DNA from: Opitutales bacterium
GTDB lineage: Bacteria > Verrucomicrobiota > Verrucomicrobiia > Opitutales > Coraliomargaritaceae
Assembly (NCBI GenBank): GCA_018607135.1
Contig: JABBCA010000061.1
Span: 1 to 64,000 of the forward strand
Length of the DNA stretch: 64,000 nucleotides
Direction: 5' to 3'
A program made the translations under genes and the position numbers. Numbering within the stretch: the first letter of the stretch is position 1; every line of letters begins with the position of its first letter. The notes under the pieces are model-generated. The model ran no database searches. It saw only the letters and a list, made by a program, of their open reading frames with translations, and was not told the origin of the DNA. Below, piece after piece: positions 1 to 64,000 of this stretch.

Positions 1-29
1 CCGTATGAGTGGTGGTGTGGGAGGGCTCC

Positions 30-326
30 TCAGTGATGGGGAGTCCTATCCCGATATACCTCCGATTTGTCCATTCGGTCAAATTTGAAAGGTAGGCTTG
101 GTTCTAATTTCTTTCTTCCTGTTAGCTTACGCCAGAACGTTCCCGGCCAGTAGAAAATCCAAAGTGCATATCCCAACGGCCATACGCAAACCGCGACCAA
201 GAGTGTATTTCGAATCGGTGAATCATTCATTCTTTTTGATTCGAGGAAAACATGAATGAGGGTTGCCAAGTAGATTAGCAAAAAAATCAGGTTAACCAAC
301 TCGCCTTCTGTTTTTGGTTCATTCAT
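30..326 (-). CDS. Two-TM hypothetical membrane protein, last cassette ORF in the window
   Basis: This is a protein of about 98 residues that I do not recognise. Two hydrophobic stretches are visible, roughly residues 12-30 and 38-60, the second with a W/Y-rich IFYWPGTFW segment. A basic, polar tail follows (KLTGRKK). I chose the ATG at 326 (MNEPKTEG), because an in-frame start 10 codons further upstream lies inside the palindromic sequence at 335-352. It is on the minus strand like the other small genes left of intI and is separated from the DUF2442 gene by a large inverted repeat, so it is probably a cassette gene. Its function is unknown. Confidence 0.55.
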   Translation of the reverse strand: MNEPKTEGELVNLIFLLIYLATLIHVFLESKRMNDSPIRNTLLVAVCVWPLGYALWIFYWPGTFWRKLTGRKKLEPSLPFKFDRMDKSEVYRDRTPHH

Positions 327-334
327 TTTTTTAG

Positions 335-482
335 ATCGCTCCCCGAGCTGGGGCACAAGTGATGGAACTGGAGCAAGCTTGCTTGCGCAAGTGTAATCGC
401 GCAGTTGCCCCTAGCGGGTTGATGGAGGGCGCTTCGCGCCCGGAGTCGACTCGCTAGGGCGAAGCCCAGCTCGGGGAGCGAT
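335..482. repeat. 148-bp palindromic region with perfect 18-bp arms, possible long attC-like site
   Basis: Positions 335-352 and 465-482 are perfect 18-bp inverted repeats (ATCGCTCCCCGAGCTGGG and its complement). Nested inside are a GGGCGC/GCGCCC hairpin (about 427-441) and CGCTAGGG/CCCTAGCG arms. The structure sits just after the stop of the DUF2442 gene and just before the start of the next minus-strand ORF, exactly where a cassette recombination site would be. It does not share the loop of sites A, B and C and has no clear GTTRRRY core, so the attC reading is an inference from position and fold. Confidence 0.5.
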
Positions 483-503
483 GAGGCGCAGCCTCGTCGT
501 TGA

Positions 504-752
504 CTACGCCGTCTTGATCTGCCTTAGAGATGAGTGGATGAAGTCAGGTGCGAAATCGGCACCATTCGGCCAAGTCAAGGTGTGACCTTCTAGTGTAAAC
601 TCCTTGAAAAAGTCGATGTCCTTCAGGGGGGCAAACACGGTTCCATCGAGTTCATTTACTAAATCGACTTCGCCTTCGGTTCCATCGCTGAATCTTACCC
701 AGATCCTGTATCCGTCTAAATGCTCAGCTTCTTTAATGTGTGGGAATTTCAT
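504..752 (-). CDS. DUF2442 domain protein
   Basis: This 82-residue protein starts at the ATG at 752 (MKFPHIKEAEHLDG), with the family pattern of an N-terminal 'Y-R-I-W-V-x-F-x-D-G-x-x-x-x-V-D-L' strand and a C-terminal 'L-x-W-P-N-G-A-D-x-x-P-D' motif. An in-frame extension of 18 codons upstream overlaps the DUF4160 gene and is not likely to be used. The start overlaps the stop of the upstream gene as TAATG, which suggests translational coupling. DUF2442 proteins are often found next to DUF4160 proteins, and such pairs have been suspected of being toxin-antitoxin modules. The molecular function is unknown. The ORF lies between two palindromic sites and is a likely cassette gene. Confidence 0.75.
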   Translation of the reverse strand: MKFPHIKEAEHLDGYRIWVRFSDGTEGEVDLVNELDGTVFAPLKDIDFFKEFTLEGHTLTWPNGADFAPDFIHSSLRQIKTA

Positions 753-1009
753 TATTCTAGGGGTTGAATTGGTTCTAGTGGTTCGCGCTGTTCGGCAAGC
801 TTCCAATCCTGCAGCAGCTCATCTTTGTGGAGCTCATACCATTCGAGAACAGCCTTTAGGGCTCTTTTCGGGAAATGTCCAGTAATCACGCCTGTGAGTA
901 TATCTATAGTTACTTCGTATTCACCATACTCTGCATGGAAGTGCGGAGGCGCATGATCGCGATAATACATGCGGATGATGATTCCTAGAAATCTGGATAT
1001 TTCGGGCAT
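752..1009 (-). CDS. DUF4160 domain protein
   Basis: This 85-residue protein carries the DUF4160 signature: MPEISRFLGIIIRMYYRDHAPPHFHAEY, with the conserved 'F-x-G-I-x-I-x-M-Y-x-x-D-H-x-P-P-H-F-H-A-x-Y' pattern at residues 7-27, followed by 'R-A-L-K-A-V-L-E-W' in a helix. It is the first gene of a two-gene unit whose stop codon overlaps the DUF2442 start. The His-rich N-terminus could bind metal or nucleic acid, but no activity is established. Palindromic site B lies about 50 bp upstream, so the pair probably forms one two-gene cassette, transcribed away from intI. Confidence 0.8.
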   Translation of the reverse strand: MPEISRFLGIIIRMYYRDHAPPHFHAEYGEYEVTIDILTGVITGHFPKRALKAVLEWYELHKDELLQDWKLAEQREPLEPIQPLE

Positions 1010-1060
1010 TTTGAAATGCTAAAGCTTAAAAATTGGAATTTCAATTCTTTTGCAGATCGT

Positions 1061-1113
1061 GGAGGATGAGCGATAGATGAGCGCCAGCGAAATCTATTGA
1101 GTCGCTCGACTGG
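1061..1113 (-). other. attC-like palindromic site B
   Basis: On the plus strand the stem is GAGCG-ATAGAT (1068-1078), loop GAGCGCCAGCGAA (1079-1091), then ATCTAT (1092-1097), a five-base bulge TGAGT and CGCTC (1103-1107), ending in CGACTGG. Site A has the same 13-base loop outline (GAGCGnnAGCGAA) and the same end, but a different complementary stem. Unequal arms with extrahelical bases are typical of integron attC sites. The canonical core triplet context (GTTRRRY) is absent. The mobile element at 1111-3560 abuts the site. Confidence 0.6.
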
Positions 1114-1161
1114 TTGAACGAAGCCGCTTCGCGGCAATTGTTTATGTGTAAATAGTAGTGG

Positions 1162-2130
1162 TTGTCATCGTTGGCCGCCAGCAGGATGCTGACGACCCTA
1201 TGTCTAGTAAAAAAAACATCACCAGTAGAGTATTCTCACGAGTATAAGTCAATGCGCCGTTACGCGGAGCATTTGCAATTGCAGGATTTCCGCTTGCGGA
1301 CGATGCAGGGGTATTATCGCCACATGCGGCTGATCTGGCAGCACTTCAAGTCAGACCCCAGTGGATTAAGTGAGGAGCAGCTGCGTCAATACTACGTGCA
1401 CAAACGCACCGAGGGCGGTTGGGCGCCGAAGAGTTGCCGCCAATCTCTAGCGGCGGCGAAGCACTTTTATCGGGGGATGCTGGGGAAGAAGTATACTTCG
1501 CTCGATGCAATTAAGGCACGTGACCGGGAGACCTTACCCACTGTGTTGACCGTGGACGAGTTGCGCCGGCTGTTTGCTCATGTGAAGTTTAATCGTTACC
1601 GTGTGCCACTGCTGTTGATCTACGCCTGCGGGTTGCGGGTGAACGAGTGCACGCATTTGACGGTGGACGACATCGATGGTCCGGGGAACCGACTGTTCAT
1701 TCGCGATGGCAAGGGCGGGAAGGATCGTTACACGATTTTGAGCACGCCGGTCTATCGGCTGTTGCAGGACTACTGGCGCCAGCACAAGAACCCGAAGTGG
1801 CTGTTTCCTTCGGTGGGTCGTGGTCGTTGTGTAAACGCAGCCGCTCGCATGGGTGCGTCCTGCGAGCCGATGCAATCACATGGGCTCGGCCTGCGTCTGC
1901 TGGAGGCCGCTCGTGCGGCGGGGATCACCAAGCAGGTGACCTGTCATATTTTGCGCCATAGTTTTGCCACACACCTGGCGGCAGCGGGTGTGCCGCTACA
2001 TCAGCTGCAGTCTTACCTCGGCCATGCGCATATCGAGACGACGACGGTTTACACGCACTTGATGCCGATCAATCACATTGAAGCGATTGGCCATATCGAC
2101 GGGCTGATCGAGCCGATCTTGCGGCGCTGA
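1162..2130 (+). CDS. Tyrosine recombinase of the IS91-like element
   Basis: This is a phage-integrase-family tyrosine recombinase of up to 322 residues. The N-terminal core-binding (SAM-like) domain is at about 28-110 and the catalytic domain at 125-315. The catalytic residues are visible: R159 (GLRVNE), K184 (DGKGGKDR), H262-x-x-R265 (HILRHSFATH), H288 (LGHAH) and Y297 (YTH). It lacks the extra patch that marks integron integrases, so it is Xer-like in size. The listed start is a TTG; an ATG at 1186 or 1252 (MRRYAEHLQL) is also possible. The stop is directly followed by the transposase start, which indicates a two-gene operon. Tyrosine recombinases accompany several IS91-family transposases. 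Its role in transposition is not settled. Confidence 0.9.
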   Translation: MSSLAASRMLTTLCLVKKTSPVEYSHEYKSMRRYAEHLQLQDFRLRTMQGYYRHMRLIWQHFKSDPSGLSEEQLRQYYVHKRTEGGWAPKSCRQSLAAAKHFYRGMLGKKYTSLDAIKARDRETLPTVLTVDELRRLFAHVKFNRYRVPLLLIYACGLRVNECTHLTVDDIDGPGNRLFIRDGKGGKDRYTILSTPVYRLLQDYWRQHKNPKWLFPSVGRGRCVNAAARMGASCEPMQSHGLGLRLLEAARAAGITKQVTCHILRHSFATHLAAAGVPLHQLQSYLGHAHIETTTVYTHLMPINHIEAIGHIDGLIEPILRR

Positions 2131-2132
2131 GC

Positions 2133-3284
2133 GTGTCGGGTTGCAGGCAATCAATTAGCCTGCGTCCGCAAGCCGATCACTCACCGAGCGTGATGGATGT
2201 GATCGAACACTTTATCGAACCCTTTTGGGCACGGTATAGCGGCTCGATCACTGTGGAGCAGCGCAAGGCCTTACAGGCGACCCTCCAGTGCCGCACCCCG
2301 GCACTGGGTGGGCATCGTTATGCCTGCAACTGTGGCCAAACCCACCATGCGTTCCATAGTTGTAATCATCGGTTGTGCCCACAGTGCGGCGCAGCCGATA
2401 CCGCGCAGTGGGTGCACAAGCAGATGGGTAAGCTGCTGCCCGTGCCTTACTTCATGATCACCTTTACGCTGCCCGAGGAGCTACGCTCCGTCATGCTCGG
2501 CAACCGCCGCGCGATGGAGCTGTTCTTTCAGTGCAGCTCGCAGGCTATCAGCGAGTTACTCGCCGATCCTAAACGCACCGGTTTTGCACGCAGTGGCTTC
2601 TTCGGCGTGTTCCAGAGCTGGACGCAGGAGATGCGCTATCATCCGCACATCCATTATATCGTGCCAGGTGTCGGCTTGACCGAAGACGATCAGCTCAAGC
2701 ATCTGAAAAATCCAAAGTGGCTGATCTATGCCGAGCCGTTTGCCAGACGCCTGCGGACTCTACTGGCCAACCAACTGCTTGATGCAGACCTGATTGAGAA
2801 GCGGCTGTTCTGGCAACTCGTGAAAATGGACTGGAACGCTGCGGTCGATCCCGCCGGCTCGGGTGAAAACGCCGTCAAGTATCTCGGCAAATATGTGCAG
2901 CGCAGCGTCATCAGTGATGGCCGCGTGTTGGCGATCGAAGGCGATCGCGTGTGCATCCGTATCAAGAATCGCGATACAAAAACGTATGAGACGCGTAGCA
3001 TGAGTGGCGTAGAGTTCATCCACCGCTACTTGTTACACGCCTTGCCTGCACGCTTTCACCGTATCCGTTATCGCGGCTTCCTCCATGCCCGGGGCAAACC
3101 TAAGTTGCAGTGGCTTCAACTGCTGCTGGACGCACGCATTGCCAAGGCTGTAGAACCGCCCAAACCCGCACATGCTGGATACCTCTGCCCGCGCTGCGGC
3201 ACGCCCATGCGGCGAACCAGTCGCCACGCACGTGCGCCTCCCGCCGAGCGCAATCAACACTTTTTCAATGTCGTTGCCGCATGA
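2133..3284 (+). CDS. IS91-family HUH transposase
   Basis: This 383-residue Y2-type transposase has an N-terminal zinc-binding domain (C65, C67, C77, C82, C85 in CNCGQTHHAFHSCNHRLCPQC), the HUH metal motif HPHIHYIV (H172, H174) and two catalytic tyrosines spaced as in IS91 (Y250 and Y254 in KYLGKYV). A C-terminal CPRC knuckle (352-355) may complete a second zinc site. It starts with GTG two bases after the recombinase stop; an ATG at 2193 is an alternative. The family moves by a rolling-circle-like single-strand mechanism. The ORF looks intact, so the element may still be active. Confidence 0.92.
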   Translation: MSGCRQSISLRPQADHSPSVMDVIEHFIEPFWARYSGSITVEQRKALQATLQCRTPALGGHRYACNCGQTHHAFHSCNHRLCPQCGAADTAQWVHKQMGKLLPVPYFMITFTLPEELRSVMLGNRRAMELFFQCSSQAISELLADPKRTGFARSGFFGVFQSWTQEMRYHPHIHYIVPGVGLTEDDQLKHLKNPKWLIYAEPFARRLRTLLANQLLDADLIEKRLFWQLVKMDWNAAVDPAGSGENAVKYLGKYVQRSVISDGRVLAIEGDRVCIRIKNRDTKTYETRSMSGVEFIHRYLLHALPARFHRIRYRGFLHARGKPKLQWLQLLLDARIAKAVEPPKPAHAGYLCPRCGTPMRRTSRHARAPPAERNQHFFNVVAA

Positions 3285-3555
3285 CCTCTCGCGATCATCA
3301 GCGCATCGATGCCATCCATCCTACTCCATCTCTGGGCAGGCTGTATCCGCTTGCGCCTCCATTGCAAATGCGCTCCAAATCCGACCGATTGACGCTCAAC
3401 TTCGTGCCTCAGCCCCATTCGTGGAGTATCCGAATTGCACCGAAACACTCCCGATCATCCCTTGGCAGTTCTCTGGCTCTGCTTGCCTCATCGAAGCGAA
3501 AAATAGAAATCGCCTAAGTTCGTAAGCAACAGGCGCTCAGCGGCTTGTTCAACCA
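3285..3555 (+). other. Noncoding right end of the IS91-like element
   Basis: About 270 bp follow the transposase stop without a convincing gene. The last 25 bases (3532-3555) are the right inverted end, GGCGCTCAGCGGCTTGTTC followed by AACCA. In IS91 elements the origin end lies downstream of the transposase and next to a GTTC/CTTG-type tetranucleotide, and CTTGTTC at 3544-3550 fits. Overlapping ORFs in this stretch have no recognisable domain. Confidence 0.5.
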
Positions 3556-3560
3556 TGGTT

Positions 3561-4067
3561 CTAGTTCGATTTTCGCGAGCTCAATCGACAAGAACCTTTA
3601 TTGTTCGCTTTTATACTTTCCAAGGAAGCTCTAGGCATTCCATTACAAAGCATTGGGGTTGAGATCGTCATCCAATGAATCCACGACTTTGTGGAATCGT
3701 CGTATGCATCTAATGTCACACCTCCCCAGGAAGTATTTATTTTGAACTCTGCGTCCATCACGGCAGTGCCAATAATCTTGAACCATCCGCCTTTTCCATC
3801 TGGTTGCCAGAATGTGATTTCCGTAGTCGGCAATCCAGATGTAAAACGTCTAGTAGTATAGCATAATTCTACATTCTTTCCCTTCCACATTATGGTGAAC
3901 TTTTCGATCCAACCTCCAAAGGTGCAATCTGATACCCACGCATCTAGAAGCTCATATGAACTAAAATATTCAGGTGGCTCCACTTCATTACTTGGGGCTG
4001 GTTCGGCTGCTAAGTGACATGCCAAGAGTAGAAATAAAAGCGCTTTGGATAGATGCATTCTATTCAT
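3561..4067 (-). CDS. Secreted hypothetical protein, cassette ORF
   Basis: This is a 168-residue protein that I do not recognise. Residues 1-21 form a signal peptide (MNRMHLSKALLFLLLACHLAAE); a start at the internal ATG three codons later is equally possible. The mature part is rich in W, T and aromatic beta-strand patterns (WKGKNVELCYTTRRF, ITFWQPDGKGGWFKIIG) and has four cysteines, which suggests a small beta-rich periplasmic or surface protein. The last residues are basic (RLSSRKSN). The stop codon at 3561 directly touches the TGGTT repeat at the end of the mobile element, which has cut this ORF off from its recombination site B. It is on the same strand as the other cassette genes. Confidence 0.6.
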   Translation of the reverse strand: MNRMHLSKALLFLLLACHLAAEPAPSNEVEPPEYFSSYELLDAWVSDCTFGGWIEKFTIMWKGKNVELCYTTRRFTSGLPTTEITFWQPDGKGGWFKIIGTAVMDAEFKINTSWGGVTLDAYDDSTKSWIHWMTISTPMLCNGMPRASLESIKANNKGSCRLSSRKSN

Positions 4068-4090
4068 TTAATTTTTCTCTAGCGAACGTA

Positions 4091-4140
4091 GAGCACTATC
4101 GACGGAGTGAGGCACGAACGGAGTTGATAGCTGCGACTGG
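4091..4140 (-). other. attC-like palindromic site C
   Basis: CTATC (4096-4100) pairs with GATAG (4126-4130), flanked by AG/CT pairs with a small bulge, and the site ends in CGACTGG as do A and B. The interior contains TGAGGCACGAAC, a shortened form of the A/B loop GAGCGnnAGCGAA, and a direct repeat ACGGAGT in place of a second stem. It lies between the 33-residue ORF and the secreted protein gene. It is the weakest of the three copies. Confidence 0.5.
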
Positions 4141-4197
4141 ATATACCCCTTCGCTTGGCCCCATGCCCTGAATCTGTGCCATCGCTTCCATGCTCAT
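4096..4197 (-). CDS. 33-residue cassette ORF ending inside site C
   Basis: The ORF reads MSMEAMAQIQGMGPSEGVYP followed by VAAINSVRASLRR, and stops with TAG inside the CTATC arm of site C. There is no strong ribosome binding site (AAATTAAATC before the ATG). It is the only reasonable ORF in the roughly 190-bp stretch between sites A and C, and cassette genes typically end within or beside their attC site, as the neighbouring 137-residue ORF also does. The rest of that stretch (4198-4330) is AT-rich and only holds a 14-codon reading frame starting MKESNSSDWW. Whether either is translated is not known. Confidence 0.35.
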   Translation of the reverse strand: MSMEAMAQIQGMGPSEGVYPVAAINSVRASLRR

Positions 4198-4330
4198 GAT
4201 TTAATTTATTTAGATTGGTTTAAGGTGGTTAGAATCTGAATCTCTTCAATTTTATTTTCACTCAAACCCTAAATCTGATTAGCCCACCAATCACTCGAAT
4301 TTGACTCCTTCATTTTCTGTATATCGGTGA

Positions 4331-4379
4331 GAGGACTAATGAGTGAGCGGTAGCGAAACTCATTGAGTCACTCGACTGG
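4331..4379 (-). other. attC-like palindromic site A
   Basis: GACTAATGAGT (4334-4344) pairs with ACTCATT-g-AGTC (4358-4369), with one extrahelical base and a 13-base loop GAGCGGTAGCGAA; the site ends in CACTCGACTGG. The loop outline and the right end match site B, whereas the stem sequence differs and stays complementary, so the fold seems to be what is conserved. The stop of the 137-residue ORF lies inside the site at 4360. This is what an attC site of a minus-strand cassette would look like, apart from the missing GTTRRRY core. Confidence 0.6.
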
Positions 4380-4773
4380 ATAGATCCTCAGTGCGATCCT
4401 TCAGGAGTTCAAGGACTTCCTCCGGTAAAGACTTCCTGACGAATCGAAATTCCTTTTTTTCAAATTTGATGATAAACGACACTAAATCGTCCTCGACTAT
4501 AGAAAATTGCTCCCAGTTCGCATTCCATTCTTTCTTTTTTCGAGTGATCTGGATCCCGCCCTTGCTGATTTTGAGCGACTGAGAGGAGTTAAGTCCGTCA
4601 TAGATATTGAATATTCCGGCAACGATCAGGCATATCCAAGCGGTAAGGCCAAACCATTCTACGGGAGGTTTTATTTGGTTCAAATAGGTGAGACTGAGGA
4701 TCAGATAAGCAACGCCGCCACCGATTTGCCATTTTCGACCGTAGGGGGCTATTCTGTATTCAGATTCTTTCAT
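4360..4773 (-). CDS. Two-TM hypothetical protein with PH-like C-terminus, first cassette ORF
   Basis: This 137-residue protein has two membrane segments (about 17-32 and 39-57) and then a cytoplasmic beta-rich half: SLKISKGGIQITRKKKEWNA, then SIVEDDLVSFIIKFEKKEFRFVRKS and a closing helix. That pattern is like bacterial PH-type or YcxB-like domains, but I would not assign a family. It is the ORF closest to the integrase, divergent from it, with 108 bp between the two starts, which is the position of the first and usually best-expressed cassette of an integron. Its stop lies in palindromic site A. The base composition is clearly more AT-rich than the neighbouring core genes. Confidence 0.6.
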   Translation of the reverse strand: MKESEYRIAPYGRKWQIGGGVAYLILSLTYLNQIKPPVEWFGLTAWICLIVAGIFNIYDGLNSSQSLKISKGGIQITRKKKEWNANWEQFSIVEDDLVSFIIKFEKKEFRFVRKSLPEEVLELLKDRTEDLSSRVTQ

Positions 4774-4881
4774 CTATCAAGTTATTATTACATTTTGTGA
4801 TATTCTTCTGAAAAATAACACTTTGGAGTATTTTAGACTAGTCAAAGTTATAGTTCATTAGTGTGATAATATGAAAAGAGA
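4774..4881. promoter_or_regulatory. intI/cassette divergent control region with repeated GTGATA half-sites
   Basis: This AT-rich gap would have to hold the integrase promoter, the cassette promoter and the attI site. GTGATA half-sites occur at 4797, 4863 and 4895 on the plus strand and in inverse orientation (TATCAC) at 4886. They form a 15-bp palindrome TATCAC-AAC-GTGATA (4886-4900) over the integrase start and a wider pair GTGATAA/TTATCAC (4863-4869/4885-4891). They could be repressor or integrase binding sites. No LexA-like CTGT-N8-ACAG box and no GTTRRRY attI core were seen. Confidence 0.4.
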
Positions 4882-6237
4882 ATGTTATCACAACGTGATA
4901 TTATGATTAAATTGCCATTAGAAACCTTTAAGTTGTATCAAGCGCGTTTGAATGCGCTTGGGATTCCAAATACTCAACATCCTCATTACACGAAATGGGT
5001 TCGGTATTATTTAGATTATGAGGCGAAGTATGGGCAAGGGGTAGAAAATTCAAAGTTGATCGATGCATTCTTAGCGAAGCTTACGAGTAAGGGGCAGTCT
5101 TCAGGTTTGCGTAGCCAGGCTCGTAAGGCAGTTGAAACTTACTTCGAACTCAGTGATGAGCCGCTGCATGGATCTTCTTTGCCCAAATCAAAATTGCAGG
5201 CGGTTTCTGAGCCGAAGCCCAAATATGGCCCGAAGCCACCATCGGTTGCTAAGGAGCCAGGAATCCCTCAGGATTGGTCTGACTTGGAGCGTGCGATGAC
5301 TGGCGAGATTACCCGGCGAAATTATTCGCCGAAAACATTGAGCACTTACCTGACATGGGTGCGGCGTTTTGGGAATTATACGGGGCATCTGCCAGTTGAA
5401 GCAATTACTGACGACTCGGCTAAGGACTTTTTAACGGACCTTGCGGTAAAAAAGCATGTGGTGGCTTCAACACAGAATCAGGCCTTTCATGCGCTGCTGT
5501 TTCTGTTTCGTCATGTCCTGCAGCGAGAGTATGAGCTAGGTGATCGCGTGATTCGGGCCAAAGTTAGCAAGTATATACCGACGGTATTGACGCGGCCTGA
5601 AGTGGATACGGTGCTGGGAATTCTGGAGTATCCCTACAATTTGATCGTTTCGATGCTCTATGGTTGTGGTTTGCGACTTTCGGAGTGTCTGAGTCTTCGG
5701 GTGAGTGATCTCGATTTCGAGGAAAACCTAGTGATCGTGCATGATGGTAAGGGTAAGAAGGATCGTTCGGTGCCGATGCCGAAGAAGCTTAAGGCGCAAT
5801 TGAAAAAGCAAGTGGGCCGTGTCGCCAAGCAATTGGAGCGTGATGTAGAGAGTCCGGAATTTGGGGGCGTCTTCATGCCCGAATTTCTGGGCAAGCGCCG
5901 CGCCCAAAGGGAAGCGCAGTTGCTGCAGTGGCAGTGGGTCTTTCCAGCTAAGAACTTATCGCTGGTGCCAGATGAGAAGCGCTACCGCCGGTATCATTGC
6001 TATCAGCAGCACTTGAGTTTGGCGATCCGGGCGGCTGTGAAGAAAGCGAAAATAGCAAAGCGGGTCTCTGCCCATACGTTTCGTCATTCCTTTGCCAGTC
6101 ATCTGTTGGCGGCGAATGTGGACTTACGCACGATTCAGGAGTTGCTCGGGCACGCCGATATCAAGACAACCATGATCTATACGCACACGGTGAAGAGTCG
6201 CACGAAGAAAGAGATGGTGAGCCCCTTGGACTTGTGA
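4882..6237 (+). CDS. intI: Integron-type tyrosine recombinase (IntI)
   Basis: This 451-residue integrase has the full catalytic set: R265 (CGLRLSE), K290 (DGKGKKDR), H398-x-x-R401 (AHTFRHSFASH), H424 (LLGH) and Y433 (TMIYTH). Between K290 and H398 lies the additional domain that defines integron integrases, at about 325-380, with QWQWVFPA, the RxH-like RRYHCYQQH and AIRAAVKKAKI; the C-terminus 'VSPLDL' also matches IntI proteins. The usual core-binding domain is at 132-225. Residues 1-125 are an extra N-terminal part, itself SAM-like (TKWVRYYLDYEAKYG, LRSQARKAVETYFEL), so the protein is about 110 residues longer than classical IntI (about 320-340). The start at 4882 could instead be the ATG at 4903. 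It is divergent from the small-gene array, as in standard integrons. Confidence 0.9.
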   Translation: MLSQRDIMIKLPLETFKLYQARLNALGIPNTQHPHYTKWVRYYLDYEAKYGQGVENSKLIDAFLAKLTSKGQSSGLRSQARKAVETYFELSDEPLHGSSLPKSKLQAVSEPKPKYGPKPPSVAKEPGIPQDWSDLERAMTGEITRRNYSPKTLSTYLTWVRRFGNYTGHLPVEAITDDSAKDFLTDLAVKKHVVASTQNQAFHALLFLFRHVLQREYELGDRVIRAKVSKYIPTVLTRPEVDTVLGILEYPYNLIVSMLYGCGLRLSECLSLRVSDLDFEENLVIVHDGKGKKDRSVPMPKKLKAQLKKQVGRVAKQLERDVESPEFGGVFMPEFLGKRRAQREAQLLQWQWVFPAKNLSLVPDEKRYRRYHCYQQHLSLAIRAAVKKAKIAKRVSAHTFRHSFASHLLAANVDLRTIQELLGHADIKTTMIYTHTVKSRTKKEMVSPLDL

Positions 6238-6274
6238 TGCCAGCCTTTCGGGTGCTGTATCGTTGGTCGCTCGC

Positions 6275-8821
6275 TTAAGCCTTTTTTGCGGCTTTCTTGG
6301 CTGCCTTCTTAGCTGGGCGTGGTGCGAACTCGAAGCCAATCTTGCCTTTCTCGAAGTCGAGGGTGAGGTGGGCTTTGAAGGGCCGCTTGGTGCGCTTAGA
6401 AATGAAGCCATCGAGCAAGGGAGTCTTACCTTCGGTGAAGAGTTTCTCCACGGCATCGGTTGGGAGCTCTTTTTGTAGGATGGTCTTGCCGAGGCGGAAG
6501 CCGTCGGGTGAGTCCTTTGGCTTGAAGTCGGGAAGGTGGAAGGCTTTGTCGGTCTCGTAGAACTTGGCTTCGGTGCCGTTCTTTAAGGTGACGGTCTTGA
6601 GGAGCTGATCGTCGGTGAGCTCGTCGGCGGAGTCGAGATCGTCTTCGAAGACGAAGTTGGTCTTCCACTTACCGACCTTGCCGGTCTTGGTGACGTTTTG
6701 GATGAGTTCGAGGCCTGCAGAGAAGGGCTTGTTGAAGCGGGACATGTAGCCTTCGCGTTCGTCGAGCTTCTTGGTGGTGAAGAGTTCGGCGGCTTCGGCT
6801 TCGCTGAGCTTGCGGCCAGCGATGTGCTTGGAGACGCGGAAGTCGCACTCCATCTCGCGACATTCGTAAGTGGCGTCGGTTTGCTTGAGGCGCGGTGCAC
6901 CACAGGCTGGGCAGGCACATTCCAAATCGGGGAAGGTGCGGTTGACGAGCATCTCCATGTGGCCGCGCGCTTTGGTGACGACGTCTTCGGTGAAGCTGGC
7001 AATCTCTTGCATGAACTCGTCGCGCTTGATTTCGCCGCGCTCCATTTTGTTGAGCTTGGCTTCCCAGTCACCTGTCATGGAGGGCGAGCTGAGGGACTTG
7101 ATATTCATCTCTTCGCAAAGTTCGATGAGGCGGAGACCTTTACCCGTCACATTGAGATCGCGACCTTCGCGGGCGATGTATTTTTGACGGAGTAGGCCTT
7201 CAATCGTCGCCGCACGTGTGGCGGGAGTGCCGAGACCGCGCTCGGACATGGCTTCGCGCAGTTCGTCGTCTTCGATGAGTTTACCCGCGCCTTCCATCGC
7301 TGCGAGGAGTGTCGACTCTGTGTAGCGGGCAGGTGGTTTGGTTTCTTTGTCGAGCACTTCGATGGCTGCGGTCTTGGCGTCTTCGCCTTGGTCTACGGAG
7401 ACGAGCTCGTCCTTTTCGGCGGCGACACCAGCAACACGTCCATAGACGCCGAGGTAGCCAGGCACGGTGAGGGTTTTACCTTTGGTTAGGAACACGTCCG
7501 ACTCTGCACCGTGATTGATGGTAGTGAGGCGCTTGGTGACTTCAAATTCGGCATGTGGGAAGAACACGGCGACGAAGCGTTTGACGACCATGTCGTAGAG
7601 CTTTGACTCTTGCTCGTTTAGTTTCACCACGCGGCCTGTTGGAATGATCGCAAAGTGATCGGAGACCTTGGCGTTGTTGAACACACGTTTGGTGAATTGC
7701 ACGCGGTCGTTTTCGATGGCGTCGGCTGCCCACTTAGCAATCTCGTGGCCGGAGCTGGCGAGGTCGCGAAGGGTCTCGTAAACTTTGCCGACATAGTCTT
7801 CTGGCAAGTAGCGGGAGTCCGTTCTTGGGTAGGTGAGCATCTTGTGGCGCTCGTAAAGTGCTTGGGCGAGGCCGAGTGTGTTCTTGGCAGTGAAGGGGGC
7901 TTCACGCTGCAGGGTGGTGAGATCGTAGAGCTGTGGCGCGATCTGTTTGGTCGGCTTGGTCTCTTCGGTCACGGTGCCTGTCTTGCCGTCGCAACGTGTG
8001 CGAATGTTCTCGGCTGTGGCTTTATCCCAAACGCGCTCGGCGCGGCCGTGTGGCTGTTCTTTATCCTTCTTGAAAGTGGTATCGATCCATTTGCCAGGGT
8101 ATTCGCCTTTGGCGACGGCGAAGTCGGCGTGGATTTCCCAGTAGTCTTCGGAGACGAAGGCTTGGATCTCGCGCTCGCGTTTGGCGAGGATGGCGAGGGT
8201 GGGTGTTTGCACGCGGCCTGCTGCGGTGATGTTGAACCCGCCGTGACGTGAACGGAAGCAGGTAAGGGCGCGTGTGGAGTTGAGACCCACGAGCCAGTCG
8301 GATTCGGAGCGGCACTTAGCGGCATCGGCAAGGTTTTGCATTTGCTCGCCTTCGCGGAGCTCGTTCCAAGCTTCTTGAATCGCGGAAGTCGTCATCGACT
8401 GCATCCAGAGACGTTTGACTGGCTTATCGATATTACCGATGTCCATTATATATTGGAAAATGAGTTCACCTTCACGGCCGGCGTCACATGCGTTGATGAT
8501 GACGTCGAACTCTTTTTTCTTGGCGAGACCGAGCACGTGCTTGAGGCGATTCGCTGTCTGCTCGATCGGTTGCAACTCAAATTTCTTAGGGATGGCTGGC
8601 AGCACCTTGAAGTTCCAAGGGAGGTTTTTACCGTTCGGGCCAGTGGGCATCTTCAGCTCTACCAGGTGGCCGACTGCCGAAGTAATCGCTGCGTTGTCAT
8701 TGACGAAATACTGTGCGTCGCGTGACTTACCCTTCTTTTCAAACTTGCCGAGGGTCTTTGCGAGCGCCTTGGAGAGGTCGGTCGCTACGGAAGGTTTTTC
8801 GGCTATGATTAAATATTTCAT
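6275..8821 (-). CDS. topB: DNA topoisomerase III (type IA)
   Basis: This 848-residue type IA topoisomerase begins with the Toprim domain ([13 protein letters not shown], metal motif DAGREGE at 113-119) and has the active-site tyrosine Y331 in [17 protein letters not shown]...CREMEC zinc-binding segment follows the catalytic core at about 640-670. Two Topo_C-like repeats follow ([14 protein letters not shown], then [19 protein letters not shown]), and the end is a lysine/alanine-rich tail ([13 protein letters not shown]). TopB relaxes and decatenates DNA. It is convergent with intI with only 37 bp between the two stops and no clear terminator. It marks the start of the conserved chromosomal backbone to the right of the integron. 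Confidence 0.93.
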
Positions 8822-8854
8822 CTATAATATAAAGGAGTCTGTCTGGATAGAGCG

Positions 8855-8973
8855 GAGCCTCCGTGGTGTCCGGAGGCTCTTAAAAATGTTGGGAAAAGAA
8901 GGGCGATTTAAGTGTCGAAAAGGTATAGGGGGCCTCTTTTTGCGGAAGTCGCTTGTTTTCGGTAAAAAGAGGC
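8855..8973. repeat. Two hairpins in the topB/lpxK divergent region
   Basis: GAGCCTCCG (8855-8863) and CGGAGGCTC (8871-8879) form a perfect 9-bp stem with a 7-base loop, about 34 bases ahead of the topB start. A second perfect 10-bp inverted repeat, GCCTCTTTTT (8932-8941) and AAAAAGAGGC (8964-8973), follows. Neither is next to a gene end. On the topB strand the second pair is followed by few T residues, so it may be an attenuator-like or UTR structure instead of a simple terminator. Confidence 0.45.
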
Positions 8974-9052
8974 GATTAAATCTGGCGTCAATCCTCTTTC
9001 TGGTTTTTGAGATTCGTTTTACTGAACCACAACGACTCAATTACGTATTCTT

Positions 9053-10243
9053 ATGTTCCGCCGACAACGCTATAAACTTGCCCGCAAAGCCAATGACTTT
9101 GCGCAGTTTACTGCGGATGTGATCTACGATCGCCGCCATGGTCGTGCGGCTGAAGTGATGTCGTCGTTTCTTTATGGGCTGTCGTTTATCTTCAGTGCGT
9201 TGGTGCAGTTACGCTGGTATTTGTATGAGCGCCGCATCTTGCGCAATAAGCCGCTTGGCTGTCTCGTTGTGGTAGTGGGTAACTTGACTGTGGGTGGCAC
9301 GGGTAAGACGCCTGTGGTTGAAAAGTTTGCGCGCACCTTGCATGAGCGTGGGCGTAAAGTGGCGATTTTGAGCCGAGGTTATAAAAGTAAAAAAGAACCT
9401 TTAGGGAAGAAACTGTGGCGTATGTTGACCCACGGTGAAGAGGAGCCGCCGCGTATCGTGAGCAATGGCAAGGAAGTCTTACTCGATTCTGATGTCGCCG
9501 GGGATGAGCCATTTATGCTCGCCAAGAATTTACCAGGAGTGGTGGTGCTTACGGATAAAAATCGTGTGAAGGCGGGCTCGTTTGCGATTCGCAAGTTTGG
9601 CTGCGATACTTTGATTTTGGATGATGGGTTTCAGTATTTGCCGCTCAAGGGTCGCTTGAATTTATTGTTGGTGGATAAGACCAACCCATTCGGTAATCAG
9701 CATTTGTTGCCGCGTGGTATCTTGCGTGAACCGATTAAGCACCTCTCACGCGCGAGTTATATTTTCCTGACTAAGTCGGATGGCACGCGAGATGAGAACT
9801 TGTTGGAATTGATTCGTGAGCATAACTCTGAGGCTGAAATTATTGAATGTGCACACCAGCCGCAATTTTTGCAGGCGGTGGAAAGCGATGAGCGCTTGCC
9901 GTTGGATGCGCTCAAGGGGGCAAGGATTGCTGCTTTTAGTGGTATCGCATCGCCTGAGAGTTTTGAAAATATGCTACGCGGCTATGGTGCGGAGATTCGT
10001 TACAATCAGCGTTTTTTGGATCACCATCGATTTACTCGTTACGAAATACAACACCTTTACAAGAAGGCAGGTGCGTCGAATCTCGATATGATTGTGACGA
10101 CTGAGAAGGATGCGGTGCGTTTGTTTGAAGATATCAAAGCACCGATCCCGATCTACTACCTGCGCTTGGAGATCGATATTTTATCGGGTGAAGAGGACTT
10201 CGATGCGGCTGCGACGCGGATTTGTTTGCCGCGGAGTAAGTAG
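9053..10243 (+). CDS. lpxK: Tetraacyldisaccharide 4'-kinase
   Basis: LpxK phosphorylates the 4' position of the tetraacyldisaccharide-1-phosphate to make lipid IVA, the sixth step of lipid A synthesis, at the inner face of the inner membrane. The protein is 396 residues, somewhat longer than the usual 320-340, because of an N-terminal lead of about 35 residues. The membrane anchor is at 38-58, the Walker A motif [12 protein letters not shown] at 76-87, and the conserved ILSRGYKSK follows. Also present are [21 protein letters not shown] and the C-terminal TTEKDAVRL. It is divergent from topB with 231 bp between the starts. It shows that the organism makes an LPS-type outer membrane. Confidence 0.93.
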
Positions 10244-10649
10244 GCGCCTGCGATTGGGTGATTCTGCTGGGGCGCGAGCAAGCTCGCACACTACTTTGTC
10301 AATGTTTCATCATAAATAAGATAGGGGTCAGTTTTCAGTGTGTGGCACGTGCTTTTGTGTGAAGCGTTGGGCGCGTATCGATGTCTTGAACACGCACTCT
10401 GTGAGCGGCACGTGCACCAATGGGCTGGAGTCAGCTGTTACAATTCGGTGTCGTCGATTGGCTCACTAAATCGCTGCTTGCAATTTTTGAAAATTAGTCG
10501 ATAAGCTGTGCACACTATAGCACATGTTAGGATTCAGAGCATGGGTAGGGATCAGTAGGATAAAGAAAATTCATGCAGGTATCGCAGTTCAATTCAGAAC
10601 ACTCAAAGCAAAGAAGCAGGCGCTATAGTTCAAAGAGATAAAGAATAAT
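10244..10649. other. Intergenic region with a fragment of the dispersed repeat
   Basis: About 400 bp without a gene. Positions 10274-10294 (GCGAGCAAGCTCGCACACTAC) match the inner palindromic half of the MITE-like copies at 22155-22491 and 37423-37611, so this may be a decayed third copy. The remainder probably carries the promoter and a long leader of the RNA-binding protein gene (AAAGAGATAAAG precedes its ATG), but no clear promoter motif can be assigned. Confidence 0.4.
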
Positions 10650-11072
10650 ATGAATGCAAAGATGTATGTGGGCAATCTGTCCTACGACGCCAATGATGGC
10701 GAAATTCGTGAGCTTTTCGAAGCACACGGCACTGTGAGTGATGTTTTCATCGTTAAAGACCGTGAGTCTGGCCGCCCTCGTGGCTTCGCTTTCGTGACTA
10801 TGGGAACACCTGAAGAAATGAACGCGGCAATTGAAGGCCTTAATGGCGAAGAATTCATGGGTCGTAACTTGACGATTAATGAAGCACGTCCTCGTGAAGA
10901 GCGTCCACAAGGTGGCGGCGGTGGTCGTAGCTTTGGTGGCGGTGGCGGCGGTGGTCGTGGCGGCTACGGTGGCGGAGGTCGCGGTGGCGATCGTCGCGGC
11001 GGTGGCGGTGATCGCGGTGGTGATCGTCGTGGCGGTGGTGGTTATGACCGTGGTGGTCGTGATTCCTACTAA
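10650..11072 (+). CDS. RRM-domain RNA-binding protein with Gly/Arg-rich tail
   Basis: This 140-residue protein has one RNA recognition motif over residues 3-80. RNP2 is MYVGNLSY (5-12) and RNP1 is RGFAFVTM (about 44-51). The last 55 residues are a low-complexity tail of [12 protein letters not shown] and GYDRGGR repeats. Proteins of this build in cyanobacteria and other bacteria bind RNA and are often induced by cold; the tail adds RNA affinity. The gene stands alone between a 400-bp gap and a strong terminator. The two DEAD-box helicases at 51911-55231 have similar tails. Confidence 0.9.
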
Positions 11073-11100
11073 GCACTTCGCTTAATACAGAATTTCCTAA

Positions 11101-11132
11101 AGGGGCTCGTTTAATGACGAGCCCCTTTTTTG
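11101..11132 (+). terminator. Rho-independent terminator of the RRM gene
   Basis: A 10-bp stem AGGGGCTCGT (11101-11110) and ACGAGCCCCT (11117-11126) with a 6-base loop is followed by a run of T. It lies 28 bp after the stop of the RNA-binding protein gene. Confidence 0.9.
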
Positions 11133-11287
11133 GTTCATCGTCACTTTCAAGGGAAGTGGTGCTTGGACAGGGGGAGGTGTCTTATGCTTACGAAAATCTG
11201 CTGCAAGCGGGCTAAATAGTGCCATTTGAGTCGCTACTTGTGGTATGACGTGTTGACAAAGTGACGTCACTACGTCTTGTTGTCCTG

Positions 11288-11452
11288 ATGCCAAAGGGAG
11301 TAGCTAAGAAAAAAGACAAGCGAAAGAATACATCGCTTCGCCTAGATAGCGATACGCTCAAGGAATTGAAGATTCATGCGATCAAGAAGGATACCAGTGT
11401 GCAGCAAATTGTTGAGAAATTGGTGCACGACTATTTAAAACGAAAACGTTAA
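11288..11452 (+). CDS. Small ribbon-helix-helix DNA-binding protein
   Basis: This 54-residue protein, MPKGVAKKKDKRKNTSLRLD onward, has the Arc/CopG-like pattern: a basic N-terminus, a short beta strand (NTSLRLD), helix A (SDTLKELKIHAIKKD) and helix B (SVQQIVEKLVHDYLKRKR). I chose the ATG at 11288, since the preceding nine codons from a TTG-type start look noncoding. Such proteins are transcriptional repressors or antitoxins. No toxin-like gene is adjacent. The following Nudix gene starts 21 bp later with an AGAGGAG ribosome binding site, so the two could be co-transcribed. Confidence 0.7.
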   Translation: MPKGVAKKKDKRKNTSLRLDSDTLKELKIHAIKKDTSVQQIVEKLVHDYLKRKR

Positions 11453-11473
11453 CCGAGATGAGAGGAGTTACTG

Positions 11474-11860
11474 ATGTGTAAAAGTGATTATCAAGTAGGT
11501 GTGTTTCCGGTCACTAAAGATGGCAAGGTCGTGCTCGTAACCACTCGGGGTAGTCGCTATTGGATCTTTCCAAAAGGTAAAACTGAGAAGGGGCGCTGTG
11601 ATCGTGAGGTTGCGCGCGAGGAAGCTTATGAGGAGGCCGGCCTTGAAGGTAAGCTGAAGCGTAAGTATTACGAATTTGACTCGCTCTCAAGTCATGCAAA
11701 GAAGTTGCGTCTTTTCCCGATGAAGGTGAAGCATGTGAAGGATGACTATCCAGAAGCAGGTGAGCGTGAACGCATCATCGTCAGCATTAAGAAAGCCGAG
11801 GAGCTTGTGCAGGAAGATCTACTGGTGGTGCTAAAGACGCTGCAGAAGGTGGTCGCTTAA
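11474..11860 (+). CDS. Nudix hydrolase with charge-swapped Nudix box
   Basis: This 128-residue Nudix-fold protein resembles the diadenosine/diphosphoinositol-polyphosphate class (WIFPKGKTEKG, AYEEAGL). The Nudix box should read G-x5-E-x7-R-E-U-x-E-E-x-G-U. Here it is G35-x5-R41-x7-E49-E50-A51-Y52-E53-E54-A55-G56-L57. The usual Glu and Arg, which form a salt bridge in the fold, are exchanged, whereas the metal-binding glutamates E50, E53 and E54 remain. The enzyme may therefore still be active on a nucleoside diphosphate derivative, but the substrate cannot be told. Its stop overlaps the stop of the convergent MYG1-family gene by two bases. Confidence 0.85.
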   Translation: MCKSDYQVGVFPVTKDGKVVLVTTRGSRYWIFPKGKTEKGRCDREVAREEAYEEAGLEGKLKRKYYEFDSLSSHAKKLRLFPMKVKHVKDDYPEAGERERIIVSIKKAEELVQEDLLVVLKTLQKVVA

Positions 11861-12708
11861 GCGGTGTAAGCTTTTTCGACGAGTGCTTTGAGGCGTTCCA
11901 CATCAGCGCTGGACGTCTTGGCGATGAAACCGCGGGCGTGGGTGAAATGGACGTCGTCTTCGGCTTCAAGCTGTGTGAATTCCATGCGCGTGTCGTCGTT
12001 GAAGCGGCGCATGCCGTAGCCTGTGCCGCGGCTGTCGGGGTAGATGAGTGCAAGCACTTCTTCTTCGAGGCCGAGGTGTTCCACATGATAGCCGAGCCCT
12101 GAGGAGGCTTCGTCGGGCATGGGGTCGGTGCGGGGCATGAAGAGTGCCTTGAAGTTTTGAAACTCCCAGACCTGTGCATGCTGCGCTACGAAGTCGAGAC
12201 GTGTGCGTAGATTGGTAACGTAGTCGACGAGGTCTTGGCCAATCATACGCATGATTTCCCAAATCGGCTCGCCAGGCTTGTGCTCGGTTTGACTGGCGAA
12301 GCGGCGCAGGATGGTGATGTCGAGTGGGGAGTTGAGCTTGCTAAGGGTCTCACGGTCCATGCCAAGCCATTCGGCGGTGTCATTGGGGCCACGGCAGTCG
12401 AACCACTCTGCGACTTCGAGCCAGCTGCAGAACTCACGAGAGTCTTCGTAGATGCCGAGGTGCTGTAGCACCAAAGAGAGCGCGCAGGTGGGCACGTGGT
12501 CGCGCGGGAGCTGATGGTGGTCGAAGTTGTGGAGCTCTGGCTTGTGCTGATGGCCGATATCGAGGACAGCAGTGTTCGCATCGTTGAGGTCGTCCTCGGT
12601 TGGATCGCGACGCTGTATGGCGACGGGTGCTTGTGTGAGCAGCACGGCGCAGGCTAGGAAGTCGTCTTTGTGGGCACCGCCCGGGTGGGTGACTATCGAT
12701 TTAAGCAT
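11857..12708 (-). CDS. MYG1/UPF0160-family protein (DHH-like metal-dependent hydrolase)
   Basis: This 283-residue protein starts with MLKSIVTHPGGAHKDDFLAC, the metal-binding N-terminus of the MYG1 family, followed by AVLDIGHQHKPELHNFDHHQ, which carries the DHH-like motif. Members are related to DHH phosphoesterases, and eukaryotic MYG1 is a 3'-5' exoribonuclease; the bacterial role is not established. An in-frame ATG 12 codons upstream was rejected as start because that stretch is made of the GAACGTCGAACGT repeat seen at 12713-12740, which is a common intergenic sequence. The gene is convergent and overlaps the Nudix gene stop. Confidence 0.75.
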   Translation of the reverse strand: MLKSIVTHPGGAHKDDFLACAVLLTQAPVAIQRRDPTEDDLNDANTAVLDIGHQHKPELHNFDHHQLPRDHVPTCALSLVLQHLGIYEDSREFCSWLEVAEWFDCRGPNDTAEWLGMDRETLSKLNSPLDITILRRFASQTEHKPGEPIWEIMRMIGQDLVDYVTNLRTRLDFVAQHAQVWEFQNFKALFMPRTDPMPDEASSGLGYHVEHLGLEEEVLALIYPDSRGTGYGMRRFNDDTRMEFTQLEAEDDVHFTHARGFIAKTSSADVERLKALVEKAYTA

Positions 12709-12772
12709 CGAGGGAACGTGGAACATCGAACGTCGAACGTCCAACTTTGAATTTTGTTAAATCCTTAATCAT

Positions 12773-12835
12773 AATCCTACTCTTAATCGTAATCTCTTTA
12801 GGAGTAGGATTAAGATTACGATTAGGAGTAGGATT
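12773..12835. repeat. Near-perfect 22-bp inverted repeat
   Basis: Positions 12773-12794 and 12814-12835 are inverted repeats of 22 bp with one mismatch, separated by 19 bp. The element also holds a direct repeat GGAGTAGGATTAAG (12801 and 12825). A related string TAGATTACGATTAAGAT lies upstream of holB at about 34887. It is AT-rich and has no T-run, so it looks like an interspersed repeat, not a terminator. Confidence 0.65.
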
Positions 12836-12849
12836 AAGACTGTAGGCAC

Positions 12850-12883
12850 AAAAAAGTCCCCGCTCTTTCGAGTCGGGGACTTT
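12850..12883 (-). terminator. Rho-independent terminator of the second EF-G gene
   Basis: AAAGTCCCCG (12853-12862) pairs with CGGGGACTTT (12874-12883). On the minus strand the stem is followed by a run of T, about 50 bp after the EF-G stop. Confidence 0.9.
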
Positions 12884-12930
12884 GTTAAATATTGAATTCA
12901 GTCTACTGAATCCTGACTGCTGCGAAGCAA

Positions 12931-15045
12931 TTACTTCTTTTTCGCTTCCTCGCGCTCTTTCGCTTCCTTGATGACTTGATCAGCAACGTTGCGTGGAGTG
13001 GATGCGTAGTGTGAGAACTCCATGGAGAACTGGCCACGACCGGAGGTCATTGTGCGAAGCGCGCCGATGTAACCGAACATTTCGGATAGTGGTGCGTCTG
13101 CCTTGATGCGGATACCACCGTTGCTGGTTGGCTCTTGTGTTTTGATCATTCCGCGGCGGCGATTCAAGTCGCCGATCACGTCGCCCATCTTGTCGTCGGT
13201 GCAGAAGACGTCGAGTTTCATGATCGGTTCAAGGATTTCGGCACCTGCCTTTGGCATGGTTTGGCGATACGCTGCTCTGGAAGCGATTTCGAACGCAACT
13301 GCAGAGGAGTCCACTGCGTGGAACCCACCGTCATTGAGTGTGACCTTGAAGTCCAAACAAGGGTAGCCAGCAAGCACACCCTTTTCGGTGGATGTCTTGA
13401 AGCCCTTTTCAACTGCTGGCCAGAATTCACGAGGAACGTTACCGCCAACAACTTTAGACTCGAACTCGAAACCAGCACCTGGCTCAAGCGGCTCAAGTGT
13501 GTAGTCGATTTTCGCGAACTGACCAGAACCACCCGATTGTTTCTTGTGTGTGTAAGAATCAGAAATGGTTTGTGTGATTCCTTCACGGTAGGCCACTTGT
13601 GGTTTACCGATCACCGCTTCAACGCCGTAGGTGCGCTTTAGAATGTCGACTTTAATGTCGAGGTGAAGCTCGCCCATTCCTTTGAGGATGGTTTCGCCAG
13701 AGTCTTCGTCGGTTTCAACGATGAAAGTCGGATCTTCTGCAACCATCTTACCGATCGCGGTGCCCATCTTTTCCGCATTACCTTGATCCTTTGGCTTAAT
13801 TGCAATGGAGATAACCGGCTCAGGGAATACCATCGGCTCGAGGGTCGCTGGGTGTGCTGGATCACAGAGAGTGTGACCTGTTTGCACGGACTTCATGCCG
13901 AGTAGTGCGACGATGTCGCCTGCTTGCGCGGAATCGACTTCGGTGCGCTCGTCGGCATGCATCTCAATGATACGGCCGATACGCTCTGTTTTACCGGTAA
14001 AGGTGTTGAGCACGGATGTGCCCTTAGCGAGCTTGCCGGAGTAAATACGTGTGAACGTCAGCGCGCCGTATTTGTCGTCCATGATCTTGAACGCAAGTGC
14101 ACGGAGTGGCTTGTTGACATCCACAATCGCGAATTCACCCGTTTCTTCACCTTCAGCGTTCACTTCTGGTTGCGGCTTCACTTCTGTTGGGGAAGGCAAG
14201 TAATCGACAACTGCGTCGAGCACGTTTTGCACACCCTTGTTCTTGAAAGAGGAACCACAGTAAGTTGGGAAGAAATCGAGGTTGATGGTGCCCTTGCGAA
14301 TGCACTTCTTGATGACTTCGAGTGAAGGTTCTTCACCTTCAAGGTAAGCTTCCATTGCGTCGTCGTCTTGTTCAACGGCAGTTTCTATAAGTGCTGCGCG
14401 ATATTCTTCGACTTTGTCGACCATGTCTGCAGGCACTTCCTTTTTCTCGTAAGCCAATGGATCGCCAGTCTCATCCCATACCCAAGCAGTGCGTGTGAGG
14501 AGATCAACGACACCCTTAAGGTCGCTTTCGATACCGATAGGAAGCACCATCACCAGCGGAGTGGCTCCTAGGATATTTTTTACTTGGTCGACCACCTTGT
14601 AGAAGTCAGCACCGATACGGTCGAGCTTGTTGACATAGATCAAACGAGCGACCTCGGAGTCATTGGCGTAGCGCCAGTTGGTTTCGGATTGTGGCTCCAC
14701 GCCTCCAGAACCACAGAAGACGCCAATGCCACCGTCGAGCACCTTCAAGGAGCGGTAAACTTCCACTGTGAAGTCAACGTGACCTGGAGTATCGATGATG
14801 TTGAAACGGTGTGAACCGTATTGCTGCTCTGAACCAGGCCAGAAGCAGGTCGTCGCGGCAGATTGAATCGTGATGCCACGCTCCTGCTCTTGTTCCATGA
14901 AGTCAGTCGTTGCGGCACCATCGTGCACTTCACCCAACTTATGGATCTTACCAGTGAGCTTCAAAATACGCTCGGTTGTGGTTGTTTTACCAGCATCCAC
15001 GTGAGCGAAGATGCCAATGTTTCTATATTTTGATAGGTCGGTCAT
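12931..15045 (-). CDS. fusA2: Second elongation factor G paralogue
   Basis: This 704-residue translational GTPase has AHVDAGKT at 14-21, DTPGHVDF and VNKLDRIG, then EF-G domains II to V. It is a complete EF-G but clearly different from the fusA product in the str operon: it reads [40 protein letters not shown] and carries extra acidic insertions (about 325-340). That version resembles the additional EF-G of Vibrio and Shewanella relatives. Second EF-Gs can specialise in translocation, ribosome recycling or stress. It is monocistronic, with its own terminator, and divergent from the SDR gene with 265 bp between them. Horizontal origin is possible but not shown. Confidence 0.93.
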
Positions 15046-15310
15046 GATCTATTTATTGTGTTTAAGAGTCTATTTATAATGGAATTAGAGGGCTTTTCGG
15101 ATCGCGAGATCTGCCCACGGATTTCCAAAAAAGAGGCGGAGAATAGGACTCGTTGCCAATACTGCAAGGCAAGAAAATTGCTGATTTTCAATGGGATGCT
15201 GGTTCGGGGTGAGGTGCTCTGGTGTGACAAATTGCTCCTATTGTTTGCCTTTTGAGGCTCTATAAATTATGGATGAATGGTGCCTTTCGCATCTTGCAAG
15301 AGGATGAGGA

Positions 15311-16780
15311 TTGATCGTTCACGCAATGTGGGTTGGATTGAATGCTGTGGAAATGAATGAGTTGGAAATTGTGAAAAAGCCTGTAGTCGCTGTTGCTGGA
15401 GCAAGCGGTTTCGTGGGGACTCACCTAAGACAGCAACTCTCGGATTTATACACGTTTCGTGCTCTTTCGCGTAGTCCTAACATTGTAGAGCGAAATGCCA
15501 ACGATAGTTCCACTCAATGGAGGCAGTGTGACCTTTACTCTCTACCTAAGCTGACGGAGGCGCTTCAAGGCTGTGATTTCGGTTTTTATTTGGTGCATTC
15601 GATGGCGCCTTCAAGTCGTTTGATGCAGGCTAATTTCGAAGACACTGATTTGCTCTTAGCCGACAATTTTATACGAGCGGCTGAGGATGCAGGGTTGAAG
15701 CATGTTATTTATTTAAGTGGACTGATGCCGCAGGGAGGGGAGCAGGTCTCGCCGCATTTGCGCAGTCGCCGTGAGGTCGAAATGGTTCTACGCTCTCGGT
15801 CCATCACGGTGACTGTTTTGCGGGCAGGGCTCATTTTTGGACCTGGTGGGTCGTCCTTTTCAATGTTGATTAATTTAGTGCGGCGCCTCCCTGTAATGTT
15901 ACTGCCGGCATGGACTCGATCCATGACACACTCGATTGACATTGATAATGTGTGCCAGGCTTTTCGTATCTGCTTGGAGGATACAGATATAGCGGGTGGA
16001 GTTTACGATCTCGGTGGGCATGAGCCTATGAGTTATCGTGAATTAATCACTAGAACCGCTAGGCTTTTGGGGCGTGAAGTGAAGACACTCGACGTGCCGG
16101 TGAACTGTTTTGGACTGTCGAAGCATTGGATCTCCTTGTTCAGTGGAGTTGCGCCTGCTTTGGTCGGACCCCTGCAGGAAAGTTTACAGCACAACTTGGT
16201 AGCGAGTGATAATCCCTTGCTGGATCGGTTAGCGGGCGCAATGGTTTCGTTTGAAGACTCGTTTAAAAAAGCTGTGGATGCGGATGGGGTCCCGCTGCCG
16301 AATCCGCGCAGCCACACGCAGTCAGTAGATAAACTACAAATCAAGCGTGCGCGTCGTGTTCGCTCGGTTCAGCGTATGCCGCTTCCAGATGGTTGGGATG
16401 CTCAGCAAATTGCCGAGGAGTATGGGCAATGGCTGAGCCGTCGTTTTCGTGGTCTGATAAATGCGCAGACAGACAGTGAGGGTGTGGTTTGCTTCAATAC
16501 TTTTGGAGGGAAGTGGACGCTCTTGGAGCTGACTCCGACGCCTTTGACAAAAACCAATAAACGACGTTGTGCCTATTATATCTCTGGCGGTTTGCTTGCA
16601 CGTAATGTCAGTCCTCTGGGGCGTCTCGAATTTAGACTATTCCCCGAAAATGACTGCTTGATCGCGTCGATTAACGGCTATTCGCCGATGTTGCCATGGT
16701 GGATATACATTAACACGCAGGCGGCAGTTCACCTGCGAGTCATGCACGCGTTTGGACGTCACCTGGCAGAGGTGAAGTGA
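15311..16780 (+). CDS. Extended SDR fused to a DUF2867-like domain
   Basis: This protein of up to 489 residues has an N-terminal NAD(P)-binding Rossmann domain (VAVAGASGFVGTHL, the GxxGxxG motif at about 31-37; HVIYLSGL), NmrA/YbjT-like in type, over the first 300 residues. The C-terminal 150 residues (GRLEFRLFPE, MLPWWIYINTQAAVHLRVM) match the DUF2867 pattern that is often fused to such SDRs. The start is uncertain: TTG at 15311 has a good AGGATGAGG upstream, and ATGs at 15326 and 15353 are in frame. The substrate is unknown; the family is linked to electron-transfer or quinone-related and sugar/lipid metabolism without firm evidence. Confidence 0.8.
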   Translation: MIVHAMWVGLNAVEMNELEIVKKPVVAVAGASGFVGTHLRQQLSDLYTFRALSRSPNIVERNANDSSTQWRQCDLYSLPKLTEALQGCDFGFYLVHSMAPSSRLMQANFEDTDLLLADNFIRAAEDAGLKHVIYLSGLMPQGGEQVSPHLRSRREVEMVLRSRSITVTVLRAGLIFGPGGSSFSMLINLVRRLPVMLLPAWTRSMTHSIDIDNVCQAFRICLEDTDIAGGVYDLGGHEPMSYRELITRTARLLGREVKTLDVPVNCFGLSKHWISLFSGVAPALVGPLQESLQHNLVASDNPLLDRLAGAMVSFEDSFKKAVDADGVPLPNPRSHTQSVDKLQIKRARRVRSVQRMPLPDGWDAQQIAEEYGQWLSRRFRGLINAQTDSEGVVCFNTFGGKWTLLELTPTPLTKTNKRRCAYYISGGLLARNVSPLGRLEFRLFPENDCLIASINGYSPMLPWWIYINTQAAVHLRVMHAFGRHLAEVK

Positions 16781-16822
16781 CGACAGGCCCTTGTCGGTTT
16801 GCTAGCGCCGGCGCTCGTGCGC

Positions 16823-17971
16823 CTATTGAATGACGTTGGAGAGTTGGAAGATTGGCAGGAACATCGCCATCACAATACCACCGATGACGACACCCAAGAA
16901 GCAAATCAAGAGCGGCTCCATGAGTGACGTGAGCGCCTTCACCAAGGCATCGACCTCGGCGTCGTAAAAGTCCGCGACTTTAACCAGCATGCCATCTACA
17001 TTACCTGTTTGTTCGCCCGCACGGCTCATGTGTTTGACCATCGGTGGGAAATAAGGGTCTTCAGCGACCACATCAGAGACTTGCCCACCTTGGCTAATGT
17101 GTTTCGACACGTTCTTACAGGCGCGTTCGACAAACACGTTGTCGGATGCTTGAGCGACGATCTCAAGGGTTCTAAGAATAGGAACACCAGATCGCATGAG
17201 AATTGCATAGGTTCTACAAAAGCGTGAGAGCGCGACTTTCCTAGTCAATTCGCCTACCACTGGTATTTTTAGAACCACCGTATCTTTAATGACTCGACCG
17301 CGAGGCGTTTTTACAAATTTACCAAGTAGCCAGATAAAGAGGAACAGCCCGATAATGAGGAAGAACACGTATTTTCCTAAAAATGAACTCAATGCGATGA
17401 GGAATTGAGTGGGTTTGGGTAATTCTGCGCCGAAGCTTTCAAACATTTCCGCAAAGACCGGAATCACGAAAATAAGTAGCACATTCACCAAAATGATGGC
17501 AATCGAGATGACGATCGCGGGGTAGACCAAGGCGCTTTTCACTTGTTTGATCAATTTGACCGTTTCTTCGAAGTAAGTTGAGGTCTTCGCTAAAATTTCC
17601 GCAAGACCACCGCTGGCTTCACCTGCCTCGACCATAGAGATGAAAAGGTTAGGGAATGCTTTCGGGTAGTCGCGGCAGGCATCGGAGAATGCGCGACCCG
17701 CAGAGACTTCGTTCTTCACTTTACCTACGATAATCTGAAACACTGGATTCTCTGTTTGTTCTTCAAGTGCTTCTAGTGCGCTCACTAGGGGCAGACCTGC
17801 CTCGAGCATCGCTGACAGCTGCTGAGTGAAGATCGTCAGCTCAACAAGTTTGATCTTTTTACGCTTCGTTTGCTTCTCGTAAGCTTTACGCTTCGCCAGT
17901 CTTTGCCCTTCCATGAAGCTTACCTTCTTCTTCTGGGTAGGAGTTTTAGTCGTTGAGCTGAGGGTCGCCAT
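16823..17971 (-). CDS. pilC: Type II secretion/type IV pilus inner membrane protein (GspF/PilC)
   Basis: This 382-residue protein holds two T2SSF domains (about 45-170 and 250-372): FTQQLSAMLEAGLPLVSALE and, repeated, FCRTYAILMRSGVPILRTLE. Three long hydrophobic segments follow the family pattern (ALVYPAIVISIAIILVNVLL, YVFFLIIGLFLFIWLL, PLLICFLGVVIGGIVMAMFLP). GspF/PilC is the polytopic platform protein on which the assembly ATPase works. No ATPase, secretin or prepilin peptidase gene is next to it. It may serve the pseudopilins at 56818-60427. The first 40 residues are lysine-rich and cytoplasmic. Confidence 0.92.
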   Translation of the reverse strand: MATLSSTTKTPTQKKKVSFMEGQRLAKRKAYEKQTKRKKIKLVELTIFTQQLSAMLEAGLPLVSALEALEEQTENPVFQIIVGKVKNEVSAGRAFSDACRDYPKAFPNLFISMVEAGEASGGLAEILAKTSTYFEETVKLIKQVKSALVYPAIVISIAIILVNVLLIFVIPVFAEMFESFGAELPKPTQFLIALSSFLGKYVFFLIIGLFLFIWLLGKFVKTPRGRVIKDTVVLKIPVVGELTRKVALSRFCRTYAILMRSGVPILRTLEIVAQASDNVFVERACKNVSKHISQGGQVSDVVAEDPYFPPMVKHMSRAGEQTGNVDGMLVKVADFYDAEVDALVKALTSLMEPLLICFLGVVIGGIVMAMFLPIFQLSNVIQ

Positions 17972-18223
17972 AGTTAGATTCTGGTAGTTTTCAGCTCACG
18001 ATCATTCCAAATCTTTTTCTGACATGCAAGTTTTCGCCGCTGATTGCTTAGCTTTTTCGTATATTAGATTGCAGCTTAAGTGGGCTGCTGGTTTTTACTA
18101 CATCTTTTTTTGGGGCAGGGATCATCACAATTCCTTGAAAAAACACTGTGATCATGCCTTGACAGAGCGGGGTGCAAGCGTTTTTCTGCACCGCTTTTCT
18201 ATAATTTCAAAGGATAGCATATC

Positions 18224-18370
18224 ATGGGACCTACATACAGACCTTCTAAATTACGCCGCGCTCGCAAACTAGGCTTTCGCGCTCGCAACGCAACACGCGG
18301 TGGCCGCAAGGTCCTCGCAGCACGTCGCGCTAAAGGACGTTACCGTCTCGCAGCAGCTCCTTCCGCTTAA
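18224..18370 (+). CDS. rpmH: 50S ribosomal protein L34
   Basis: A 48-residue reading frame, [20 protein letters not shown] then [20 protein letters not shown] and RLAAAPSA, matches L34 over its whole length (YxPSKxRRxRxxGFRARxAT, GGRKVLAxRRAKGR). It has an AAAGGA ribosome binding site 10 bases before the ATG. A TATAAT at 18200-18205 lies within the leader, preceded by a hairpin formed by GGTGCA/TGCACC. L34 is usually the first gene of the rpmH-rnpA-yidD-yidC cluster, as here. The protein ends with a small APSA extension. dnaA, which often lies on the other side, is not here. Confidence 0.95.
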
Positions 18371-18395
18371 AGTGGTTTAGGGGAAGCATGGTGCC

Positions 18396-18773
18396 ATGGG
18401 CGTCCCGGCTTCACAGCGATTGCGTAAGCAAAGCGATTTTCGACAGATCCGCAGTCAGGGTAAACGTATCCACTGCGGGTCTTTTATTTTTCAGTGCTTG
18501 CAGCGCGACGCGTCTACGCCTGCCGCTCGCAGGCTCAGCGTAATCGCCAGCCGCAGGGTCGGAAATGCGATTAAGCGCACCTATGGTAAGCGTATGTTGC
18601 GTGAAATTTTCAGAAAAAACCAAGAGGCGCTGCCGACTTGCAGCGATGTGGTCATTGTTTTGCGTGCGAGTTTCGATACTCAAACGTATGCTCAACTTGA
18701 AGCACGCTACTTAAAAGCCTGTGCGACTATTGTCAAAATGGCTGAGGCCACTGGAAATGGGGCTCCTCAATGA
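18396..18773 (+). CDS. rnpA: Ribonuclease P protein component
   Basis: This 125-residue basic protein has the RnpA signature: [20 protein letters not shown] at the N-terminus and the RNR-like motif [21 protein letters not shown], in which the usual 'R-N-R-x-K-R' appears as 'R-T-Y-G-K-R'. It binds the RNase P RNA and helps in 5' processing of pre-tRNAs. It follows rpmH by 25 bp and overlaps yidD by four bases (ATGA), so the cluster is translationally coupled. Confidence 0.95.
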
Positions 18774-19087
18774 AGCATTCATCATATCGCCCCTCTCTAG
18801 TTGCACTCTTTGCAGCGACATGCGTGCGGTTTTACCAATTGGTGCTCTCACCAGTCAAATATCTCCTTTTTGGAACCAGTTGTGGCTGCCGGTTTCAGCC
18901 TACGTGCTCTTGTTATTCTCGCTCGGCTTATCTCGAGCATGGGTTTTGGCGAGGCACATACCTTACGGTTCGGCGAATACTTCGTTGTCATCCATGGCAT
19001 CCAGGTGGATTTGATCCCGTTCCAGGCTTGAAAAACGATTCGAGACACGACATCTCAGCACCCTTCAACACACATTTAGATGGATAA
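18770..19087 (+). CDS. yidD: Membrane protein insertion efficiency factor YidD
   Basis: This 105-residue protein carries the YidD signature [20 protein letters not shown] followed by [20 protein letters not shown] and PGGFDPVP. An amphipathic N-terminal helix (residues 5-32) attaches it to the inner membrane. It assists YidC/Sec-dependent insertion. It overlaps rnpA by four bases and yidC by eight, the standard tight order. The extra cysteine in TCSCYS is unusual but the family is Cys-rich. Confidence 0.93.
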
Positions 19088-20921
19088 AAAGAATACACTT
19101 TTAGGCGTCCTATTCATTGCGGCTGGTATCGGCTTCATGTTTTGGCAAGCCAAGGAACTAGAAAAGCAGCGCCAGCAGCAGCTCTTGGAAGCACCTACAG
19201 TCGTCGAAGCTGTCGATGGTGGGGCACCCGAAGGGGGGGCTCCTGTGGCTCAAGGTGCGCAGGCATCTGGGGACGAGATGCTCGGCCTCTTCACACAAGC
19301 GCCTGCTGAAACGAAAACGGAGATTGAAACCGTCATACAGTTGCCAGTGGCTCCTGTGGATGAGCAGACCGTATCGCTCTCGAATGAATTCATTGAAGTT
19401 GAGTTTACCACACGTGGAGGCGCGATTCGCACGGTATCGTTTCTGCAGACCAAGCGCGGCGAGCGTGATGATTACATTTTCAATGAAGATGGCTATTTAC
19501 CAGCACTTAGCTTAAGCCTCGAAAATAAGGCAGGGGCGATTAGTGAGTTTGCTCTGGGTTACGCGATTGAGTCACAAACCACAGATTCGGTTACTTTTGT
19601 TTACAAAACTACAGATGGCTTAGCCATTCGACGAAGTTATATGCTGTCGGACAACGTAGACGGCCACGATCCCTACACGATCACACACAGCACCACCTTT
19701 GAGAATCAAGCAAGTGAGCCGAAAGCGCTGTCGACTGTATACATCAACCTAGGCACCTCGCGTCCGATTTCTAAGAACACTCTGCCCACTTATTTGAATG
19801 TGGGCTATTTCACTGGTGAGGATGCAGAATTTATCGCGATTAATAAACTTACTGGCGGTAAAGGCTTCTTGGGAATCGGCGCGAGTGATCCTCGTGATGA
19901 GATCAAAGAATCTGCTCGTGTAGAGTGGTCTTCGGTGAAGAATCAGTTTTTTGCGGGAGTGCTTTCGTCGGATGTCGTGGGTGAAGATGTTTACATCTAT
20001 CCAGTGGAGGCGCCTGTAGTCGAGGGAGCACTCGCTCCAGAGGCCCCAGGTATCACTGGAAGTGTTGGTTACTCGGTGGGTTCGGTTGCTGCGGGGCAGA
20101 GCGAAACGCTCAACTTTGAGTTCTATGTTGGACCGAAGGAGTTTAAACGCCTGCAAGCGATCGGTAATGAGCAGGACCGCGTTATGCAGTTCGGTTTCTT
20201 ATCCTTCATTAGTAAGCTTTTACTGACATTCATGTATTGGATCCACTCGGTGGTTCCTAGCTGGGGTTGGTCGATTGTGATCATGACGATTTGTATCAAG
20301 CTGTTTTTCTGGCCGCTCACTGCCAAGGCGAGTCGCTCGCAAAAGCGTATGGCGAAGATTCAGGGCCCAATGGCTGAGCTTAAGGAAAAGTATAAAGATA
20401 ATCCTCAGCGCATGCAGCAAGAAACCTTGAAGTTGTTCAAGGAGCATCAGGTGAACCCGGTCGCGGGTTGCTTGCCGATGCTGATTCAAATGCCCATTTT
20501 CCTAGGCTTGTTCTATATGCTCCGCACCGCCTCTGAGTTGCGTCACGAGTCGTTCCTCTGGGTCGCGGATCTCTCGCAGCCAGATACATTGATGGAAATC
20601 GCTGGTTTTCCGATCAATATCCTGCCGCTGATCATGGGGGCGACGATGTTCTTGCAAATGAGTATGATGCCAGTGTCGCCGACTGCAGACCCTGCACAGC
20701 AGAAGATCTTTAAGTTCCTACCGTTCATTTTCTTGATTTTCCTCTACAACTTTTCTTCGGGCTTGGTGCTTTACTGGACGGTTCAGAATATCCTCACAAT
20801 TGTTCAGCAAAAAATCATTAACAGTCGACCAGACGAAGAATTGAAGCCAGTTGCAGCGACTGCAGCTCCTGTTTCGAAGGGCAAGAGTGGTTCGCCACGA
20901 ACAAAGCCTCGCAAGAAGTAG
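19080..20921 (+). CDS. yidC: Membrane protein insertase YidC
   Basis: This 613-residue Gram-negative-type YidC has a TM1 anchor ([17 protein letters not shown]), a periplasmic beta-sandwich domain over about 90-350 ([11 protein letters not shown] at its start) and the conserved 60KD_IMP core from about 375. The core has [28 protein letters not shown]-x-I-K with [39 protein letters not shown] and the last helices [16 protein letters not shown]. The C-terminal tail is basic ([15 protein letters not shown]) and may contact ribosomes. It overlaps yidD and is the last gene of the cluster before yebC. Confidence 0.95.
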
Positions 20922-20969
20922 TCGAATTTTCCTCTTTTCAGATTCCAACTTTTCAACACATTTTACGAT

Positions 20970-21722
20970 ATGTCAGGACATAGTAAATGGGCCACAATTA
21001 AACGAGCTAAAGGTGCTGCAGATGCAAAGCGCGGTAAAATCTTCAGTGTGATCAGTAAGGATCTCACACTTGCAGCACGAGATGGCGGCGGTGATCCAGC
21101 GATGAATCCACGCTTGCGCACGGTGATTGCTAAGGCGAAAGCCGCCAATATGCCGAATGATAATGTGGATCGCGCAATAAAAAAGGGCACTGGTGAGCTA
21201 CCTGGTGTCGTTTACGAAGAAAATGTTTACGAAGGCTATGGAGCTGGCGGCGTTGGGCTGATTGTCGAAGTGACCACTGATAATAAAAATCGCTCGGCTT
21301 CTGAGGTGCGTAGCACGATGGGCAAGAATGGAGGTAACCTCGCAGGAGTCGGATCGGTGGCGTTTCAATTCGATCGAAAGGGCCAGTTTATCATCGATTC
21401 TAGCGTCACTGACGAGGAGACTTTGATGGATATTGCCCTCGAAGCAGGTGCTGAGGATATTAAAAATGAAGGTGATTACTTTGAAGTAATTTGCCCATTT
21501 ACCGAGTATGATGCGCTCACTCAAGCGCTTGCGGACAATGAGATAGCGACTGAATCTGCAGAGTTAGCATATTTGCCAAATGTGCTGGTTCCTGTTGAAG
21601 ATGCAGATACTGCGCGCAAGGTGCTTCACCTTATTGAAGTCTTGGACAATTTGGAAGATGTCAAAGCGGTGCATTCAAACATGGATATCGCAGACGACTT
21701 GTTGGGTGACGACGAAGCGTAG
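20970..21722 (+). CDS. yebC: YebC/PmpR family regulatory or translation protein
   Basis: This 250-residue protein has the full family signature: MSGHSKWATIKRAKGAADAK, then GGGDPAMNPRLRTVIAKAKA with NMPNDNVDRAIKKGTG, and YEGYGAGGVGLIVEVTTDN. YebC proteins were described as transcriptional regulators and more recently as factors that relieve ribosome stalling, so the role is best left open. It follows yidC by 48 bp on the same strand and may be co-transcribed with it. Confidence 0.95.
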   Translation: MSGHSKWATIKRAKGAADAKRGKIFSVISKDLTLAARDGGGDPAMNPRLRTVIAKAKAANMPNDNVDRAIKKGTGELPGVVYEENVYEGYGAGGVGLIVEVTTDNKNRSASEVRSTMGKNGGNLAGVGSVAFQFDRKGQFIIDSSVTDEETLMDIALEAGAEDIKNEGDYFEVICPFTEYDALTQALADNEIATESAELAYLPNVLVPVEDADTARKVLHLIEVLDNLEDVKAVHSNMDIADDLLGDDEA

Positions 21723-21810
21723 ATCATTTTCCCAGTAAAAACCGCTTGCCATGTAGCGCTAGGGCTTACAGCTTTATCACTTACATCAGCAATCCCCCTT
21801 AAATTATATT

Positions 21811-22065
21811 ATGCTAACAAAATTCCTTGCCCCCCTCTTACTTGCAGCTACTGCGCTCGTTTTTACCGCATGCGACGGTGGACGTGCTCAAATGGAAAAG
21901 AAAGAAGCCAACCTTCTTGGGGTCGCTAGTTATCAAGACGAAAACTATTCTCCAACTGGTCCTGCAACGATTGCAGTTCACACGGATGAGCTCTATGATC
22001 GTGACAATCCAAGTGGTAAAAAAGTGACTCTCCTCTGGGGTTTGATCACTCTTAAAGACTACTAG
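21811..22065 (+). CDS. Small putative lipoprotein
   Basis: This 84-residue protein has a lipoprotein signal peptide: MLTKFLAPLLLAATALVFTAC with lipobox V-F-T-A-C, so the mature protein would begin at C21. The mature part of about 64 residues is polar and contains EKKEANLLGVASYQDEN and a C-terminal GKKVTLLWGLITLKDY. I do not recognise a family; the end resembles short periplasmic proteins of unknown function found in related genomes. It has its own terminator 20 bp downstream. Confidence 0.75.
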   Translation: MLTKFLAPLLLAATALVFTACDGGRAQMEKKEANLLGVASYQDENYSPTGPATIAVHTDELYDRDNPSGKKVTLLWGLITLKDY

Positions 22066-22085
22066 GATCACCAATATTTCTATCT

Positions 22086-22115
22086 AAGCCGCTTCGATTG
22101 AAGCGGCTTTTTTTT
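22086..22115 (+). terminator. Rho-independent terminator after the small lipoprotein
   Basis: AAGCCGCTTC (22086-22095) and GAAGCGGCTT (22100-22109) form a perfect 10-bp stem with a GATT loop, followed by eight T residues. Confidence 0.93.
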
Positions 22116-22154
22116 GTAGAGCGTTCTGGAGCAAGGACATTTTTGTCCTTGTTT

Positions 22155-22491
22155 AGAGCGTTTCGAATACCAAATGAAAAAATGTTTGATCGGGTAGCGC
22201 TGACTGGCCCAGTCGGCACGATTGAAAGCTGCAGGCTCGTCGGATGAATGCGGTGTGGGCCGCACTGCGCTACCGAATACGAACGTATAAGGATCCAACT
22301 TTACTGAATTTGGTATGAAAAGTTATTGCGCCTCTCTTGACTTCAGAGCGCCCAATATTTGGTAGCGTGTCGTGTCTGAGCTTGCTCAGGCCAGTCGTGC
22401 CTAAGTTATAGATCCAAACTCAGTTCGACCATCGGGCCGACGAGCAAGCTCGCACACTACAGTTTACGCATGAACTGTCGAGAAACGCTCT
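22155..22491. repeat. MITE-like dispersed repeat, copy 1, with a nested insertion
   Basis: The ends are AGAGCGTTTC (22155-22164) and its complement GAAACGCTCT (22482-22491). From 22317 on the sequence runs parallel to the copy at 37423-37611, including GTGTCTGAGCTTGCTCAGGCC and CGACGAGCAAGCTCGCACAC. Directly after the left end, 22167-22316 is extra DNA bounded by ATACCAAAT and ATTTGGTAT and containing GTAGCGC/GCGCTAC arms (22194 and 22268), which copy 2 lacks. It has no ORF. The 535-bp gap between the lipoprotein and oleC holds only this and the terminator. Confidence 0.75.
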
Positions 22492-22600
22492 AGTTTGTAG
22501 AGTTGCGGTTTTACACGAAGGAGAGAAATGCTTGTCCTCCTTTAGGGCAGTCTCACCTTTTTTCTTGGCAGCATCGGCACTCTGCACCGAGATACATCCA

Positions 22601-24220
22601 ATGCCTCATAACGTTGCACATTATTTAGCCGAGCAAGCAAGCCGACAACCAAGTGAAGCGGCTGTTCGCGCTCCGATTGGGAGACGTTCGGATGGGACCA
22701 TACATTATGATGAGCGAAGCTTTTCGGAGCTTGAGGCAGACGCTTCGGCCACGGCGCATTTGTTTACAGAGCAGGGCATTGTTCGGGGGGCGCGTGTTTT
22801 ATTGATGGTTAAGCCTGGTCTAGACCTCATTCGAATTGTTTTTGCGCTTTTTAAAATCGGAGCGGTTCCGATCGTGATTGATCCAGGGATGGGTTTGAAG
22901 AAGTTTTTGAACTGTGTGCGGCACTCTAAGCCGAGTGCTTTGATCGGGATTCCTCTGGCGGTATGGATCTCGCGAGTGTTTCGCCCAAGTTTTCGAGGCG
23001 TTACGGTGAGACTATCGGTCGGGCGTCGATTCAAGAAGCGAATGGACGCATATACCGATTGCGGCCCCTACTTAGTTGCGGACTCAGAGGAGGATGAGCT
23101 CGCCGCGATATTATTTACTTCAGGTTCAACGGGTCCTGCTAAGGGTGTCTGCTACGCGCATGGTATGTTTATGGCTCAAGTAGAGGCGATCCGCGCGCAG
23201 TATCAGATTGAGTCGGGTGAGGTGGATTTGCCGATGTTGCCAGTCTTCGCTTTATTCAATCCGGCTCTCGGCATGTGCACGGTAGTTCCTGAAATGAATC
23301 CGAGTCGTCCTGCGACAGTGGATCCTGCAAAGATCGTTCAAGCGATTCAGCAGAATGAGATCACCAATAGCTTTGGATCACCTGCGCTCTGGACAAAAAT
23401 TGCTCGTTATTGCGAGCTGCACTCGATCACTTTGCCATCGATTCGTCGTATCTTGATGGCGGGTGCGCCTGTGCCTCCAGCGCTAATGAGGCAAATGCAG
23501 TCGATCGTGCCGAATGGTGAAATCCATACTCCGTATGGTGCGACGGAGGCCTTGCCGGTGAGTTCAATTTCAGCTTCAGAGGTGTTACTAGGGACTGCGG
23601 AGCGCACTCAAAAGGGGGAGGGGACCTGCGTCGGCGCTACGTTACCTCGAGTTAGTGCACGGGTGATTGAACCCGTCGATGGGGCGATTGATTCGATTGA
23701 AAAAGTCGTTGATTTGGGTGTTGGGAAGATTGGGGAAATCATTGTTCAAGGACCGTCAGTCACCCGTGGCTATGACCAATTACCAGAGGCGGACGCGACT
23801 TCAAAAATAGTTGATGGAGCGCGGCACTGGCATCGAATGGGGGATATGGGTTGGCTGGATGAGTCAGGCCGCTTGTGGTTCTGCGGGCGTAAAGTGGAGC
23901 GCGTATTATCTGCCAACGGGCCCATGTATACCGATTGTTGTGAAGCAATTTTCAATCAGCATCCTCAGGTGTTTAGATCTGCGCTCATCGATTGTGGTGA
24001 GGGAATTCCTGGGATGGTCATTGAGCCAGAGATCGATGCGTTTCCTAAAAACGATGCGGCTCGCGTGCAATTTGAAGTTTCTCTGCGCTCGCTCGCGAAG
24101 GATTTCTCTGTAGTATCGATGATTGACCGCTTTTTCTTCGATCCTTCATTTCCTGTGGATGTGAGGCATAATGCGAAGATCCATCGCTTGTCACTTGCGC
24201 GTAAATACGGGAGCGGCTAA
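22601..24220 (+). CDS. oleC: OleC-type beta-lactone synthetase (AMP-binding family)
   Basis: This protein of about 540 residues belongs to the ANL superfamily, with the P-loop-like FTSGSTGPAKGVCYAH and the adenylation motif YGATEALPVS. OleC-type features are the LPMLPVFALFNPALGMCTVV segment, EMNPSRPATVDP, and the hinge/C-terminal GRKVERVLSANGPMYTDCCE. OleC converts long-chain beta-hydroxy acids to beta-lactones with ATP in the olefin pathway. I chose the ATG at 22601 (MPHNVAHYLAEQ); the 23 codons before it start with TTG and do not look conserved. It is followed after 12 bp by an OleD-like gene. oleA and oleB are not in the window. Confidence 0.8.
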   Translation: MPHNVAHYLAEQASRQPSEAAVRAPIGRRSDGTIHYDERSFSELEADASATAHLFTEQGIVRGARVLLMVKPGLDLIRIVFALFKIGAVPIVIDPGMGLKKFLNCVRHSKPSALIGIPLAVWISRVFRPSFRGVTVRLSVGRRFKKRMDAYTDCGPYLVADSEEDELAAILFTSGSTGPAKGVCYAHGMFMAQVEAIRAQYQIESGEVDLPMLPVFALFNPALGMCTVVPEMNPSRPATVDPAKIVQAIQQNEITNSFGSPALWTKIARYCELHSITLPSIRRILMAGAPVPPALMRQMQSIVPNGEIHTPYGATEALPVSSISASEVLLGTAERTQKGEGTCVGATLPRVSARVIEPVDGAIDSIEKVVDLGVGKIGEIIVQGPSVTRGYDQLPEADATSKIVDGARHWHRMGDMGWLDESGRLWFCGRKVERVLSANGPMYTDCCEAIFNQHPQVFRSALIDCGEGIPGMVIEPEIDAFPKNDAARVQFEVSLRSLAKDFSVVSMIDRFFFDPSFPVDVRHNAKIHRLSLARKYGSG

Positions 24221-24232
24221 TTAGTGGTCTGT

Positions 24233-25231
24233 ATGAAGGTTTTGGTTACAGGCGGTGGAGGCTTTGTAGGTGGTTATGTCATCGAGCGTTTACTCGCGCG
24301 TGGTTACGTGGTCCGGTCTCTGGGTCGTTCCCCGCAACCAAGTCTGGAAGCTCAGGGCGTCGAAGTCATTTGTGGTGACTTGACCGATGCTTCAGTAGTT
24401 TCTGACGCTTGTAATGGGGTGGACGCAGTTTTCCATGTCGCAGCTAAGGCTGGCGTTTGGGGAAGTTGGGAGTCCTACTATGAACCGAATGTGGTGGGCA
24501 CTCGTAATGTTGTGAAGGCATGTAAAAAACAAGGTGTTCGGCGTTTGATCTATACGAGCACGCCAAGTGTGGTGTTTAACCGTAAGGCAATCTCGGGTGA
24601 GGGAGAGGAACTACCGTATGGCCGCGATTGGCTATGCCATTATGCCCATACCAAGGCGATTGCGGAGAGGGAGGTCCTAGCTGAAAGTGATGAGCACTTA
24701 AAGGTTGTAGCGCTTCGACCGCATTTGGTTTTTGGCCCAGGAGATCCACATTTGCTGCCACGAGTGATTGAAAGTGTGGTCCAAGGTCGCTTGAAAATTG
24801 TGGGAGCGGGTCGATCTCGCGTGGATGTTTCTTATGTAGGTAATGTCGCGGATGCACATTTGGATGCGTTTGATGCTTTAGAGAGTAGGCCTGAAGTCGT
24901 TTCGGGTAAGGCATATTTCATTTCTCAAGGTGAGCCAGTGGAGCTTTGGCCGTGGGTGAATCGTATTTTAGTCGGATTGAAGCAGGCACCATTGAAGAAG
25001 CGAATACCATTGCCCTTGGCATATTGCGCAGGCGCAATAGCCGAAGCGATTTGGCTGATCTTTAGGAAGTCTGGCGAGCCGCCAATTACCCGCTTTGTCG
25101 CGGTTGAGCTGGCTAAGGACCATTACTTTAGTATCGATGCGGCTCGCAATGATTTGGGCTATGCTGTAGGAACGAAGATGGATGAAGCTTTAAATTTAAC
25201 GATTAAAGATTTAAGGCAGAGGGGTTACTAG
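24233..25231 (+). CDS. oleD: OleD-type NAD(P)-dependent dehydrogenase (3-beta-HSD family)
   Basis: This 332-residue extended SDR starts at MKVLVTGGGGFVGGYV (ATG at 24233) with the Rossmann motif GGGGFVGG, DAVFHVAAKAGVWG and the catalytic pair Y-x-x-x-K in YAHTKAIAE; TSTPSVVF carries the catalytic Ser/Thr. OleD reduces the beta-keto acid made by OleA to the beta-hydroxy acid that OleC uses, so the two neighbouring genes form consecutive steps. The C-terminal region (FRKSGEPPITRF) fits the 3-beta-HSD/OleD family. A sterol dehydrogenase function is an alternative, but the neighbour favours OleD. Confidence 0.78.
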   Translation: MKVLVTGGGGFVGGYVIERLLARGYVVRSLGRSPQPSLEAQGVEVICGDLTDASVVSDACNGVDAVFHVAAKAGVWGSWESYYEPNVVGTRNVVKACKKQGVRRLIYTSTPSVVFNRKAISGEGEELPYGRDWLCHYAHTKAIAEREVLAESDEHLKVVALRPHLVFGPGDPHLLPRVIESVVQGRLKIVGAGRSRVDVSYVGNVADAHLDAFDALESRPEVVSGKAYFISQGEPVELWPWVNRILVGLKQAPLKKRIPLPLAYCAGAIAEAIWLIFRKSGEPPITRFVAVELAKDHYFSIDAARNDLGYAVGTKMDEALNLTIKDLRQRGY

Positions 25232-25289
25232 ATGAATTTTTACAGCTTCTCGGTTGACCTAGTGGGCTGACACCACTGACATTATTAGA

Positions 25290-26645
25290 GTGTTTAACGA
25301 CCCCAAATTCGTCATTTTATTGCTAGTCGGCCTGCTCTTAGTTGCGCTGTGCGCCATCGTTTTCTTGTCGAGTCGTTTGCGCAAAGGGACTCGAGATGGC
25401 GCGAGCAGTGGAGCTGTGGAGGGGGGCAAGGTTAATTTCATGGAAGAAGCCAAGCGCTTGGATCCTGCATCCAATGCAATGTTTGCTACGCTTTCGCATG
25501 AGTTGAGGACCCCTCTAAATGGCTTATTGGGAATTGCTCAAATGCTGAACGAAAAGCGCCAGGACGAAGACCTCGAAGCGATAGAAGGTTGTGCCCGCCA
25601 TATGTTAGCAGTGATCACGACTTTGGTGAATCACTCAAAGATCCAAGAAGAATGGGATGAGCTTCCTGAATATCGCGAGTGGGTAAACCTGTATGACTTA
25701 CTGGAGCAATTGAAACGTAATATGGCGTTTCGGGCGGGGCTGCGTGGACTCAATATAGAGTTGGATCACCAAGACCGTAGCTTACGTTTACGCGCAGATG
25801 GTGATCACTTGAAGACGATCGTTGAAAATGCACTTTTGGGTTCGATAGAGGCAGTTTCGTTGGTCGAAATGCCGAAGGTTCGCACGTCAATGAAGGTTTC
25901 TTGGCGCACGACCGAAAGCGGGGTGAAGCTGACAGTGATCAATCCGCTCGAGGTATATGATGAGGATCGTCGCAATAAAATAAAGGACGTCTTCAAGATG
26001 ACCACTGGTAAAAATCACCGTCGTATACGCATGGAGTATCTATATTGGGCGGTTTCATCTGCAGTTCTGGAGAAGTATCAGGGCGCGATGTATACTTCGA
26101 AGACCGAGACTGATGGAGTGGAGACTGTATTCACTTTCGAAATGGAGCAGATGCAGGCATCGCGGAGCTCAAAGCGGCCGGTCGGGGGTATTAGTTTGGA
26201 CCAAGGGAAGCTGGTCGCCAAGGCGGTCTCCAGCCTCCCGAAAAAATTAAATGTGCTCGTTGCAGAAGACGATCCAATCTCTCGCAATTTACTTGGGATG
26301 GTTTTTAAGCACATGAATCTATCAGTTGATTTCGCTACCAATGGTCGAGAAGTGCTGGATCGTGTCAGTCAGAACACAGACTACGATGTCATTCTAATGG
26401 ATATTGATATGCCCATCATGGATGGGGTAAGTGCATCCATGGCACTTCGTAATGGTGAAGCTGGTGGGCATGGAACTCAGGTCCCGATTGTTGCGGTGAC
26501 TGCGTTCAATACTCTATCCGATGAAACGAAGTTTAAGCGTGCCGGCATGGATTATTATTTGCCTAAGCCTGTTCGCTTGAAAGAGCTTCGCAAAGTCTTG
26601 ATCGAGGTGATCCGGGCGTCGGATGTGCCTAAGGTCGAAGCTTAA
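25290..26645 (+). CDS. Hybrid sensor kinase/response regulator with degenerate ATPase domain
   Basis: This 451-residue protein has one N-terminal membrane helix (8-27) with almost no periplasmic part, a HisKA domain with phosphoacceptor H70 (ATLSHELRTPLNGLL), a weak HATPase region (about 170-285) and a C-terminal receiver domain (318-445: VLVAEDD, phosphoacceptor D371 in LMDIDMPIMDG, K in LPKPV). The N-box is recognisable (KTIVENALLG), but the D-x-G-x-G and glycine-rich lid are missing; INPLEVYDED stands in their place. It may be a phosphorelay or pseudokinase scaffold instead of an active autokinase. The GTG start lies 58 bp after the oleD stop. It abuts the convergent methyltransferase gene. 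Confidence 0.8.
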   Translation: MFNDPKFVILLLVGLLLVALCAIVFLSSRLRKGTRDGASSGAVEGGKVNFMEEAKRLDPASNAMFATLSHELRTPLNGLLGIAQMLNEKRQDEDLEAIEGCARHMLAVITTLVNHSKIQEEWDELPEYREWVNLYDLLEQLKRNMAFRAGLRGLNIELDHQDRSLRLRADGDHLKTIVENALLGSIEAVSLVEMPKVRTSMKVSWRTTESGVKLTVINPLEVYDEDRRNKIKDVFKMTTGKNHRRIRMEYLYWAVSSAVLEKYQGAMYTSKTETDGVETVFTFEMEQMQASRSSKRPVGGISLDQGKLVAKAVSSLPKKLNVLVAEDDPISRNLLGMVFKHMNLSVDFATNGREVLDRVSQNTDYDVILMDIDMPIMDGVSASMALRNGEAGGHGTQVPIVAVTAFNTLSDETKFKRAGMDYYLPKPVRLKELRKVLIEVIRASDVPKVEA

Positions 26646-27452
26646 TTAACGAGCCCGCTGCCGCGCTGCTTCATAGAGGCAAACGACACTTGCTGCGGCC
26701 ACATTTAAAGAATCGGCACGACCAGCCATCGGTATGCGTATCCGTTGATCGACTTGATCGAGCCAGTAGTCGGTTAAACCGTCGCGTTCACTTCCGAAGA
26801 AAAGTGCGGTGGGTTGGGTGTAATCGACATCCCAATGCATGGCCTTGGTATCGGGTGTCGTAGCCACACGCTGAATCTGGTTCGATTGGAGCCAGTTTTG
26901 GAGTGCGTCGCGAGTGGTGGTGATGATGGGAAGTGCAAAAATAAGCCCTTGGGAAGAGCGTATTGCATTTGGGTTGTAAAGATCCAGCACGCAGTCGACT
27001 AGGATCACTGCGTCGGCCCCAGCCCCATCGGCGCTGCGTAGGATCGCTCCCAAGTTACCTGGCTTTTCAATGCCTTCAAGCACAAGGATGAGTGGCGTAT
27101 TTGAGAGAGCGAGATCCTTGAGGCTACTACCTTGTTGAAGCCCGACACCGATGATACCATCTGGACCTTCGCGAAAAGCGGCTTTGGCAAAAGCATCCTC
27201 GCTCATACGAATGAGCGCGCGTGCACCTTCGCGGCGTTGAGTGTCGACAAAATCTGAGTGAGCATCCGTGGGGAAGAATTCTGGGCAGTAGTAGATGGTG
27301 TCGACTGTGAAGCCAGCACCGAGGGCGTGCCCTGTTTCTCGGAGTCCTTCGACGAGGAAGCGCTCTTGGCGGTCGCGGTGTTTGCGCTCGCGTAGCTTCA
27401 CCAAGTTTTTCACTTGGTCGTTGTTTCGGCTTTGGATGTAGGCGTCTTCCAT
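26646..27452 (-). CDS. TrmH/SpoU-family RNA 2'-O-methyltransferase
   Basis: This 268-residue SPOUT methyltransferase has an N-terminal RNA-binding substrate domain (NNDQVKNLVKLRERKHRDRQ, FLVEGLRE) and a C-terminal knotted domain with the three SpoU motifs: LEGIEKPGNLGAILRSADGAG, ALFFGSERDGL and IPMAGRADSLNVAAASVVCL. I chose the ATG at 27452 (MEDAYIQSRNND), because the long upstream extension is low-complexity and unlike the family. It probably modifies rRNA or tRNA ribose. Its stop is directly against the kinase stop. The divergent rlmD-like gene is a second RNA methyltransferase. Confidence 0.88.
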   Translation of the reverse strand: MEDAYIQSRNNDQVKNLVKLRERKHRDRQERFLVEGLRETGHALGAGFTVDTIYYCPEFFPTDAHSDFVDTQRREGARALIRMSEDAFAKAAFREGPDGIIGVGLQQGSSLKDLALSNTPLILVLEGIEKPGNLGAILRSADGAGADAVILVDCVLDLYNPNAIRSSQGLIFALPIITTTRDALQNWLQSNQIQRVATTPDTKAMHWDVDYTQPTALFFGSERDGLTDYWLDQVDQRIRIPMAGRADSLNVAAASVVCLYEAARQRAR

Positions 27453-27760
27453 TGCTGTAACGTTGGCACGCTCTGACTTTTTGAGAAGCGAAAAGTGGCA
27501 GCGTTTTTGAGGGGGGTTGTGCGTCGTGTATTCGTGGATTGCTTGGGGAGGGCGACTGTTCTCAGTCGCCGCCGATTTGGAGACTAGCTTTGAGCGGCAG
27601 TTGAGGACAAGTGCGGCTCCCGAAGTTGCCCTCAATCTATTTTCATTATGCAGAATTAGGATGCAGGTATGGTTGCTAGAGCTAGAGCTTTGAGGAGTCG
27701 GCGGCGCTACTTTCATATTTTATGATTGCGCGATGCTTCTCCATCTACGAGGGGATGTGC

Positions 27761-28987
27761 ATGCAATCAGCGCCAAAGAACTTCGTTGCCGAGCCTTTTG
27801 AGTATCATCAAGAGGTCGAGCTGACTATTGAAAGCCTCACTAATCTCGGAATGGGTGTCGGTCGTATTGACGGCTGGGTCGTTATGGTGCCGTTTGTGAT
27901 TCCTGGTGAACAGGTGAAGGCGAGGATCTTCCGTAACTTCCAAAACTATTCGGATGCCGACCTCGTTGAGATCCTTCAAGCGTCCCCGGATCGTGTAGCT
28001 CCGAAATGCTCACTTTACACAAAATGCGGCGGGTGCCAGTATCAACACATTACCTATGAGCGTCAGTTGAAAGAGAAGACGCAGCATGTAAAGGAGCTCA
28101 TGGAGAAGCTCGGCGAGATTGATCACCCCGTCGCTTTGGCGCACGGCTCACCACAAGTGTATAACTACCGCTCAAAGATCACGCCTCACTACAATCGTCC
28201 TGCAAAGGATGGGGCACAGCCCATAGGGTTTTTACAATATGGTCGTCGTAATCAGATCATTGATGTGGAGCAGTGCCCGATCGCTACTCAAGCAATTAAC
28301 GAGGCGCTGCCTGAAGCACGTGAAGAAGCGCGACGCGAAGGTGGTAAAAAACGCCGTCAGCGCGGTGGCACACTTCTTATGAGAAATGTTCTAGAAGGTG
28401 TCGTTAATAACCCTCAAGAGATCGTGTCCGAGCGCGTGGGCGACGTGACCTTCCAGTTTAAAGCGGGCGAATTTTTTCAGAATAATCCGTATATTTTGCC
28501 AGATATGGTAAAGTATGTGGCGACGGAGGCCTCTGCACTGGATGCGCGCTATCTAGTCGATGCTTATTGTGGGGTTGGGCTCTTCGCGCTTTCCACCGCA
28601 AAGTCCTTCGAACAGGTTGCAGGTGTCGAGATCAGCGAGCCTGCGGTGCGTTGGGCGCAGGCGAATGCCAAAATCAGCGGCGTTAAGAACGCGCGCTTTG
28701 TGATCGGTAAAGCCGAGGCGATCTTTAATGGCCTTAAGTTTCCTGCTGAAGAAACCGCTGTGGTCATTGACCCGCCGCGCAAGGGTTGTGACGAGAGCTT
28801 TCGCCAGCAGCTTATGAATTTTCGTCCGCCACGCATTGTTTATGTGTCGTGCGATCCTGCGACACAGGCACGGGATTTGAAAGAGTTCATTGCTTCTGGT
28901 TATGAAATCACTCGGATTCAACCGTTTGACCTCTTTCCGCACACACGCCACATCGAAAACGTGGTTTCACTCAGCCTAAAAAGCTGA
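27761..28987 (+). CDS. RlmD/TrmA-family RNA (uracil-5-)-methyltransferase
   Basis: This protein of about 408 residues has an N-terminal TRAM domain (VELTIESLTNLGMGVGRIDG), an Fe-S cysteine cluster (CSLYTKCGGCQYQH, first cysteine earlier), and a Rossmann methyltransferase domain (LVDAYCGVGLFAL, VIDPPRKGCD). The catalytic nucleophile is in RIVYVSCDPATQARDL. It would make m5U in 23S rRNA (RlmCD/RlmD-like) or tRNA. I prefer the ATG at 27761, which has GAGGGG six bases upstream, over the ATG at 27722. A basic insertion GGKKRRQRGG sits at about 190-200. Confidence 0.88.
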   Translation: MQSAPKNFVAEPFEYHQEVELTIESLTNLGMGVGRIDGWVVMVPFVIPGEQVKARIFRNFQNYSDADLVEILQASPDRVAPKCSLYTKCGGCQYQHITYERQLKEKTQHVKELMEKLGEIDHPVALAHGSPQVYNYRSKITPHYNRPAKDGAQPIGFLQYGRRNQIIDVEQCPIATQAINEALPEAREEARREGGKKRRQRGGTLLMRNVLEGVVNNPQEIVSERVGDVTFQFKAGEFFQNNPYILPDMVKYVATEASALDARYLVDAYCGVGLFALSTAKSFEQVAGVEISEPAVRWAQANAKISGVKNARFVIGKAEAIFNGLKFPAEETAVVIDPPRKGCDESFRQQLMNFRPPRIVYVSCDPATQARDLKEFIASGYEITRIQPFDLFPHTRHIENVVSLSLKS

Positions 28988-29094
28988 AGCTCTACTTCGC
29001 TGAATGCGTTGAATCGCTCAAATCCCTATATATAAGGGGAGTTCCTAGTCATCGTCCGCAAAAATGACCTACCAAAAAAAATCGAACAAAATTC

Positions 29095-29122
29095 TTGCAC
29101 AGCAAACCCTAAACGCTACTTT
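29095..29122 (+). promoter_or_regulatory. Possible promoter of the str operon
   Basis: TTGCAC (29095-29100) and TACTTT (29117-29122) are spaced by 16 bp and lie 36 bp ahead of the rpsL start. The match to a sigma-70 promoter is moderate. The gap upstream (28988-29094) has no gene. Confidence 0.35.
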
Positions 29123-29157
29123 CGCCGTCTTTCTCTAATTTCAGCGATCAATTTTTC

Positions 29158-29538
<381 letters not shown>

Positions 29539-29597
29539 GCATCTGTGCTTCCTAATTATTCTGATTCCTGAATTCTATATTCTAACTTCTTTTTTAT

Positions 29598-30071
<474 letters not shown>

Positions 30072-30115
30072 TCTCTGACTCCTTCCTAAAAAACCGTTCT
30101 TTTCCAGTCTATCAA

Positions 30116-32269
30116 ATGTCCGCTATTAAAACAGCCAGTGCTAACTCGTCGAAACGTAAGTTCCCTTTGGAGCATACGCGTAACATCGGCATTGTTGCAC
30201 ACATTGACGCGGGCAAAACGACTACGACCGAACGCATTCTATTTTATGCAGGTGTCGTCCACAAGATGGGCGAAGTGCATGAAGGAAGCGCGGTCACAGA
30301 CTGGATGGAACAAGAGCGCGAGCGTGGGATTACCATTACCTCTGCTGCGATTTCTTGTAATTGGACAAATCAACACGGCCCTTACGCCGGAATTTGTAAC
30401 CAAATCAATTTAATCGACACCCCTGGGCACGTCGACTTTACCGCCGAAGTGGAGCGCTCGCTTCGAGTCCTAGATGGAGCTGTCGGCGTTTTCTGTGCTG
30501 TCGCGGGCGTTCAGCCTCAATCGGAAACGGTTTGGCGTCAAATGACGAAATACGATGTGCCGCGCATAGCGTTCGTCAATAAGATGGACCGTGTCGGTGC
30601 CGACTTTTTCGCTGCGGTTGAGTCCATGCGCGACCGCTTGAAGGCAAATGCCCATCCGATTTACATTCCGATTGGCGCCGAAGAAAACTTTAAGGGCATG
30701 ATCGACCTCGCATCTATGGATGCATTGGTCTACGATGCCGCCGATGAGTCCGGCATGACTTTTGAGCAGGGGGAAATTCCAGCAGACTATGTGGATCAAG
30801 CCAATGATTATCGGGAAAAGCTGATCGAAGCACTCGCTGATTTCGACGATGCTCTTGCTGACAAATATCTAGAGGGTGAAGAACTTTCTGCCGACGACAT
30901 TCGCCAAGCAATTCGCAAAGCAACGATCTCTCGCGAGTTCTGTGGTGTGATTCCTGGCAGCGCGTTTAAGAACAAGGGCGTGCAGTCTGTTCTTGAGTCT
31001 GTGGTGAACTACCTGCCTTGCCCACTGGATCTTCCGTCGATGAAGGGCGAAAATGAAAAGGGTGGCGAAGTTGAAGTCGTGCCAGATGACAGCGCCCAGT
31101 TCGCAGGCCTTGCCTTTAAACTCATGAACGATGGCTACGTGGGTAAGCTCGTCTTCATGCGTGTGTATTCAGGCTCCTTGCAAAAGGGCACTGCGCTTTA
31201 TAATCCGCGCACCGGTAAAACCGAACGTATTTCTCGCCTCCTAGTAATGAAGGCAAATTCCCGTGAAGATATCGATGTCGCTTATTCGGGAGACATCTGC
31301 GCGATCGTAGGTGGTCGTGATATTGTCACTGGCGATACGCTTTGCGCCAAGGGGTTCGATGTGCGCCTTGAGCCACCAACCTTTCCAGAGCCAGTGATCT
31401 CAATGTCCATTGAGCCCAAAACCAGTGCCGATCAAGAGAAGATGGCGACAGGGCTCCAGCGTCTATCCGAGGAAGATCCCACATTTGTGGTGAGTGCTGA
31501 CGAAGAAACTGGTCAAACATTGATTTCTGGCATGGGCGAGCTTCACCTCGAAATCATTAAAGACCGTCTTTTTCGCGAATTTAAAGTGGGTGCTGAAGCG
31601 GGTCGTCCGCAAATCGCTTACCGTGAAACAATCACTGTCAAAGCGGATGGGGAGGGCAAGTTTATCCGCCAAACTGGTGGCACGGGTCAATATGGCCATG
31701 CCCGCATCAAGATCGAGCCACTCGAGCGCGGCGCTGGAATCGAAATTATCGATAAGACTGTCGGCGGTGTGATTCCTAAAGAATTCATTAAGCCCACCCT
31801 CGACGGGATTCGTGAAGCTGCCAACAATGGCACAGTCGCAGGGTTCCCAGTGGTTGATTTCAAAGTCACGCTTTTTGATGGCTCCTTCCACGACGTCGAC
31901 TCCAACGAAACCGCTTTCAAAATGGCTGGCATTTTCGCGTTTCGCGATGCCATGGTGAAGGCTTCAGCGATACTCCTAGAGCCGGTCATGGACGTCGAAG
32001 TCGAAACACCCGAAGACTATCAAGGCGATATCATGGGGGATTTGAACCGTCGCCGTGGTCAGATTCAAAACGTGAGCGCGAAAACTGCGTTCGTTTCCAT
32101 CTGTGCCGCTGTCCCACTCGTCGAAATGTTTGGCTATTCCACGATTGTTCGTTCCCTAAGTAAGGGGCGTGCCTCTTTCAGTATGGAGCCCGCGAGCTTC
32201 GAAGAAGTGCCACCCAATATTCTCAATACTATTCTCGAGACATCCGGCCGCGCTCCCGCACGTAACTAG
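30116..32269 (+). CDS. fusA: Elongation factor G, main copy
   Basis: This 717-residue EF-G has the G motifs [20 protein letters not shown] (28 on), [20 protein letters not shown] and VNKMDRVGADF, and all five domains. It is the canonical copy, because it sits in the str operon after rpsL and rpsG. A roughly 10-residue serine/alanine-rich extension precedes the usual start (MSAIKTASANSSKRKFPLEH). No tuf gene follows; instead there is a 115-bp gap and then rpsJ. Compare the divergent second EF-G at 12931-15045. Confidence 0.96.
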   Translation: MSAIKTASANSSKRKFPLEHTRNIGIVAHIDAGKTTTTERILFYAGVVHKMGEVHEGSAVTDWMEQERERGITITSAAISCNWTNQHGPYAGICNQINLIDTPGHVDFTAEVERSLRVLDGAVGVFCAVAGVQPQSETVWRQMTKYDVPRIAFVNKMDRVGADFFAAVESMRDRLKANAHPIYIPIGAEENFKGMIDLASMDALVYDAADESGMTFEQGEIPADYVDQANDYREKLIEALADFDDALADKYLEGEELSADDIRQAIRKATISREFCGVIPGSAFKNKGVQSVLESVVNYLPCPLDLPSMKGENEKGGEVEVVPDDSAQFAGLAFKLMNDGYVGKLVFMRVYSGSLQKGTALYNPRTGKTERISRLLVMKANSREDIDVAYSGDICAIVGGRDIVTGDTLCAKGFDVRLEPPTFPEPVISMSIEPKTSADQEKMATGLQRLSEEDPTFVVSADEETGQTLISGMGELHLEIIKDRLFREFKVGAEAGRPQIAYRETITVKADGEGKFIRQTGGTGQYGHARIKIEPLERGAGIEIIDKTVGGVIPKEFIKPTLDGIREAANNGTVAGFPVVDFKVTLFDGSFHDVDSNETAFKMAGIFAFRDAMVKASAILLEPVMDVEVETPEDYQGDIMGDLNRRRGQIQNVSAKTAFVSICAAVPLVEMFGYSTIVRSLSKGRASFSMEPASFEEVPPNILNTILETSGRAPARN

Positions 32270-32384
32270 CCGCCTCGATCGTCATCTGATTTTTAATCCT
32301 TTTATTCAATCACGTCGGAACAGCCTGAGTTCTGTCTCTTAACTTCTGACTCCTTTCGAAACAAACAAACAAAACACATATATC

Positions 32385-32693
32385 ATGAGTGCACCACGTA
32401 TCCGTATCCGCCTTAAAGGCTTTGATTATCGCGTTATCGACCAGTCTGCTGCAGACATCGTCGAAACCGCCAAGCGCTCTGGCGCTCGCGTATCTGGCCC
32501 AGTGCCGCTTCCAACTAAGGTTGAGAAGCTTACAGTGAACCGTTCTGTTCACGTAAATAAGAAGTCCATGGACCAGTTCGAAGTCCGCACACACAAGCGT
32601 CTCATCGACATCGTTGAGCCGACTGCAGCGACAGTAGACGAGCTCAAGAAGCTCAATCTACCAGCAGGTGTTGATATTTCTATCAACGTTTAG
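32385..32693 (+). CDS. rpsJ: 30S ribosomal protein S10
   Basis: This 102-residue S10 has [60 protein letters not shown] and [21 protein letters not shown]10 is both a ribosomal protein and NusE of the antitermination complex. It normally opens the S10 operon (rplC next), but here a strong terminator follows 25 bp after the stop and rplC is not in the window, so rpsJ is attached to the str operon and split from the S10 cluster. Confidence 0.97.
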
Positions 32694-32717
32694 TCTGTCG
32701 GATTAAAATTTTACCAT

Positions 32718-32750
32718 AGCCCCGCGTCTGTTCAAGGCTCGGGGCTTTTT
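32718..32750 (+). terminator. Rho-independent terminator of the str operon
   Basis: AGCCCCG (32718-32724) pairs with CGGGGCT (32740-32746) with a 15-base loop, then a run of T. It closes the rpsL-rpsG-fusA-rpsJ unit. Confidence 0.88.
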
Positions 32751-32794
32751 GGTCTTAAAGCTTAAGTGTTTAAAGTTATCGAACCCTAGTCCGA

Positions 32795-33865
32795 ATGTTC
32801 ATCATGTCATTATTCTCTTCTGAAACGGCCAGTTGGCTTCCGTGGCTCGCGATTGTTTTCTGTTTACTTCAGTCAGGAGTTTTTTCTGGGCTAAACATTG
32901 CTATGCTCAGCTTGAATCGTTTGCAGCTCGAAGTTGAAGCCGGAAATAATAATAAAGCTGCCGCTAAGGTGCTGCATTTACGTGGCGATTCGAACTTTCT
33001 TTTGGCAACCATTCTTTGGGGGAATGTCGGTATCAACGTATTACTTACACTGCTATCAGATTCTGTGATGGCTGGCCTGACTGCATTTGCCTTCTCGACG
33101 CTCTTTATTACGATGTTCGGGGAGATCATTCCACAGGCGTATTTTTCACGTCATTCATTACGGATGGCTGCGATATTATCACCAGTGCTTCGCTTTTATC
33201 AGTTTATGCTCTTTCCAGTCGCTAAACCGACTGCGCTTTTATTAGATCAATGGCTTGGTAAAGAGGGAGTTAATTATATGCGTGAGCGCGATTTGCGGCA
33301 AATACTACGTCGCCATGTGGAAGCAGATGAAGCCGATGTTGAGCATTTAGAGGGAATGGGTGCGCTCAATTTCCTAGAGATTGACGTCGATCCGGTATCC
33401 AGTGAAGGCGAGCTCTTAGAACCGCTTAGTATCTTGAAACTGCCCGTTCGCTTAGATTTGCCTGTTTTTCCAGAATACAAAGCCAGTCCTGAAGACCCAT
33501 TTCTACAAAGAGTTCAAGCATCTCATATGAAGTGGGTTGTATTGACGGATACTAATGAAGCTCCGTTGTTGGTGTTAGATGCCGACGGCTTTTTGAGAAG
33601 CGTATTGTTCAACAAAACCGAAGTGGATCCCTACAAGTTTTGTCATCGACCGATTATTGTAACGAATCCAGATACCCCGGTGGGTGACATTGTCTGGAAA
33701 CTGAAGTCATGGAGTCGCGTTCGAGGGGACGGCGTGATTGATAACGATATCGTTCTCTTGTGGGGCAAGGCCCGTCGAATTATTACTGGAGCCGATATAT
33801 TAGGGCGCTTACTTCGTGGCGTCGAACCAAAGGCTAAAAGCTCAGACGAGTCCGCTCAGGACTAG
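32795..33865 (+). CDS. CNNM (DUF21)-domain membrane protein
   Basis: This 356-residue protein begins with the CNNM/DUF21 transmembrane domain (about 10-175): WLPWLAIVFCLLQSGVFSGL, NIAMLSLNRLQLEVEAG, ATILWGNVGINVLLTLLSDS and FGEIIPQAYFSRHSLRMA. The conserved 'SGxxxA...L', 'GN...N' and 'GEIxPQ' motifs of this class are all visible. Two weak CBS-like segments follow (about 215-335). Relatives (CorC/HlyC, YtfL, CNNM) are linked to magnesium or other metal transport. The ATG at 32804 is an alternative start. It stands alone after the str operon. Confidence 0.85.
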   Translation: MFIMSLFSSETASWLPWLAIVFCLLQSGVFSGLNIAMLSLNRLQLEVEAGNNNKAAAKVLHLRGDSNFLLATILWGNVGINVLLTLLSDSVMAGLTAFAFSTLFITMFGEIIPQAYFSRHSLRMAAILSPVLRFYQFMLFPVAKPTALLLDQWLGKEGVNYMRERDLRQILRRHVEADEADVEHLEGMGALNFLEIDVDPVSSEGELLEPLSILKLPVRLDLPVFPEYKASPEDPFLQRVQASHMKWVVLTDTNEAPLLVLDADGFLRSVLFNKTEVDPYKFCHRPIIVTNPDTPVGDIVWKLKSWSRVRGDGVIDNDIVLLWGKARRIITGADILGRLLRGVEPKAKSSDESAQD

Positions 33866-34143
33866 AGTCATTTCCTGAAGACTTATTTAAGAAAACTAGA
33901 CCAATAAAATGCCTAGTCGCATCTGCACTCGATGCGCTCTTTTAGCTTGATGAAACGGTGGCGTCTGCAAGGAGACCGTCTCAGAAATGACCGCATCGTT
34001 ACCGATGAGTGATGCCGGCTCGGATCGGATCGGTTACAGACCTATGAATATGCAGCCGATAGCGTGCGCTTTGGGTCAGCTTGCATAGTGAATTTACTTT
34101 ATTTTCTAATCTTTAGACCGCTTCTAAGCGGAAGCCCTGCTAT
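33866..34143. other. Intergenic region without recognised gene
   Basis: About 280 bp between the CNNM protein and the convergent SRAP gene. Small dyads are visible (GCATC/GATGC near 33930, GATCGGATCGG, and CCGCTT-CT-AAGCGG at about 34112-34126, which could end either transcript although no T-run follows). No RNA gene could be recognised. Confidence 0.4.
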
Positions 34144-34803
34144 TTAAAACAGCATCATTTGGTCATCCACCAACGGTGATGTTGCATCGATCAGTCGGCT
34201 GTCTTTGTTTTGCACGCTATTCAAGCGGCGGGAGACAGTGTGCTTTTGCAGGTCGACCGCGGCAGCGAGTTCGAGTGTGATTCGTTTGGAGAGAGCACCA
34301 TCGAGCCATTCATCGTGTGCCGCTTTTGGCAGCATCACAGGCATGCGGTCATGGATTTCTTTTACACTAGTGTGCGCAGCAGTCGTCAGCACCACGCAAG
34401 TGGGTAGTTCTCCACGAGTGCTTGAGGGCACCCAAAGTCCAGCAAAGTAGGTCAGTTCGCCATCACTGGGATAGATGTAGTAAGGCACTTTACTGATGCC
34501 ATCTTGATACCATTCGTAAAAGCCATTAGCCGGTAATAGGCAGCGAGTGAGTTCCCAGCTGTCACGAAAGCGCGGCGTCGTATCTGCGGTTTCGAGTCGC
34601 GCATTGATGTGGAAATTTTGTGGGGTCTTGAGCCCCCAATGCATCATCGTCGCGACAGTAGTCTCCTTATTGCGTTTCGCAATAGCGAGGGTCTCGCGTC
34701 CAGGGCCGACGTTATAATCTGGCTCGTAGGCGAGTGGAATCTCTAGCGCAATCGCCTTGGCAAGCGCTCGTTTATTGGTGTGAAGGGTATAGCGACCGCA
34801 CAT
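34144..34803 (-). CDS. SRAP-domain protein (YedK/HMCES family)
   Basis: This 219-residue SRAP protein starts MCGRYTLHTN with the catalytic Cys2, and shows the family residues in NARLET (about 67), NGFYEWYQDG and the active-site His in IHDRMPVML. SRAP proteins form a thiazolidine DNA-protein crosslink with abasic sites in single-stranded DNA and so shield them at replication forks. A single-gene transcription unit is likely. Confidence 0.92.
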   Translation of the reverse strand: MCGRYTLHTNKRALAKAIALEIPLAYEPDYNVGPGRETLAIAKRNKETTVATMMHWGLKTPQNFHINARLETADTTPRFRDSWELTRCLLPANGFYEWYQDGISKVPYYIYPSDGELTYFAGLWVPSSTRGELPTCVVLTTAAHTSVKEIHDRMPVMLPKAAHDEWLDGALSKRITLELAAAVDLQKHTVSRRLNSVQNKDSRLIDATSPLVDDQMMLF

Positions 34804-34919
34804 AAAATACTGGCTAAAATCTAATAGGTAATGGTTAAAGTCTTCATCTTACTCTTACTCGATTTCAGTGGTTACTTGGGAATTTAGATTACGATTAAGA
34901 TCACTCGCGCTAGCGTTGC

Positions 34920-35924
34920 CTAGCGCGCTGTCCAGATTCGGAGTGATTGCAGAAAGAATAGCTCAAGGGCGGCTGCTTGATTGAAATTTAACTCTAGGAG
35001 GCCGGCGCATTTTTCGAGCACTTCGACGGCTCGGTTGAGCGCGATGCTTGGTAGTTCGCCAGGGTTTGCGGTTTCAATGTCGCGTGCGTAGGCAACGGTT
35101 TCTTTTTCGATCTCACCAAAGAGTTGCTTGCGGAAGCCTTTGCTCATACCAGCTTCGATGGCTTTCATCTCGTCATCGGAAATATGCTCGGGGAGGCTGC
35201 CTTTGTGCGCCTTCCATGAGTCGGTGGTCATGCTAGCTAGAATACTTTGAAAGCGAGCATTGAGCCCATAAGCGCCGAGCATAATATGCGGCACGTTTTG
35301 ACGACTAGGGCCATTGAGTAACATTCCCAGCCATTCGCGATAAGCGCGCACCCAGCTAGGCCACTCTTCGTGCGCGACGGTTTCGACTCCAGCAGGAATA
35401 CGGAAATTGAGACAGCGACTACGAATCGTATCGAGTAGATCGTAAGGCCGACTGGTAAGGAGAAACAGAGTGGTGCCAGCTGGCGGTTCTTCCAGTGTTT
35501 TTAGGAAGGCGTTGGCAGATTGCATATTCATACGATCTGCATCGAAAACGATTCCGACTTTGCGGCCCCCTTGGTTGGAGGACTTTTGCACATCGATCAC
35601 GAGTCGGCGCATGCTGTTTTTAGGCCATTCGCCAGCAATGCGTTCTGATTCGGAGCCGATTTTGATTATACGCGCCTTACCCGCTGGTCGCAGAATAAAG
35701 CAATCAGGGTGCTCGTAAGGATCGCGCTCAGTCTGTAGGAGCACGGAAGTGATTGCGCGGACGATTTCTTCAAGAAATACGGGGCTTTCACCGTGCAAGA
35801 GAATACCATGCCCTAAACGATTCTGCGCTAAAGAACGCTCTAAGACTTCTACCGCGCGACAACCTTTCAACGCTTGAGGTAAAGCGTGTTGGAGTGAAAA
35901 AGTATTGCCAGCGGTAGTTTCCAT
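34920..35924 (-). CDS. holB: DNA polymerase III delta' subunit
   Basis: This 334-residue clamp-loader AAA+ protein has LERSLAQNRLGHGILLHGES at the start (a degenerate P-loop, as usual in delta'), VGIVFDADRMNMQSANAFLK, TLEEPPAGTTLFLLTS and the SRC motif IRSRCLNFRIP. The usual CPxC zinc site is not evident: PDCFILRPAGK contains a single cysteine. The C-terminal third is divergent. It functions in loading the beta clamp. Upstream lie a repeat-bearing gap and recO. Confidence 0.85.
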   Translation of the reverse strand: METTAGNTFSLQHALPQALKGCRAVEVLERSLAQNRLGHGILLHGESPVFLEEIVRAITSVLLQTERDPYEHPDCFILRPAGKARIIKIGSESERIAGEWPKNSMRRLVIDVQKSSNQGGRKVGIVFDADRMNMQSANAFLKTLEEPPAGTTLFLLTSRPYDLLDTIRSRCLNFRIPAGVETVAHEEWPSWVRAYREWLGMLLNGPSRQNVPHIMLGAYGLNARFQSILASMTTDSWKAHKGSLPEHISDDEMKAIEAGMSKGFRKQLFGEIEKETVAYARDIETANPGELPSIALNRAVEVLEKCAGLLELNFNQAAALELFFLQSLRIWTAR

Positions 35925-36039
35925 AGGTGAAGCACCAGATTCAAAACTTTAGCTCGCCTGCGCAAGTAACAAGTCTCATTGAATCAAATTCATTCGCATA
36001 GTGATAGGTGACAGGACATCGGGGTGTCGATAGTCTTTA

Positions 36040-36064
36040 GGAGCGTCGGCCTCTGTGCCGACAT
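36040..36064. repeat. REP-like palindrome, copy 1
   Basis: GGAGCGTCGGCCTCTGTGCCGACAT contains the dyad GTCGG/CCGAC. The reverse complement of 46460-46484 matches it at about 22 of 25 positions. Both copies are intergenic. Confidence 0.55.
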
Positions 36065-36132
36065 TATCGTTGGTTGGCTCGCTAAGCCTAGAGATGCGGA
36101 GGTGGAGGTCCGCGCTCCTGGTTTCCTTATTC

Positions 36133-36735
36133 TTACCTCAGCGCCAAATCTGTTTCATGCTCTAACCATCTGTATAGATTCTGTAGTGTCGCTTCAATGA
36201 CTTCGCGAGTTTCCTTGTCTACTGTTTCAGGGGCAGGCGAATTGATCGTTTCTTTGGCGATTTCTTTTAACGACTTCTCGAGTTGCGGCCACCAAGCTTC
36301 ACGAATCGGGTAGCCTTCGTTCTTGAGTAGTAGATAGACCGCTTTCAGGTGCACCACCTCGGGTGCTTTCTTGTCGGCAAAGGCATCAAAGCTACGCTCT
36401 GCGAGTTCGTAGAGTTCCTCTGGTTCCGCCATGTGCGGTGCGTTTCTAGCCAGTAGCGCAGCAAATTCGGAAGCATGCTTGAGGCTCTGATAGGAAGCGC
36501 CGATGGTCTCGCGACGGTGCACCAGCGAGTATTCGCGCACAAACTTTGCCGTGCCTTGCTTGGAGGTGTCCAATTGTATGTCAGCCGTGTCGAATAGGTC
36601 CGGCTTCGATTGTTGTGGGTTCTTTTTGGAGATCCGCTTGAGACAGAGGAAGCCACCCAGTTCAGGGCTGAGGATGTCGAGCTTTAGAAACGATTCACCC
36701 GAAGGGGCGACGCGTAGTATCAGCGCTCGATCCAC
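36133..36735 (-). CDS. recO: RecO-like DNA repair protein
   Basis: This 200-residue protein has a short N-terminal OB-like part (DRALILRVAPSGESFLKLDI then LSPELGGFLCLKRISKK) and a helical C-terminal part (about 75-195: YQSLKHASEFAALLARNAPH, KAPEVVHLKAVYLLLKNEGY). This matches RecO in order and general pattern, but it is shorter than usual (about 230-250) and has no zinc-binding cysteines. RecO loads RecA with RecR. It starts two bases after the stop of the DUF3817 gene and is therefore probably co-transcribed with it. Confidence 0.55.
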   Translation of the reverse strand: MDRALILRVAPSGESFLKLDILSPELGGFLCLKRISKKNPQQSKPDLFDTADIQLDTSKQGTAKFVREYSLVHRRETIGASYQSLKHASEFAALLARNAPHMAEPEELYELAERSFDAFADKKAPEVVHLKAVYLLLKNEGYPIREAWWPQLEKSLKEIAKETINSPAPETVDKETREVIEATLQNLYRWLEHETDLALR

Positions 36736-36737
36736 GA

Positions 36738-37055
36738 TTAGGCTTCTTCGGTTTTATCTTCGTAGGGCTTGAGCAGTTTCGCGTCTGCCACGAGCGGACC
36801 CGCGGGCACGATACTCGCTACGACGAGCCAGCCAGTGAGTTTCCACGACCACTTGTAGTCCATTTGCCCGAGAAAGGCGAAGCCCACGTAAGCCATCCAT
36901 AAAATGCCGTGTGCCATTCCGATCGGGCGTATGAGGAAATCGTCTCCGCCAATATATTTCATCGGCATAGCGATACCAAATAGAAGGATGGAGGAAATGG
37001 CTTCCCAGAATCCAACAGAGCGGAGGCGGTGGAGTGTGCTATCAAATCGGAACAT
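36738..37055 (-). CDS. DUF3817-domain integral membrane protein
   Basis: This 105-residue protein, starting at the ATG at 37055 (MFRFDSTLHRLRSVGFWEAI), has three membrane segments (about 14-31, 44-62, 69-85) and the family pattern 'R-x-x-G-x-x-E-x-x-S-x-x-L-L-x-x-I-A-x-P-x-K-Y', 'H-G-x-L-x-x-x-Y-x' and 'P-A-G-P'. Its function is unknown. The longer upstream frame was rejected because it runs through an inverted repeat (37136-37171). Confidence 0.82.
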   Translation of the reverse strand: MFRFDSTLHRLRSVGFWEAISSILLFGIAMPMKYIGGDDFLIRPIGMAHGILWMAYVGFAFLGQMDYKWSWKLTGWLVVASIVPAGPLVADAKLLKPYEDKTEEA

Positions 37056-37135
37056 GATAGTTCTGAGATGTAGAAGCCTACAAATAAGGCAAGTCGAAGC
37101 GAATGAAAGTGTCTCAGCACCATCCCATGTCGATT

Positions 37136-37420
37136 GCTCGATACTCCCCTCCTCATCAAGCATATTCTTATACACATTTTTTATGAGTAAATTCACGCGA
37201 GTAAGTCTAATGATCGAGATATGCTCTGGTGTAGAACGCGGTTCTTTGCACAGCAAGGGCCGTGTTGATTCATTCCGCACGCCATAACGCGCCCTCTTCG
37301 AGAGGCACGTCCTACAAACATCACTCATAAGCGACCCTAGAATCCTGAGCTTTCCTGAGAGTGCTCACGCCCTCCGACTCATGCATAAGGATATGCTCAT
37401 CAAGGAGGGGAGTATTGAGT
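37136..37420. repeat. Palindromic element with about 36-bp inverted ends
   Basis: Positions 37136-37171 and 37385-37420 are imperfect inverted repeats, sharing ATAAG-n-ATATGCT and GGAGGGGAGTAT; the six middle bases (TGATGA against CATCAA) are themselves reversed. The 213 bp between them have no recognised gene. The right end is two bases from the MITE-like copy at 37423, so two repeat elements stand back to back between DUF3817 and rlmJ. Confidence 0.6.
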
Positions 37421-37422
37421 CT

Positions 37423-37611
37423 AGAGCGTTTCTCAAAAGTTGTTGCGCTTTTTTTGAACCTTCAGATCGCCCAGCATTCAGTGAAGTGTAGTGTCTGAGC
37501 TTGCTCAGGCCAGCCGTGCCGAAGTTCTGGATCTGAGCACAGTTCGACAATCCGGGCGACGAGCAAGCTCGCACACTACAGTTTTGTGCACGAACTTTCG
37601 AGAAACGCTCT
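37423..37611. repeat. MITE-like dispersed repeat, copy 2
   Basis: A 189-bp unit with perfect 12-bp inverted ends, AGAGCGTTTCTC (37423-37434) and GAGAAACGCTCT (37600-37611). Inside is a second dyad: TAGTGTCTGAGCTTGCTC and, reversed, GAGCAAGCTCGCACACTA with two mismatches. The sequence is similar to 22317-22491 through most of its length. It has no ORF, so it would need a transposase in trans. Confidence 0.8.
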
Positions 37612-37625
37612 AAGACGGAGGGGTA

Positions 37626-38465
37626 TTACTCCTCGACCAGGATTTCACTACGACTAAACGCACCGTCCTTGCCGAGTGTGTTCACCAAGTAATCGATGCC
37701 TGAGTCGATCTGCTTCTTCAAGGTCCAGGGTGGGTTGATGACGATCATTCCGCTGGAAGTCATGCCGCGGCCATCAGTGTCGGCTTCGAGTCCGAGTTCG
37801 AACAGGGCGATAGCGCGAATGCCGCTTTGCTTGAGTGCACGTTCAATTTCGTCAATTCGTGCGCGGTCCACGACTGGATACCACAGCGCATACACGCCTT
37901 GTGCAAATTTACCTTGTGCCGCGATGAGAAAATCGATTACGCGCTCGTAGTCTTCTTTCAACTCATAGGGTGGGTCGATCAAGACCAGACCGCGTCGATG
38001 AGAAGGGGGTAAGCGTTTAAGTGTGCGGTTGAAGCCGTCTTCTTTCCAGACCTCGGCGCGGCGGTCGTGGCTGAAGTTTTCGCTGAGCGCCATATATTCC
38101 GTGCTATGCAGTTCGCTTAAAACGAGGCGATCGGTTTCGCGTAGCATCCATTTCGCAATCCCTGGAGAGCCAGGATAGACATTGAGTGAGGCTGGCTCAT
38201 TCAGCGATTTAACTAAGTCGCAGTAGGGCTGTAACACTTCTGGTAATTGCGGATCATTCCAGATGCGAGCAATGCCCGTTTCATATTCATGGGTCTTCTG
38301 CGCGAAGTCGGAATCCAGTGCATACATCCCCGGTCCCGCATGGGTATCGAAATAGGTGAAGGGCTTTTCTTTCTTCTTCAGATAGTCAATGCATTCGACC
38401 AGCACCCAATGTTTGAGCACATCGGCAAAATTCCCTGCATGAAAAGCGTGGCGATAACTGAGCAT
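37626..38465 (-). CDS. rlmJ: 23S rRNA (adenine(2030)-N(6))-methyltransferase
   Basis: This 279-residue protein starts with the family hallmark MLSYRHAFHAGNFADVLKHW, followed by TYFDTHAGPGMY (SAM site), NVYPGSPGIAKWMLRETDRL and the N6-methyltransferase motif LVLIDPPYELKEDY. RlmJ methylates A2030 of 23S rRNA (E. coli numbering). The C-terminus (PPWTLKKQIDSGIDYLVNTL) is also conserved. It is monocistronic, convergent to nothing near, with the MITE-like repeat 14 bp after its stop. Confidence 0.95.
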   Translation of the reverse strand: MLSYRHAFHAGNFADVLKHWVLVECIDYLKKKEKPFTYFDTHAGPGMYALDSDFAQKTHEYETGIARIWNDPQLPEVLQPYCDLVKSLNEPASLNVYPGSPGIAKWMLRETDRLVLSELHSTEYMALSENFSHDRRAEVWKEDGFNRTLKRLPPSHRRGLVLIDPPYELKEDYERVIDFLIAAQGKFAQGVYALWYPVVDRARIDEIERALKQSGIRAIALFELGLEADTDGRGMTSSGMIVINPPWTLKKQIDSGIDYLVNTLGKDGAFSRSEILVEE

Positions 38466-38702
38466 AGCACGATAAGAATTGATGTCAGTAAGCTAGGAAA
38501 GCAGGAAATCTACTTGGCGTGTATTTCTGCGATGTCTAAGCGCACGTTGGTAAAGTTGAGCCACGAACCTGAGGGCGTTGGAGCACACGATGCTCAGGCT
38601 GATTTGTAATTTGTAATCTCTTGACCATCAGGTTATTGGCTTTCACAAAGGTGGTGATCCTGTGATCGAGCCTAGGCGCTTTCTGCGCCTGTGCCAATTC
38701 AA

Positions 38703-39791
38703 TCAACTCGCCGCTGCAGGTGGATCTGTATAACCTTCGGCACCTGCTGGAGTATACCAATGTGCCATGTCGATATCTGGATTGAGCTCCAGTCCTCTCT
38801 CCCAGCGCTCAGCGACATCGGGTGTGCTGATATACGGGCGACCTATCGCAACCATGTCGGCAGCGCCGCTTTCGACTCTATTTTCTGCGTCTTCTTTTGA
38901 GTAACCGCAATTGCCCATGAGGGGACCGTTGAAAACTTCACGAAAGTCTTGCAGCGTCATGGGTTCGCCAAGTTCGTGAAAGCCGAATGCGAGACCGTCC
39001 ATTATGTGGAGATATGCGAGGCCGAATGTGTTGAGCTGGGCTGCAGCATAGGTGAATTGTTCACGATAGTCGGGCGAGCCCATGTCATTGAATGCGCCGT
39101 TTGGTGAGAGGCGCACACCGACGCGGTTTGCAGGAAAAACTTCGCACACGGCGCCGACGACTTCAAGTAACAGGCGTGTGCGATTTTTGACACTGCCGCC
39201 GTATTCGTCAGTGCGGTGATTCGTCTTAGATTCTAGGAATTGATTGAGTAGATAGCCATTAGCCGAGTGGACCTCGACACCATCAAAGCCTGCAGCCTTG
39301 GCACGTTTGGCAGCCGCTTTGTAGTCGGCGATGATGCCTGGAATTTCATCCGTTTCGAGTGCACGTGGCACTTCGTAATCCTTCTTGCCTTCAGGTGTGT
39401 GAATTGGGTCGCCTTCGAGTTTGATGGCAGATGCGGACACGGGGAGTTCGCCGCCATGGAAATCACTATGCGAGGCGCGTCCTGTGTGCCAAAGTTGTAG
39501 AAAGACAGCGCCGCCCTGATCGTGCACTGCTTGGGTGGTGAGCTTCCAGCCCTCAGCCATCTCGTCGGTGTAAATGCCGGGCGAGTGGTTCCAGCCGTTA
39601 CCTTGGGCAGAAACCGTGGTCGCTTCGGTGATGACCAAGCCCGCACCAGAACGCTGTGCGTAGTATTCCGCCATCAACGCATTTGGTATACGGTCTGCGC
39701 CAGATCTTGCTCGTGTCATTGGAGCAAGCGCGATGCGGTTTTGTAGCGACAGTCCAGAAAGTGTGAATGGCTTGTATAGTTTTTGTGTCAT
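38703..39791 (-). CDS. Old yellow enzyme family NADH:flavin oxidoreductase
   Basis: This 362-residue FMN-dependent TIM-barrel enzyme shows LQNRIALAPMTRARSG, LQLWHTGRASH, the substrate-binding His/Asn pair HSANGYLLNQFLESKTNHRT and the FMN-binding AIGRPYIS. It is the classical NemA/OYE type, which reduces activated alkenes such as N-ethylmaleimide or nitroesters with NADPH. The physiological substrate is not known. It starts 55 bp downstream of the stop of the secreted protein gene on the same strand. Confidence 0.93.
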   Translation of the reverse strand: MTQKLYKPFTLSGLSLQNRIALAPMTRARSGADRIPNALMAEYYAQRSGAGLVITEATTVSAQGNGWNHSPGIYTDEMAEGWKLTTQAVHDQGGAVFLQLWHTGRASHSDFHGGELPVSASAIKLEGDPIHTPEGKKDYEVPRALETDEIPGIIADYKAAAKRAKAAGFDGVEVHSANGYLLNQFLESKTNHRTDEYGGSVKNRTRLLLEVVGAVCEVFPANRVGVRLSPNGAFNDMGSPDYREQFTYAAAQLNTFGLAYLHIMDGLAFGFHELGEPMTLQDFREVFNGPLMGNCGYSKEDAENRVESGAADMVAIGRPYISTPDVAERWERGLELNPDIDMAHWYTPAGAEGYTDPPAAAS

Positions 39792-39846
39792 GATGCTAAT
39801 TTACACAGCAGTTCGAGAAATCCAACTGAATCACTTTGGATTCGAC

Positions 39847-40509
39847 CTATTTGTCGCTTGTAGCGAACTGAATCGCTAGATCGCGCATTTCGATGAACGG
39901 CTCATCGGCGTTTTTCAAATAGTAAGACTCGTATACTTTAATCGGGCCGAGGCTGACAGGTTGCTTCCATGAGAAAAATTTGCCCTCATCCGCGTTGGCC
40001 TTGCGGAATGTCCACCCTTTGATCTCTAGATTCTTATCGAGATACAAGTCGTAAGCGTCGCCAGGAGTGTAACCGACATCGCTTGCCCAGAGTGCGGTGA
40101 CTTTCTGTAAGTCGTGTTGCTCACCGTCGATCTCCAAAGCAATCGTGCCATGGTCGCTCACTGCAGGGCCAGACCAAACCACGCTAAATGGAAAGAGTAG
40201 CCAAAAGGTATCGTTAATAAATTGCCGATGAACTCCTTCGTCGGCTTCACTACCAATCGCGGCGAGCTCGATCGTAGCGGAGTTGCCGTCTACGGTTCTA
40301 GTGACTACGCCTTGGGTAACATCCCATTTCCAGTGTCGGTTCACTGCGGGCTCACGGTTGACATAAAACGTAAACTCTAAGGATTCAACGGACTCCCAAG
40401 AACTAAGACCATGAGCTTCCGCAATGGAGTTTGCGAGTGGGGGCACGGCACTGATTTGCTGGAATACAAGACAGCAGAATATGGAGCAGGTTAAAGATAG
40501 GGTTTTCAT
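39847..40509 (-). CDS. Secreted hypothetical protein
   Basis: This is a 220-residue protein with a signal peptide (MKTLSLTCSIFCCLVFQQISA, cleavage after about 21). The mature part has alternating strands with many Trp: WESVESLEFTFYVNREPAVN, RHWKWDVTQGVVTRTV, WLLFPFSVVWSGPA and LDKNLEIKGWTFRKAN, which gives the impression of a LolA/lipoprotein-carrier-like half-barrel, though I cannot assign a family. It precedes the OYE gene on the same strand. Its upstream neighbour is divergent. Confidence 0.65.
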   Translation of the reverse strand: MKTLSLTCSIFCCLVFQQISAVPPLANSIAEAHGLSSWESVESLEFTFYVNREPAVNRHWKWDVTQGVVTRTVDGNSATIELAAIGSEADEGVHRQFINDTFWLLFPFSVVWSGPAVSDHGTIALEIDGEQHDLQKVTALWASDVGYTPGDAYDLYLDKNLEIKGWTFRKANADEGKFFSWKQPVSLGPIKVYESYYLKNADEPFIEMRDLAIQFATSDK

Positions 40510-40601
40510 GAATGGTTAGTAGTTAATGAGGGAATCTTTACATGCTTTTGGAAACGGTGCAAGTAGGTTGACTGCTTGTGCTGGAAATGTAGGGTGGGGT
40601 T

Positions 40602-41603
40602 ATGAATTTATCCCGTCGTAACTTCCTTAAGGTCTCCGTCAGTTCGGCGGCCATCGCATCGACTCCTGCCGCGATCGCAAAAGCGGCCTCGCAGACTGTG
40701 ATTCCGAAGCGAAAATTTGGACGTCATAACGACATGCTGACAGTGGTGGGCTTTGGTGGGCACACTTTGTATCAGGCGGGATCTCAAGCGGATGCGAATA
40801 TGATTGCGCATCGTGCGGTGGATTTAGGGGTGAATTTCTTTGATAATGCTTGGGACTACCATGGCGGTGAAGCTGAGGAATACATGGGCGTCGCTCTTGA
40901 AGGGAAACGCGACAAGGTCTTCTTGATGAGCAAATTTTGCAATTATCATGGCACCCAGAGGATGGCGACAGTGGCCTCAGCGATGAAAAACTTGGAAGAC
41001 TCGCTTCGTCGTTTGAAAACCGATCATTTAGACTTGTGGATGATGCACAATGTGAGCGGCGATGATGCCAAGGATGCCTATATGAGCGATGGTGCGATTG
41101 AGGCGATGGAGCTAGCGCGCAGGCAGGGTAAAATTCGCTATACGGGATTCACAGGCCATACGGATCCTCAAATTCACCGAGAGTTAATTGAGGGTGGCTA
41201 TGAATGGGACGCGACATTGATGCCGGTGTCCATTGTCGGCGCGTTGAGTTCTCGCCAGTTTGAGTCTGAAATTATTCCACTTTGTGAAAAGCACAACATC
41301 GCGATCTTGGGTATGAAGGGGTTTGGCGGTAGCCGTCGCACGCATCTTCATAGTCAGACGAATCCTTCGGAACTCTTGAGCTATTCATTGAGTTACCCGC
41401 AAGTATGCACACATGTAATTGGTGTCGATAAGGTCGAATATGTGGACCAAGCTGTAGCGGCTTCAACGATGGTTCCAATGCAGGCTAAAGATCGAGCACG
41501 TTACGCGGTGAATGAAGTGATCGATGCGAAGGCGCTCGCGCATGGCGGTGTTCTCTACGAGCGGGATGCTTGCTGCAATCGTGGTCAGGGTGGGTTGGCT
41601 TAG
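40602..41603 (+). CDS. Tat-exported aldo/keto reductase
   Basis: This 333-residue protein begins with a twin-arginine signal, NLSRRNFLKVSVSSAAIAST, and continues with an AKR barrel: FFDNAWDYHGGEAEEYMG (catalytic Asp and Tyr), LMSKF (Lys) and DLWMMHNVSG (His). The barrel lacks the C-terminal 4Fe-4S ferredoxin segment seen in some related oxidoreductases, although it ends with a pair of cysteines (DACCNRGQGG). It probably acts in the periplasm, with a cofactor loaded before export. The substrate is unknown. Confidence 0.85.
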   Translation: MNLSRRNFLKVSVSSAAIASTPAAIAKAASQTVIPKRKFGRHNDMLTVVGFGGHTLYQAGSQADANMIAHRAVDLGVNFFDNAWDYHGGEAEEYMGVALEGKRDKVFLMSKFCNYHGTQRMATVASAMKNLEDSLRRLKTDHLDLWMMHNVSGDDAKDAYMSDGAIEAMELARRQGKIRYTGFTGHTDPQIHRELIEGGYEWDATLMPVSIVGALSSRQFESEIIPLCEKHNIAILGMKGFGGSRRTHLHSQTNPSELLSYSLSYPQVCTHVIGVDKVEYVDQAVAASTMVPMQAKDRARYAVNEVIDAKALAHGGVLYERDACCNRGQGGLA

Positions 41604-41744
41604 ATTGCTCGTAGCGGTAGCGGAGGTCCTTATTTGCTAGTTGCGCTAACCTTCTTTATCGTAGCCGAAAACGTAAGCTTTGGGTCAGTTGTAGGTCGAT
41701 TTCGTCTAGCGTTCCGAATCCTTACCGATTCGGCTGAAATAAAT

Positions 41745-42476
41745 TTATAATCGGTTGATACGATTGGCGGCATAGCCTGCGCCAAAGCCGTTGTCGATGT
41801 TGACGACGGTAAGTCCGCTTGCGCAACTGTTGAGCATGCCGAGTAGGGCGCTCAAGCCGCCGAAGTTGGCACCGTAGCCGACGCTAGTAGGCACGGCGAT
41901 GACTGGGGCTTTCACGAGTCCGCCAACGACGCTGGGCAAGGCGCCTTCCATGCCAGCGACGACGATGACGACTTTGCAGCTGTTGATCGTGTCCATGCTG
42001 GCGAGTAGGCGATGAAGCCCGGCAACACCTGCGTCGTAAACTTTCTCGACGGGGTTGCCGTAAAACTCGGCGGTGAGTCGTGCTTCCTCAGCGACTGGTA
42101 GGTCGGAGGTGCCTGCGCATACGACTGCGATTTTGGAGTGAACGGGGTCGCGTTCCGTGTTAGTGATCGAGAGTAGGCGAGCGAGCGAATTGTAGTTGGC
42201 GTTTGGATACGCTTGGATGATTGCATCTGCGGTCGGCTGTTCGATGCGTGTGACGAGTATGTTTTGACCGCGTGCATTGAGGCTGCCGATGATCTCGATG
42301 ATGTGTTCGGTGGCTTTGCCTTGTCCGAAAATGACCTCGTCGGCGCCGTTGCGCTCGGCGCGTATCGTATCGACGCGGCTGTGCCCGAGATCTTCGAAGC
42401 CTTGCAGCTGGGTCGCTGCCGCTTGGATGTCGAGCTCGCCTTTTTGGACCGCTTCTAAAATCGCTTGGATGTTCAT
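41745..42476 (-). CDS. larB: Nickel-pincer cofactor biosynthesis carboxylase/hydrolase LarB
   Basis: LarB carboxylates and hydrolyses nicotinic acid adenine dinucleotide to start the nickel-pincer nucleotide used by lactate racemase and related LarA enzymes. This 243-residue protein has an N-terminal helical region and the AIRC-like C-terminal domain (VVCAGTSDLPVAEEARLTAE, DAGVAGLHRLL, VVAGMEGALPSVVGGL, AVPTSVGYGANFGG). It starts within the last codons of larC (four-base overlap), so larC-larB form one transcript on the minus strand. Confidence 0.93.
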   Translation of the reverse strand: MNIQAILEAVQKGELDIQAAATQLQGFEDLGHSRVDTIRAERNGADEVIFGQGKATEHIIEIIGSLNARGQNILVTRIEQPTADAIIQAYPNANYNSLARLLSITNTERDPVHSKIAVVCAGTSDLPVAEEARLTAEFYGNPVEKVYDAGVAGLHRLLASMDTINSCKVVIVVAGMEGALPSVVGGLVKAPVIAVPTSVGYGANFGGLSALLGMLNSCASGLTVVNIDNGFGAGYAANRINRL

Positions 42477-43702
42477 GCTTCCTTTGAGATCTGTTCGAGT
42501 TTGGCTTTGACGCTTTCGATGGACATGTCGTTGGCTGCTGCGATGCGTGCGCAGTCGTCATACTCAAACTTATGTCGTTGGCTGCCGTCGGGGAGAGTGG
42601 CTACTTTTACAGTTACGTCACCCCATTCGGTTGAGAGTTTTTGAAATTCGCGTTTGAGCTTCGAGCGCTGCCATTCCTGGCGACGCACGCCGAGGGTGTT
42701 GCTGTGTTTGAAGTGGATGGCTTCGACGCTATCGAGGTGATTATTTTCGACGAGTGTGTGCACTACGCAACCTTGGCGACCTTTCTTAAATGTGGCCGCA
42801 GTTTGCCAGACATCAAGTGCGCCTGCTTTTAGTAACTGTTCACACAGGTATGCAACAGATTCGGCGGGCATGTCGTCGATGTTGGTGGCGAGCTCCCAGA
42901 CTTTGTCGGCTTGCTCGCTGTTGGCGCCTTCATCGATCAGAGAGACATAGACTGCATTGGCGAGTTTTGGATCGTCGCGCTGTCCGATGCCGATTGCGGC
43001 TTTTGTCTGAGTTCCAGTGGTCGTTGCGCCAAATTCTGCACCTTTCCCTACGAGCAAGGATGCGCCCGTTGGAGTGGTGGTTTCTTTGTAGGTGCCGCCA
43101 GAGGTGAAGGGTTTGCCTTCTAGAAGACGAGCGGTTGCAGGTGCGGGAACGGGCATGCGCCCGTGTGCGCATTGCACGGTGCCGCCGCCGACTTCGAGGG
43201 TGGTGCAGACGATGCGGTCGATATTGAGTAAGTCCCAGCACACTGCGGCGCCGACCATGTCGATGATGGAATCAATGGCTCCGACTTCGTGAAAGTGAAC
43301 CGCTTCGGGGGCGATGCCGTGCACCGCGCCTTCGGCTTCGGCGAGTGCGCGAAAGCATGCGATCGAGTCGTCTTTGACTCTTTGTGAGAGTTCACTGTTC
43401 TCAATGGCTGTGCGGATGTCGCGATAGGTGCGATGGTGGTGTTCGCCGTGACTGTGGCTTTGTGTTGTCAGCACATTGGAATGGCTGTGACCATGAGTCG
43501 GTGTGTGCGTGAGCACGACATTGCAGCGTGTGCCGCTGATGCCTTGGCGTATGTCTGTCTCGAAGTTTAATTTCCAACCTTCATAGGGGAGCTTACGTAG
43601 CTCTGCCTCCAATTGGATGGGGTCGACTCCGAGCGCAATCATTGCGCCGAGGTTCATGTCGCCGGACAATCCGGAGGGGCATTGATAAACAAGGGTAGGC
43701 AT
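42473..43702 (-). CDS. larC: Nickel insertion protein LarC
   Basis: LarC is the cyclometallase that inserts nickel into the pincer nucleotide. The protein is 409 residues with GLSGDMNLGAMIALG at the start, a His-rich stretch (about 68-90: THTPTHGHSHSN, SHSHGEHHHR), EAVHFHEVGAIDSIIDMVGA, CAHGRMPVPAPATARLL and the C-terminal CTP-binding domain (LATNIDDMPAESVAYL). It is a single open frame, not split by a programmed frameshift as in Lactiplantibacillus. It is followed by larB and divergent from larE, with 75 bp between the starts. Confidence 0.94.
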   Translation of the reverse strand: MPTLVYQCPSGLSGDMNLGAMIALGVDPIQLEAELRKLPYEGWKLNFETDIRQGISGTRCNVVLTHTPTHGHSHSNVLTTQSHSHGEHHHRTYRDIRTAIENSELSQRVKDDSIACFRALAEAEGAVHGIAPEAVHFHEVGAIDSIIDMVGAAVCWDLLNIDRIVCTTLEVGGGTVQCAHGRMPVPAPATARLLEGKPFTSGGTYKETTTPTGASLLVGKGAEFGATTTGTQTKAAIGIGQRDDPKLANAVYVSLIDEGANSEQADKVWELATNIDDMPAESVAYLCEQLLKAGALDVWQTAATFKKGRQGCVVHTLVENNHLDSVEAIHFKHSNTLGVRRQEWQRSKLKREFQKLSTEWGDVTVKVATLPDGSQRHKFEYDDCARIAAANDMSIESVKAKLEQISKEA

Positions 43703-43777
43703 ACACTGCTATTAGATAACGACCTGTTGTCTGAGTGCAAGTTGACAGCTCGCAAATTCAAGTCACTTTATTGCCCA

Positions 43778-44590
43778 ATGAATACTCTGAAGCCCCTAGA
43801 ATCATGGTTCGATGCCTGCCCCGGTGCGTTGATTGCGTTTTCTGGTGGGGTGGACAGCTCGCTGGTTGCGTATTTGGCACAGCATTTTCTAGGGCGTGAC
43901 AATGTGCTCGCGGTGATCTCCGCGTCGCCAAGCTTGAAACTTTCGGACTTAGATGAAGCCAAAAACTTTGCCCGTAAGAATAATTTGCCGCTGCGAGTGA
44001 TCACTACGGAGGAGATGAAGAACCCCGACTATTTCAATAATCCGTCGAATCGTTGCTACTTTTGTAAGCATACTTTGTATGATGAGCTCGAGGCCTTGAG
44101 GGCGGAGTTTCCAGGGTGGTGGGTATTGAATGGCACGAACGCGGATGATTTGGGCGATTATCGTCCGGGCTTGCAGGCGGCGGATGAGTTTGCGGTGCGC
44201 TCTCCATTGGTGGAGTGTGGGATTGATAAGGCGGGCGTTCGTCACCTCGCTGAGCAGTTTGCATTGGAGTGTTGGGACAAACCCGCAAGCCCCTGTTTGT
44301 CTTCGCGTGTTCCTTATGGGGAGCAAATTACGGTCGAGAAATTACGCCAGATCGAAGACGCCGAGGCAGTTGTGAAGGCTGCTGGTTTTTCGGTCAACCG
44401 GGTGCGTCATCTAGGTGAGACTGCGCGCGTTGAAGTGCCAGTCGATGAGCGTGCTCAGCTTGAGGGCGCTCGCGCGGGTATTGTCTCAGAGCTGAAAAGC
44501 CTCGGGTTTTCCTCAGTTGAGTTTGACGAAGAGGGTTTTGTCTCGGGTAAGTTGAATCGAGCGCTTCTTCGGTCTAGCGCTGAAAAATAA
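43778..44590 (+). CDS. larE: Sulfur insertion protein LarE
   Basis: LarE is the PP-loop sulfur transferase that converts the two carboxylates of the nucleotide to thiocarboxylates. The 270-residue protein starts at MNTLKPLESWFDACPGALIA; the PP-loop SGGVDSS is at residues 22-28, NRCYFCKHTLYDEL at 91-104 and the sacrificial or cluster cysteine C173 in ASPCLSSRVPYG. Longer frames from a TTG at 43613 overlap larC and were rejected. It overlaps the convergent EamA gene by 17 bp. A larA racemase is not in the window. Confidence 0.93.
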   Translation: MNTLKPLESWFDACPGALIAFSGGVDSSLVAYLAQHFLGRDNVLAVISASPSLKLSDLDEAKNFARKNNLPLRVITTEEMKNPDYFNNPSNRCYFCKHTLYDELEALRAEFPGWWVLNGTNADDLGDYRPGLQAADEFAVRSPLVECGIDKAGVRHLAEQFALECWDKPASPCLSSRVPYGEQITVEKLRQIEDAEAVVKAAGFSVNRVRHLGETARVEVPVDERAQLEGARAGIVSELKSLGFSSVEFDEEGFVSGKLNRALLRSSAEK

Positions 44591-45428
44591 CGATGATGAT
44601 TGCTGCGACGAGTAGTGCCGCACCTGCTAAGCGCCATTTGAAAAAGGCGGCTACGCCTTCACCACGTCCATAGTAACGATCGATGATGACGGTCCAGAGT
44701 GCGCGTGAGGCATACACAATATTGATCAGCACGGCTTGTCCGGTAAGTCCGATTAAGAAAATAACCAGCGAGGTTTGAAAGCCCATAATTGCTGAGCCGA
44801 GATACATTGGCTTCTTGGCGCTTTCGGGGGGAGGTGGGCTTTTACCGAGAAGTGGCACGAGCAAGGCGACCGTCATAAAGAGGGTCGGAGAGAGCCAGCC
44901 GATACCAAGCTGACCTCGAGCTTCGACAACTAGAATGTCACATGCTGCAAACAATACACTTGCACCTGCCGCGTAGTAGGCCGCCTCACGGCGGTCTTTT
45001 GTAAATTTACGAGGTCCGCGTTGGATCAAGACGACGCCTACCGTCGCGAGGATGGCTGCGCCCCATAGCCATTTGGTGAGTTCCGATTGCCCAGTTGCAA
45101 ATGAGAAAATTGCGACCAGTAGGGTCTTCATGCCGAGCAATGGACCGACAATTGAGAGGTCGCCGACTTCCAAGGATTTGACTGAGAGGATACGTCCTAA
45201 AAAGAGAGCTACGCCCGCGCCAACGGCGGTGAGCCAAGCGGTCAGTTCAAAATCTCCACGCGAAATGAAGAACAAGGGCAGTGCCCAGAGCGCCATCGCG
45301 ATGTTGGTGACTGCGATCGCACGGCGTTTAGTCGCACCCTCATTGAGTGAGCGCTTGATCTGTAATGATCCGGATGCGTAAAGAGAAGCCGCGCCGGCAG
45401 CGCACAGGACCGTGATCGGAGTCAGCAT
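44574..45428 (-). CDS. EamA/DMT-family transporter
   Basis: This 284-residue membrane protein has ten hydrophobic segments in two repeats (first about 4-145, second about 155-280), for example ITVLCAAGAASLYASG, IVGPLLGMKTLLVAIFSFAT and WRLAGAALLVAAIIIVIFQ. The EamA pattern is recognisable (LEVGDLSIVGPLLGMKTLL, LINIVYASRALWTVI). Drug/metabolite transporters of this type export small metabolites; the substrate is unknown. The 3' end overlaps larE on the opposite strand. Confidence 0.85.
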   Translation of the reverse strand: MLTPITVLCAAGAASLYASGSLQIKRSLNEGATKRRAIAVTNIAMALWALPLFFISRGDFELTAWLTAVGAGVALFLGRILSVKSLEVGDLSIVGPLLGMKTLLVAIFSFATGQSELTKWLWGAAILATVGVVLIQRGPRKFTKDRREAAYYAAGASVLFAACDILVVEARGQLGIGWLSPTLFMTVALLVPLLGKSPPPPESAKKPMYLGSAIMGFQTSLVIFLIGLTGQAVLINIVYASRALWTVIIDRYYGRGEGVAAFFKWRLAGAALLVAAIIIVIFQR

Positions 45429-45484
45429 AAGATGTCGTGGACTCCCCTTTAGTGACTATACTTAAATTTCGTAATCGTGATGAC

Positions 45485-45691
45485 TTACTTAGTTTTCTTC
45501 GAGAGTGCATGAGCACCGACAAAAATTAGACCGCTCAGGAGAACTGCAAGCCCGAGCATGACCAAATGGTCTGGCTGACTGATCAAGTGTTGAGCAGTCT
45601 CAACAAACCCTTCGTGATGACCACTACTGTGCGCACTGGCGGCTTGTGAAAGCGTGATCACAGATGCAATAGAGAGTAGCGTTTTCTTCAT
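45485..45691 (-). CDS. Tiny His-rich membrane protein resembling part of HupE/UreJ
   Basis: This 68-residue protein (start MKKTLLSIASVITL at 45691) has a signal peptide up to about ALAASA-type QAASA, then HSSGHHEGF, QPDHLVML and one membrane helix (VMLGLAVLLSGLIFVGAHAL). 'AH..GHHEGF...PDHLVMLGLAV' resembles the H-P-x-x-G-x-D-H-L-L-A-M signature of HupE/UreJ nickel permeases, cut down to one helix. A nickel function would fit the nearby lar genes, but this is a guess. Confidence 0.55.
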   Translation of the reverse strand: MKKTLLSIASVITLSQAASAHSSGHHEGFVETAQHLISQPDHLVMLGLAVLLSGLIFVGAHALSKKTK

Positions 45692-45741
45692 GGTGTTTAT
45701 CAATAGGTGCACTTGTGGATATTGCAAACTCTAGTTACGAC

Positions 45742-46314
45742 TTAACTCCCAGGTTTTATAGCTTCGCTGCCTTGTAACTCTGGTGGTAGCTTGTCGGCTT
45801 CGTAGGTTGGGAAACTGAGTTGTGCGAGGCTGTGATGTGGCACGTCGAAAGTGGTTGCCCCGTTACTGCGGTCGACGATCACGCCAACGGCCACAGGATC
45901 GGCGCCATGTGCGCGGCATTGTTCGAGTGCTTCCACAACACGTCCACCGCGTGTGATGACGTCTTCAATGATTAAGACTTTCTCATCGGGTGCGAATTTG
46001 AAATTACGGCGCAAAGCGAGCTTGTCGTCCACTTTTTCGAGAAACACGAAACGCAGCCCCAGTTGACGAGCGACTTCTTGGCCGATGACCAAGCCACCCA
46101 TTGCTGGACCGACGACGGTCGTAGCGCCGTATTCTCTAAGCATGGGTAACATGATTTCAGCCAGACGTGTGACCTTGTCCATATACTGGCAGACCTGAGC
46201 GCATTGGAAGAAATGCGCACTGTGCAAGCCAGAGCGGAGTAAGAAGTGCCCTTCAAGGAGAGCGCCACTGTCGCGAAAAATTTGGATGACTTCGTCGTTT
46301 AGCTGTGAATCCAT
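45742..46314 (-). CDS. pyrE: Orotate phosphoribosyltransferase
   Basis: This 190-residue phosphoribosyltransferase has the PRPP-binding motif VLIIEDVITRGGRVVEAL, GALLEGHFLLRSGLHSAHFF at the N-terminus and ATTVVGPAMGGLVIGQEVAR. PyrE makes OMP from orotate and PRPP in pyrimidine synthesis. Its length and layout match the alpha-proteobacterial/archaeal-like short PyrE. It is followed by the small HupE-like gene 50 bp downstream on the same strand. Confidence 0.93.
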   Translation of the reverse strand: MDSQLNDEVIQIFRDSGALLEGHFLLRSGLHSAHFFQCAQVCQYMDKVTRLAEIMLPMLREYGATTVVGPAMGGLVIGQEVARQLGLRFVFLEKVDDKLALRRNFKFAPDEKVLIIEDVITRGGRVVEALEQCRAHGADPVAVGVIVDRSNGATTFDVPHHSLAQLSFPTYEADKLPPELQGSEAIKPGS

Positions 46315-46459
46315 GCACCTAGCATGATTGGAAGCGGCTCACTGGAAAGCTGAAAATCATACACGCTGGTTATTTAATTGTGCGTATAAATCTACACAAA
46401 GCGTAAGCGCTGACCTCCGTGTCAGCATTTTCGAGAGTTAGTGACCTAAACTGGCTAAG

Positions 46460-46484
46460 ATGTCGGGACGGAGCCCGACGCTCC
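46460..46484. repeat. REP-like palindrome, copy 2
   Basis: ATGTCGGGACGGAGCCCGACGCTCC is the near-complement of 36040-36064 and contains GTCGGG/CCCGAC. It lies in the 245-bp pyrE-HAD gap, in which nothing else was recognised. Confidence 0.55.
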
Positions 46485-46559
46485 CTTGGATCATACACTC
46501 ACGCAATTTTCACAGAGCCTGACTTGCATGTTTGTGCATCGGTCGACTATCTGTGAGAG

Positions 46560-47138
46560 ATGCAAAACTTACACCACGATTACGACGGCCTGATTTTCGA
46601 TATGGATGGCACGCTTGCCGATACGATGCCGACGCACTTCGTCGCATGGTCGCAGTCCATGGCGGAGCATGGTTTGGAGTTTTCAGAAGATCGTTTCTAT
46701 GCCTTGGGCGGTGTGCCTGCGGGAGAGATTATTGAAATGCTGGCCAAAGAGCAGGGCAAGGTTGTCGATGCGAATGCCATCGCCGAAGCTAAAGAGGAGC
46801 TTTTCCTCGAGCTATTAGGAGAGGTGCAGCCAGTCCTTCCTGTCAAAGCAATTGCAGAGTTTCATCGTGAGCATATCCCGATGGCGATTGCCACAGGTAG
46901 CCCAAAGTGGGTGGCTGAGAAGATTCTGAAAGCACTGGGAATACGTGACTGGTTTGGCGCAGTGGTCGGGGCAGAGTGCGTAGAAAATTCCAAACCCGCA
47001 CCCGATGTGTATCTAAAGGCTGCCGAGTTGATCGGTGTCGATCCGAAGCGGTGTCACGCGTTTGAAGATACAAAGCTTGGTATGGAGGCGGCGCAGAACG
47101 CTGGCATGGTCGTGGTGGATATTCACACCTTATTTTAA
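46560..47138 (+). CDS. HAD-superfamily phosphatase (beta-phosphoglucomutase/YqaB-like)
   Basis: This 192-residue HAD protein has the nucleophile motif LIFDMDGTLADTM, motif II AIATGSP, motif III lysine in ENSKPAPDVYLKAA and motif IV FEDTKLGMEAAQNAGM. The small helical cap (about 25-85) is of the type found in fructose-1-phosphate/6-phosphogluconate phosphatase YqaB and beta-phosphoglucomutase. It is slightly shorter than the usual 200-220. The substrate cannot be read from the sequence. Confidence 0.88.
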   Translation: MQNLHHDYDGLIFDMDGTLADTMPTHFVAWSQSMAEHGLEFSEDRFYALGGVPAGEIIEMLAKEQGKVVDANAIAEAKEELFLELLGEVQPVLPVKAIAEFHREHIPMAIATGSPKWVAEKILKALGIRDWFGAVVGAECVENSKPAPDVYLKAAELIGVDPKRCHAFEDTKLGMEAAQNAGMVVVDIHTLF

Positions 47139-47303
47139 CTTTGCAAGGTCTACGCTTGCGAAGTGCGCTCCTTTAGTGTCGCCAAGAGGCATGAGTTTAT
47201 CGCGGCGTCGAGCAAGGAAGCGCTCTTGATAATGAACAAGTCGTTTGTGTTTCGATTGCCGCTTGCGAAGCCGATGAATCGTGATGAGTATTGACCTTAG
47301 GTT

Positions 47304-49535
47304 ATGGCAACAGAATCCAAGGATATCAAAGGAAGTGAGTGGGCGGCTGGTTTAGCGGCTTTTTTGCAACAGAATAGCGAAGTGGAAGCGCTGCGGGTGG
47401 ATTCGTCGCATCGTAAGGTGGAGATCGCGACTTTGGGCTCGGTGGATTTAGACTTACTAGAGCTGCGGCTTTCGGAAACGATTCGCATGATTGAAGCGGG
47501 TGGGCTTCAAGATCACGTCGTGGGTGTGAGTGTTGTTGAAGGTGACGATGGTGAACTGAATTTGCAAAAGCCGACTTGTTTGACGGCTCCACGTCTATGG
47601 CAGTGGCGAGAACTCGAATGGCCAGCGAAAGAGGAGGAAGAGGAGCATGAAGACTGGCGTGTGCTTGGGGTGCTTGCAGGTATTTGTGCGATTCTAGGTA
47701 TTGCAGGTTGGAGTATGGAAGCTGTAGGGAGTGCGCCTGCGTGGGTGCCGATTGCGCTGTATCTCGGAGCCATGCTTGCGGGAGGTTGGGATGCGATTGG
47801 TGACGTGAAAGAAGGTCTGCCAAAAGGACAGCTGGATATTCACTTTTTGATGCTGTCGGTCGCCGTAGGTGCGGCTTCAATTGGTGCGTGGGCGGAAGGA
47901 GCCTTGTTGCTCTTTCTGTTTTCCTTCTCAGCAGCGCTTGAGGAGTATGCCTTACATCGCACACGAAGCGAGATTGATAGCCTATTTGATGCCGCGCCAA
48001 AGACGGCAACTATTTTAGATCCAGATGGCGATGAGCAAATCGTTCCAGTAGAAGAGGTTCGTATCGGGCAAGTCATCATAGTGAAACCCGGTGCTCTATT
48101 TCCTGTAGATGCTGAAGTGCTTGAAGGTAAGAGCGCGGCGGATGAGTCTACACTTACTGGCGAGGCGAATCCTATCGCTAAGTTTAAAGGCGATTCTGTA
48201 TATAGTGGGACGATTAATTTGTGGGGTGCGGTTCGAGCAAAAGTATTGCGCTCGGCAAGTGAAAGCTCGTTGCAAAAAGTGATTCGATTGATTCGTGAGG
48301 CGCAGCATTTGAAGGCTCCAAGCCAGCGCTTTACTGATAAGTTTGGCACACGCTATACGATTGGGATTCTCGGACTGACGGCACTGATGTTCTTTGTCTG
48401 GTGGCTGTTTTTTGGGATACCGCCGTTTACCAATACAGAAGAGGGGTTCTCCGCATTTTATCGGGCGATGACCTTGCTGGTCGTGGCAAGTCCGTGTGCG
48501 CTCGTGCTATCGATCCCGTCGGCGATTCTCGCCGCGATTGCTTGGGGTGCTCGCCACGGGATTTTATTTCGCGGAGGCGCTGCAATTGAAAAATTAGCCG
48601 AGGTGGATCTGGTGGCTTTGGATAAAACAGGCACGCTCACGACGGGTGAAATGGAAGTGCACGCGATCGAGAGTTTTCCACCAGGGCGCGAAGAGGAAGC
48701 AGCCGCGCTGGCTTATTCGCTTGAGGCACATGGCTCGCATCCAATCGGACGAGCGATTCGAAAGTATGGCAAGCAGCAAGGTTTGAAGTCTCGTGACATC
48801 GAAGATTTTCAAGCAATGAGCGGTAAAGGCGTGCAAGGGCGTGACGGCGAGGCCCTCTGTATTTTAGGTCGTCGGGAGCTGTTGGAGGGCGGCCCTTTGT
48901 CTGAGTGGATCGAGACGGTGCTGGAACCGCCTGCAGAATTTTCGGAAAATTGGATTTTTAAAGGTGATTTGATCGCGCGTATTTTGTTGAAAGATCAAAT
49001 TCGCCGCGAATCGAAGCCGATCTTAGCAAAGTTAAAAGCGAGTGGTATACGCACGGTTATGCTTACTGGGGATCGGCGCAGCGCGGCCGAGTCGGTGGGT
49101 AGTGAGATCGGTATTGATGAAGTGCGCTCGGGCTTGAAGCCAGAAGATAAGGTGGCTGCCATTCGTGAGTATTCGAAGGGCGGATACAAAGTCGCTATGG
49201 TGGGTGATGGGGTGAATGATGCGCCTAGCTTGGCTGCGGCTTATGTGTCGGTAGCGATGGGAGCGCGTGGCAGTGATGCGGCACTTGAGCAGAGTGAAAT
49301 CGTGCTGATGAAGGATCGTATCGATAACTTCATGGCGGCAACGGAGTTGAGCCATCGCGCACGAGTGATCATTCGGCAGAATTTAGCGATTGCTTTAGGC
49401 ACGGTGGTATTAATGGCTTTGGCTGCTATTTTGGGATGGATCCCATTGAGTGTTGGCGTCTTTGCCCATGAAGGGAGCACGGTAGTCGTGTGTTTGAATA
49501 GCTTGCGATTGTTGTTTTCGGATCGTGTCCGCTAA
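47304..49535 (+). CDS. P1B-4-type heavy-metal translocating ATPase
   Basis: This 743-residue P-type ATPase has phosphorylation motif DKTGTLTTGE (D440), TGE in STLTGEANPI and GDGVNDAPSLA. The membrane motif is SPC (396-398 in VASPCALVLSIPSA), and the last helices carry HEGSTVVVCLNSLRLL; SPC with HEG(G/S)T is the signature of subgroup P1B-4, which moves cobalt, zinc, iron or cadmium. The N-terminus (1-110) has no CxxC metal-binding domain and an acidic run (EEEEEHED) precedes the first helix. No metalloregulator gene is adjacent. Confidence 0.9.
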   Translation: MATESKDIKGSEWAAGLAAFLQQNSEVEALRVDSSHRKVEIATLGSVDLDLLELRLSETIRMIEAGGLQDHVVGVSVVEGDDGELNLQKPTCLTAPRLWQWRELEWPAKEEEEEHEDWRVLGVLAGICAILGIAGWSMEAVGSAPAWVPIALYLGAMLAGGWDAIGDVKEGLPKGQLDIHFLMLSVAVGAASIGAWAEGALLLFLFSFSAALEEYALHRTRSEIDSLFDAAPKTATILDPDGDEQIVPVEEVRIGQVIIVKPGALFPVDAEVLEGKSAADESTLTGEANPIAKFKGDSVYSGTINLWGAVRAKVLRSASESSLQKVIRLIREAQHLKAPSQRFTDKFGTRYTIGILGLTALMFFVWWLFFGIPPFTNTEEGFSAFYRAMTLLVVASPCALVLSIPSAILAAIAWGARHGILFRGGAAIEKLAEVDLVALDKTGTLTTGEMEVHAIESFPPGREEEAAALAYSLEAHGSHPIGRAIRKYGKQQGLKSRDIEDFQAMSGKGVQGRDGEALCILGRRELLEGGPLSEWIETVLEPPAEFSENWIFKGDLIARILLKDQIRRESKPILAKLKASGIRTVMLTGDRRSAAESVGSEIGIDEVRSGLKPEDKVAAIREYSKGGYKVAMVGDGVNDAPSLAAAYVSVAMGARGSDAALEQSEIVLMKDRIDNFMAATELSHRARVIIRQNLAIALGTVVLMALAAILGWIPLSVGVFAHEGSTVVVCLNSLRLLFSDRVR

Positions 49536-49702
49536 GGTTGTTTCTTTGTCGGCTCGGCACTTTTGCGAACTCGATTACTTGAAAAGACGGGAAGTCGCAG
49601 CGAATTTATGATGTTATTCTGTCGTAAGCTCTCTGCTTGCATTCACAGGAACTCTGTAGTTTAACTAGTCGACGACTCCTTACCCTCTAAGTTAAGTTAT
49701 TT

Positions 49703-49969
49703 ATGAATATCAACCACCCCCGTGCCCATCGTCGGGCTTGCTTGCGTATCGTTTTAATTCTTCTAGCTATCTGGTTTTCAGTTAGCTTCGGCTGCGCCAT
49801 CGTCTTTAGAGATTGGCTAGATGTAAATGCGCCACAGGTTGGAAATGCACCTTTTGGTTTTTGGATGGCACAGCAAGGTGCGATCATTTGCTTTGTTTTA
49901 TTGCTGATAATCTATGCGTTTCTGATGAATCGCTTGGATGCAAAGCATGGATACTCAGAAGGTAACTAG
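49703..49969 (+). CDS. Sodium:solute symporter small subunit (DUF4212)
   Basis: This 88-residue protein has two membrane helices (about 14-33 and 54-72) and the pattern of the DUF4212/TIGR03647 family: [40 protein letters not shown] and [20 protein letters not shown]. It is 11 bp ahead of the large symporter subunit, the usual arrangement of this two-gene transporter. Confidence 0.88.
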
Positions 49970-49980
49970 GAGAATCGATT

Positions 49981-51801
49981 ATGACACAGGATCATTTAAA
50001 CTTCATCTTCATCGGTATTTCGTTTGCGCTTTATATTGGTATTGCGATTAAATCAAGGGCGGGTTCGACTAAAGAATATTATACTGCTGGGGGCGGGGTT
50101 TCACCCTTTGCGAATGGTATGGCTACGGCTGCGGACTGGATGTCAGCGGCCACTTTTATTTCAATGGCAGGGACGGTTGCCATTAGCGGCTATGATGCCT
50201 CACGTTTCTTGATGGGTTGGACCGGCGGTTTTGTCTTGTTGACTATCCTCATGGTGCCCTATCTACGCAAGTTCGGTAAGGCAACGGTGCCAGACTTTGT
50301 CGGTGATCGCTATTACTCAAAACTCGCACGTGGAGTCGCGGTGGTCTGCGCGATCTTTATATGCATGACTTATATAATGGGGCAAATGCGCGGGGTAGGA
50401 GTGGTGTTTTCGCAGCTTTTTGGAATCGGTATTCCTGCAGGTGTGATCATCGGTGCGAGTATTGTGTTCTTCTATGCAGGCCTTGGGGGCATGAAAGGGA
50501 TCACGTATACGCAGGTCGCTCAGTATTGTGTGATGGCGTTTGCTTACACAATCCCCGCCATTTATATCGCGATTGCTTTGACTGATAACTTTATTCCGCA
50601 GCTCGGTCTGATCGGAGATTATACTGCTGATGAGGTGGCGATTCCGTTTTTGCAGAAACTAAATAACATCAATCAAGAGCTCGGTTTCGCGGAATATACC
50701 TCGGGAAAGCTCTCGACGATGAATATGTTTTGTATCACTGCTGCGCTGATGTGTGGCACTGCTGGTTTACCGCACGTAATCGTGCGTTTCTTTACCGTTA
50801 AGAACGTGGGTGCAGTGCGCAAGTCGGCCTGCTGGACGCTACTTTTTATTGCTGTGATTTACCTAACCGCGCCGACGATTGGTGCGTTTTCTCGTGTGAA
50901 TTTAATCGAGAAATTACATAATTCTCCCTATTCTGAAGTGCCCAGTTGGTTTCAAGAATTTGAGGCGACTGGACAAATGGCGTGGGTCGACAAAAATGGT
51001 GACGGCAAGATTCAATATTATGGCCCAGCAAAGTCGGAAGTGGGCACTGCAACTGTTTTTCAAGGTGGTAAGCCTAGTTATCCAGAGTATGACGCGCCTG
51101 AGAGTCAGCGTGTCGGTGTGAATGGTGAGCGCCTATTGGCCAATAAGGCGGACGACTCCAATCCGAATGAACTTTGGTTTGGGAATGACATTATGGTAAT
51201 GGCAAATCCTCACATGGCAGGTTTACCAATGTGGGTGATTGCACTCCTGATGGCGGGCTGTATCGCGGCAGCGTTATCTACTGCGGCGGGTCTGTTGCTA
51301 GTGCTTTCTACCTCAATCTCTCATGACTTGATGAAGAAGATAGTGAAGCCCGATTTGAGTGATCAAGAAGAGGTTCGCTATGCGAGGATGGCCTCATTTG
51401 GTGCATTGATTGTTGCGGCTTATTTTGGGATCAATCCTCCGTCGGCATTCATCGCTAAGACGGTCGCATTCGCCTTCGGTCTTGCGGCTTCGTCTTTCTT
51501 CCCCACGCTGCTCATTGGTATTTTCTCGAAGCGTATGAACCGTGAGGGAGCGATTTCTGGCATGATTTGTGGCATCGTCTTCACAATTAGCTATATCATT
51601 TATTTCCAATTCTTAGGTGGGCACAAGGAGCAGTATTTCTTGGGGATTACTCCAGAAGGAATCGGCTTTATTGGTATGCTGATCAACTTTGCGGTCTCAT
51701 TTATCGTGAGCTCGTTCACTCCAGCGCCTCCGCAAGATGTGCAGGACATGGTTGAGTCGATCCATATCCCGTCAGGATCTGGAGACGCGTCGGACCATTA
51801 A
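49981..51801 (+). CDS. Sodium:solute symporter, VC_2705/ActP-like large subunit
   Basis: This 606-residue SSS-family protein has about 13 membrane helices and the family motifs [33 protein letters not shown] and [20 protein letters not shown]. Together with the preceding DUF4212 subunit it belongs to the acetate/organic-acid type transporters. A hydrophilic insertion (about 300-400, with [15 protein letters not shown], an EF-hand-like DKNGDGK) interrupts the membrane domain and may sense calcium. The C-terminus is short and acidic. Confidence 0.9.
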
Positions 51802-51910
51802 GTCTGTGATTTTGGTTTTTTGAGATACCATGCGTGAGCAGGTGGTCTCAAGAATAACCAAATCGTGACCGCTTGGAAAAATTAAATAGTCAGTCGCTAG
51901 ACTGCTGTGT

Positions 51911-53344
51911 CTACGGATTAGACGTCTTACGGCGTCCAGCATTGCGGCGTTGAGGGCGCGGGTTGCCACCAGAATTGCTGCCTGCACTGTTTGAGCTGTT
52001 ACTTGCGCTGCCACTGCTCTTGCCGCGGAAGTTTCGATTGCCGCCGCTTCTTGGGCCGCCTTGATTGCCGCCTTTACCGCGAGGTGGTCCACTTCGGCCT
52101 TGACCGCCACCTCCGCCGCGACGTTGGCCACCTCCACCTTGTTTCGGCTTTTCTACGCGGGCACCACTTTCATGGAGTGCTTGAATTGCTTCAGCGTGGT
52201 AGCGGTGCTTACGTTCGACGGGCACCTGTTTCTTGATGAGTTTTTCGACTTCGCGTAAGAGCGCGACTTCTTCGAGTGAGCAGAAAGAAAGGGCGCGGCC
52301 ACTTTCGCCTGCGCGGGCTGTGCGGCCGATGCGGTGGACGTAAGCGTCGGACTCCATAGGGAGGTCAAAGTTGATCACCAACGTAATATTTTTGACGTCG
52401 ATGCCGCGAGCAGCGACATCGGTCGCAACGAGCACTGGAATCTGACCTTGTTTGAATTGGTCGAGGGTTTTTTGACGTGCGGATTGTGACTTATTGCCGT
52501 GGATGGAGTCTGCTTTGATACCGATGGAATTCAGTTTCTTAGCTAGGTTCTTAGCGCCGTGTTTAGTGCGGCTGAAAATTAAGCTGAGCTCGGTCTGGTG
52601 CTCTTGTTTTCGGCTCTCAAGCAAGTCGATGAGCAACTTTTGTTTGTTGCCCTTATCGATAAAGCAGACGCCTTGTTCGATTTTTTCCGCCGTCGTGCCT
52701 TGTGGTGCAATACGAATCTCGGCAGGATCATTCAGTAAGCTGTTCGCAAGTTTAGTGATTTCGGGTGCCATGGTGGCGGAGAACAAAAGTGTCTGGCGGC
52801 TTTGCGGAATTGCCGCTGCAATTTTTCGAATGTCGCGAATGAAGCCCATGTCCAGCATGCGGTCGGCTTCATCGAGAATGAAGGTGTCGACCTGTGAGAG
52901 GTCGATATGGCCTTGCTGGTGCAAGTCTAGAAGACGGCCCGTGGTAGCAACTAAAACGTCGAGGCCTTGATAGAGGCTTTTGATTTGTGGTTTTTCAGAA
53001 ACCCCACCGAACACCATACCCATGCGCAAATTGATATATTTGCCGTAGGTTTCGAAGCTCTGCATGACTTGCACCGCAAGTTCGCGTGTTGGTGTCAGTA
53101 TAAGGCAGCGCACTCCGCGACGGAAAGGCTTGCGTGGGTTGTTCGCAAAATAGTCGAGCGTCGGTAGCGCGAAGGCTGCAGTTTTACCCGTTCCAGTTTG
53201 TGCACATGCGAGAAGGTCACGTCCTTCCAGCAGGACGGGGATCGCTTTTGCCTGAATCGGAGATGGAGTGGTATAGCCTTTTTCTTCTAAGGCGCGTTGA
53301 ATAGGTGCCGCTAATGGCAGTGATGCAAAGGTAGTATCAGTCAT
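51911..53344 (-). CDS. rhlE: DEAD-box RNA helicase, RhlE-like
   Basis: This 477-residue protein has the helicase core in residues 1-375: Q motif (SPIQAKAIPVLLEGRDLLAC), Walker A AQTGTGKTAAF, DEAD in [16 protein letters not shown] in LFSATMAPE and HRIGRTARAGESGRA. The first motif context (FASLPLAAPIQRALEEKGYT) is RhlE-type. The last 100 residues are a low-complexity RGG/SNS-rich tail (GGGGQRRGGGGGQGR, SSGSASNSSNSAGSNSGGNP). It lies on the same strand as the DeaD-like gene and may be cold-related. Confidence 0.92.
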   Translation of the reverse strand: MTDTTFASLPLAAPIQRALEEKGYTTPSPIQAKAIPVLLEGRDLLACAQTGTGKTAAFALPTLDYFANNPRKPFRRGVRCLILTPTRELAVQVMQSFETYGKYINLRMGMVFGGVSEKPQIKSLYQGLDVLVATTGRLLDLHQQGHIDLSQVDTFILDEADRMLDMGFIRDIRKIAAAIPQSRQTLLFSATMAPEITKLANSLLNDPAEIRIAPQGTTAEKIEQGVCFIDKGNKQKLLIDLLESRKQEHQTELSLIFSRTKHGAKNLAKKLNSIGIKADSIHGNKSQSARQKTLDQFKQGQIPVLVATDVAARGIDVKNITLVINFDLPMESDAYVHRIGRTARAGESGRALSFCSLEEVALLREVEKLIKKQVPVERKHRYHAEAIQALHESGARVEKPKQGGGGQRRGGGGGQGRSGPPRGKGGNQGGPRSGGNRNFRGKSSGSASNSSNSAGSNSGGNPRPQRRNAGRRKTSNP

Positions 53345-53575
53345 AAATCAAGTTGTCCGGGCGCAGTTGTGCGCTCGATATGTATATTCTTTCGATCTTT
53401 GGTTACGTTTCCTAAATGTGCGTCTATCGAAAAGAGACTACATTGAGGCAGGTTTGGGCCATTGGAAACGCACCTAATGATGGTGATTATCGAAGGAAAA
53501 CCTGAATGAAAGGTTGCGTAGGTGACAGGGGAGTTACCTAGATGCAAGGATTAACTAAGGAATGTCGATGTTCCC

Positions 53576-55231
53576 TTATTCGGGCTTCTTGAAGCGGCGT
53601 GCGGGTTTTGCACCTGGTTTGGGAGCAGGTTTGAAGTCGCGATTGCCGCCTTCTTTTGGGCCGCTAAATTTATTTTTCTTTTTGAATGGACGTTTGGGTG
53701 CACCGCCGCGGTCTTCGTTCCAGCCACCGCCGCCATTGCCTCGGTTGCCGCGATCGTCATTCCAACTGCCGCCACCGCCGCCACGATTGCCGCGATCGTC
53801 GTTGCCTCGGTTGCCGCCGCGATTTCCACCACGGAAGCCGCCTTTCTTTTTGTAGCCACCCTTGCCGCCGCCCTTGGGGCCGCCGCTGCGTGGTTGGTCT
53901 GTGTAGGGCTCGCGGTCTTCTTGGATTTCTTCGCCCTCGCGGTTGTCGTCTTTACCAAGCAGGTCAAACAGTGCACTGGCGATGTCGGTCGGTGTATGAC
54001 CGTTGTCTAGCAGGCGATCGACGAGATCGTCGTGGCGATTGTAGTCGCCGTTTTCAAGGCGCTCGCGCACTTGGTTGAAGACACGGTCTGCTTTGCGGCC
54101 TTCGACATCCTCAAGGGATGGGATCTGCATGCGGCGCACGACTTGACGTGTGTAGCGCTCAATCGCTTCGAGACGATAGATATCGCGACCATACACAAAA
54201 GTGATCGATTTTCCGGAGCGTCCTGCACGACCCGTGCGTCCGATACGGTGCACGTAGTCTTCTGGATCGTAAGGAAGGTCGTAGTTGAAAACGATGTCGA
54301 TGTCGTCGATGTCGAGACCACGAGCAGCGACGTCAGTCGCGACGAGGAGCTCTACGCTGCCGTCTTTAAAGCGCTTGATGACGCGCTCGCGGTTGGCTTG
54401 TGTAATGTCTCCGTGGATACGGTCTGCGATGTAACCGCGAGCAGCGAGTGCTTCGGTGGCATCTTCAACCATTTGCTTGGTGTTACAGAAGACGATGCCA
54501 CGTGGGTTGGTTTCAAGGTCGAGTAGACGACTCATGACTTCGATCTTCGAGCGATTGCGCACTTCGTAGTATGTCTGATCAATGGTGTCCACTGTCAGCG
54601 CTTTGCGCTCGATGGAGATCTGACGTGCCTTGTGGCTGAAGTTTTTGATCAGTCCTTCAACGCCGCGATTCATTGTTGCGGAGAAAAAGAGTGTCTGACG
54701 ATCCTCCGACATGTCGCCAAGGATGACTTCCATGTCTTCGCGGAAGCCCATGTCGAGCATGCGATCCGCTTCGTCGAGAATGCAGAGTTTAATGGACTCT
54801 GTGCGCAAAGTTTTGCGGCGCAGGTGGTCCATGACGCGGCCTGGTGTGCCGACCACGATGTGGGCACCTTTGCGCAGTGCGCGCATTTGGCGATCAATTG
54901 GCGCACCACCATAGACTGGAATCGCGACGAATCCTTTGAGGGCCGAAGCTAGACGATGAATTTCTTCGCAGACCTGCACCGCGAGTTCCCGTGTTGGGCA
55001 GAGCACGAGCACTTGGGTCTCTTGTAAATCGATGTCGATCATGTTCAGCGCAGGTAGTCCGAAGGCTGCGGTCTTACCAGAGCCCGTTTGTGAAAGGCCG
55101 ACAATGTCGCTGCCTGCGAGTGCTACCGGGATCGTCTCCGCTTGAATGGGTGAAGGCGACTCGTAGCCGAGGCGTGAAATACCTTCAATAAGCTCTGCGC
55201 GCAGGCCGAGGTCTGTAAATTTTGTGTCCAT
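53576..55231 (-). CDS. deaD: DEAD-box RNA helicase, DeaD/CsdA-like
   Basis: This 551-residue DEAD-box helicase has [31 protein letters not shown] and [16 protein letters not shown], then an extra region (about 355-440) reminiscent of DeaD/CsdA with [21 protein letters not shown] 120-residue Gly/Arg/Asp/Asn-rich tail follows ([20 protein letters not shown]) and ends in a Lys/Pro-rich stretch. CsdA-type helicases help ribosome assembly and mRNA decay at low temperature. It is 230 bp from the RhlE-like gene. Confidence 0.92.
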
Positions 55232-55740
55232 TGTATCGTTGTGTTCGCCCGTTGACCGGAACGATTGCCGATACTTGAGCTCATGATGAAAGCGCCTGTA
55301 TTAGTTGTGGCCTTTCGTTGAGTGAGGCGGAGGGCTTTGACAGGTCATTGTCGGATGACAAGGTTTAAATTAAAGCCATTGGGTCTGTAGCGCTAAATAG
55401 TGGTGTCAGATAATCCTTAAAAGGGTAGTCAGAAGACAGGATTGTTCAGAATTGAACGTGAACGATTTACGAAACTTGTGGCGTCGCCAAAATGGCGAGG
55501 TGCTGAGATTCCATAAACACTTCGCGGTCAGGGACTGACTCCTGTTTTCTGAATGGCTTCGCTCTCTACGGCAGACCTTCGCCGGACTCCTGTATCTAGC
55601 CTTGTTTAAATCGAGAGATTGGCGACTTTTCTGCAACTTAGTGGGGGAGCGCTAATGCGTTCCCCCACTAAGTTACGAATATCCGATGGCAGGGAGACTT
55701 TGTCCTTGATTCAAAGTTTACAGGCTTAATATGCAGAGGG
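55232..55740. other. 509-bp intergenic region with strong palindrome
   Basis: No gene was recognised. A 14-bp perfect inverted repeat, AACTTAGTGGGGGA (55636-55649) and TCCCCCACTAAGTT (55661-55674) with an 11-base spacer, sits 67 bp before trhO. It has no T-run on either side. Elsewhere the region has only weak dyads such as GGCGTCGCCAAAATGGCGAGG. Confidence 0.6.
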
Positions 55741-56577
55741 ATGTCCGATACATGGAAAATAGCCGCCTTTTATCATTTCACTGAATTGCCCGACCGCGAT
55801 GAGTGGGCGGAGCGTATGGTAGATCATGGTCTTAAGGTTGGCCTTCGTGGCACAATTATTTTCGCTCCAGAGGGCGTCAATTCGACTTGCGCGGGGTCTG
55901 TCGAGGCGGTGGACACGACCATTGCGCTACTAAAGTCCGACCCTCGTTTCGAGGTGATGGAGGTGAAATATTCTTTCGCGGATTTTAATCCATTTCCAAA
56001 ATTTAAGGTGAAGAAAAAGCCTGAGATTGTGACTTTTCGTCAAGAAGGTGCGGATCCGCGCGCTGATGTGGGCACTTATTTGGAGCCCGAAGAATGGAAC
56101 GATCTGATTTCCGACCCAGATGTGATCACCATTGATACTCGTAATGACTACGAGGTTGAGGTTGGGCAGTTTAAGGGCGCGATGAATCCCAAAACGGACG
56201 ACTTTACCGAGTTTGCCAAGTTTGTGGATGAGCATCTTGCCTCACATAAGGATAAGAAAATTGCGATGTATTGCACTGGCGGGATTCGTTGTGAACGCTC
56301 GACTGCGTATTTAAAGCAAAAAGGGTTTGAGAACGTCTACCATTTGAAGGGTGGGATTTTGCGCTACATCGAAATCATGCCAAAAGACAAAAGCTTGTGG
56401 GAAGGGGATTGCTTTGTGTTTGATTACAGAGTCGCGGTGGATCACGACCTGCAGCCTGCCAAATGGAAAATCAATCCAGAGACGGGTGACCCTGAGCGGA
56501 TGAACGACGAGGAAATTGAGAAAATTGCTGAACGCCGACGTAGTGGAGCGATTTTTAAGAAACCGTATACGGTGTAG
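55741..56577 (+). CDS. trhO: tRNA uridine(34) hydroxylase TrhO (rhodanese family)
   Basis: This 278-residue protein has the UPF0176/TrhO N-terminal domain (AAFYHFTELPDRDEWAERMV, GLRGTIIFAPEGVNST) and a C-terminal rhodanese domain (TIDTRNDYEVEVGQFKGAMN; catalytic cysteine in MYCTGGIRCERSTAYL). TrhO hydroxylates U34 of certain tRNAs in an oxygen-dependent step toward 5-methoxyuridine or 5-carboxymethoxyuridine. The ATG follows AGAGGG. Confidence 0.93.
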   Translation: MSDTWKIAAFYHFTELPDRDEWAERMVDHGLKVGLRGTIIFAPEGVNSTCAGSVEAVDTTIALLKSDPRFEVMEVKYSFADFNPFPKFKVKKKPEIVTFRQEGADPRADVGTYLEPEEWNDLISDPDVITIDTRNDYEVEVGQFKGAMNPKTDDFTEFAKFVDEHLASHKDKKIAMYCTGGIRCERSTAYLKQKGFENVYHLKGGILRYIEIMPKDKSLWEGDCFVFDYRVAVDHDLQPAKWKINPETGDPERMNDEEIEKIAERRRSGAIFKKPYTV

Positions 56578-56817
56578 GAAGAACGGCAAGTCAAGGGCAG
56601 GAATGTCTTTACTCCTGTAGTTTGAATACGAAAAGCCTCACTGATGCGAATGGGCGAGGCGATCTGGCGAGTTTGCGTCACGGTTTGACAGTTAATTTAT
56701 CTGAGCACTGTTAACTACTAGAAGTAGCAGGTGTTGACAGCTAATTAGCGCTGAGCGATATTCATAGTTTACTTATATGCTCAGTTTATTCAGCATTGTA
56801 TTTCCCCATTCCCCACT

Positions 56818-57486
56818 ATGAATCGTTTCCCCCTATTTATCCCCACTCCAAAACGTGTGCAGCCTCGCTCCACACGCGGTTTTACGCTTATCGAATTGTT
56901 GATGGTGATCGCAATTATACTGATTTTAGCAGGCATCACATTTGGTATTTCTCGTGGAGTGTATAATGCTCAAGCGCGTGCAAAAGCGAAGGCAGAATTG
57001 GCAACGATTTCACAAGCAATTGAGCAGTTTAAGCTCCAGTATGGGGACTATCCATGGCATGATTCCGGAGGAGCCTATCCGAATACCAGTGGTGAAGTCA
57101 CCAACACCATGCTTATGTATGCATTGACAGGCCGTCTAAAAATGGAGCGTCAGAGTAACGGCACCGTTACGGTGGACCTCATCAATCGTAGTTTAAACAA
57201 TTCGCAGGTGAAGAAAAATCCTAGTTTTATAGATCCCACAAAGTTTTCCACCAGTGGCACGTCAGACGACCCAGAGGCCTTTTTGGATCCTTGGGGTAAT
57301 CCTTATCGCTACTGGTATAAATGGGAGAATTCACCGAACAGTTGGGATGTTTTTGGGTTTCATCTCTACTCGATTGGAGCAGATTCTAAAGAGAGTCGTG
57401 ACGGCCTAGACGAGCCTAGCGGTGTGATGGACGCAAGTTACCGTGACGCGCAAAACAATATCGATAACATATACGCAGGAGAATAA
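56818..57486 (+). CDS. Type II secretion pseudopilin, GspG-like
   Basis: This 222-residue pseudopilin has a prepilin leader cut after G (STRG/FTLIELLMV), with Phe1 and Glu5 and a hydrophobic helix. The C-terminal half has the GspG-type PWGNPYRYWYKWENSP, followed by FGFHLYSIGADSKESRDG, so it looks like the major pseudopilin. It is the first of five pseudopilin genes in one direction. It overlaps nothing but is followed directly by the next start (stop 57486, ATG 57487). Confidence 0.88.
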   Translation: MNRFPLFIPTPKRVQPRSTRGFTLIELLMVIAIILILAGITFGISRGVYNAQARAKAKAELATISQAIEQFKLQYGDYPWHDSGGAYPNTSGEVTNTMLMYALTGRLKMERQSNGTVTVDLINRSLNNSQVKKNPSFIDPTKFSTSGTSDDPEAFLDPWGNPYRYWYKWENSPNSWDVFGFHLYSIGADSKESRDGLDEPSGVMDASYRDAQNNIDNIYAGE

Positions 57487-58074
57487 ATGAAACAGACTAT
57501 TTACAAAACACGTGCTTTTACACTCATTGAACTGTTGATGGTGATTGCCATCATTGGTATTTTAGCGGGTATTTTGATACCGACTGTTGGGGCAGTCAGA
57601 AAGCAAGCCAATATCGCGGCATCGAAGGCTCAGCTTTCAAACTACGTGACTGCGATTCAAATGTTTAAAGGCGAGTATGGTTACTTTCCGACGTTTGGTA
57701 AGTCGGCAACGGGTGACAGTATTGAGATCTCATTGAAGACTGATTCCGCTAGCTTCATTGAGACGTTGTCGGGGCGTGATGCCTCTGGAGCTAAAAGTTC
57801 TGGAGATGGTAACCGTCGACAAATCTCATTTCACAGCTTTTCAGAGACTGAATTCCTACTGGATTCCAGTGATAACGTTGATCCCACTAAAATTGCGGAT
57901 CGGTTTAACAATACAAATATTGTAATCGTAATTGACGCAAATGGAGATGGTGTGGTGAAGCCTTCTCCCCAGTCGACCGCCTTGTCAGTTCCTTCAAATG
58001 GAATCCGCACGAACGTGACTGCGTATGTGGACGAAGGCGATGACGGTTCTCCAGCGTATTCACTTTGGGATTAA
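57487..58074 (+). CDS. Type II secretion pseudopilin, GspG/H-like
   Basis: This 195-residue protein has a short leader and the motif KTRA/FTLIELLMVIAIIGILAG with Glu5. The body is hydrophilic, with AQLSNYVTAIQMFKGEYGYF and an IDANGDGVVKPSP loop that could bind calcium. It follows the first pseudopilin with zero spacing and is separated by nine bases from the third. Confidence 0.85.
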   Translation: MKQTIYKTRAFTLIELLMVIAIIGILAGILIPTVGAVRKQANIAASKAQLSNYVTAIQMFKGEYGYFPTFGKSATGDSIEISLKTDSASFIETLSGRDASGAKSSGDGNRRQISFHSFSETEFLLDSSDNVDPTKIADRFNNTNIVIVIDANGDGVVKPSPQSTALSVPSNGIRTNVTAYVDEGDDGSPAYSLWD

Positions 58075-58083
58075 TTTTTTAAA

Positions 58084-58800
58084 ATGTCTGCTGTCATGAA
58101 TTTTAGAAAACAAGCATTCACGCTTATTGAACTGTTGGTAGTCATCAGTATCATACTCATTGCGTCATCAATCATCTTTATTGGTGGCGGAGGAGGCGAT
58201 GGCGCAGCCTTAAGTTCATCGCAGCGTATTGTTTCTGGAATTGCTCAGGGTGCACGAGGCCAGGCGATCTTGAAGAATGCGGAAACCCGTTTGATCATTC
58301 ACAACGATCCTTCCGAGTTGGATAAATATCGTCGTTTTTTTGGCATCGTCTATTGGGGCACCGACAGCGACGGAAATGAAGGCTGGTTGGCGGCTACCCA
58401 AGGCACATACCTGCCGGAAGGTATTTACTTTGATGCAGCTACGAGTGCGAACGTCAACAGCTCAACTTGGGCCACTACCAACGAACTTCGATTGGACTAC
58501 CCGCGAATCAAAGTAGGAGCGAACACCAGTTTGACGGACGGTGGAGGCAGTGAAAGCTATTACTATTATGGTTTTAACAGTAACGGCACCTCTTCCAATT
58601 CAAATGCTTATTTAGTTTTAGCAGCAGGCACCATGATTCCCAATAGCGGTGCCACCCAAGTGGATCGAATTGCAGTCGACTCTGACCAAGAAGCATTGCG
58701 TGCAGGTATGATATTTAGAAGGGCTGGAACCACGACTGCTGTTAATGAGCCGAGTGCGGTTCCTGCAAGTGGGGGTAGCAGCAGCACTGAAATTAAATAA
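58084..58800 (+). CDS. Pseudopilin of Verru_Chthon cassette D type
   Basis: This 238-residue pseudopilin starts MSAVMNFRKQAFTLIELLVV with processing after the alanine and Glu5 kept. In order and type it resembles the 'cassette protein D' of the Verru_Chthon gene cassette (a set of four PilD-substrate proteins A-D described from Verrucomicrobium and Chthoniobacter). The mature domain is rich in Ser/Gly/Asn/Tyr (SESYYYYGFNSNGTSSNSNA). The assignment to cassette letter is tentative. Confidence 0.75.
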   Translation: MSAVMNFRKQAFTLIELLVVISIILIASSIIFIGGGGGDGAALSSSQRIVSGIAQGARGQAILKNAETRLIIHNDPSELDKYRRFFGIVYWGTDSDGNEGWLAATQGTYLPEGIYFDAATSANVNSSTWATTNELRLDYPRIKVGANTSLTDGGGSESYYYYGFNSNGTSSNSNAYLVLAAGTMIPNSGATQVDRIAVDSDQEALRAGMIFRRAGTTTAVNEPSAVPASGGSSSTEIK

Positions 58801-58819
58801 TTTCTAGAAATCTATTAAC

Positions 58820-59497
58820 ATGAAAAAACGTATTATCACTTCTTTAACCTCTCGCTCAGGCTTCAGTATGATCGAAGTCGTCTTAGCGATCGGTATTTTC
58901 TTGGTTACGGTGCTCGCGCTTGTCGGTTTACTCGGACCGACGCTGCAGTCTGTAGATGAAGTCGAAAAAACGGACGAAGTTTCATCGATCGTGAATACCT
59001 TAAACGCATTTTTGCAGAACTCGCCAGATATTGCGCCCGGAGGCTCTAAGTTTAATGCTATCTATTCAGCAGTTGCAGCTGGTGGCGAAGCGACGGTCTT
59101 TATCTTTCGCTATTACGATGATACTGCGACCGGCACTGGTAATGCCCCTGTGGTTCGCATCGCTGTAGGCTTCAATACGGGAGAAGGTGTGAACGCTGGG
59201 TCGGAAGTGGATCAATCACTCTTTGCGGATGCGGCGGGCCCGATCTACCGTGCTGTTTTGTCTGCCTCTTCCGTGACTCCCGAAACATTGCGCTCCGCGG
59301 TGCGCAATGGTGTCGGTATTTATACTCTAGCTCAAACAGATGTGGCCAATTACCCAGAGGGCTATTTTGCGATGGAAGTTCGTATATTCGCAGAAGCGCC
59401 CCCAGGGCCTCAAGGAACGTTTACCAGTGCCACCAATTTAACCACATTGAACGATGAGGAACCTATTTTTACCTATAACACAGCGGTAGTCCGTTAA
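58820..59497 (+). CDS. Pseudopilin of Verru_Chthon cassette B type
   Basis: This 225-residue protein has leader MKKRIITSLTSRSG/FSMIEV, with Glu5 and a membrane helix (LAIGIFLVTVLALVGLL). The FSMIEVVLAIGI form is typical of minor pseudopilins such as GspI or the Verru_Chthon B protein. The mature part is mixed alpha/beta (EVDQSLFADAAGPIYRAVLS, YPEGYFAMEVRIFAEAP). It begins 19 bp after the previous gene. Confidence 0.75.
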   Translation: MKKRIITSLTSRSGFSMIEVVLAIGIFLVTVLALVGLLGPTLQSVDEVEKTDEVSSIVNTLNAFLQNSPDIAPGGSKFNAIYSAVAAGGEATVFIFRYYDDTATGTGNAPVVRIAVGFNTGEGVNAGSEVDQSLFADAAGPIYRAVLSASSVTPETLRSAVRNGVGIYTLAQTDVANYPEGYFAMEVRIFAEAPPGPQGTFTSATNLTTLNDEEPIFTYNTAVVR

Positions 59498-59506
59498 TTT
59501 TTTGCC

Positions 59507-60427
59507 ATGAAAACTTCAAACAAAATGAATCGCCGTTTCTCTAGAAAAGCGTTCACGCTGATCGAAATCATGGTGGCTACGGTGATCATGGTGATTCTCG
59601 TTGGCTTAGTGGTTCAAATTACCAGTGAAGTGCTTAAGGTTTGGAATCGCTCTTCAGGCAAGCTTTCCGCCAATGCGGAAGCTCGAATTGCCATGGACTT
59701 GCTGACTCAAGATTTAGAGACGGCCGTTTTTCGCAATAATGGTCAGCAATGGTTGCGAGTGGAGGCCCCGCGCGATCCTGGAGGTGATTACACCAATCAG
59801 ACGGTTGCTTTGAAATTGTTTACGCCAGCCTTGGACCGCCCCAAGGTGGATTCAGGAGGGAATCCGATTCCCGGTGACATCTGCGCGGTCGGCTATCGCC
59901 TAGCCTTCAAGCAGTCTTATAACAGTGGGCCAAACGTATATGCGTTGTATCGTAAGGTGGTAGACGCTCGGTCGACCTTTAATAACTACTTGGGCTCTGC
60001 TTCAGACTCATCGAGCCCACAGACATCCCTTGGAGCTAGTTCCAGTGCAGATTGGTCTGAAATTGGAGCGGGAAGCATCACCGACAACGAAAACTACTTG
60101 GTGAGCAATATTGTCGAATTTAAAGTGATTTTGTATGAAGATGATGGCACGTTAACTGCCGTCACACCACTCAATGCGGATGCTAGCGGTAACGTAACCC
60201 AGACGTATGCGTATGGAGGCATTGCGGACGGTGCTGGCGTATTGGGAACAGACCCATTGAGGTATGCTGATGTTGTGTTGACCGTGATTTCTGATGAGGG
60301 CTTGAAGTTGTTGGAGCGCTTTAACGATGTTGGCTCCTTTGAGGGCTACTCGGATGCCGATGCGATTGTTGCAGAATATGGTGACGTGTTTACTCGGCGC
60401 GTGAATTTTCTAGCGCGGCCATTATAA
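59507..60427 (+). CDS. Pseudopilin of Verru_Chthon cassette C type
   Basis: This 306-residue protein has the leader MKTSNKMNRRFSRKA/FTLIEI with Glu5, and a helix (MVATVIMVILVGLVVQITSE). Its size and form agree with GspJ-like or Verru_Chthon C proteins, which have a longer C-terminal domain (LAFKQSYNSGPNVYALYRKV, YADVVLTVISDEGLKLLERF). It ends the cluster. The large A protein that would complete a Verru_Chthon cassette is not found downstream before eno. Confidence 0.75.
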   Translation: MKTSNKMNRRFSRKAFTLIEIMVATVIMVILVGLVVQITSEVLKVWNRSSGKLSANAEARIAMDLLTQDLETAVFRNNGQQWLRVEAPRDPGGDYTNQTVALKLFTPALDRPKVDSGGNPIPGDICAVGYRLAFKQSYNSGPNVYALYRKVVDARSTFNNYLGSASDSSSPQTSLGASSSADWSEIGAGSITDNENYLVSNIVEFKVILYEDDGTLTAVTPLNADASGNVTQTYAYGGIADGAGVLGTDPLRYADVVLTVISDEGLKLLERFNDVGSFEGYSDADAIVAEYGDVFTRRVNFLARPL

Positions 60428-60719
60428 TTTAGAGCCTTCTTATGGTCGCTCGACCGTCGTTCAGTGTGAGTTTGCTTTCATTTAAGCTTAGCATCGCTGA
60501 TGCGGATCGATGCATTACCTGAGGCAATTTCGCTATTTTCGAGTAAGCCATTTCCCTAGGAGATATTGTTTACATCCGTAATATCTACTAAATCAATCTG
60601 ATGTTTGAGTCCGCTTAAATCGCTTGTGACGTCATTGGCATTGATCGTTAGACTGTTTAACCCGAACTATGCAAACGGACTTTCTGAGCAATAGGATTCA
60701 ATTTTTAAGTTTCTCTATA

Positions 60720-60760
60720 TCAGGCACATTTCTAATGCGATTCATTAGGAATGTGCCTGA
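60720..60760. repeat. Long palindrome downstream of the pseudopilin cluster
   Basis: An 18-bp inverted repeat with one mismatch, TCAGGCACATTTCTAATG and, reversed, CATTAGGAATGTGCCTGA, with a five-base loop. No T-run. It may be a transcript end or an interspersed repeat. The rest of the 461-bp gap (60428-60888) has no recognisable gene. Confidence 0.6.
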
Positions 60761-60834
60761 TTGACAAGTAATTACGGAAGCCAAAATCTTGTTCGGGGAA
60801 CGCCTTTGTATAGTTTGGGTTCAATTGATCGCAC

Positions 60835-60870
60835 AAAAAAGCCCGATGGTTTCCCGTCGGGCTTTTGTTT
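60835..60870 (-). terminator. Bidirectional terminator between the pseudopilins and eno
   Basis: GCCCGA (60841-60846) and TCGGGC (60857-60862), with A-run on the left and T-run on the right, so it can work in both directions. It lies about 20 bp after the eno stop on the minus strand. Confidence 0.9.
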
Positions 60871-60888
60871 AAACTATTCTAAGCGGTC

Positions 60889-62181
<1,293 letters not shown>

Positions 62182-62546
62182 TTATTTTCTAGTTGAGAGG
62201 ATTCCTGGTCTCTACACGTCTTAACCTGTGCGGATATTGGAACAAGGAAGCTGTTGTTGTGCATGCTATCCGCTAGCTGTCAATGATTCCTGAATAAGGA
62301 GGCTTTATGATTTAGAAGACCGATGCTTATTGATAAGTATAGCTAATTTTTATGCAACTTGGGATTAGCTGGCAGGGGGCGAAGCGGTTTTACGATTTCG
62401 AGCGAACGAAGCGAAGTAGGACAGGGTTTATCCCACGACCTGTGTGAATGCGAAGACTCGTAGGTCGAGGGATGAAGCCTCTCCTGCAAGAATATGAACA
62501 CTTTGTGGGTCGTATAGGTTACCAGAGTTGCCCTAGATGGAAATTT

Positions 62547-62580
62547 AAAAAAGCACAGGTCGCATGACCTGTGCTTTTAC
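62547..62580 (-). terminator. Bidirectional terminator after the TPR-like gene
   Basis: AAAAGCACAGGT (62549-62560) and ACCTGTGCTTTT (62567-62578) form a perfect 12-bp stem with a 6-base loop and A/T runs at both ends. The rest of the 436-bp gap to eno (62170-62605) holds no recognised gene. Confidence 0.9.
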
Positions 62581-62605
62581 TGAAGTGATGATTGATGACA
62601 ACTGA

Positions 62606-63286
62606 CTACTGACGTTGATGCATTGCGAGACGTTGCTGCCAAGCCCCTGCGTGTGTCATCTCGTTGATTTGAGCGAGTAAGCTTTCAAACTCTTCGTTGC
62701 GTCCAGCGACATCGGCATCAATGGCAAGGTGGTAAGCCGCTTCGGCGCGCGCTGACTCTGGCAGGCTACCGTCGGCGACGATTGCGTTGAGTTTTGCGAG
62801 ACCCTCGTCTTGCTTGTCTGAATTGTAGAGTGCGAAGGCCTCACCGAGGGCTGCGCGGCCTGCGAGAATGTTGTCACTGAGTGAACTGCTTGCAATTATG
62901 TAGAGCTCAAGTGCGGTTGAGTAGTCTTCTGCTTGGTATGCTTCATCGGCTGCAGTGAGTGCCGCCAAGCCGCCGAGTGCTTTGTTGGAATTGGCTTTTG
63001 CAAAGTCTGCGAGCGTGCCTGCTGTTTGTGCGGCTGCGTAGTCGGCCTGAAGTGCTTCGACAGCGTGATCCTTATACATACGCATGCCGTTGAAGGCGAT
63101 GATGAGCAATGCGAGCACGGTGATGCAGGCGGAAATGAAGCCCTTATTCTCCATCCAATACATGCTGATACGATCTTCGATCGAGATATCAACTGAGTCT
63201 TCAAGGTCGACGAGGTTGCGCTCATCTACTTGCTGATCATCCGGAAGGGTTGGGTTTTTGATTTTGTTTTTCTGTGGGCGGTTCAT
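62606..63286 (-). CDS. TPR-like inner membrane protein, YfgM-like
   Basis: This 226-residue protein has an acidic cytoplasmic N-terminus (about 1-48), one membrane helix (FISACITVLALLIIAFNGM, about 50-68) and a helical periplasmic region with TPR-like repeats: DYSTALELYIIASSSLSDNI, LAGRAALGEAFALYNSDKQD, ARAEAAYHLAIDADVAGRNE. That is the build of YfgM, which works with SecYEG and PpiD, but the sequence is diverged. It is followed on the same strand by the terminator at 62547. Confidence 0.65.
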   Translation of the reverse strand: MNRPQKNKIKNPTLPDDQQVDERNLVDLEDSVDISIEDRISMYWMENKGFISACITVLALLIIAFNGMRMYKDHAVEALQADYAAAQTAGTLADFAKANSNKALGGLAALTAADEAYQAEDYSTALELYIIASSSLSDNILAGRAALGEAFALYNSDKQDEGLAKLNAIVADGSLPESARAEAAYHLAIDADVAGRNEEFESLLAQINEMTHAGAWQQRLAMHQRQ

Positions 63287-63370
63287 GAAATGAAATGGCT
63301 GATGGGTAATATGTAATGACTAATGTATTCGCTATTTGTAATTAAGAATTATATTTTGCGGCGTAGCCGC

Positions 63371-64000
63371 TTAGTCGAATACAACGGTCTTGTTGTTGTA
63401 AACTAAAATACGGTTGTCGAGATGCAAGCGAATGGCTTGAGCGAAAACGGATTTTTCGAGATCTTTACCTTTACGGACGAGGTCGGGCACCGAGTTGCGG
63501 TGGTTGATACGGTTGACGTCTTGGTGAATGATTGGGCCCTCGTCGAGATCGGCGGTCGCATAGTGTGCGGTCGCACCGATGAGCTTAACGCCTCGAGCGT
63601 GGGCTTGGTGGTAGGGTTTGCCGCCAGCGAATGCGGGCAAGAAAGAGTGGTGGATGTTGATGACTGGGCAGCCTGCGTTGTTTAGGAAGCTATTCGAAAG
63701 CACCTGCATGTAGCGTGCCATGACCACGAGTTGGACGCCGTGCTCGTGAATGATCCTCAGCTGTTCGGCTTCGGCCTCGGTTTTAGTCGCTGCGGTGACT
63801 GGAACATGAACGAATGGTATGCCATAACGTTCGGCATCTTCGGCCAAGGCCGAGTGATTCGAGACGATACAGGTGAGTTCGCCGGCCATTTCTCCTGCGC
63901 GGAAACGTAGGATGGTATCGTGGAAGCAGTGATCGATCTTGGAAACAAAGAGTGCAACTTTAGGGCGGTCCGTCGATTTCGCTACCTTGACTGTCATGCT
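63371..64000 (-). CDS. purU: Formyltetrahydrofolate deformylase, C-terminal part at the window edge
   Basis: The visible 208-residue part is the formyltransferase-like catalytic domain: KVALFVSKIDHCFHDTILRF, VVMARYMQVLSNSFLNNAGC, INIHHSFLPAFAGGKPYHQA and LIGATAHYATADLDEGPIIH (catalytic His and Asp pattern of PurU). PurU is normally 280-290 residues with an N-terminal ACT domain, and the Met near 63997 is inside the conserved linker, so the gene surely continues beyond the right edge. PurU releases formate from 10-formyltetrahydrofolate for purine synthesis. Confidence 0.9.
   Translation of the reverse strand, partial: SMTVKVAKSTDRPKVALFVSKIDHCFHDTILRFRAGEMAGELTCIVSNHSALAEDAERYGIPFVHVPVTAATKTEAEAEQLRIIHEHGVQLVVMARYMQVLSNSFLNNAGCPVINIHHSFLPAFAGGKPYHQAHARGVKLIGATAHYATADLDEGPIIHQDVNRINHRNSVPDLVRKGKDLEKSVFAQAIRLHLDNRILVYNNKTVVFD

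What the first reader, a model, noticed from the sequence alone, without database searches (positions are those of the whole stretch)
1061..4379. A family of attC-like hairpins: conserved loop, complementary but different stems, no GTTRRRY core
Sites A and B share the loop GAGCGnnAGCGAA and the end CTCGACTGG while their stems differ completely and still pair (AATGAGT/ACTCATT against ATAGAT/ATCTAT), with unpaired bases on one arm only. Site C has a related loop and the same end. Paired change with fold kept means the structure is under selection, as for attC sites that are recombined as single strands. The absence of RYYYAAC...GTTRRRY around them suggests either a different core used by this IntI or relict sites.
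Basis: seen in the sequence. Interest (0 to 1): 0.82.

Follow-up and report, generated by a model that had tools for sequence, protein, structure and literature searches.

The report
Integron recombination sites with relaxed core
The hairpins are the gene-capture sites of a real integron (a bacterial system that collects genes as cassettes) in a Verrucomicrobium; their recombination core is present but looser than the textbook one, and one of them has been entered by a transposon that seems to aim at exactly that core.

Summary
Hairpins A, B and C are attC sites of an integron whose integrase gene follows at 4882-6237. Each site is bounded by a left heptamer NNNNAWC|G and a right heptamer G^WTNNNN, with GAT nearly as common as GTT. 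The right heptamer of a site is the reverse complement of the left heptamer of the next site toward intI: both are ends of one cassette. In related arrays 49 of 78 neighbouring pairs match 7/7 (shuffles: mean 1.7, maximum 7). The array ends at an attI shared with orthologous integrons, stems co-vary, and sites cluster with intI. They are neither relics nor plain repeats. The mechanism is most likely the known folded-bottom-strand one, with a relaxed core. Unexpected, and inside the given coordinates: a 2.5-kb IS91-type element with its own tyrosine recombinase splits the core of A at G^WT. Its relatives split attC cores across Verrucomicrobia; removing them restores the cassette heptamer in 9 of 11 cases (background 4%). 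I found no description of such an attC-directed IS91 group in the open-access library. No recombination was tested.

The parts
4882..6237 (+). intI: 451-aa integron integrase with an N-terminal extension (about residues 1-129) before the usual IntI core
   Evidence: TIGR02249 345 bits, cut-off 265; best PDB match 2a3v V. cholerae IntI over residues 145-449 including the IntI-specific insert; extension conserved in 4 orthologues; low-confidence overall model (pLDDT 51) in which residues 13-91 are a four-helix unit at pLDDT about 80-85
4772..4800 (-). attI and its junction with the first cassette: ATCTATC|AAGTTATTATTACATTTTG (bottom strand read)
   Evidence: ATCTATC is the exact reverse complement of B's right core; C|AAGTTATTA is shared with attI of orthologous integrons in L047, L083, L019 and L104
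4319..4385 (+). attC B: left core GTATATC, hairpin, right core GATAGAT (the + strand is the recombining bottom strand)
4360..4773 (-). gene of first cassette (137 aa, no family)
   Evidence: lies between B and attI, opposite to intI
4081..4146 (+). attC C: left core AGCGAAC, hairpin, right core GATATAC = reverse complement of B's left core (7/7); cassette 4147-4318 carries no ORF of 80 aa or more
3561..4067 (-). gene of the cassette whose attC is A (168 aa, no family); its 3' end runs into the inserted element
1114..3602 (+). IS91-type element inserted in the right core of attC A (crossover G^WT): left end TTGAACGAAGCCGCTTCGCGGC, right end ACAAGAACCTTTATT
   Evidence: right junction GTTCGCT (3603-3609) is the reverse complement of C's left core AGCGAAC (7/7); same left end in 29 of 286 class genomes, reversed control 0
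1162..2130 (+). tyrosine recombinase of the IS91-type element (322 aa, distantly IntI-like)
   Evidence: Phage_integrase; TIGR02249 172 bits, below its cut-off of 265
2133..3284 (+). IS91 family transposase (HUH type)
   Evidence: NF033538 291 bits, cut-off 125; Y2_Tnp and Zn_Tnp_IS91
1052..1113 (+). attC A: left core GCAGATC, hairpin, first base of the right core; the rest of the core is at 3603-3609
504..1009 (-). cassette with two genes resembling the toxin-antitoxin pair DhiT (752-1009) and DhiA (504-806)
   Evidence: both match the NCBIfam models but below the curated cut-offs (83 of 100 and 27 of 200 bits); DUF4160/DUF2442 in Pfam
516..522 (+). right core GATCTGC of the next attC (reverse complement of A's left core, 7/7); its hairpin is truncated or rearranged
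   Evidence: layout from the sequence
335..482 (+). branched palindromic element starting exactly at an attC left core (AGATC|GCTCCCC)
   Evidence: 18-nt perfect inverted repeat; copies

Best explanation
The hairpins are attC sites of a chromosomal integron. Shown from sequence: an intact IntI gene, an attI beside it, an array running away from it with cassette genes on the opposite strand, and one hairpin per cassette. Each hairpin has unpaired spacers next to the cores and unpaired bases on one arm. Each cassette carries the same heptamer, inverted, at both of its ends. Inferred from the known IntI mechanism: when the + (bottom) strand is single, each site folds, the two core heptamers pair, and IntI cuts and exchanges that strand next to the conserved C/G of the core (G^WT read on the other strand). 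Cassettes are thereby excised as circles and inserted at attI. Because the base after the crossover travels with the cassette, GTT and GAT cassettes coexist in one array. The core is relaxed from GTTRRRY to GWTNNNN. Array parasites use the same address: the IS91-type element in A has entered its right core at G^WT.
For: Integrase. Core pairing: 49 of 78 neighbouring pairs 7/7, shuffled mean 1.7 and maximum 7 in 2000, a site's own left core never 7/7; right cores GTT 62 and GAT 50 of 116; where the four variable letters match, 28 GTT pair with AAC and 21 GAT with ATC, never crosswise. Window: C-B, B-attI and D-A 7/7, A-C 7/7 once the IS is taken out. attI conserved. Covariation. Clustering and co-occurrence with intI. 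An independent attC-reader: in G010 a group II intron (Rfam RF02001) sits inside the right core as GA^TCTAC and its removal restores the match to the next left core, the place where group IIC-attC introns insert (TTGT/T; PMC7923331). Literature: IntI1 needs only 5'-GNT-3', and GAT is cut at secondary sites (PMC10127599); only AAC/GTT and the following G are common to attC sites (PMC2727003).
Against: Strict GTTRRRY fits only 11 and strict RYYYAAC only 9 of 116 sites. A and C alone do not fold better than shuffles. 29 of 78 neighbouring pairs are not 7/7; missed sites and inserted elements explain some of these, but not all were checked. No recombination was observed. The assembly ends inside the array, so the array is incomplete. 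The published attC model and IntegronFinder were not run.
Confidence: 0.93

Rival explanations
1. Relict integron: the sites are decayed attC sites that no longer recombine.
For: IS and intron insertions in the arrays, a truncated site at about 480-522, weak folding of A and C alone, some cassettes without long ORFs, intI fragments elsewhere in related genomes.
Against: Heptamer pairs are intact (7/7) in the window and in relatives; intI is a full-length open frame conserved in four other genomes; stems co-vary.
Confidence: 0.08
2. Interspersed palindromic repeats (REP- or MITE-like) with no link to the integrase.
For: Eight lone sites in G010; some genomes without a full IntI hold a few sites.
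Against: Directional arrays, cassette-specific heptamers, attI junctions, association with intI (p = 1.7e-6), GWT-specific invasion by intron and IS.
Confidence: 0.01
3. For the element in A: an ordinary IS91 insertion next to a GAAC tetranucleotide that happened to lie in the site, or an insertion with a 3-bp target duplication GWT.
For: IS91 members are known to insert beside GAAC or CAAG (own knowledge), and the left end reads GWTGAAC.
Against: The right-junction heptamer restores the cassette pair in 9 of 11 copies against 4.3% background. Left and right W differ in single copies (left GTT with right GAT in G078; left GAT with right GTT in two G271 copies), so GWT is not a duplication. 32 of 35 distinct left ends follow T(G/T), as attC right arms do.
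Confidence: 0.12

Closest known systems
Chromosomal integrons (IntI, attI, attC arrays; for example the Vibrio cholerae superintegron)
   Same: IntI family, attI beside intI, one folded attC per cassette, unpaired spacers and one-sided extrahelical bases, cassette-end heptamers that pair within a cassette, G after the left AWC core
   Different: Core GWTNNNN with GAT in nearly half of the sites (sporadic in other Verrucomicrobia sampled); attC sites with conserved loops and variable stems; IntI with a conserved N-terminal extension; several arrays per genome sharing the same attC types (G010)
Group IIC-attC introns
   Same: Insertion into the right core (R'') of attC on the bottom strand; relative found in G010 as GA^TCTAC
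   Different: Not inside the window; what looks like intron ends at the two contig ends (window 1-55; L017 14670-14720) was not confirmed by Rfam
IS1111-attC insertion sequences (ISKpn4, ISPst6)
   Same: Insertion sequences that target one end of attC
   Different: Those encode DEDD transposases guided by a seekRNA (PMC11187229); the element in A encodes an IS91 HUH transposase and a tyrosine recombinase
IS91 family with companion integrase gene
   Same: NF033538 transposase above cut-off; the two-gene layout also occurs in other bacteria, for example Thiodictyon pTs485
   Different: Precise insertion in attC cores at G^WT; I found no report of this in the held papers

Membership tests
Integron | IntI tyrosine recombinase with the IntI-specific insert | tested here: met
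   TIGR02249 345 of 265 bits; aligned to 2a3v across the insert
Integron | attI next to intI, with the array starting there | tested here: met
Integron | Array of cassettes each ending in one attC, genes on one strand, sites on the other | tested here: met
   (window, L017, L047 and others)
attC site | Bottom-strand imperfect hairpin with spacer and one-sided extrahelical bases | tested here: met
   A and C fold weakly on their own
attC site | Strict heptamer consensus RYYYAAC ... GTTRRRY | tested here: not met
   11 of 116 right and 9 of 116 left cores
attC site | Minimal crossover triplet GNT, with cassette ends complementary | tested here: met
   113 of 116 right cores fit GNT; 49 of 78 neighbouring pairs 7/7; GNT as minimal motif from PMC10127599
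Integron | Cassette integration and excision by IntI | not testable with these tools
   needs a recombination assay
IS91 family | IS91-type HUH transposase | tested here: met
   NF033538 291 of 125 bits
IS91 family | No target duplication | tested here: met
   W differs between the two ends of single copies
IS1111-attC | DEDD transposase | tested here: not met
   the proteins are IS91 HUH and tyrosine recombinase
Group IIC-attC intron | Group II intron inserted in the attC right core | tested here: inconclusive
   met in L082 of G010; in the window only a possible 3' end at 1-55, not found by Rfam

The most novel reading that the evidence does not exclude
The IS91-type elements are an undescribed attC-directed group whose IntI-like tyrosine recombinase recombines their circular form with the folded right core of attC at G^WT. 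A transposon would then have adopted the integron's own reaction and would enter arrays as a self-mobile cassette, in Verrucomicrobia generally.
Probability: 0.4. Interest if true: 0.75.

Novelty: new variant of a known kind. Interest (0 to 1): 0.55.

Why it matters
It shows a natural integron lineage in which nearly half of the cassettes use a GAT core, which laboratory work has described as a tolerated secondary site. Comparing it with GTT integrons makes it testable which bases of the core IntI really reads. Tools and primers built on GTTRRRY may undercount such arrays. The attC-directed IS91-type element would be a third kind of mobile element, beside group IIC introns and IS1111-attC, that uses folded attC cores as landing sites, and it could move or break cassette arrays.

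Tried and rejected
Single-sequence folding as proof of structure: inconclusive for A and C. MAFFT alignment of all site types together: it misaligns the 3' arms, so two separate models were built. An unrestricted chain search for cassette heptamers gave many chance chains in GC-rich genomes; it was replaced by a stricter link test with a reversed-sequence control, which still carries noise (GCT and GGT classes), so GAT in other families is judged from individual links lying inside arrays. Rfam on the window: nothing at gathering level. 3-bp target duplication for the IS: rejected. Reading A's right core as GTTGAAC: rejected, because those letters are the IS end. The tandem IS copy in L088 and one G271 copy do not restore a pair. 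Whether the contig-end array (L017, C52:89-90.7 kb) joins the window's array could not be decided. AlphaFold model of IntI: poor outside the N-terminal helices, not used for a fold search.

Full report
What was checked. The window is the first 64 kb of contig C52 (90,719 bp) of a 3.53-Mb draft genome. Named orthologues of its integrase gene are Opitutales / Puniceicoccaceae MAGs, phylum Verrucomicrobiota. Sites A and B are present as described. C shares the layout and the end but has another loop. The strict motif occurs four times in the whole genome, all on C52: two left of intI and two at the far end of the contig, where the region reads as another cassette array.

Reading the + strand, each site runs from NNNNAWC|G through the hairpin to (C)GACTG|GWTNNNN. 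In the near-complete genome G010 (another genus, IntI 71% identical) the array beside the orthologous intI has the same sites between compact minus-strand ORFs. The right heptamer of one site is the reverse complement of the left heptamer of the next site toward intI. Over 116 sites found with two covariance models, 49 of 78 neighbouring pairs match 7/7, against a shuffled mean of 1.7 and maximum of 7; a site's own two heptamers never match 7/7. This is the signature of cassettes: both ends of one cassette carry its own heptamer, and the attC is complete only in the excised circle. In the window, D-A, C-B and B-attI match 7/7 and A-C matches once the inserted element is taken out.

How relaxed the core is. 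Right cores are GTT 62, GAT 50, other 4; left cores are AAC 53, ATC 56, other 7. Strict GTTRRRY fits 11 of 116. The W base stays with the cassette (28 GTT/AAC and 21 GAT/ATC, none mixed). In other Verrucomicrobia families and in the two gammaproteobacterial plasmid arrays that the search resolved, clear array links are mostly GTT, with single GAT links inside arrays of four other Verrucomicrobia genomes. Laboratory work already reports that IntI1 needs only GNT and can cut GAT at secondary sites (PMC10127599), and that AAC/GTT plus the following G are the common letters of attC (PMC2727003). So the mechanism need not be new; the array-wide use of GAT is the variant. GAT-rich arrays in this family lie beside attI sites of different types, so the trait seems to belong to the host lineage's attC pool rather than to one integrase type; this is an inference.

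Structure. On 45 relatives of A and B the named helices pair in 89.8% of cells against at most 44% when slid; the covariation score is 0.358 against 0.172 shuffled. The alignment was fitted to the model's structure, so the counts lean toward it.

Integrase and attI. The 451-aa protein exceeds the integron-integrase cut-off and matches V. cholerae IntI (2a3v) from residue 145 on. Its N-terminal 130 residues are conserved in orthologues; a weak model shows residues 13-91 as four helices, like the core-binding domain that follows, so a duplicated domain is possible. Integrase genes over the cut-off are found in 65 of 236 sampled genomes of the class, many with long open frames, so long IntI proteins are not special to GAT arrays. 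Integrons in Verrucomicrobiota as such are known (PMC8618304).

Sites occur in 15 of 20 related genomes with an IntI-like hit and in 4 of 37 without (p = 1.7e-6); in G010, 51 of 59 hits have a same-strand neighbour within 5 kb, random placement mean 3.3. Lone sites exist, as expected for integron remnants.

The element inside A. Between the hairpin of A (to 1112) and its continued core (GTTCGCT at 3603) lies an IS91-type element with a tyrosine recombinase gene. Its left end GWTGAACNAAGCCGCTNCGCGGC occurs in 29 of 286 class genomes with no hit for the reversed control; 32 of 35 distinct left ends follow T(G/T) as attC right arms do. Where the right end could be fixed by comparing copies or by its conserved sequence, the heptamer at the right junction restores the cassette pair in 9 of 11 cases (background 4.3%), including 5 of 5 in G078. 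W differs between the two ends of single copies, so it is not a target duplication but fits a crossover at G^WT. A plasmid array of Thiodictyon syntrophicum carries an element of the same two-gene layout beside an extended IntI. Which of the two enzymes does the insertion is not known. Known attC-directed elements are group IIC introns (PMC7923331) and IS1111-attC (PMC11187229); no held paper that I found reports an IS91 group, but most subscription papers are not in the library, so novelty here is provisional.

Verdict. Ordinary in kind (an integron), unusual in its core, with an unexpected attC-directed IS91-type element inside the finding's own coordinates.

Noticed in passing
1114-3602; relatives in L068, L088, L110, L113-L115, L120, L139-L188: IS91-type element with companion tyrosine recombinase inserted precisely in attC right cores at G^WT across Verrucomicrobia (and a similar one in a Thiodictyon plasmid); possibly an undescribed attC-directed group.
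   Followed up: yes
335-482; copies at G000 C78:15143, C104:1, C91:62553, C105:47625; diverged copy G001 C67:2072: About 150-nt branched palindromic element that begins exactly at an attC left core (AWC|G). The outer stem differs but still pairs in G001. Weak match to Rfam Clostridiales-1 RNA (35.8 bits, gathering score 48). Perhaps a gene-less cassette with a branched attC.
   Followed up: partly
L082 (G010 C1:10000-29000), intron about 10567-12475 on the minus strand: Group II intron (Rfam RF02001) with a 473-aa ORF that looks like a reverse transcriptase, inserted in an attC right core as GA^TCTAC; removing it restores the heptamer match to the next site.
   Followed up: partly
window 1-55 and L017 14670-14720 (end of contig C52): Sequences resembling the 3' and 5' ends of that group II intron at the two contig ends, which may explain why the assembly breaks in the arrays; not confirmed by Rfam.
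   Followed up: partly
504-1009: Two-gene cassette resembling the DhiT/DhiA toxin-antitoxin pair (DUF4160/DUF2442), below curated cut-offs.
   Followed up: no
G010 C1 and C2 (L047, L082-L089): At least eight attC clusters in one genome on two contigs, with several IntI types or fragments and shared attC types.
   Followed up: partly
L047 11094-12074 and 13310-14290: Two near-identical 326-aa ORFs that look like REP-associated (Y1-type) transposases, with flanks reading GTGGGACAAAAGGGTCAGT, inside the G010 cassette array.
   Followed up: no
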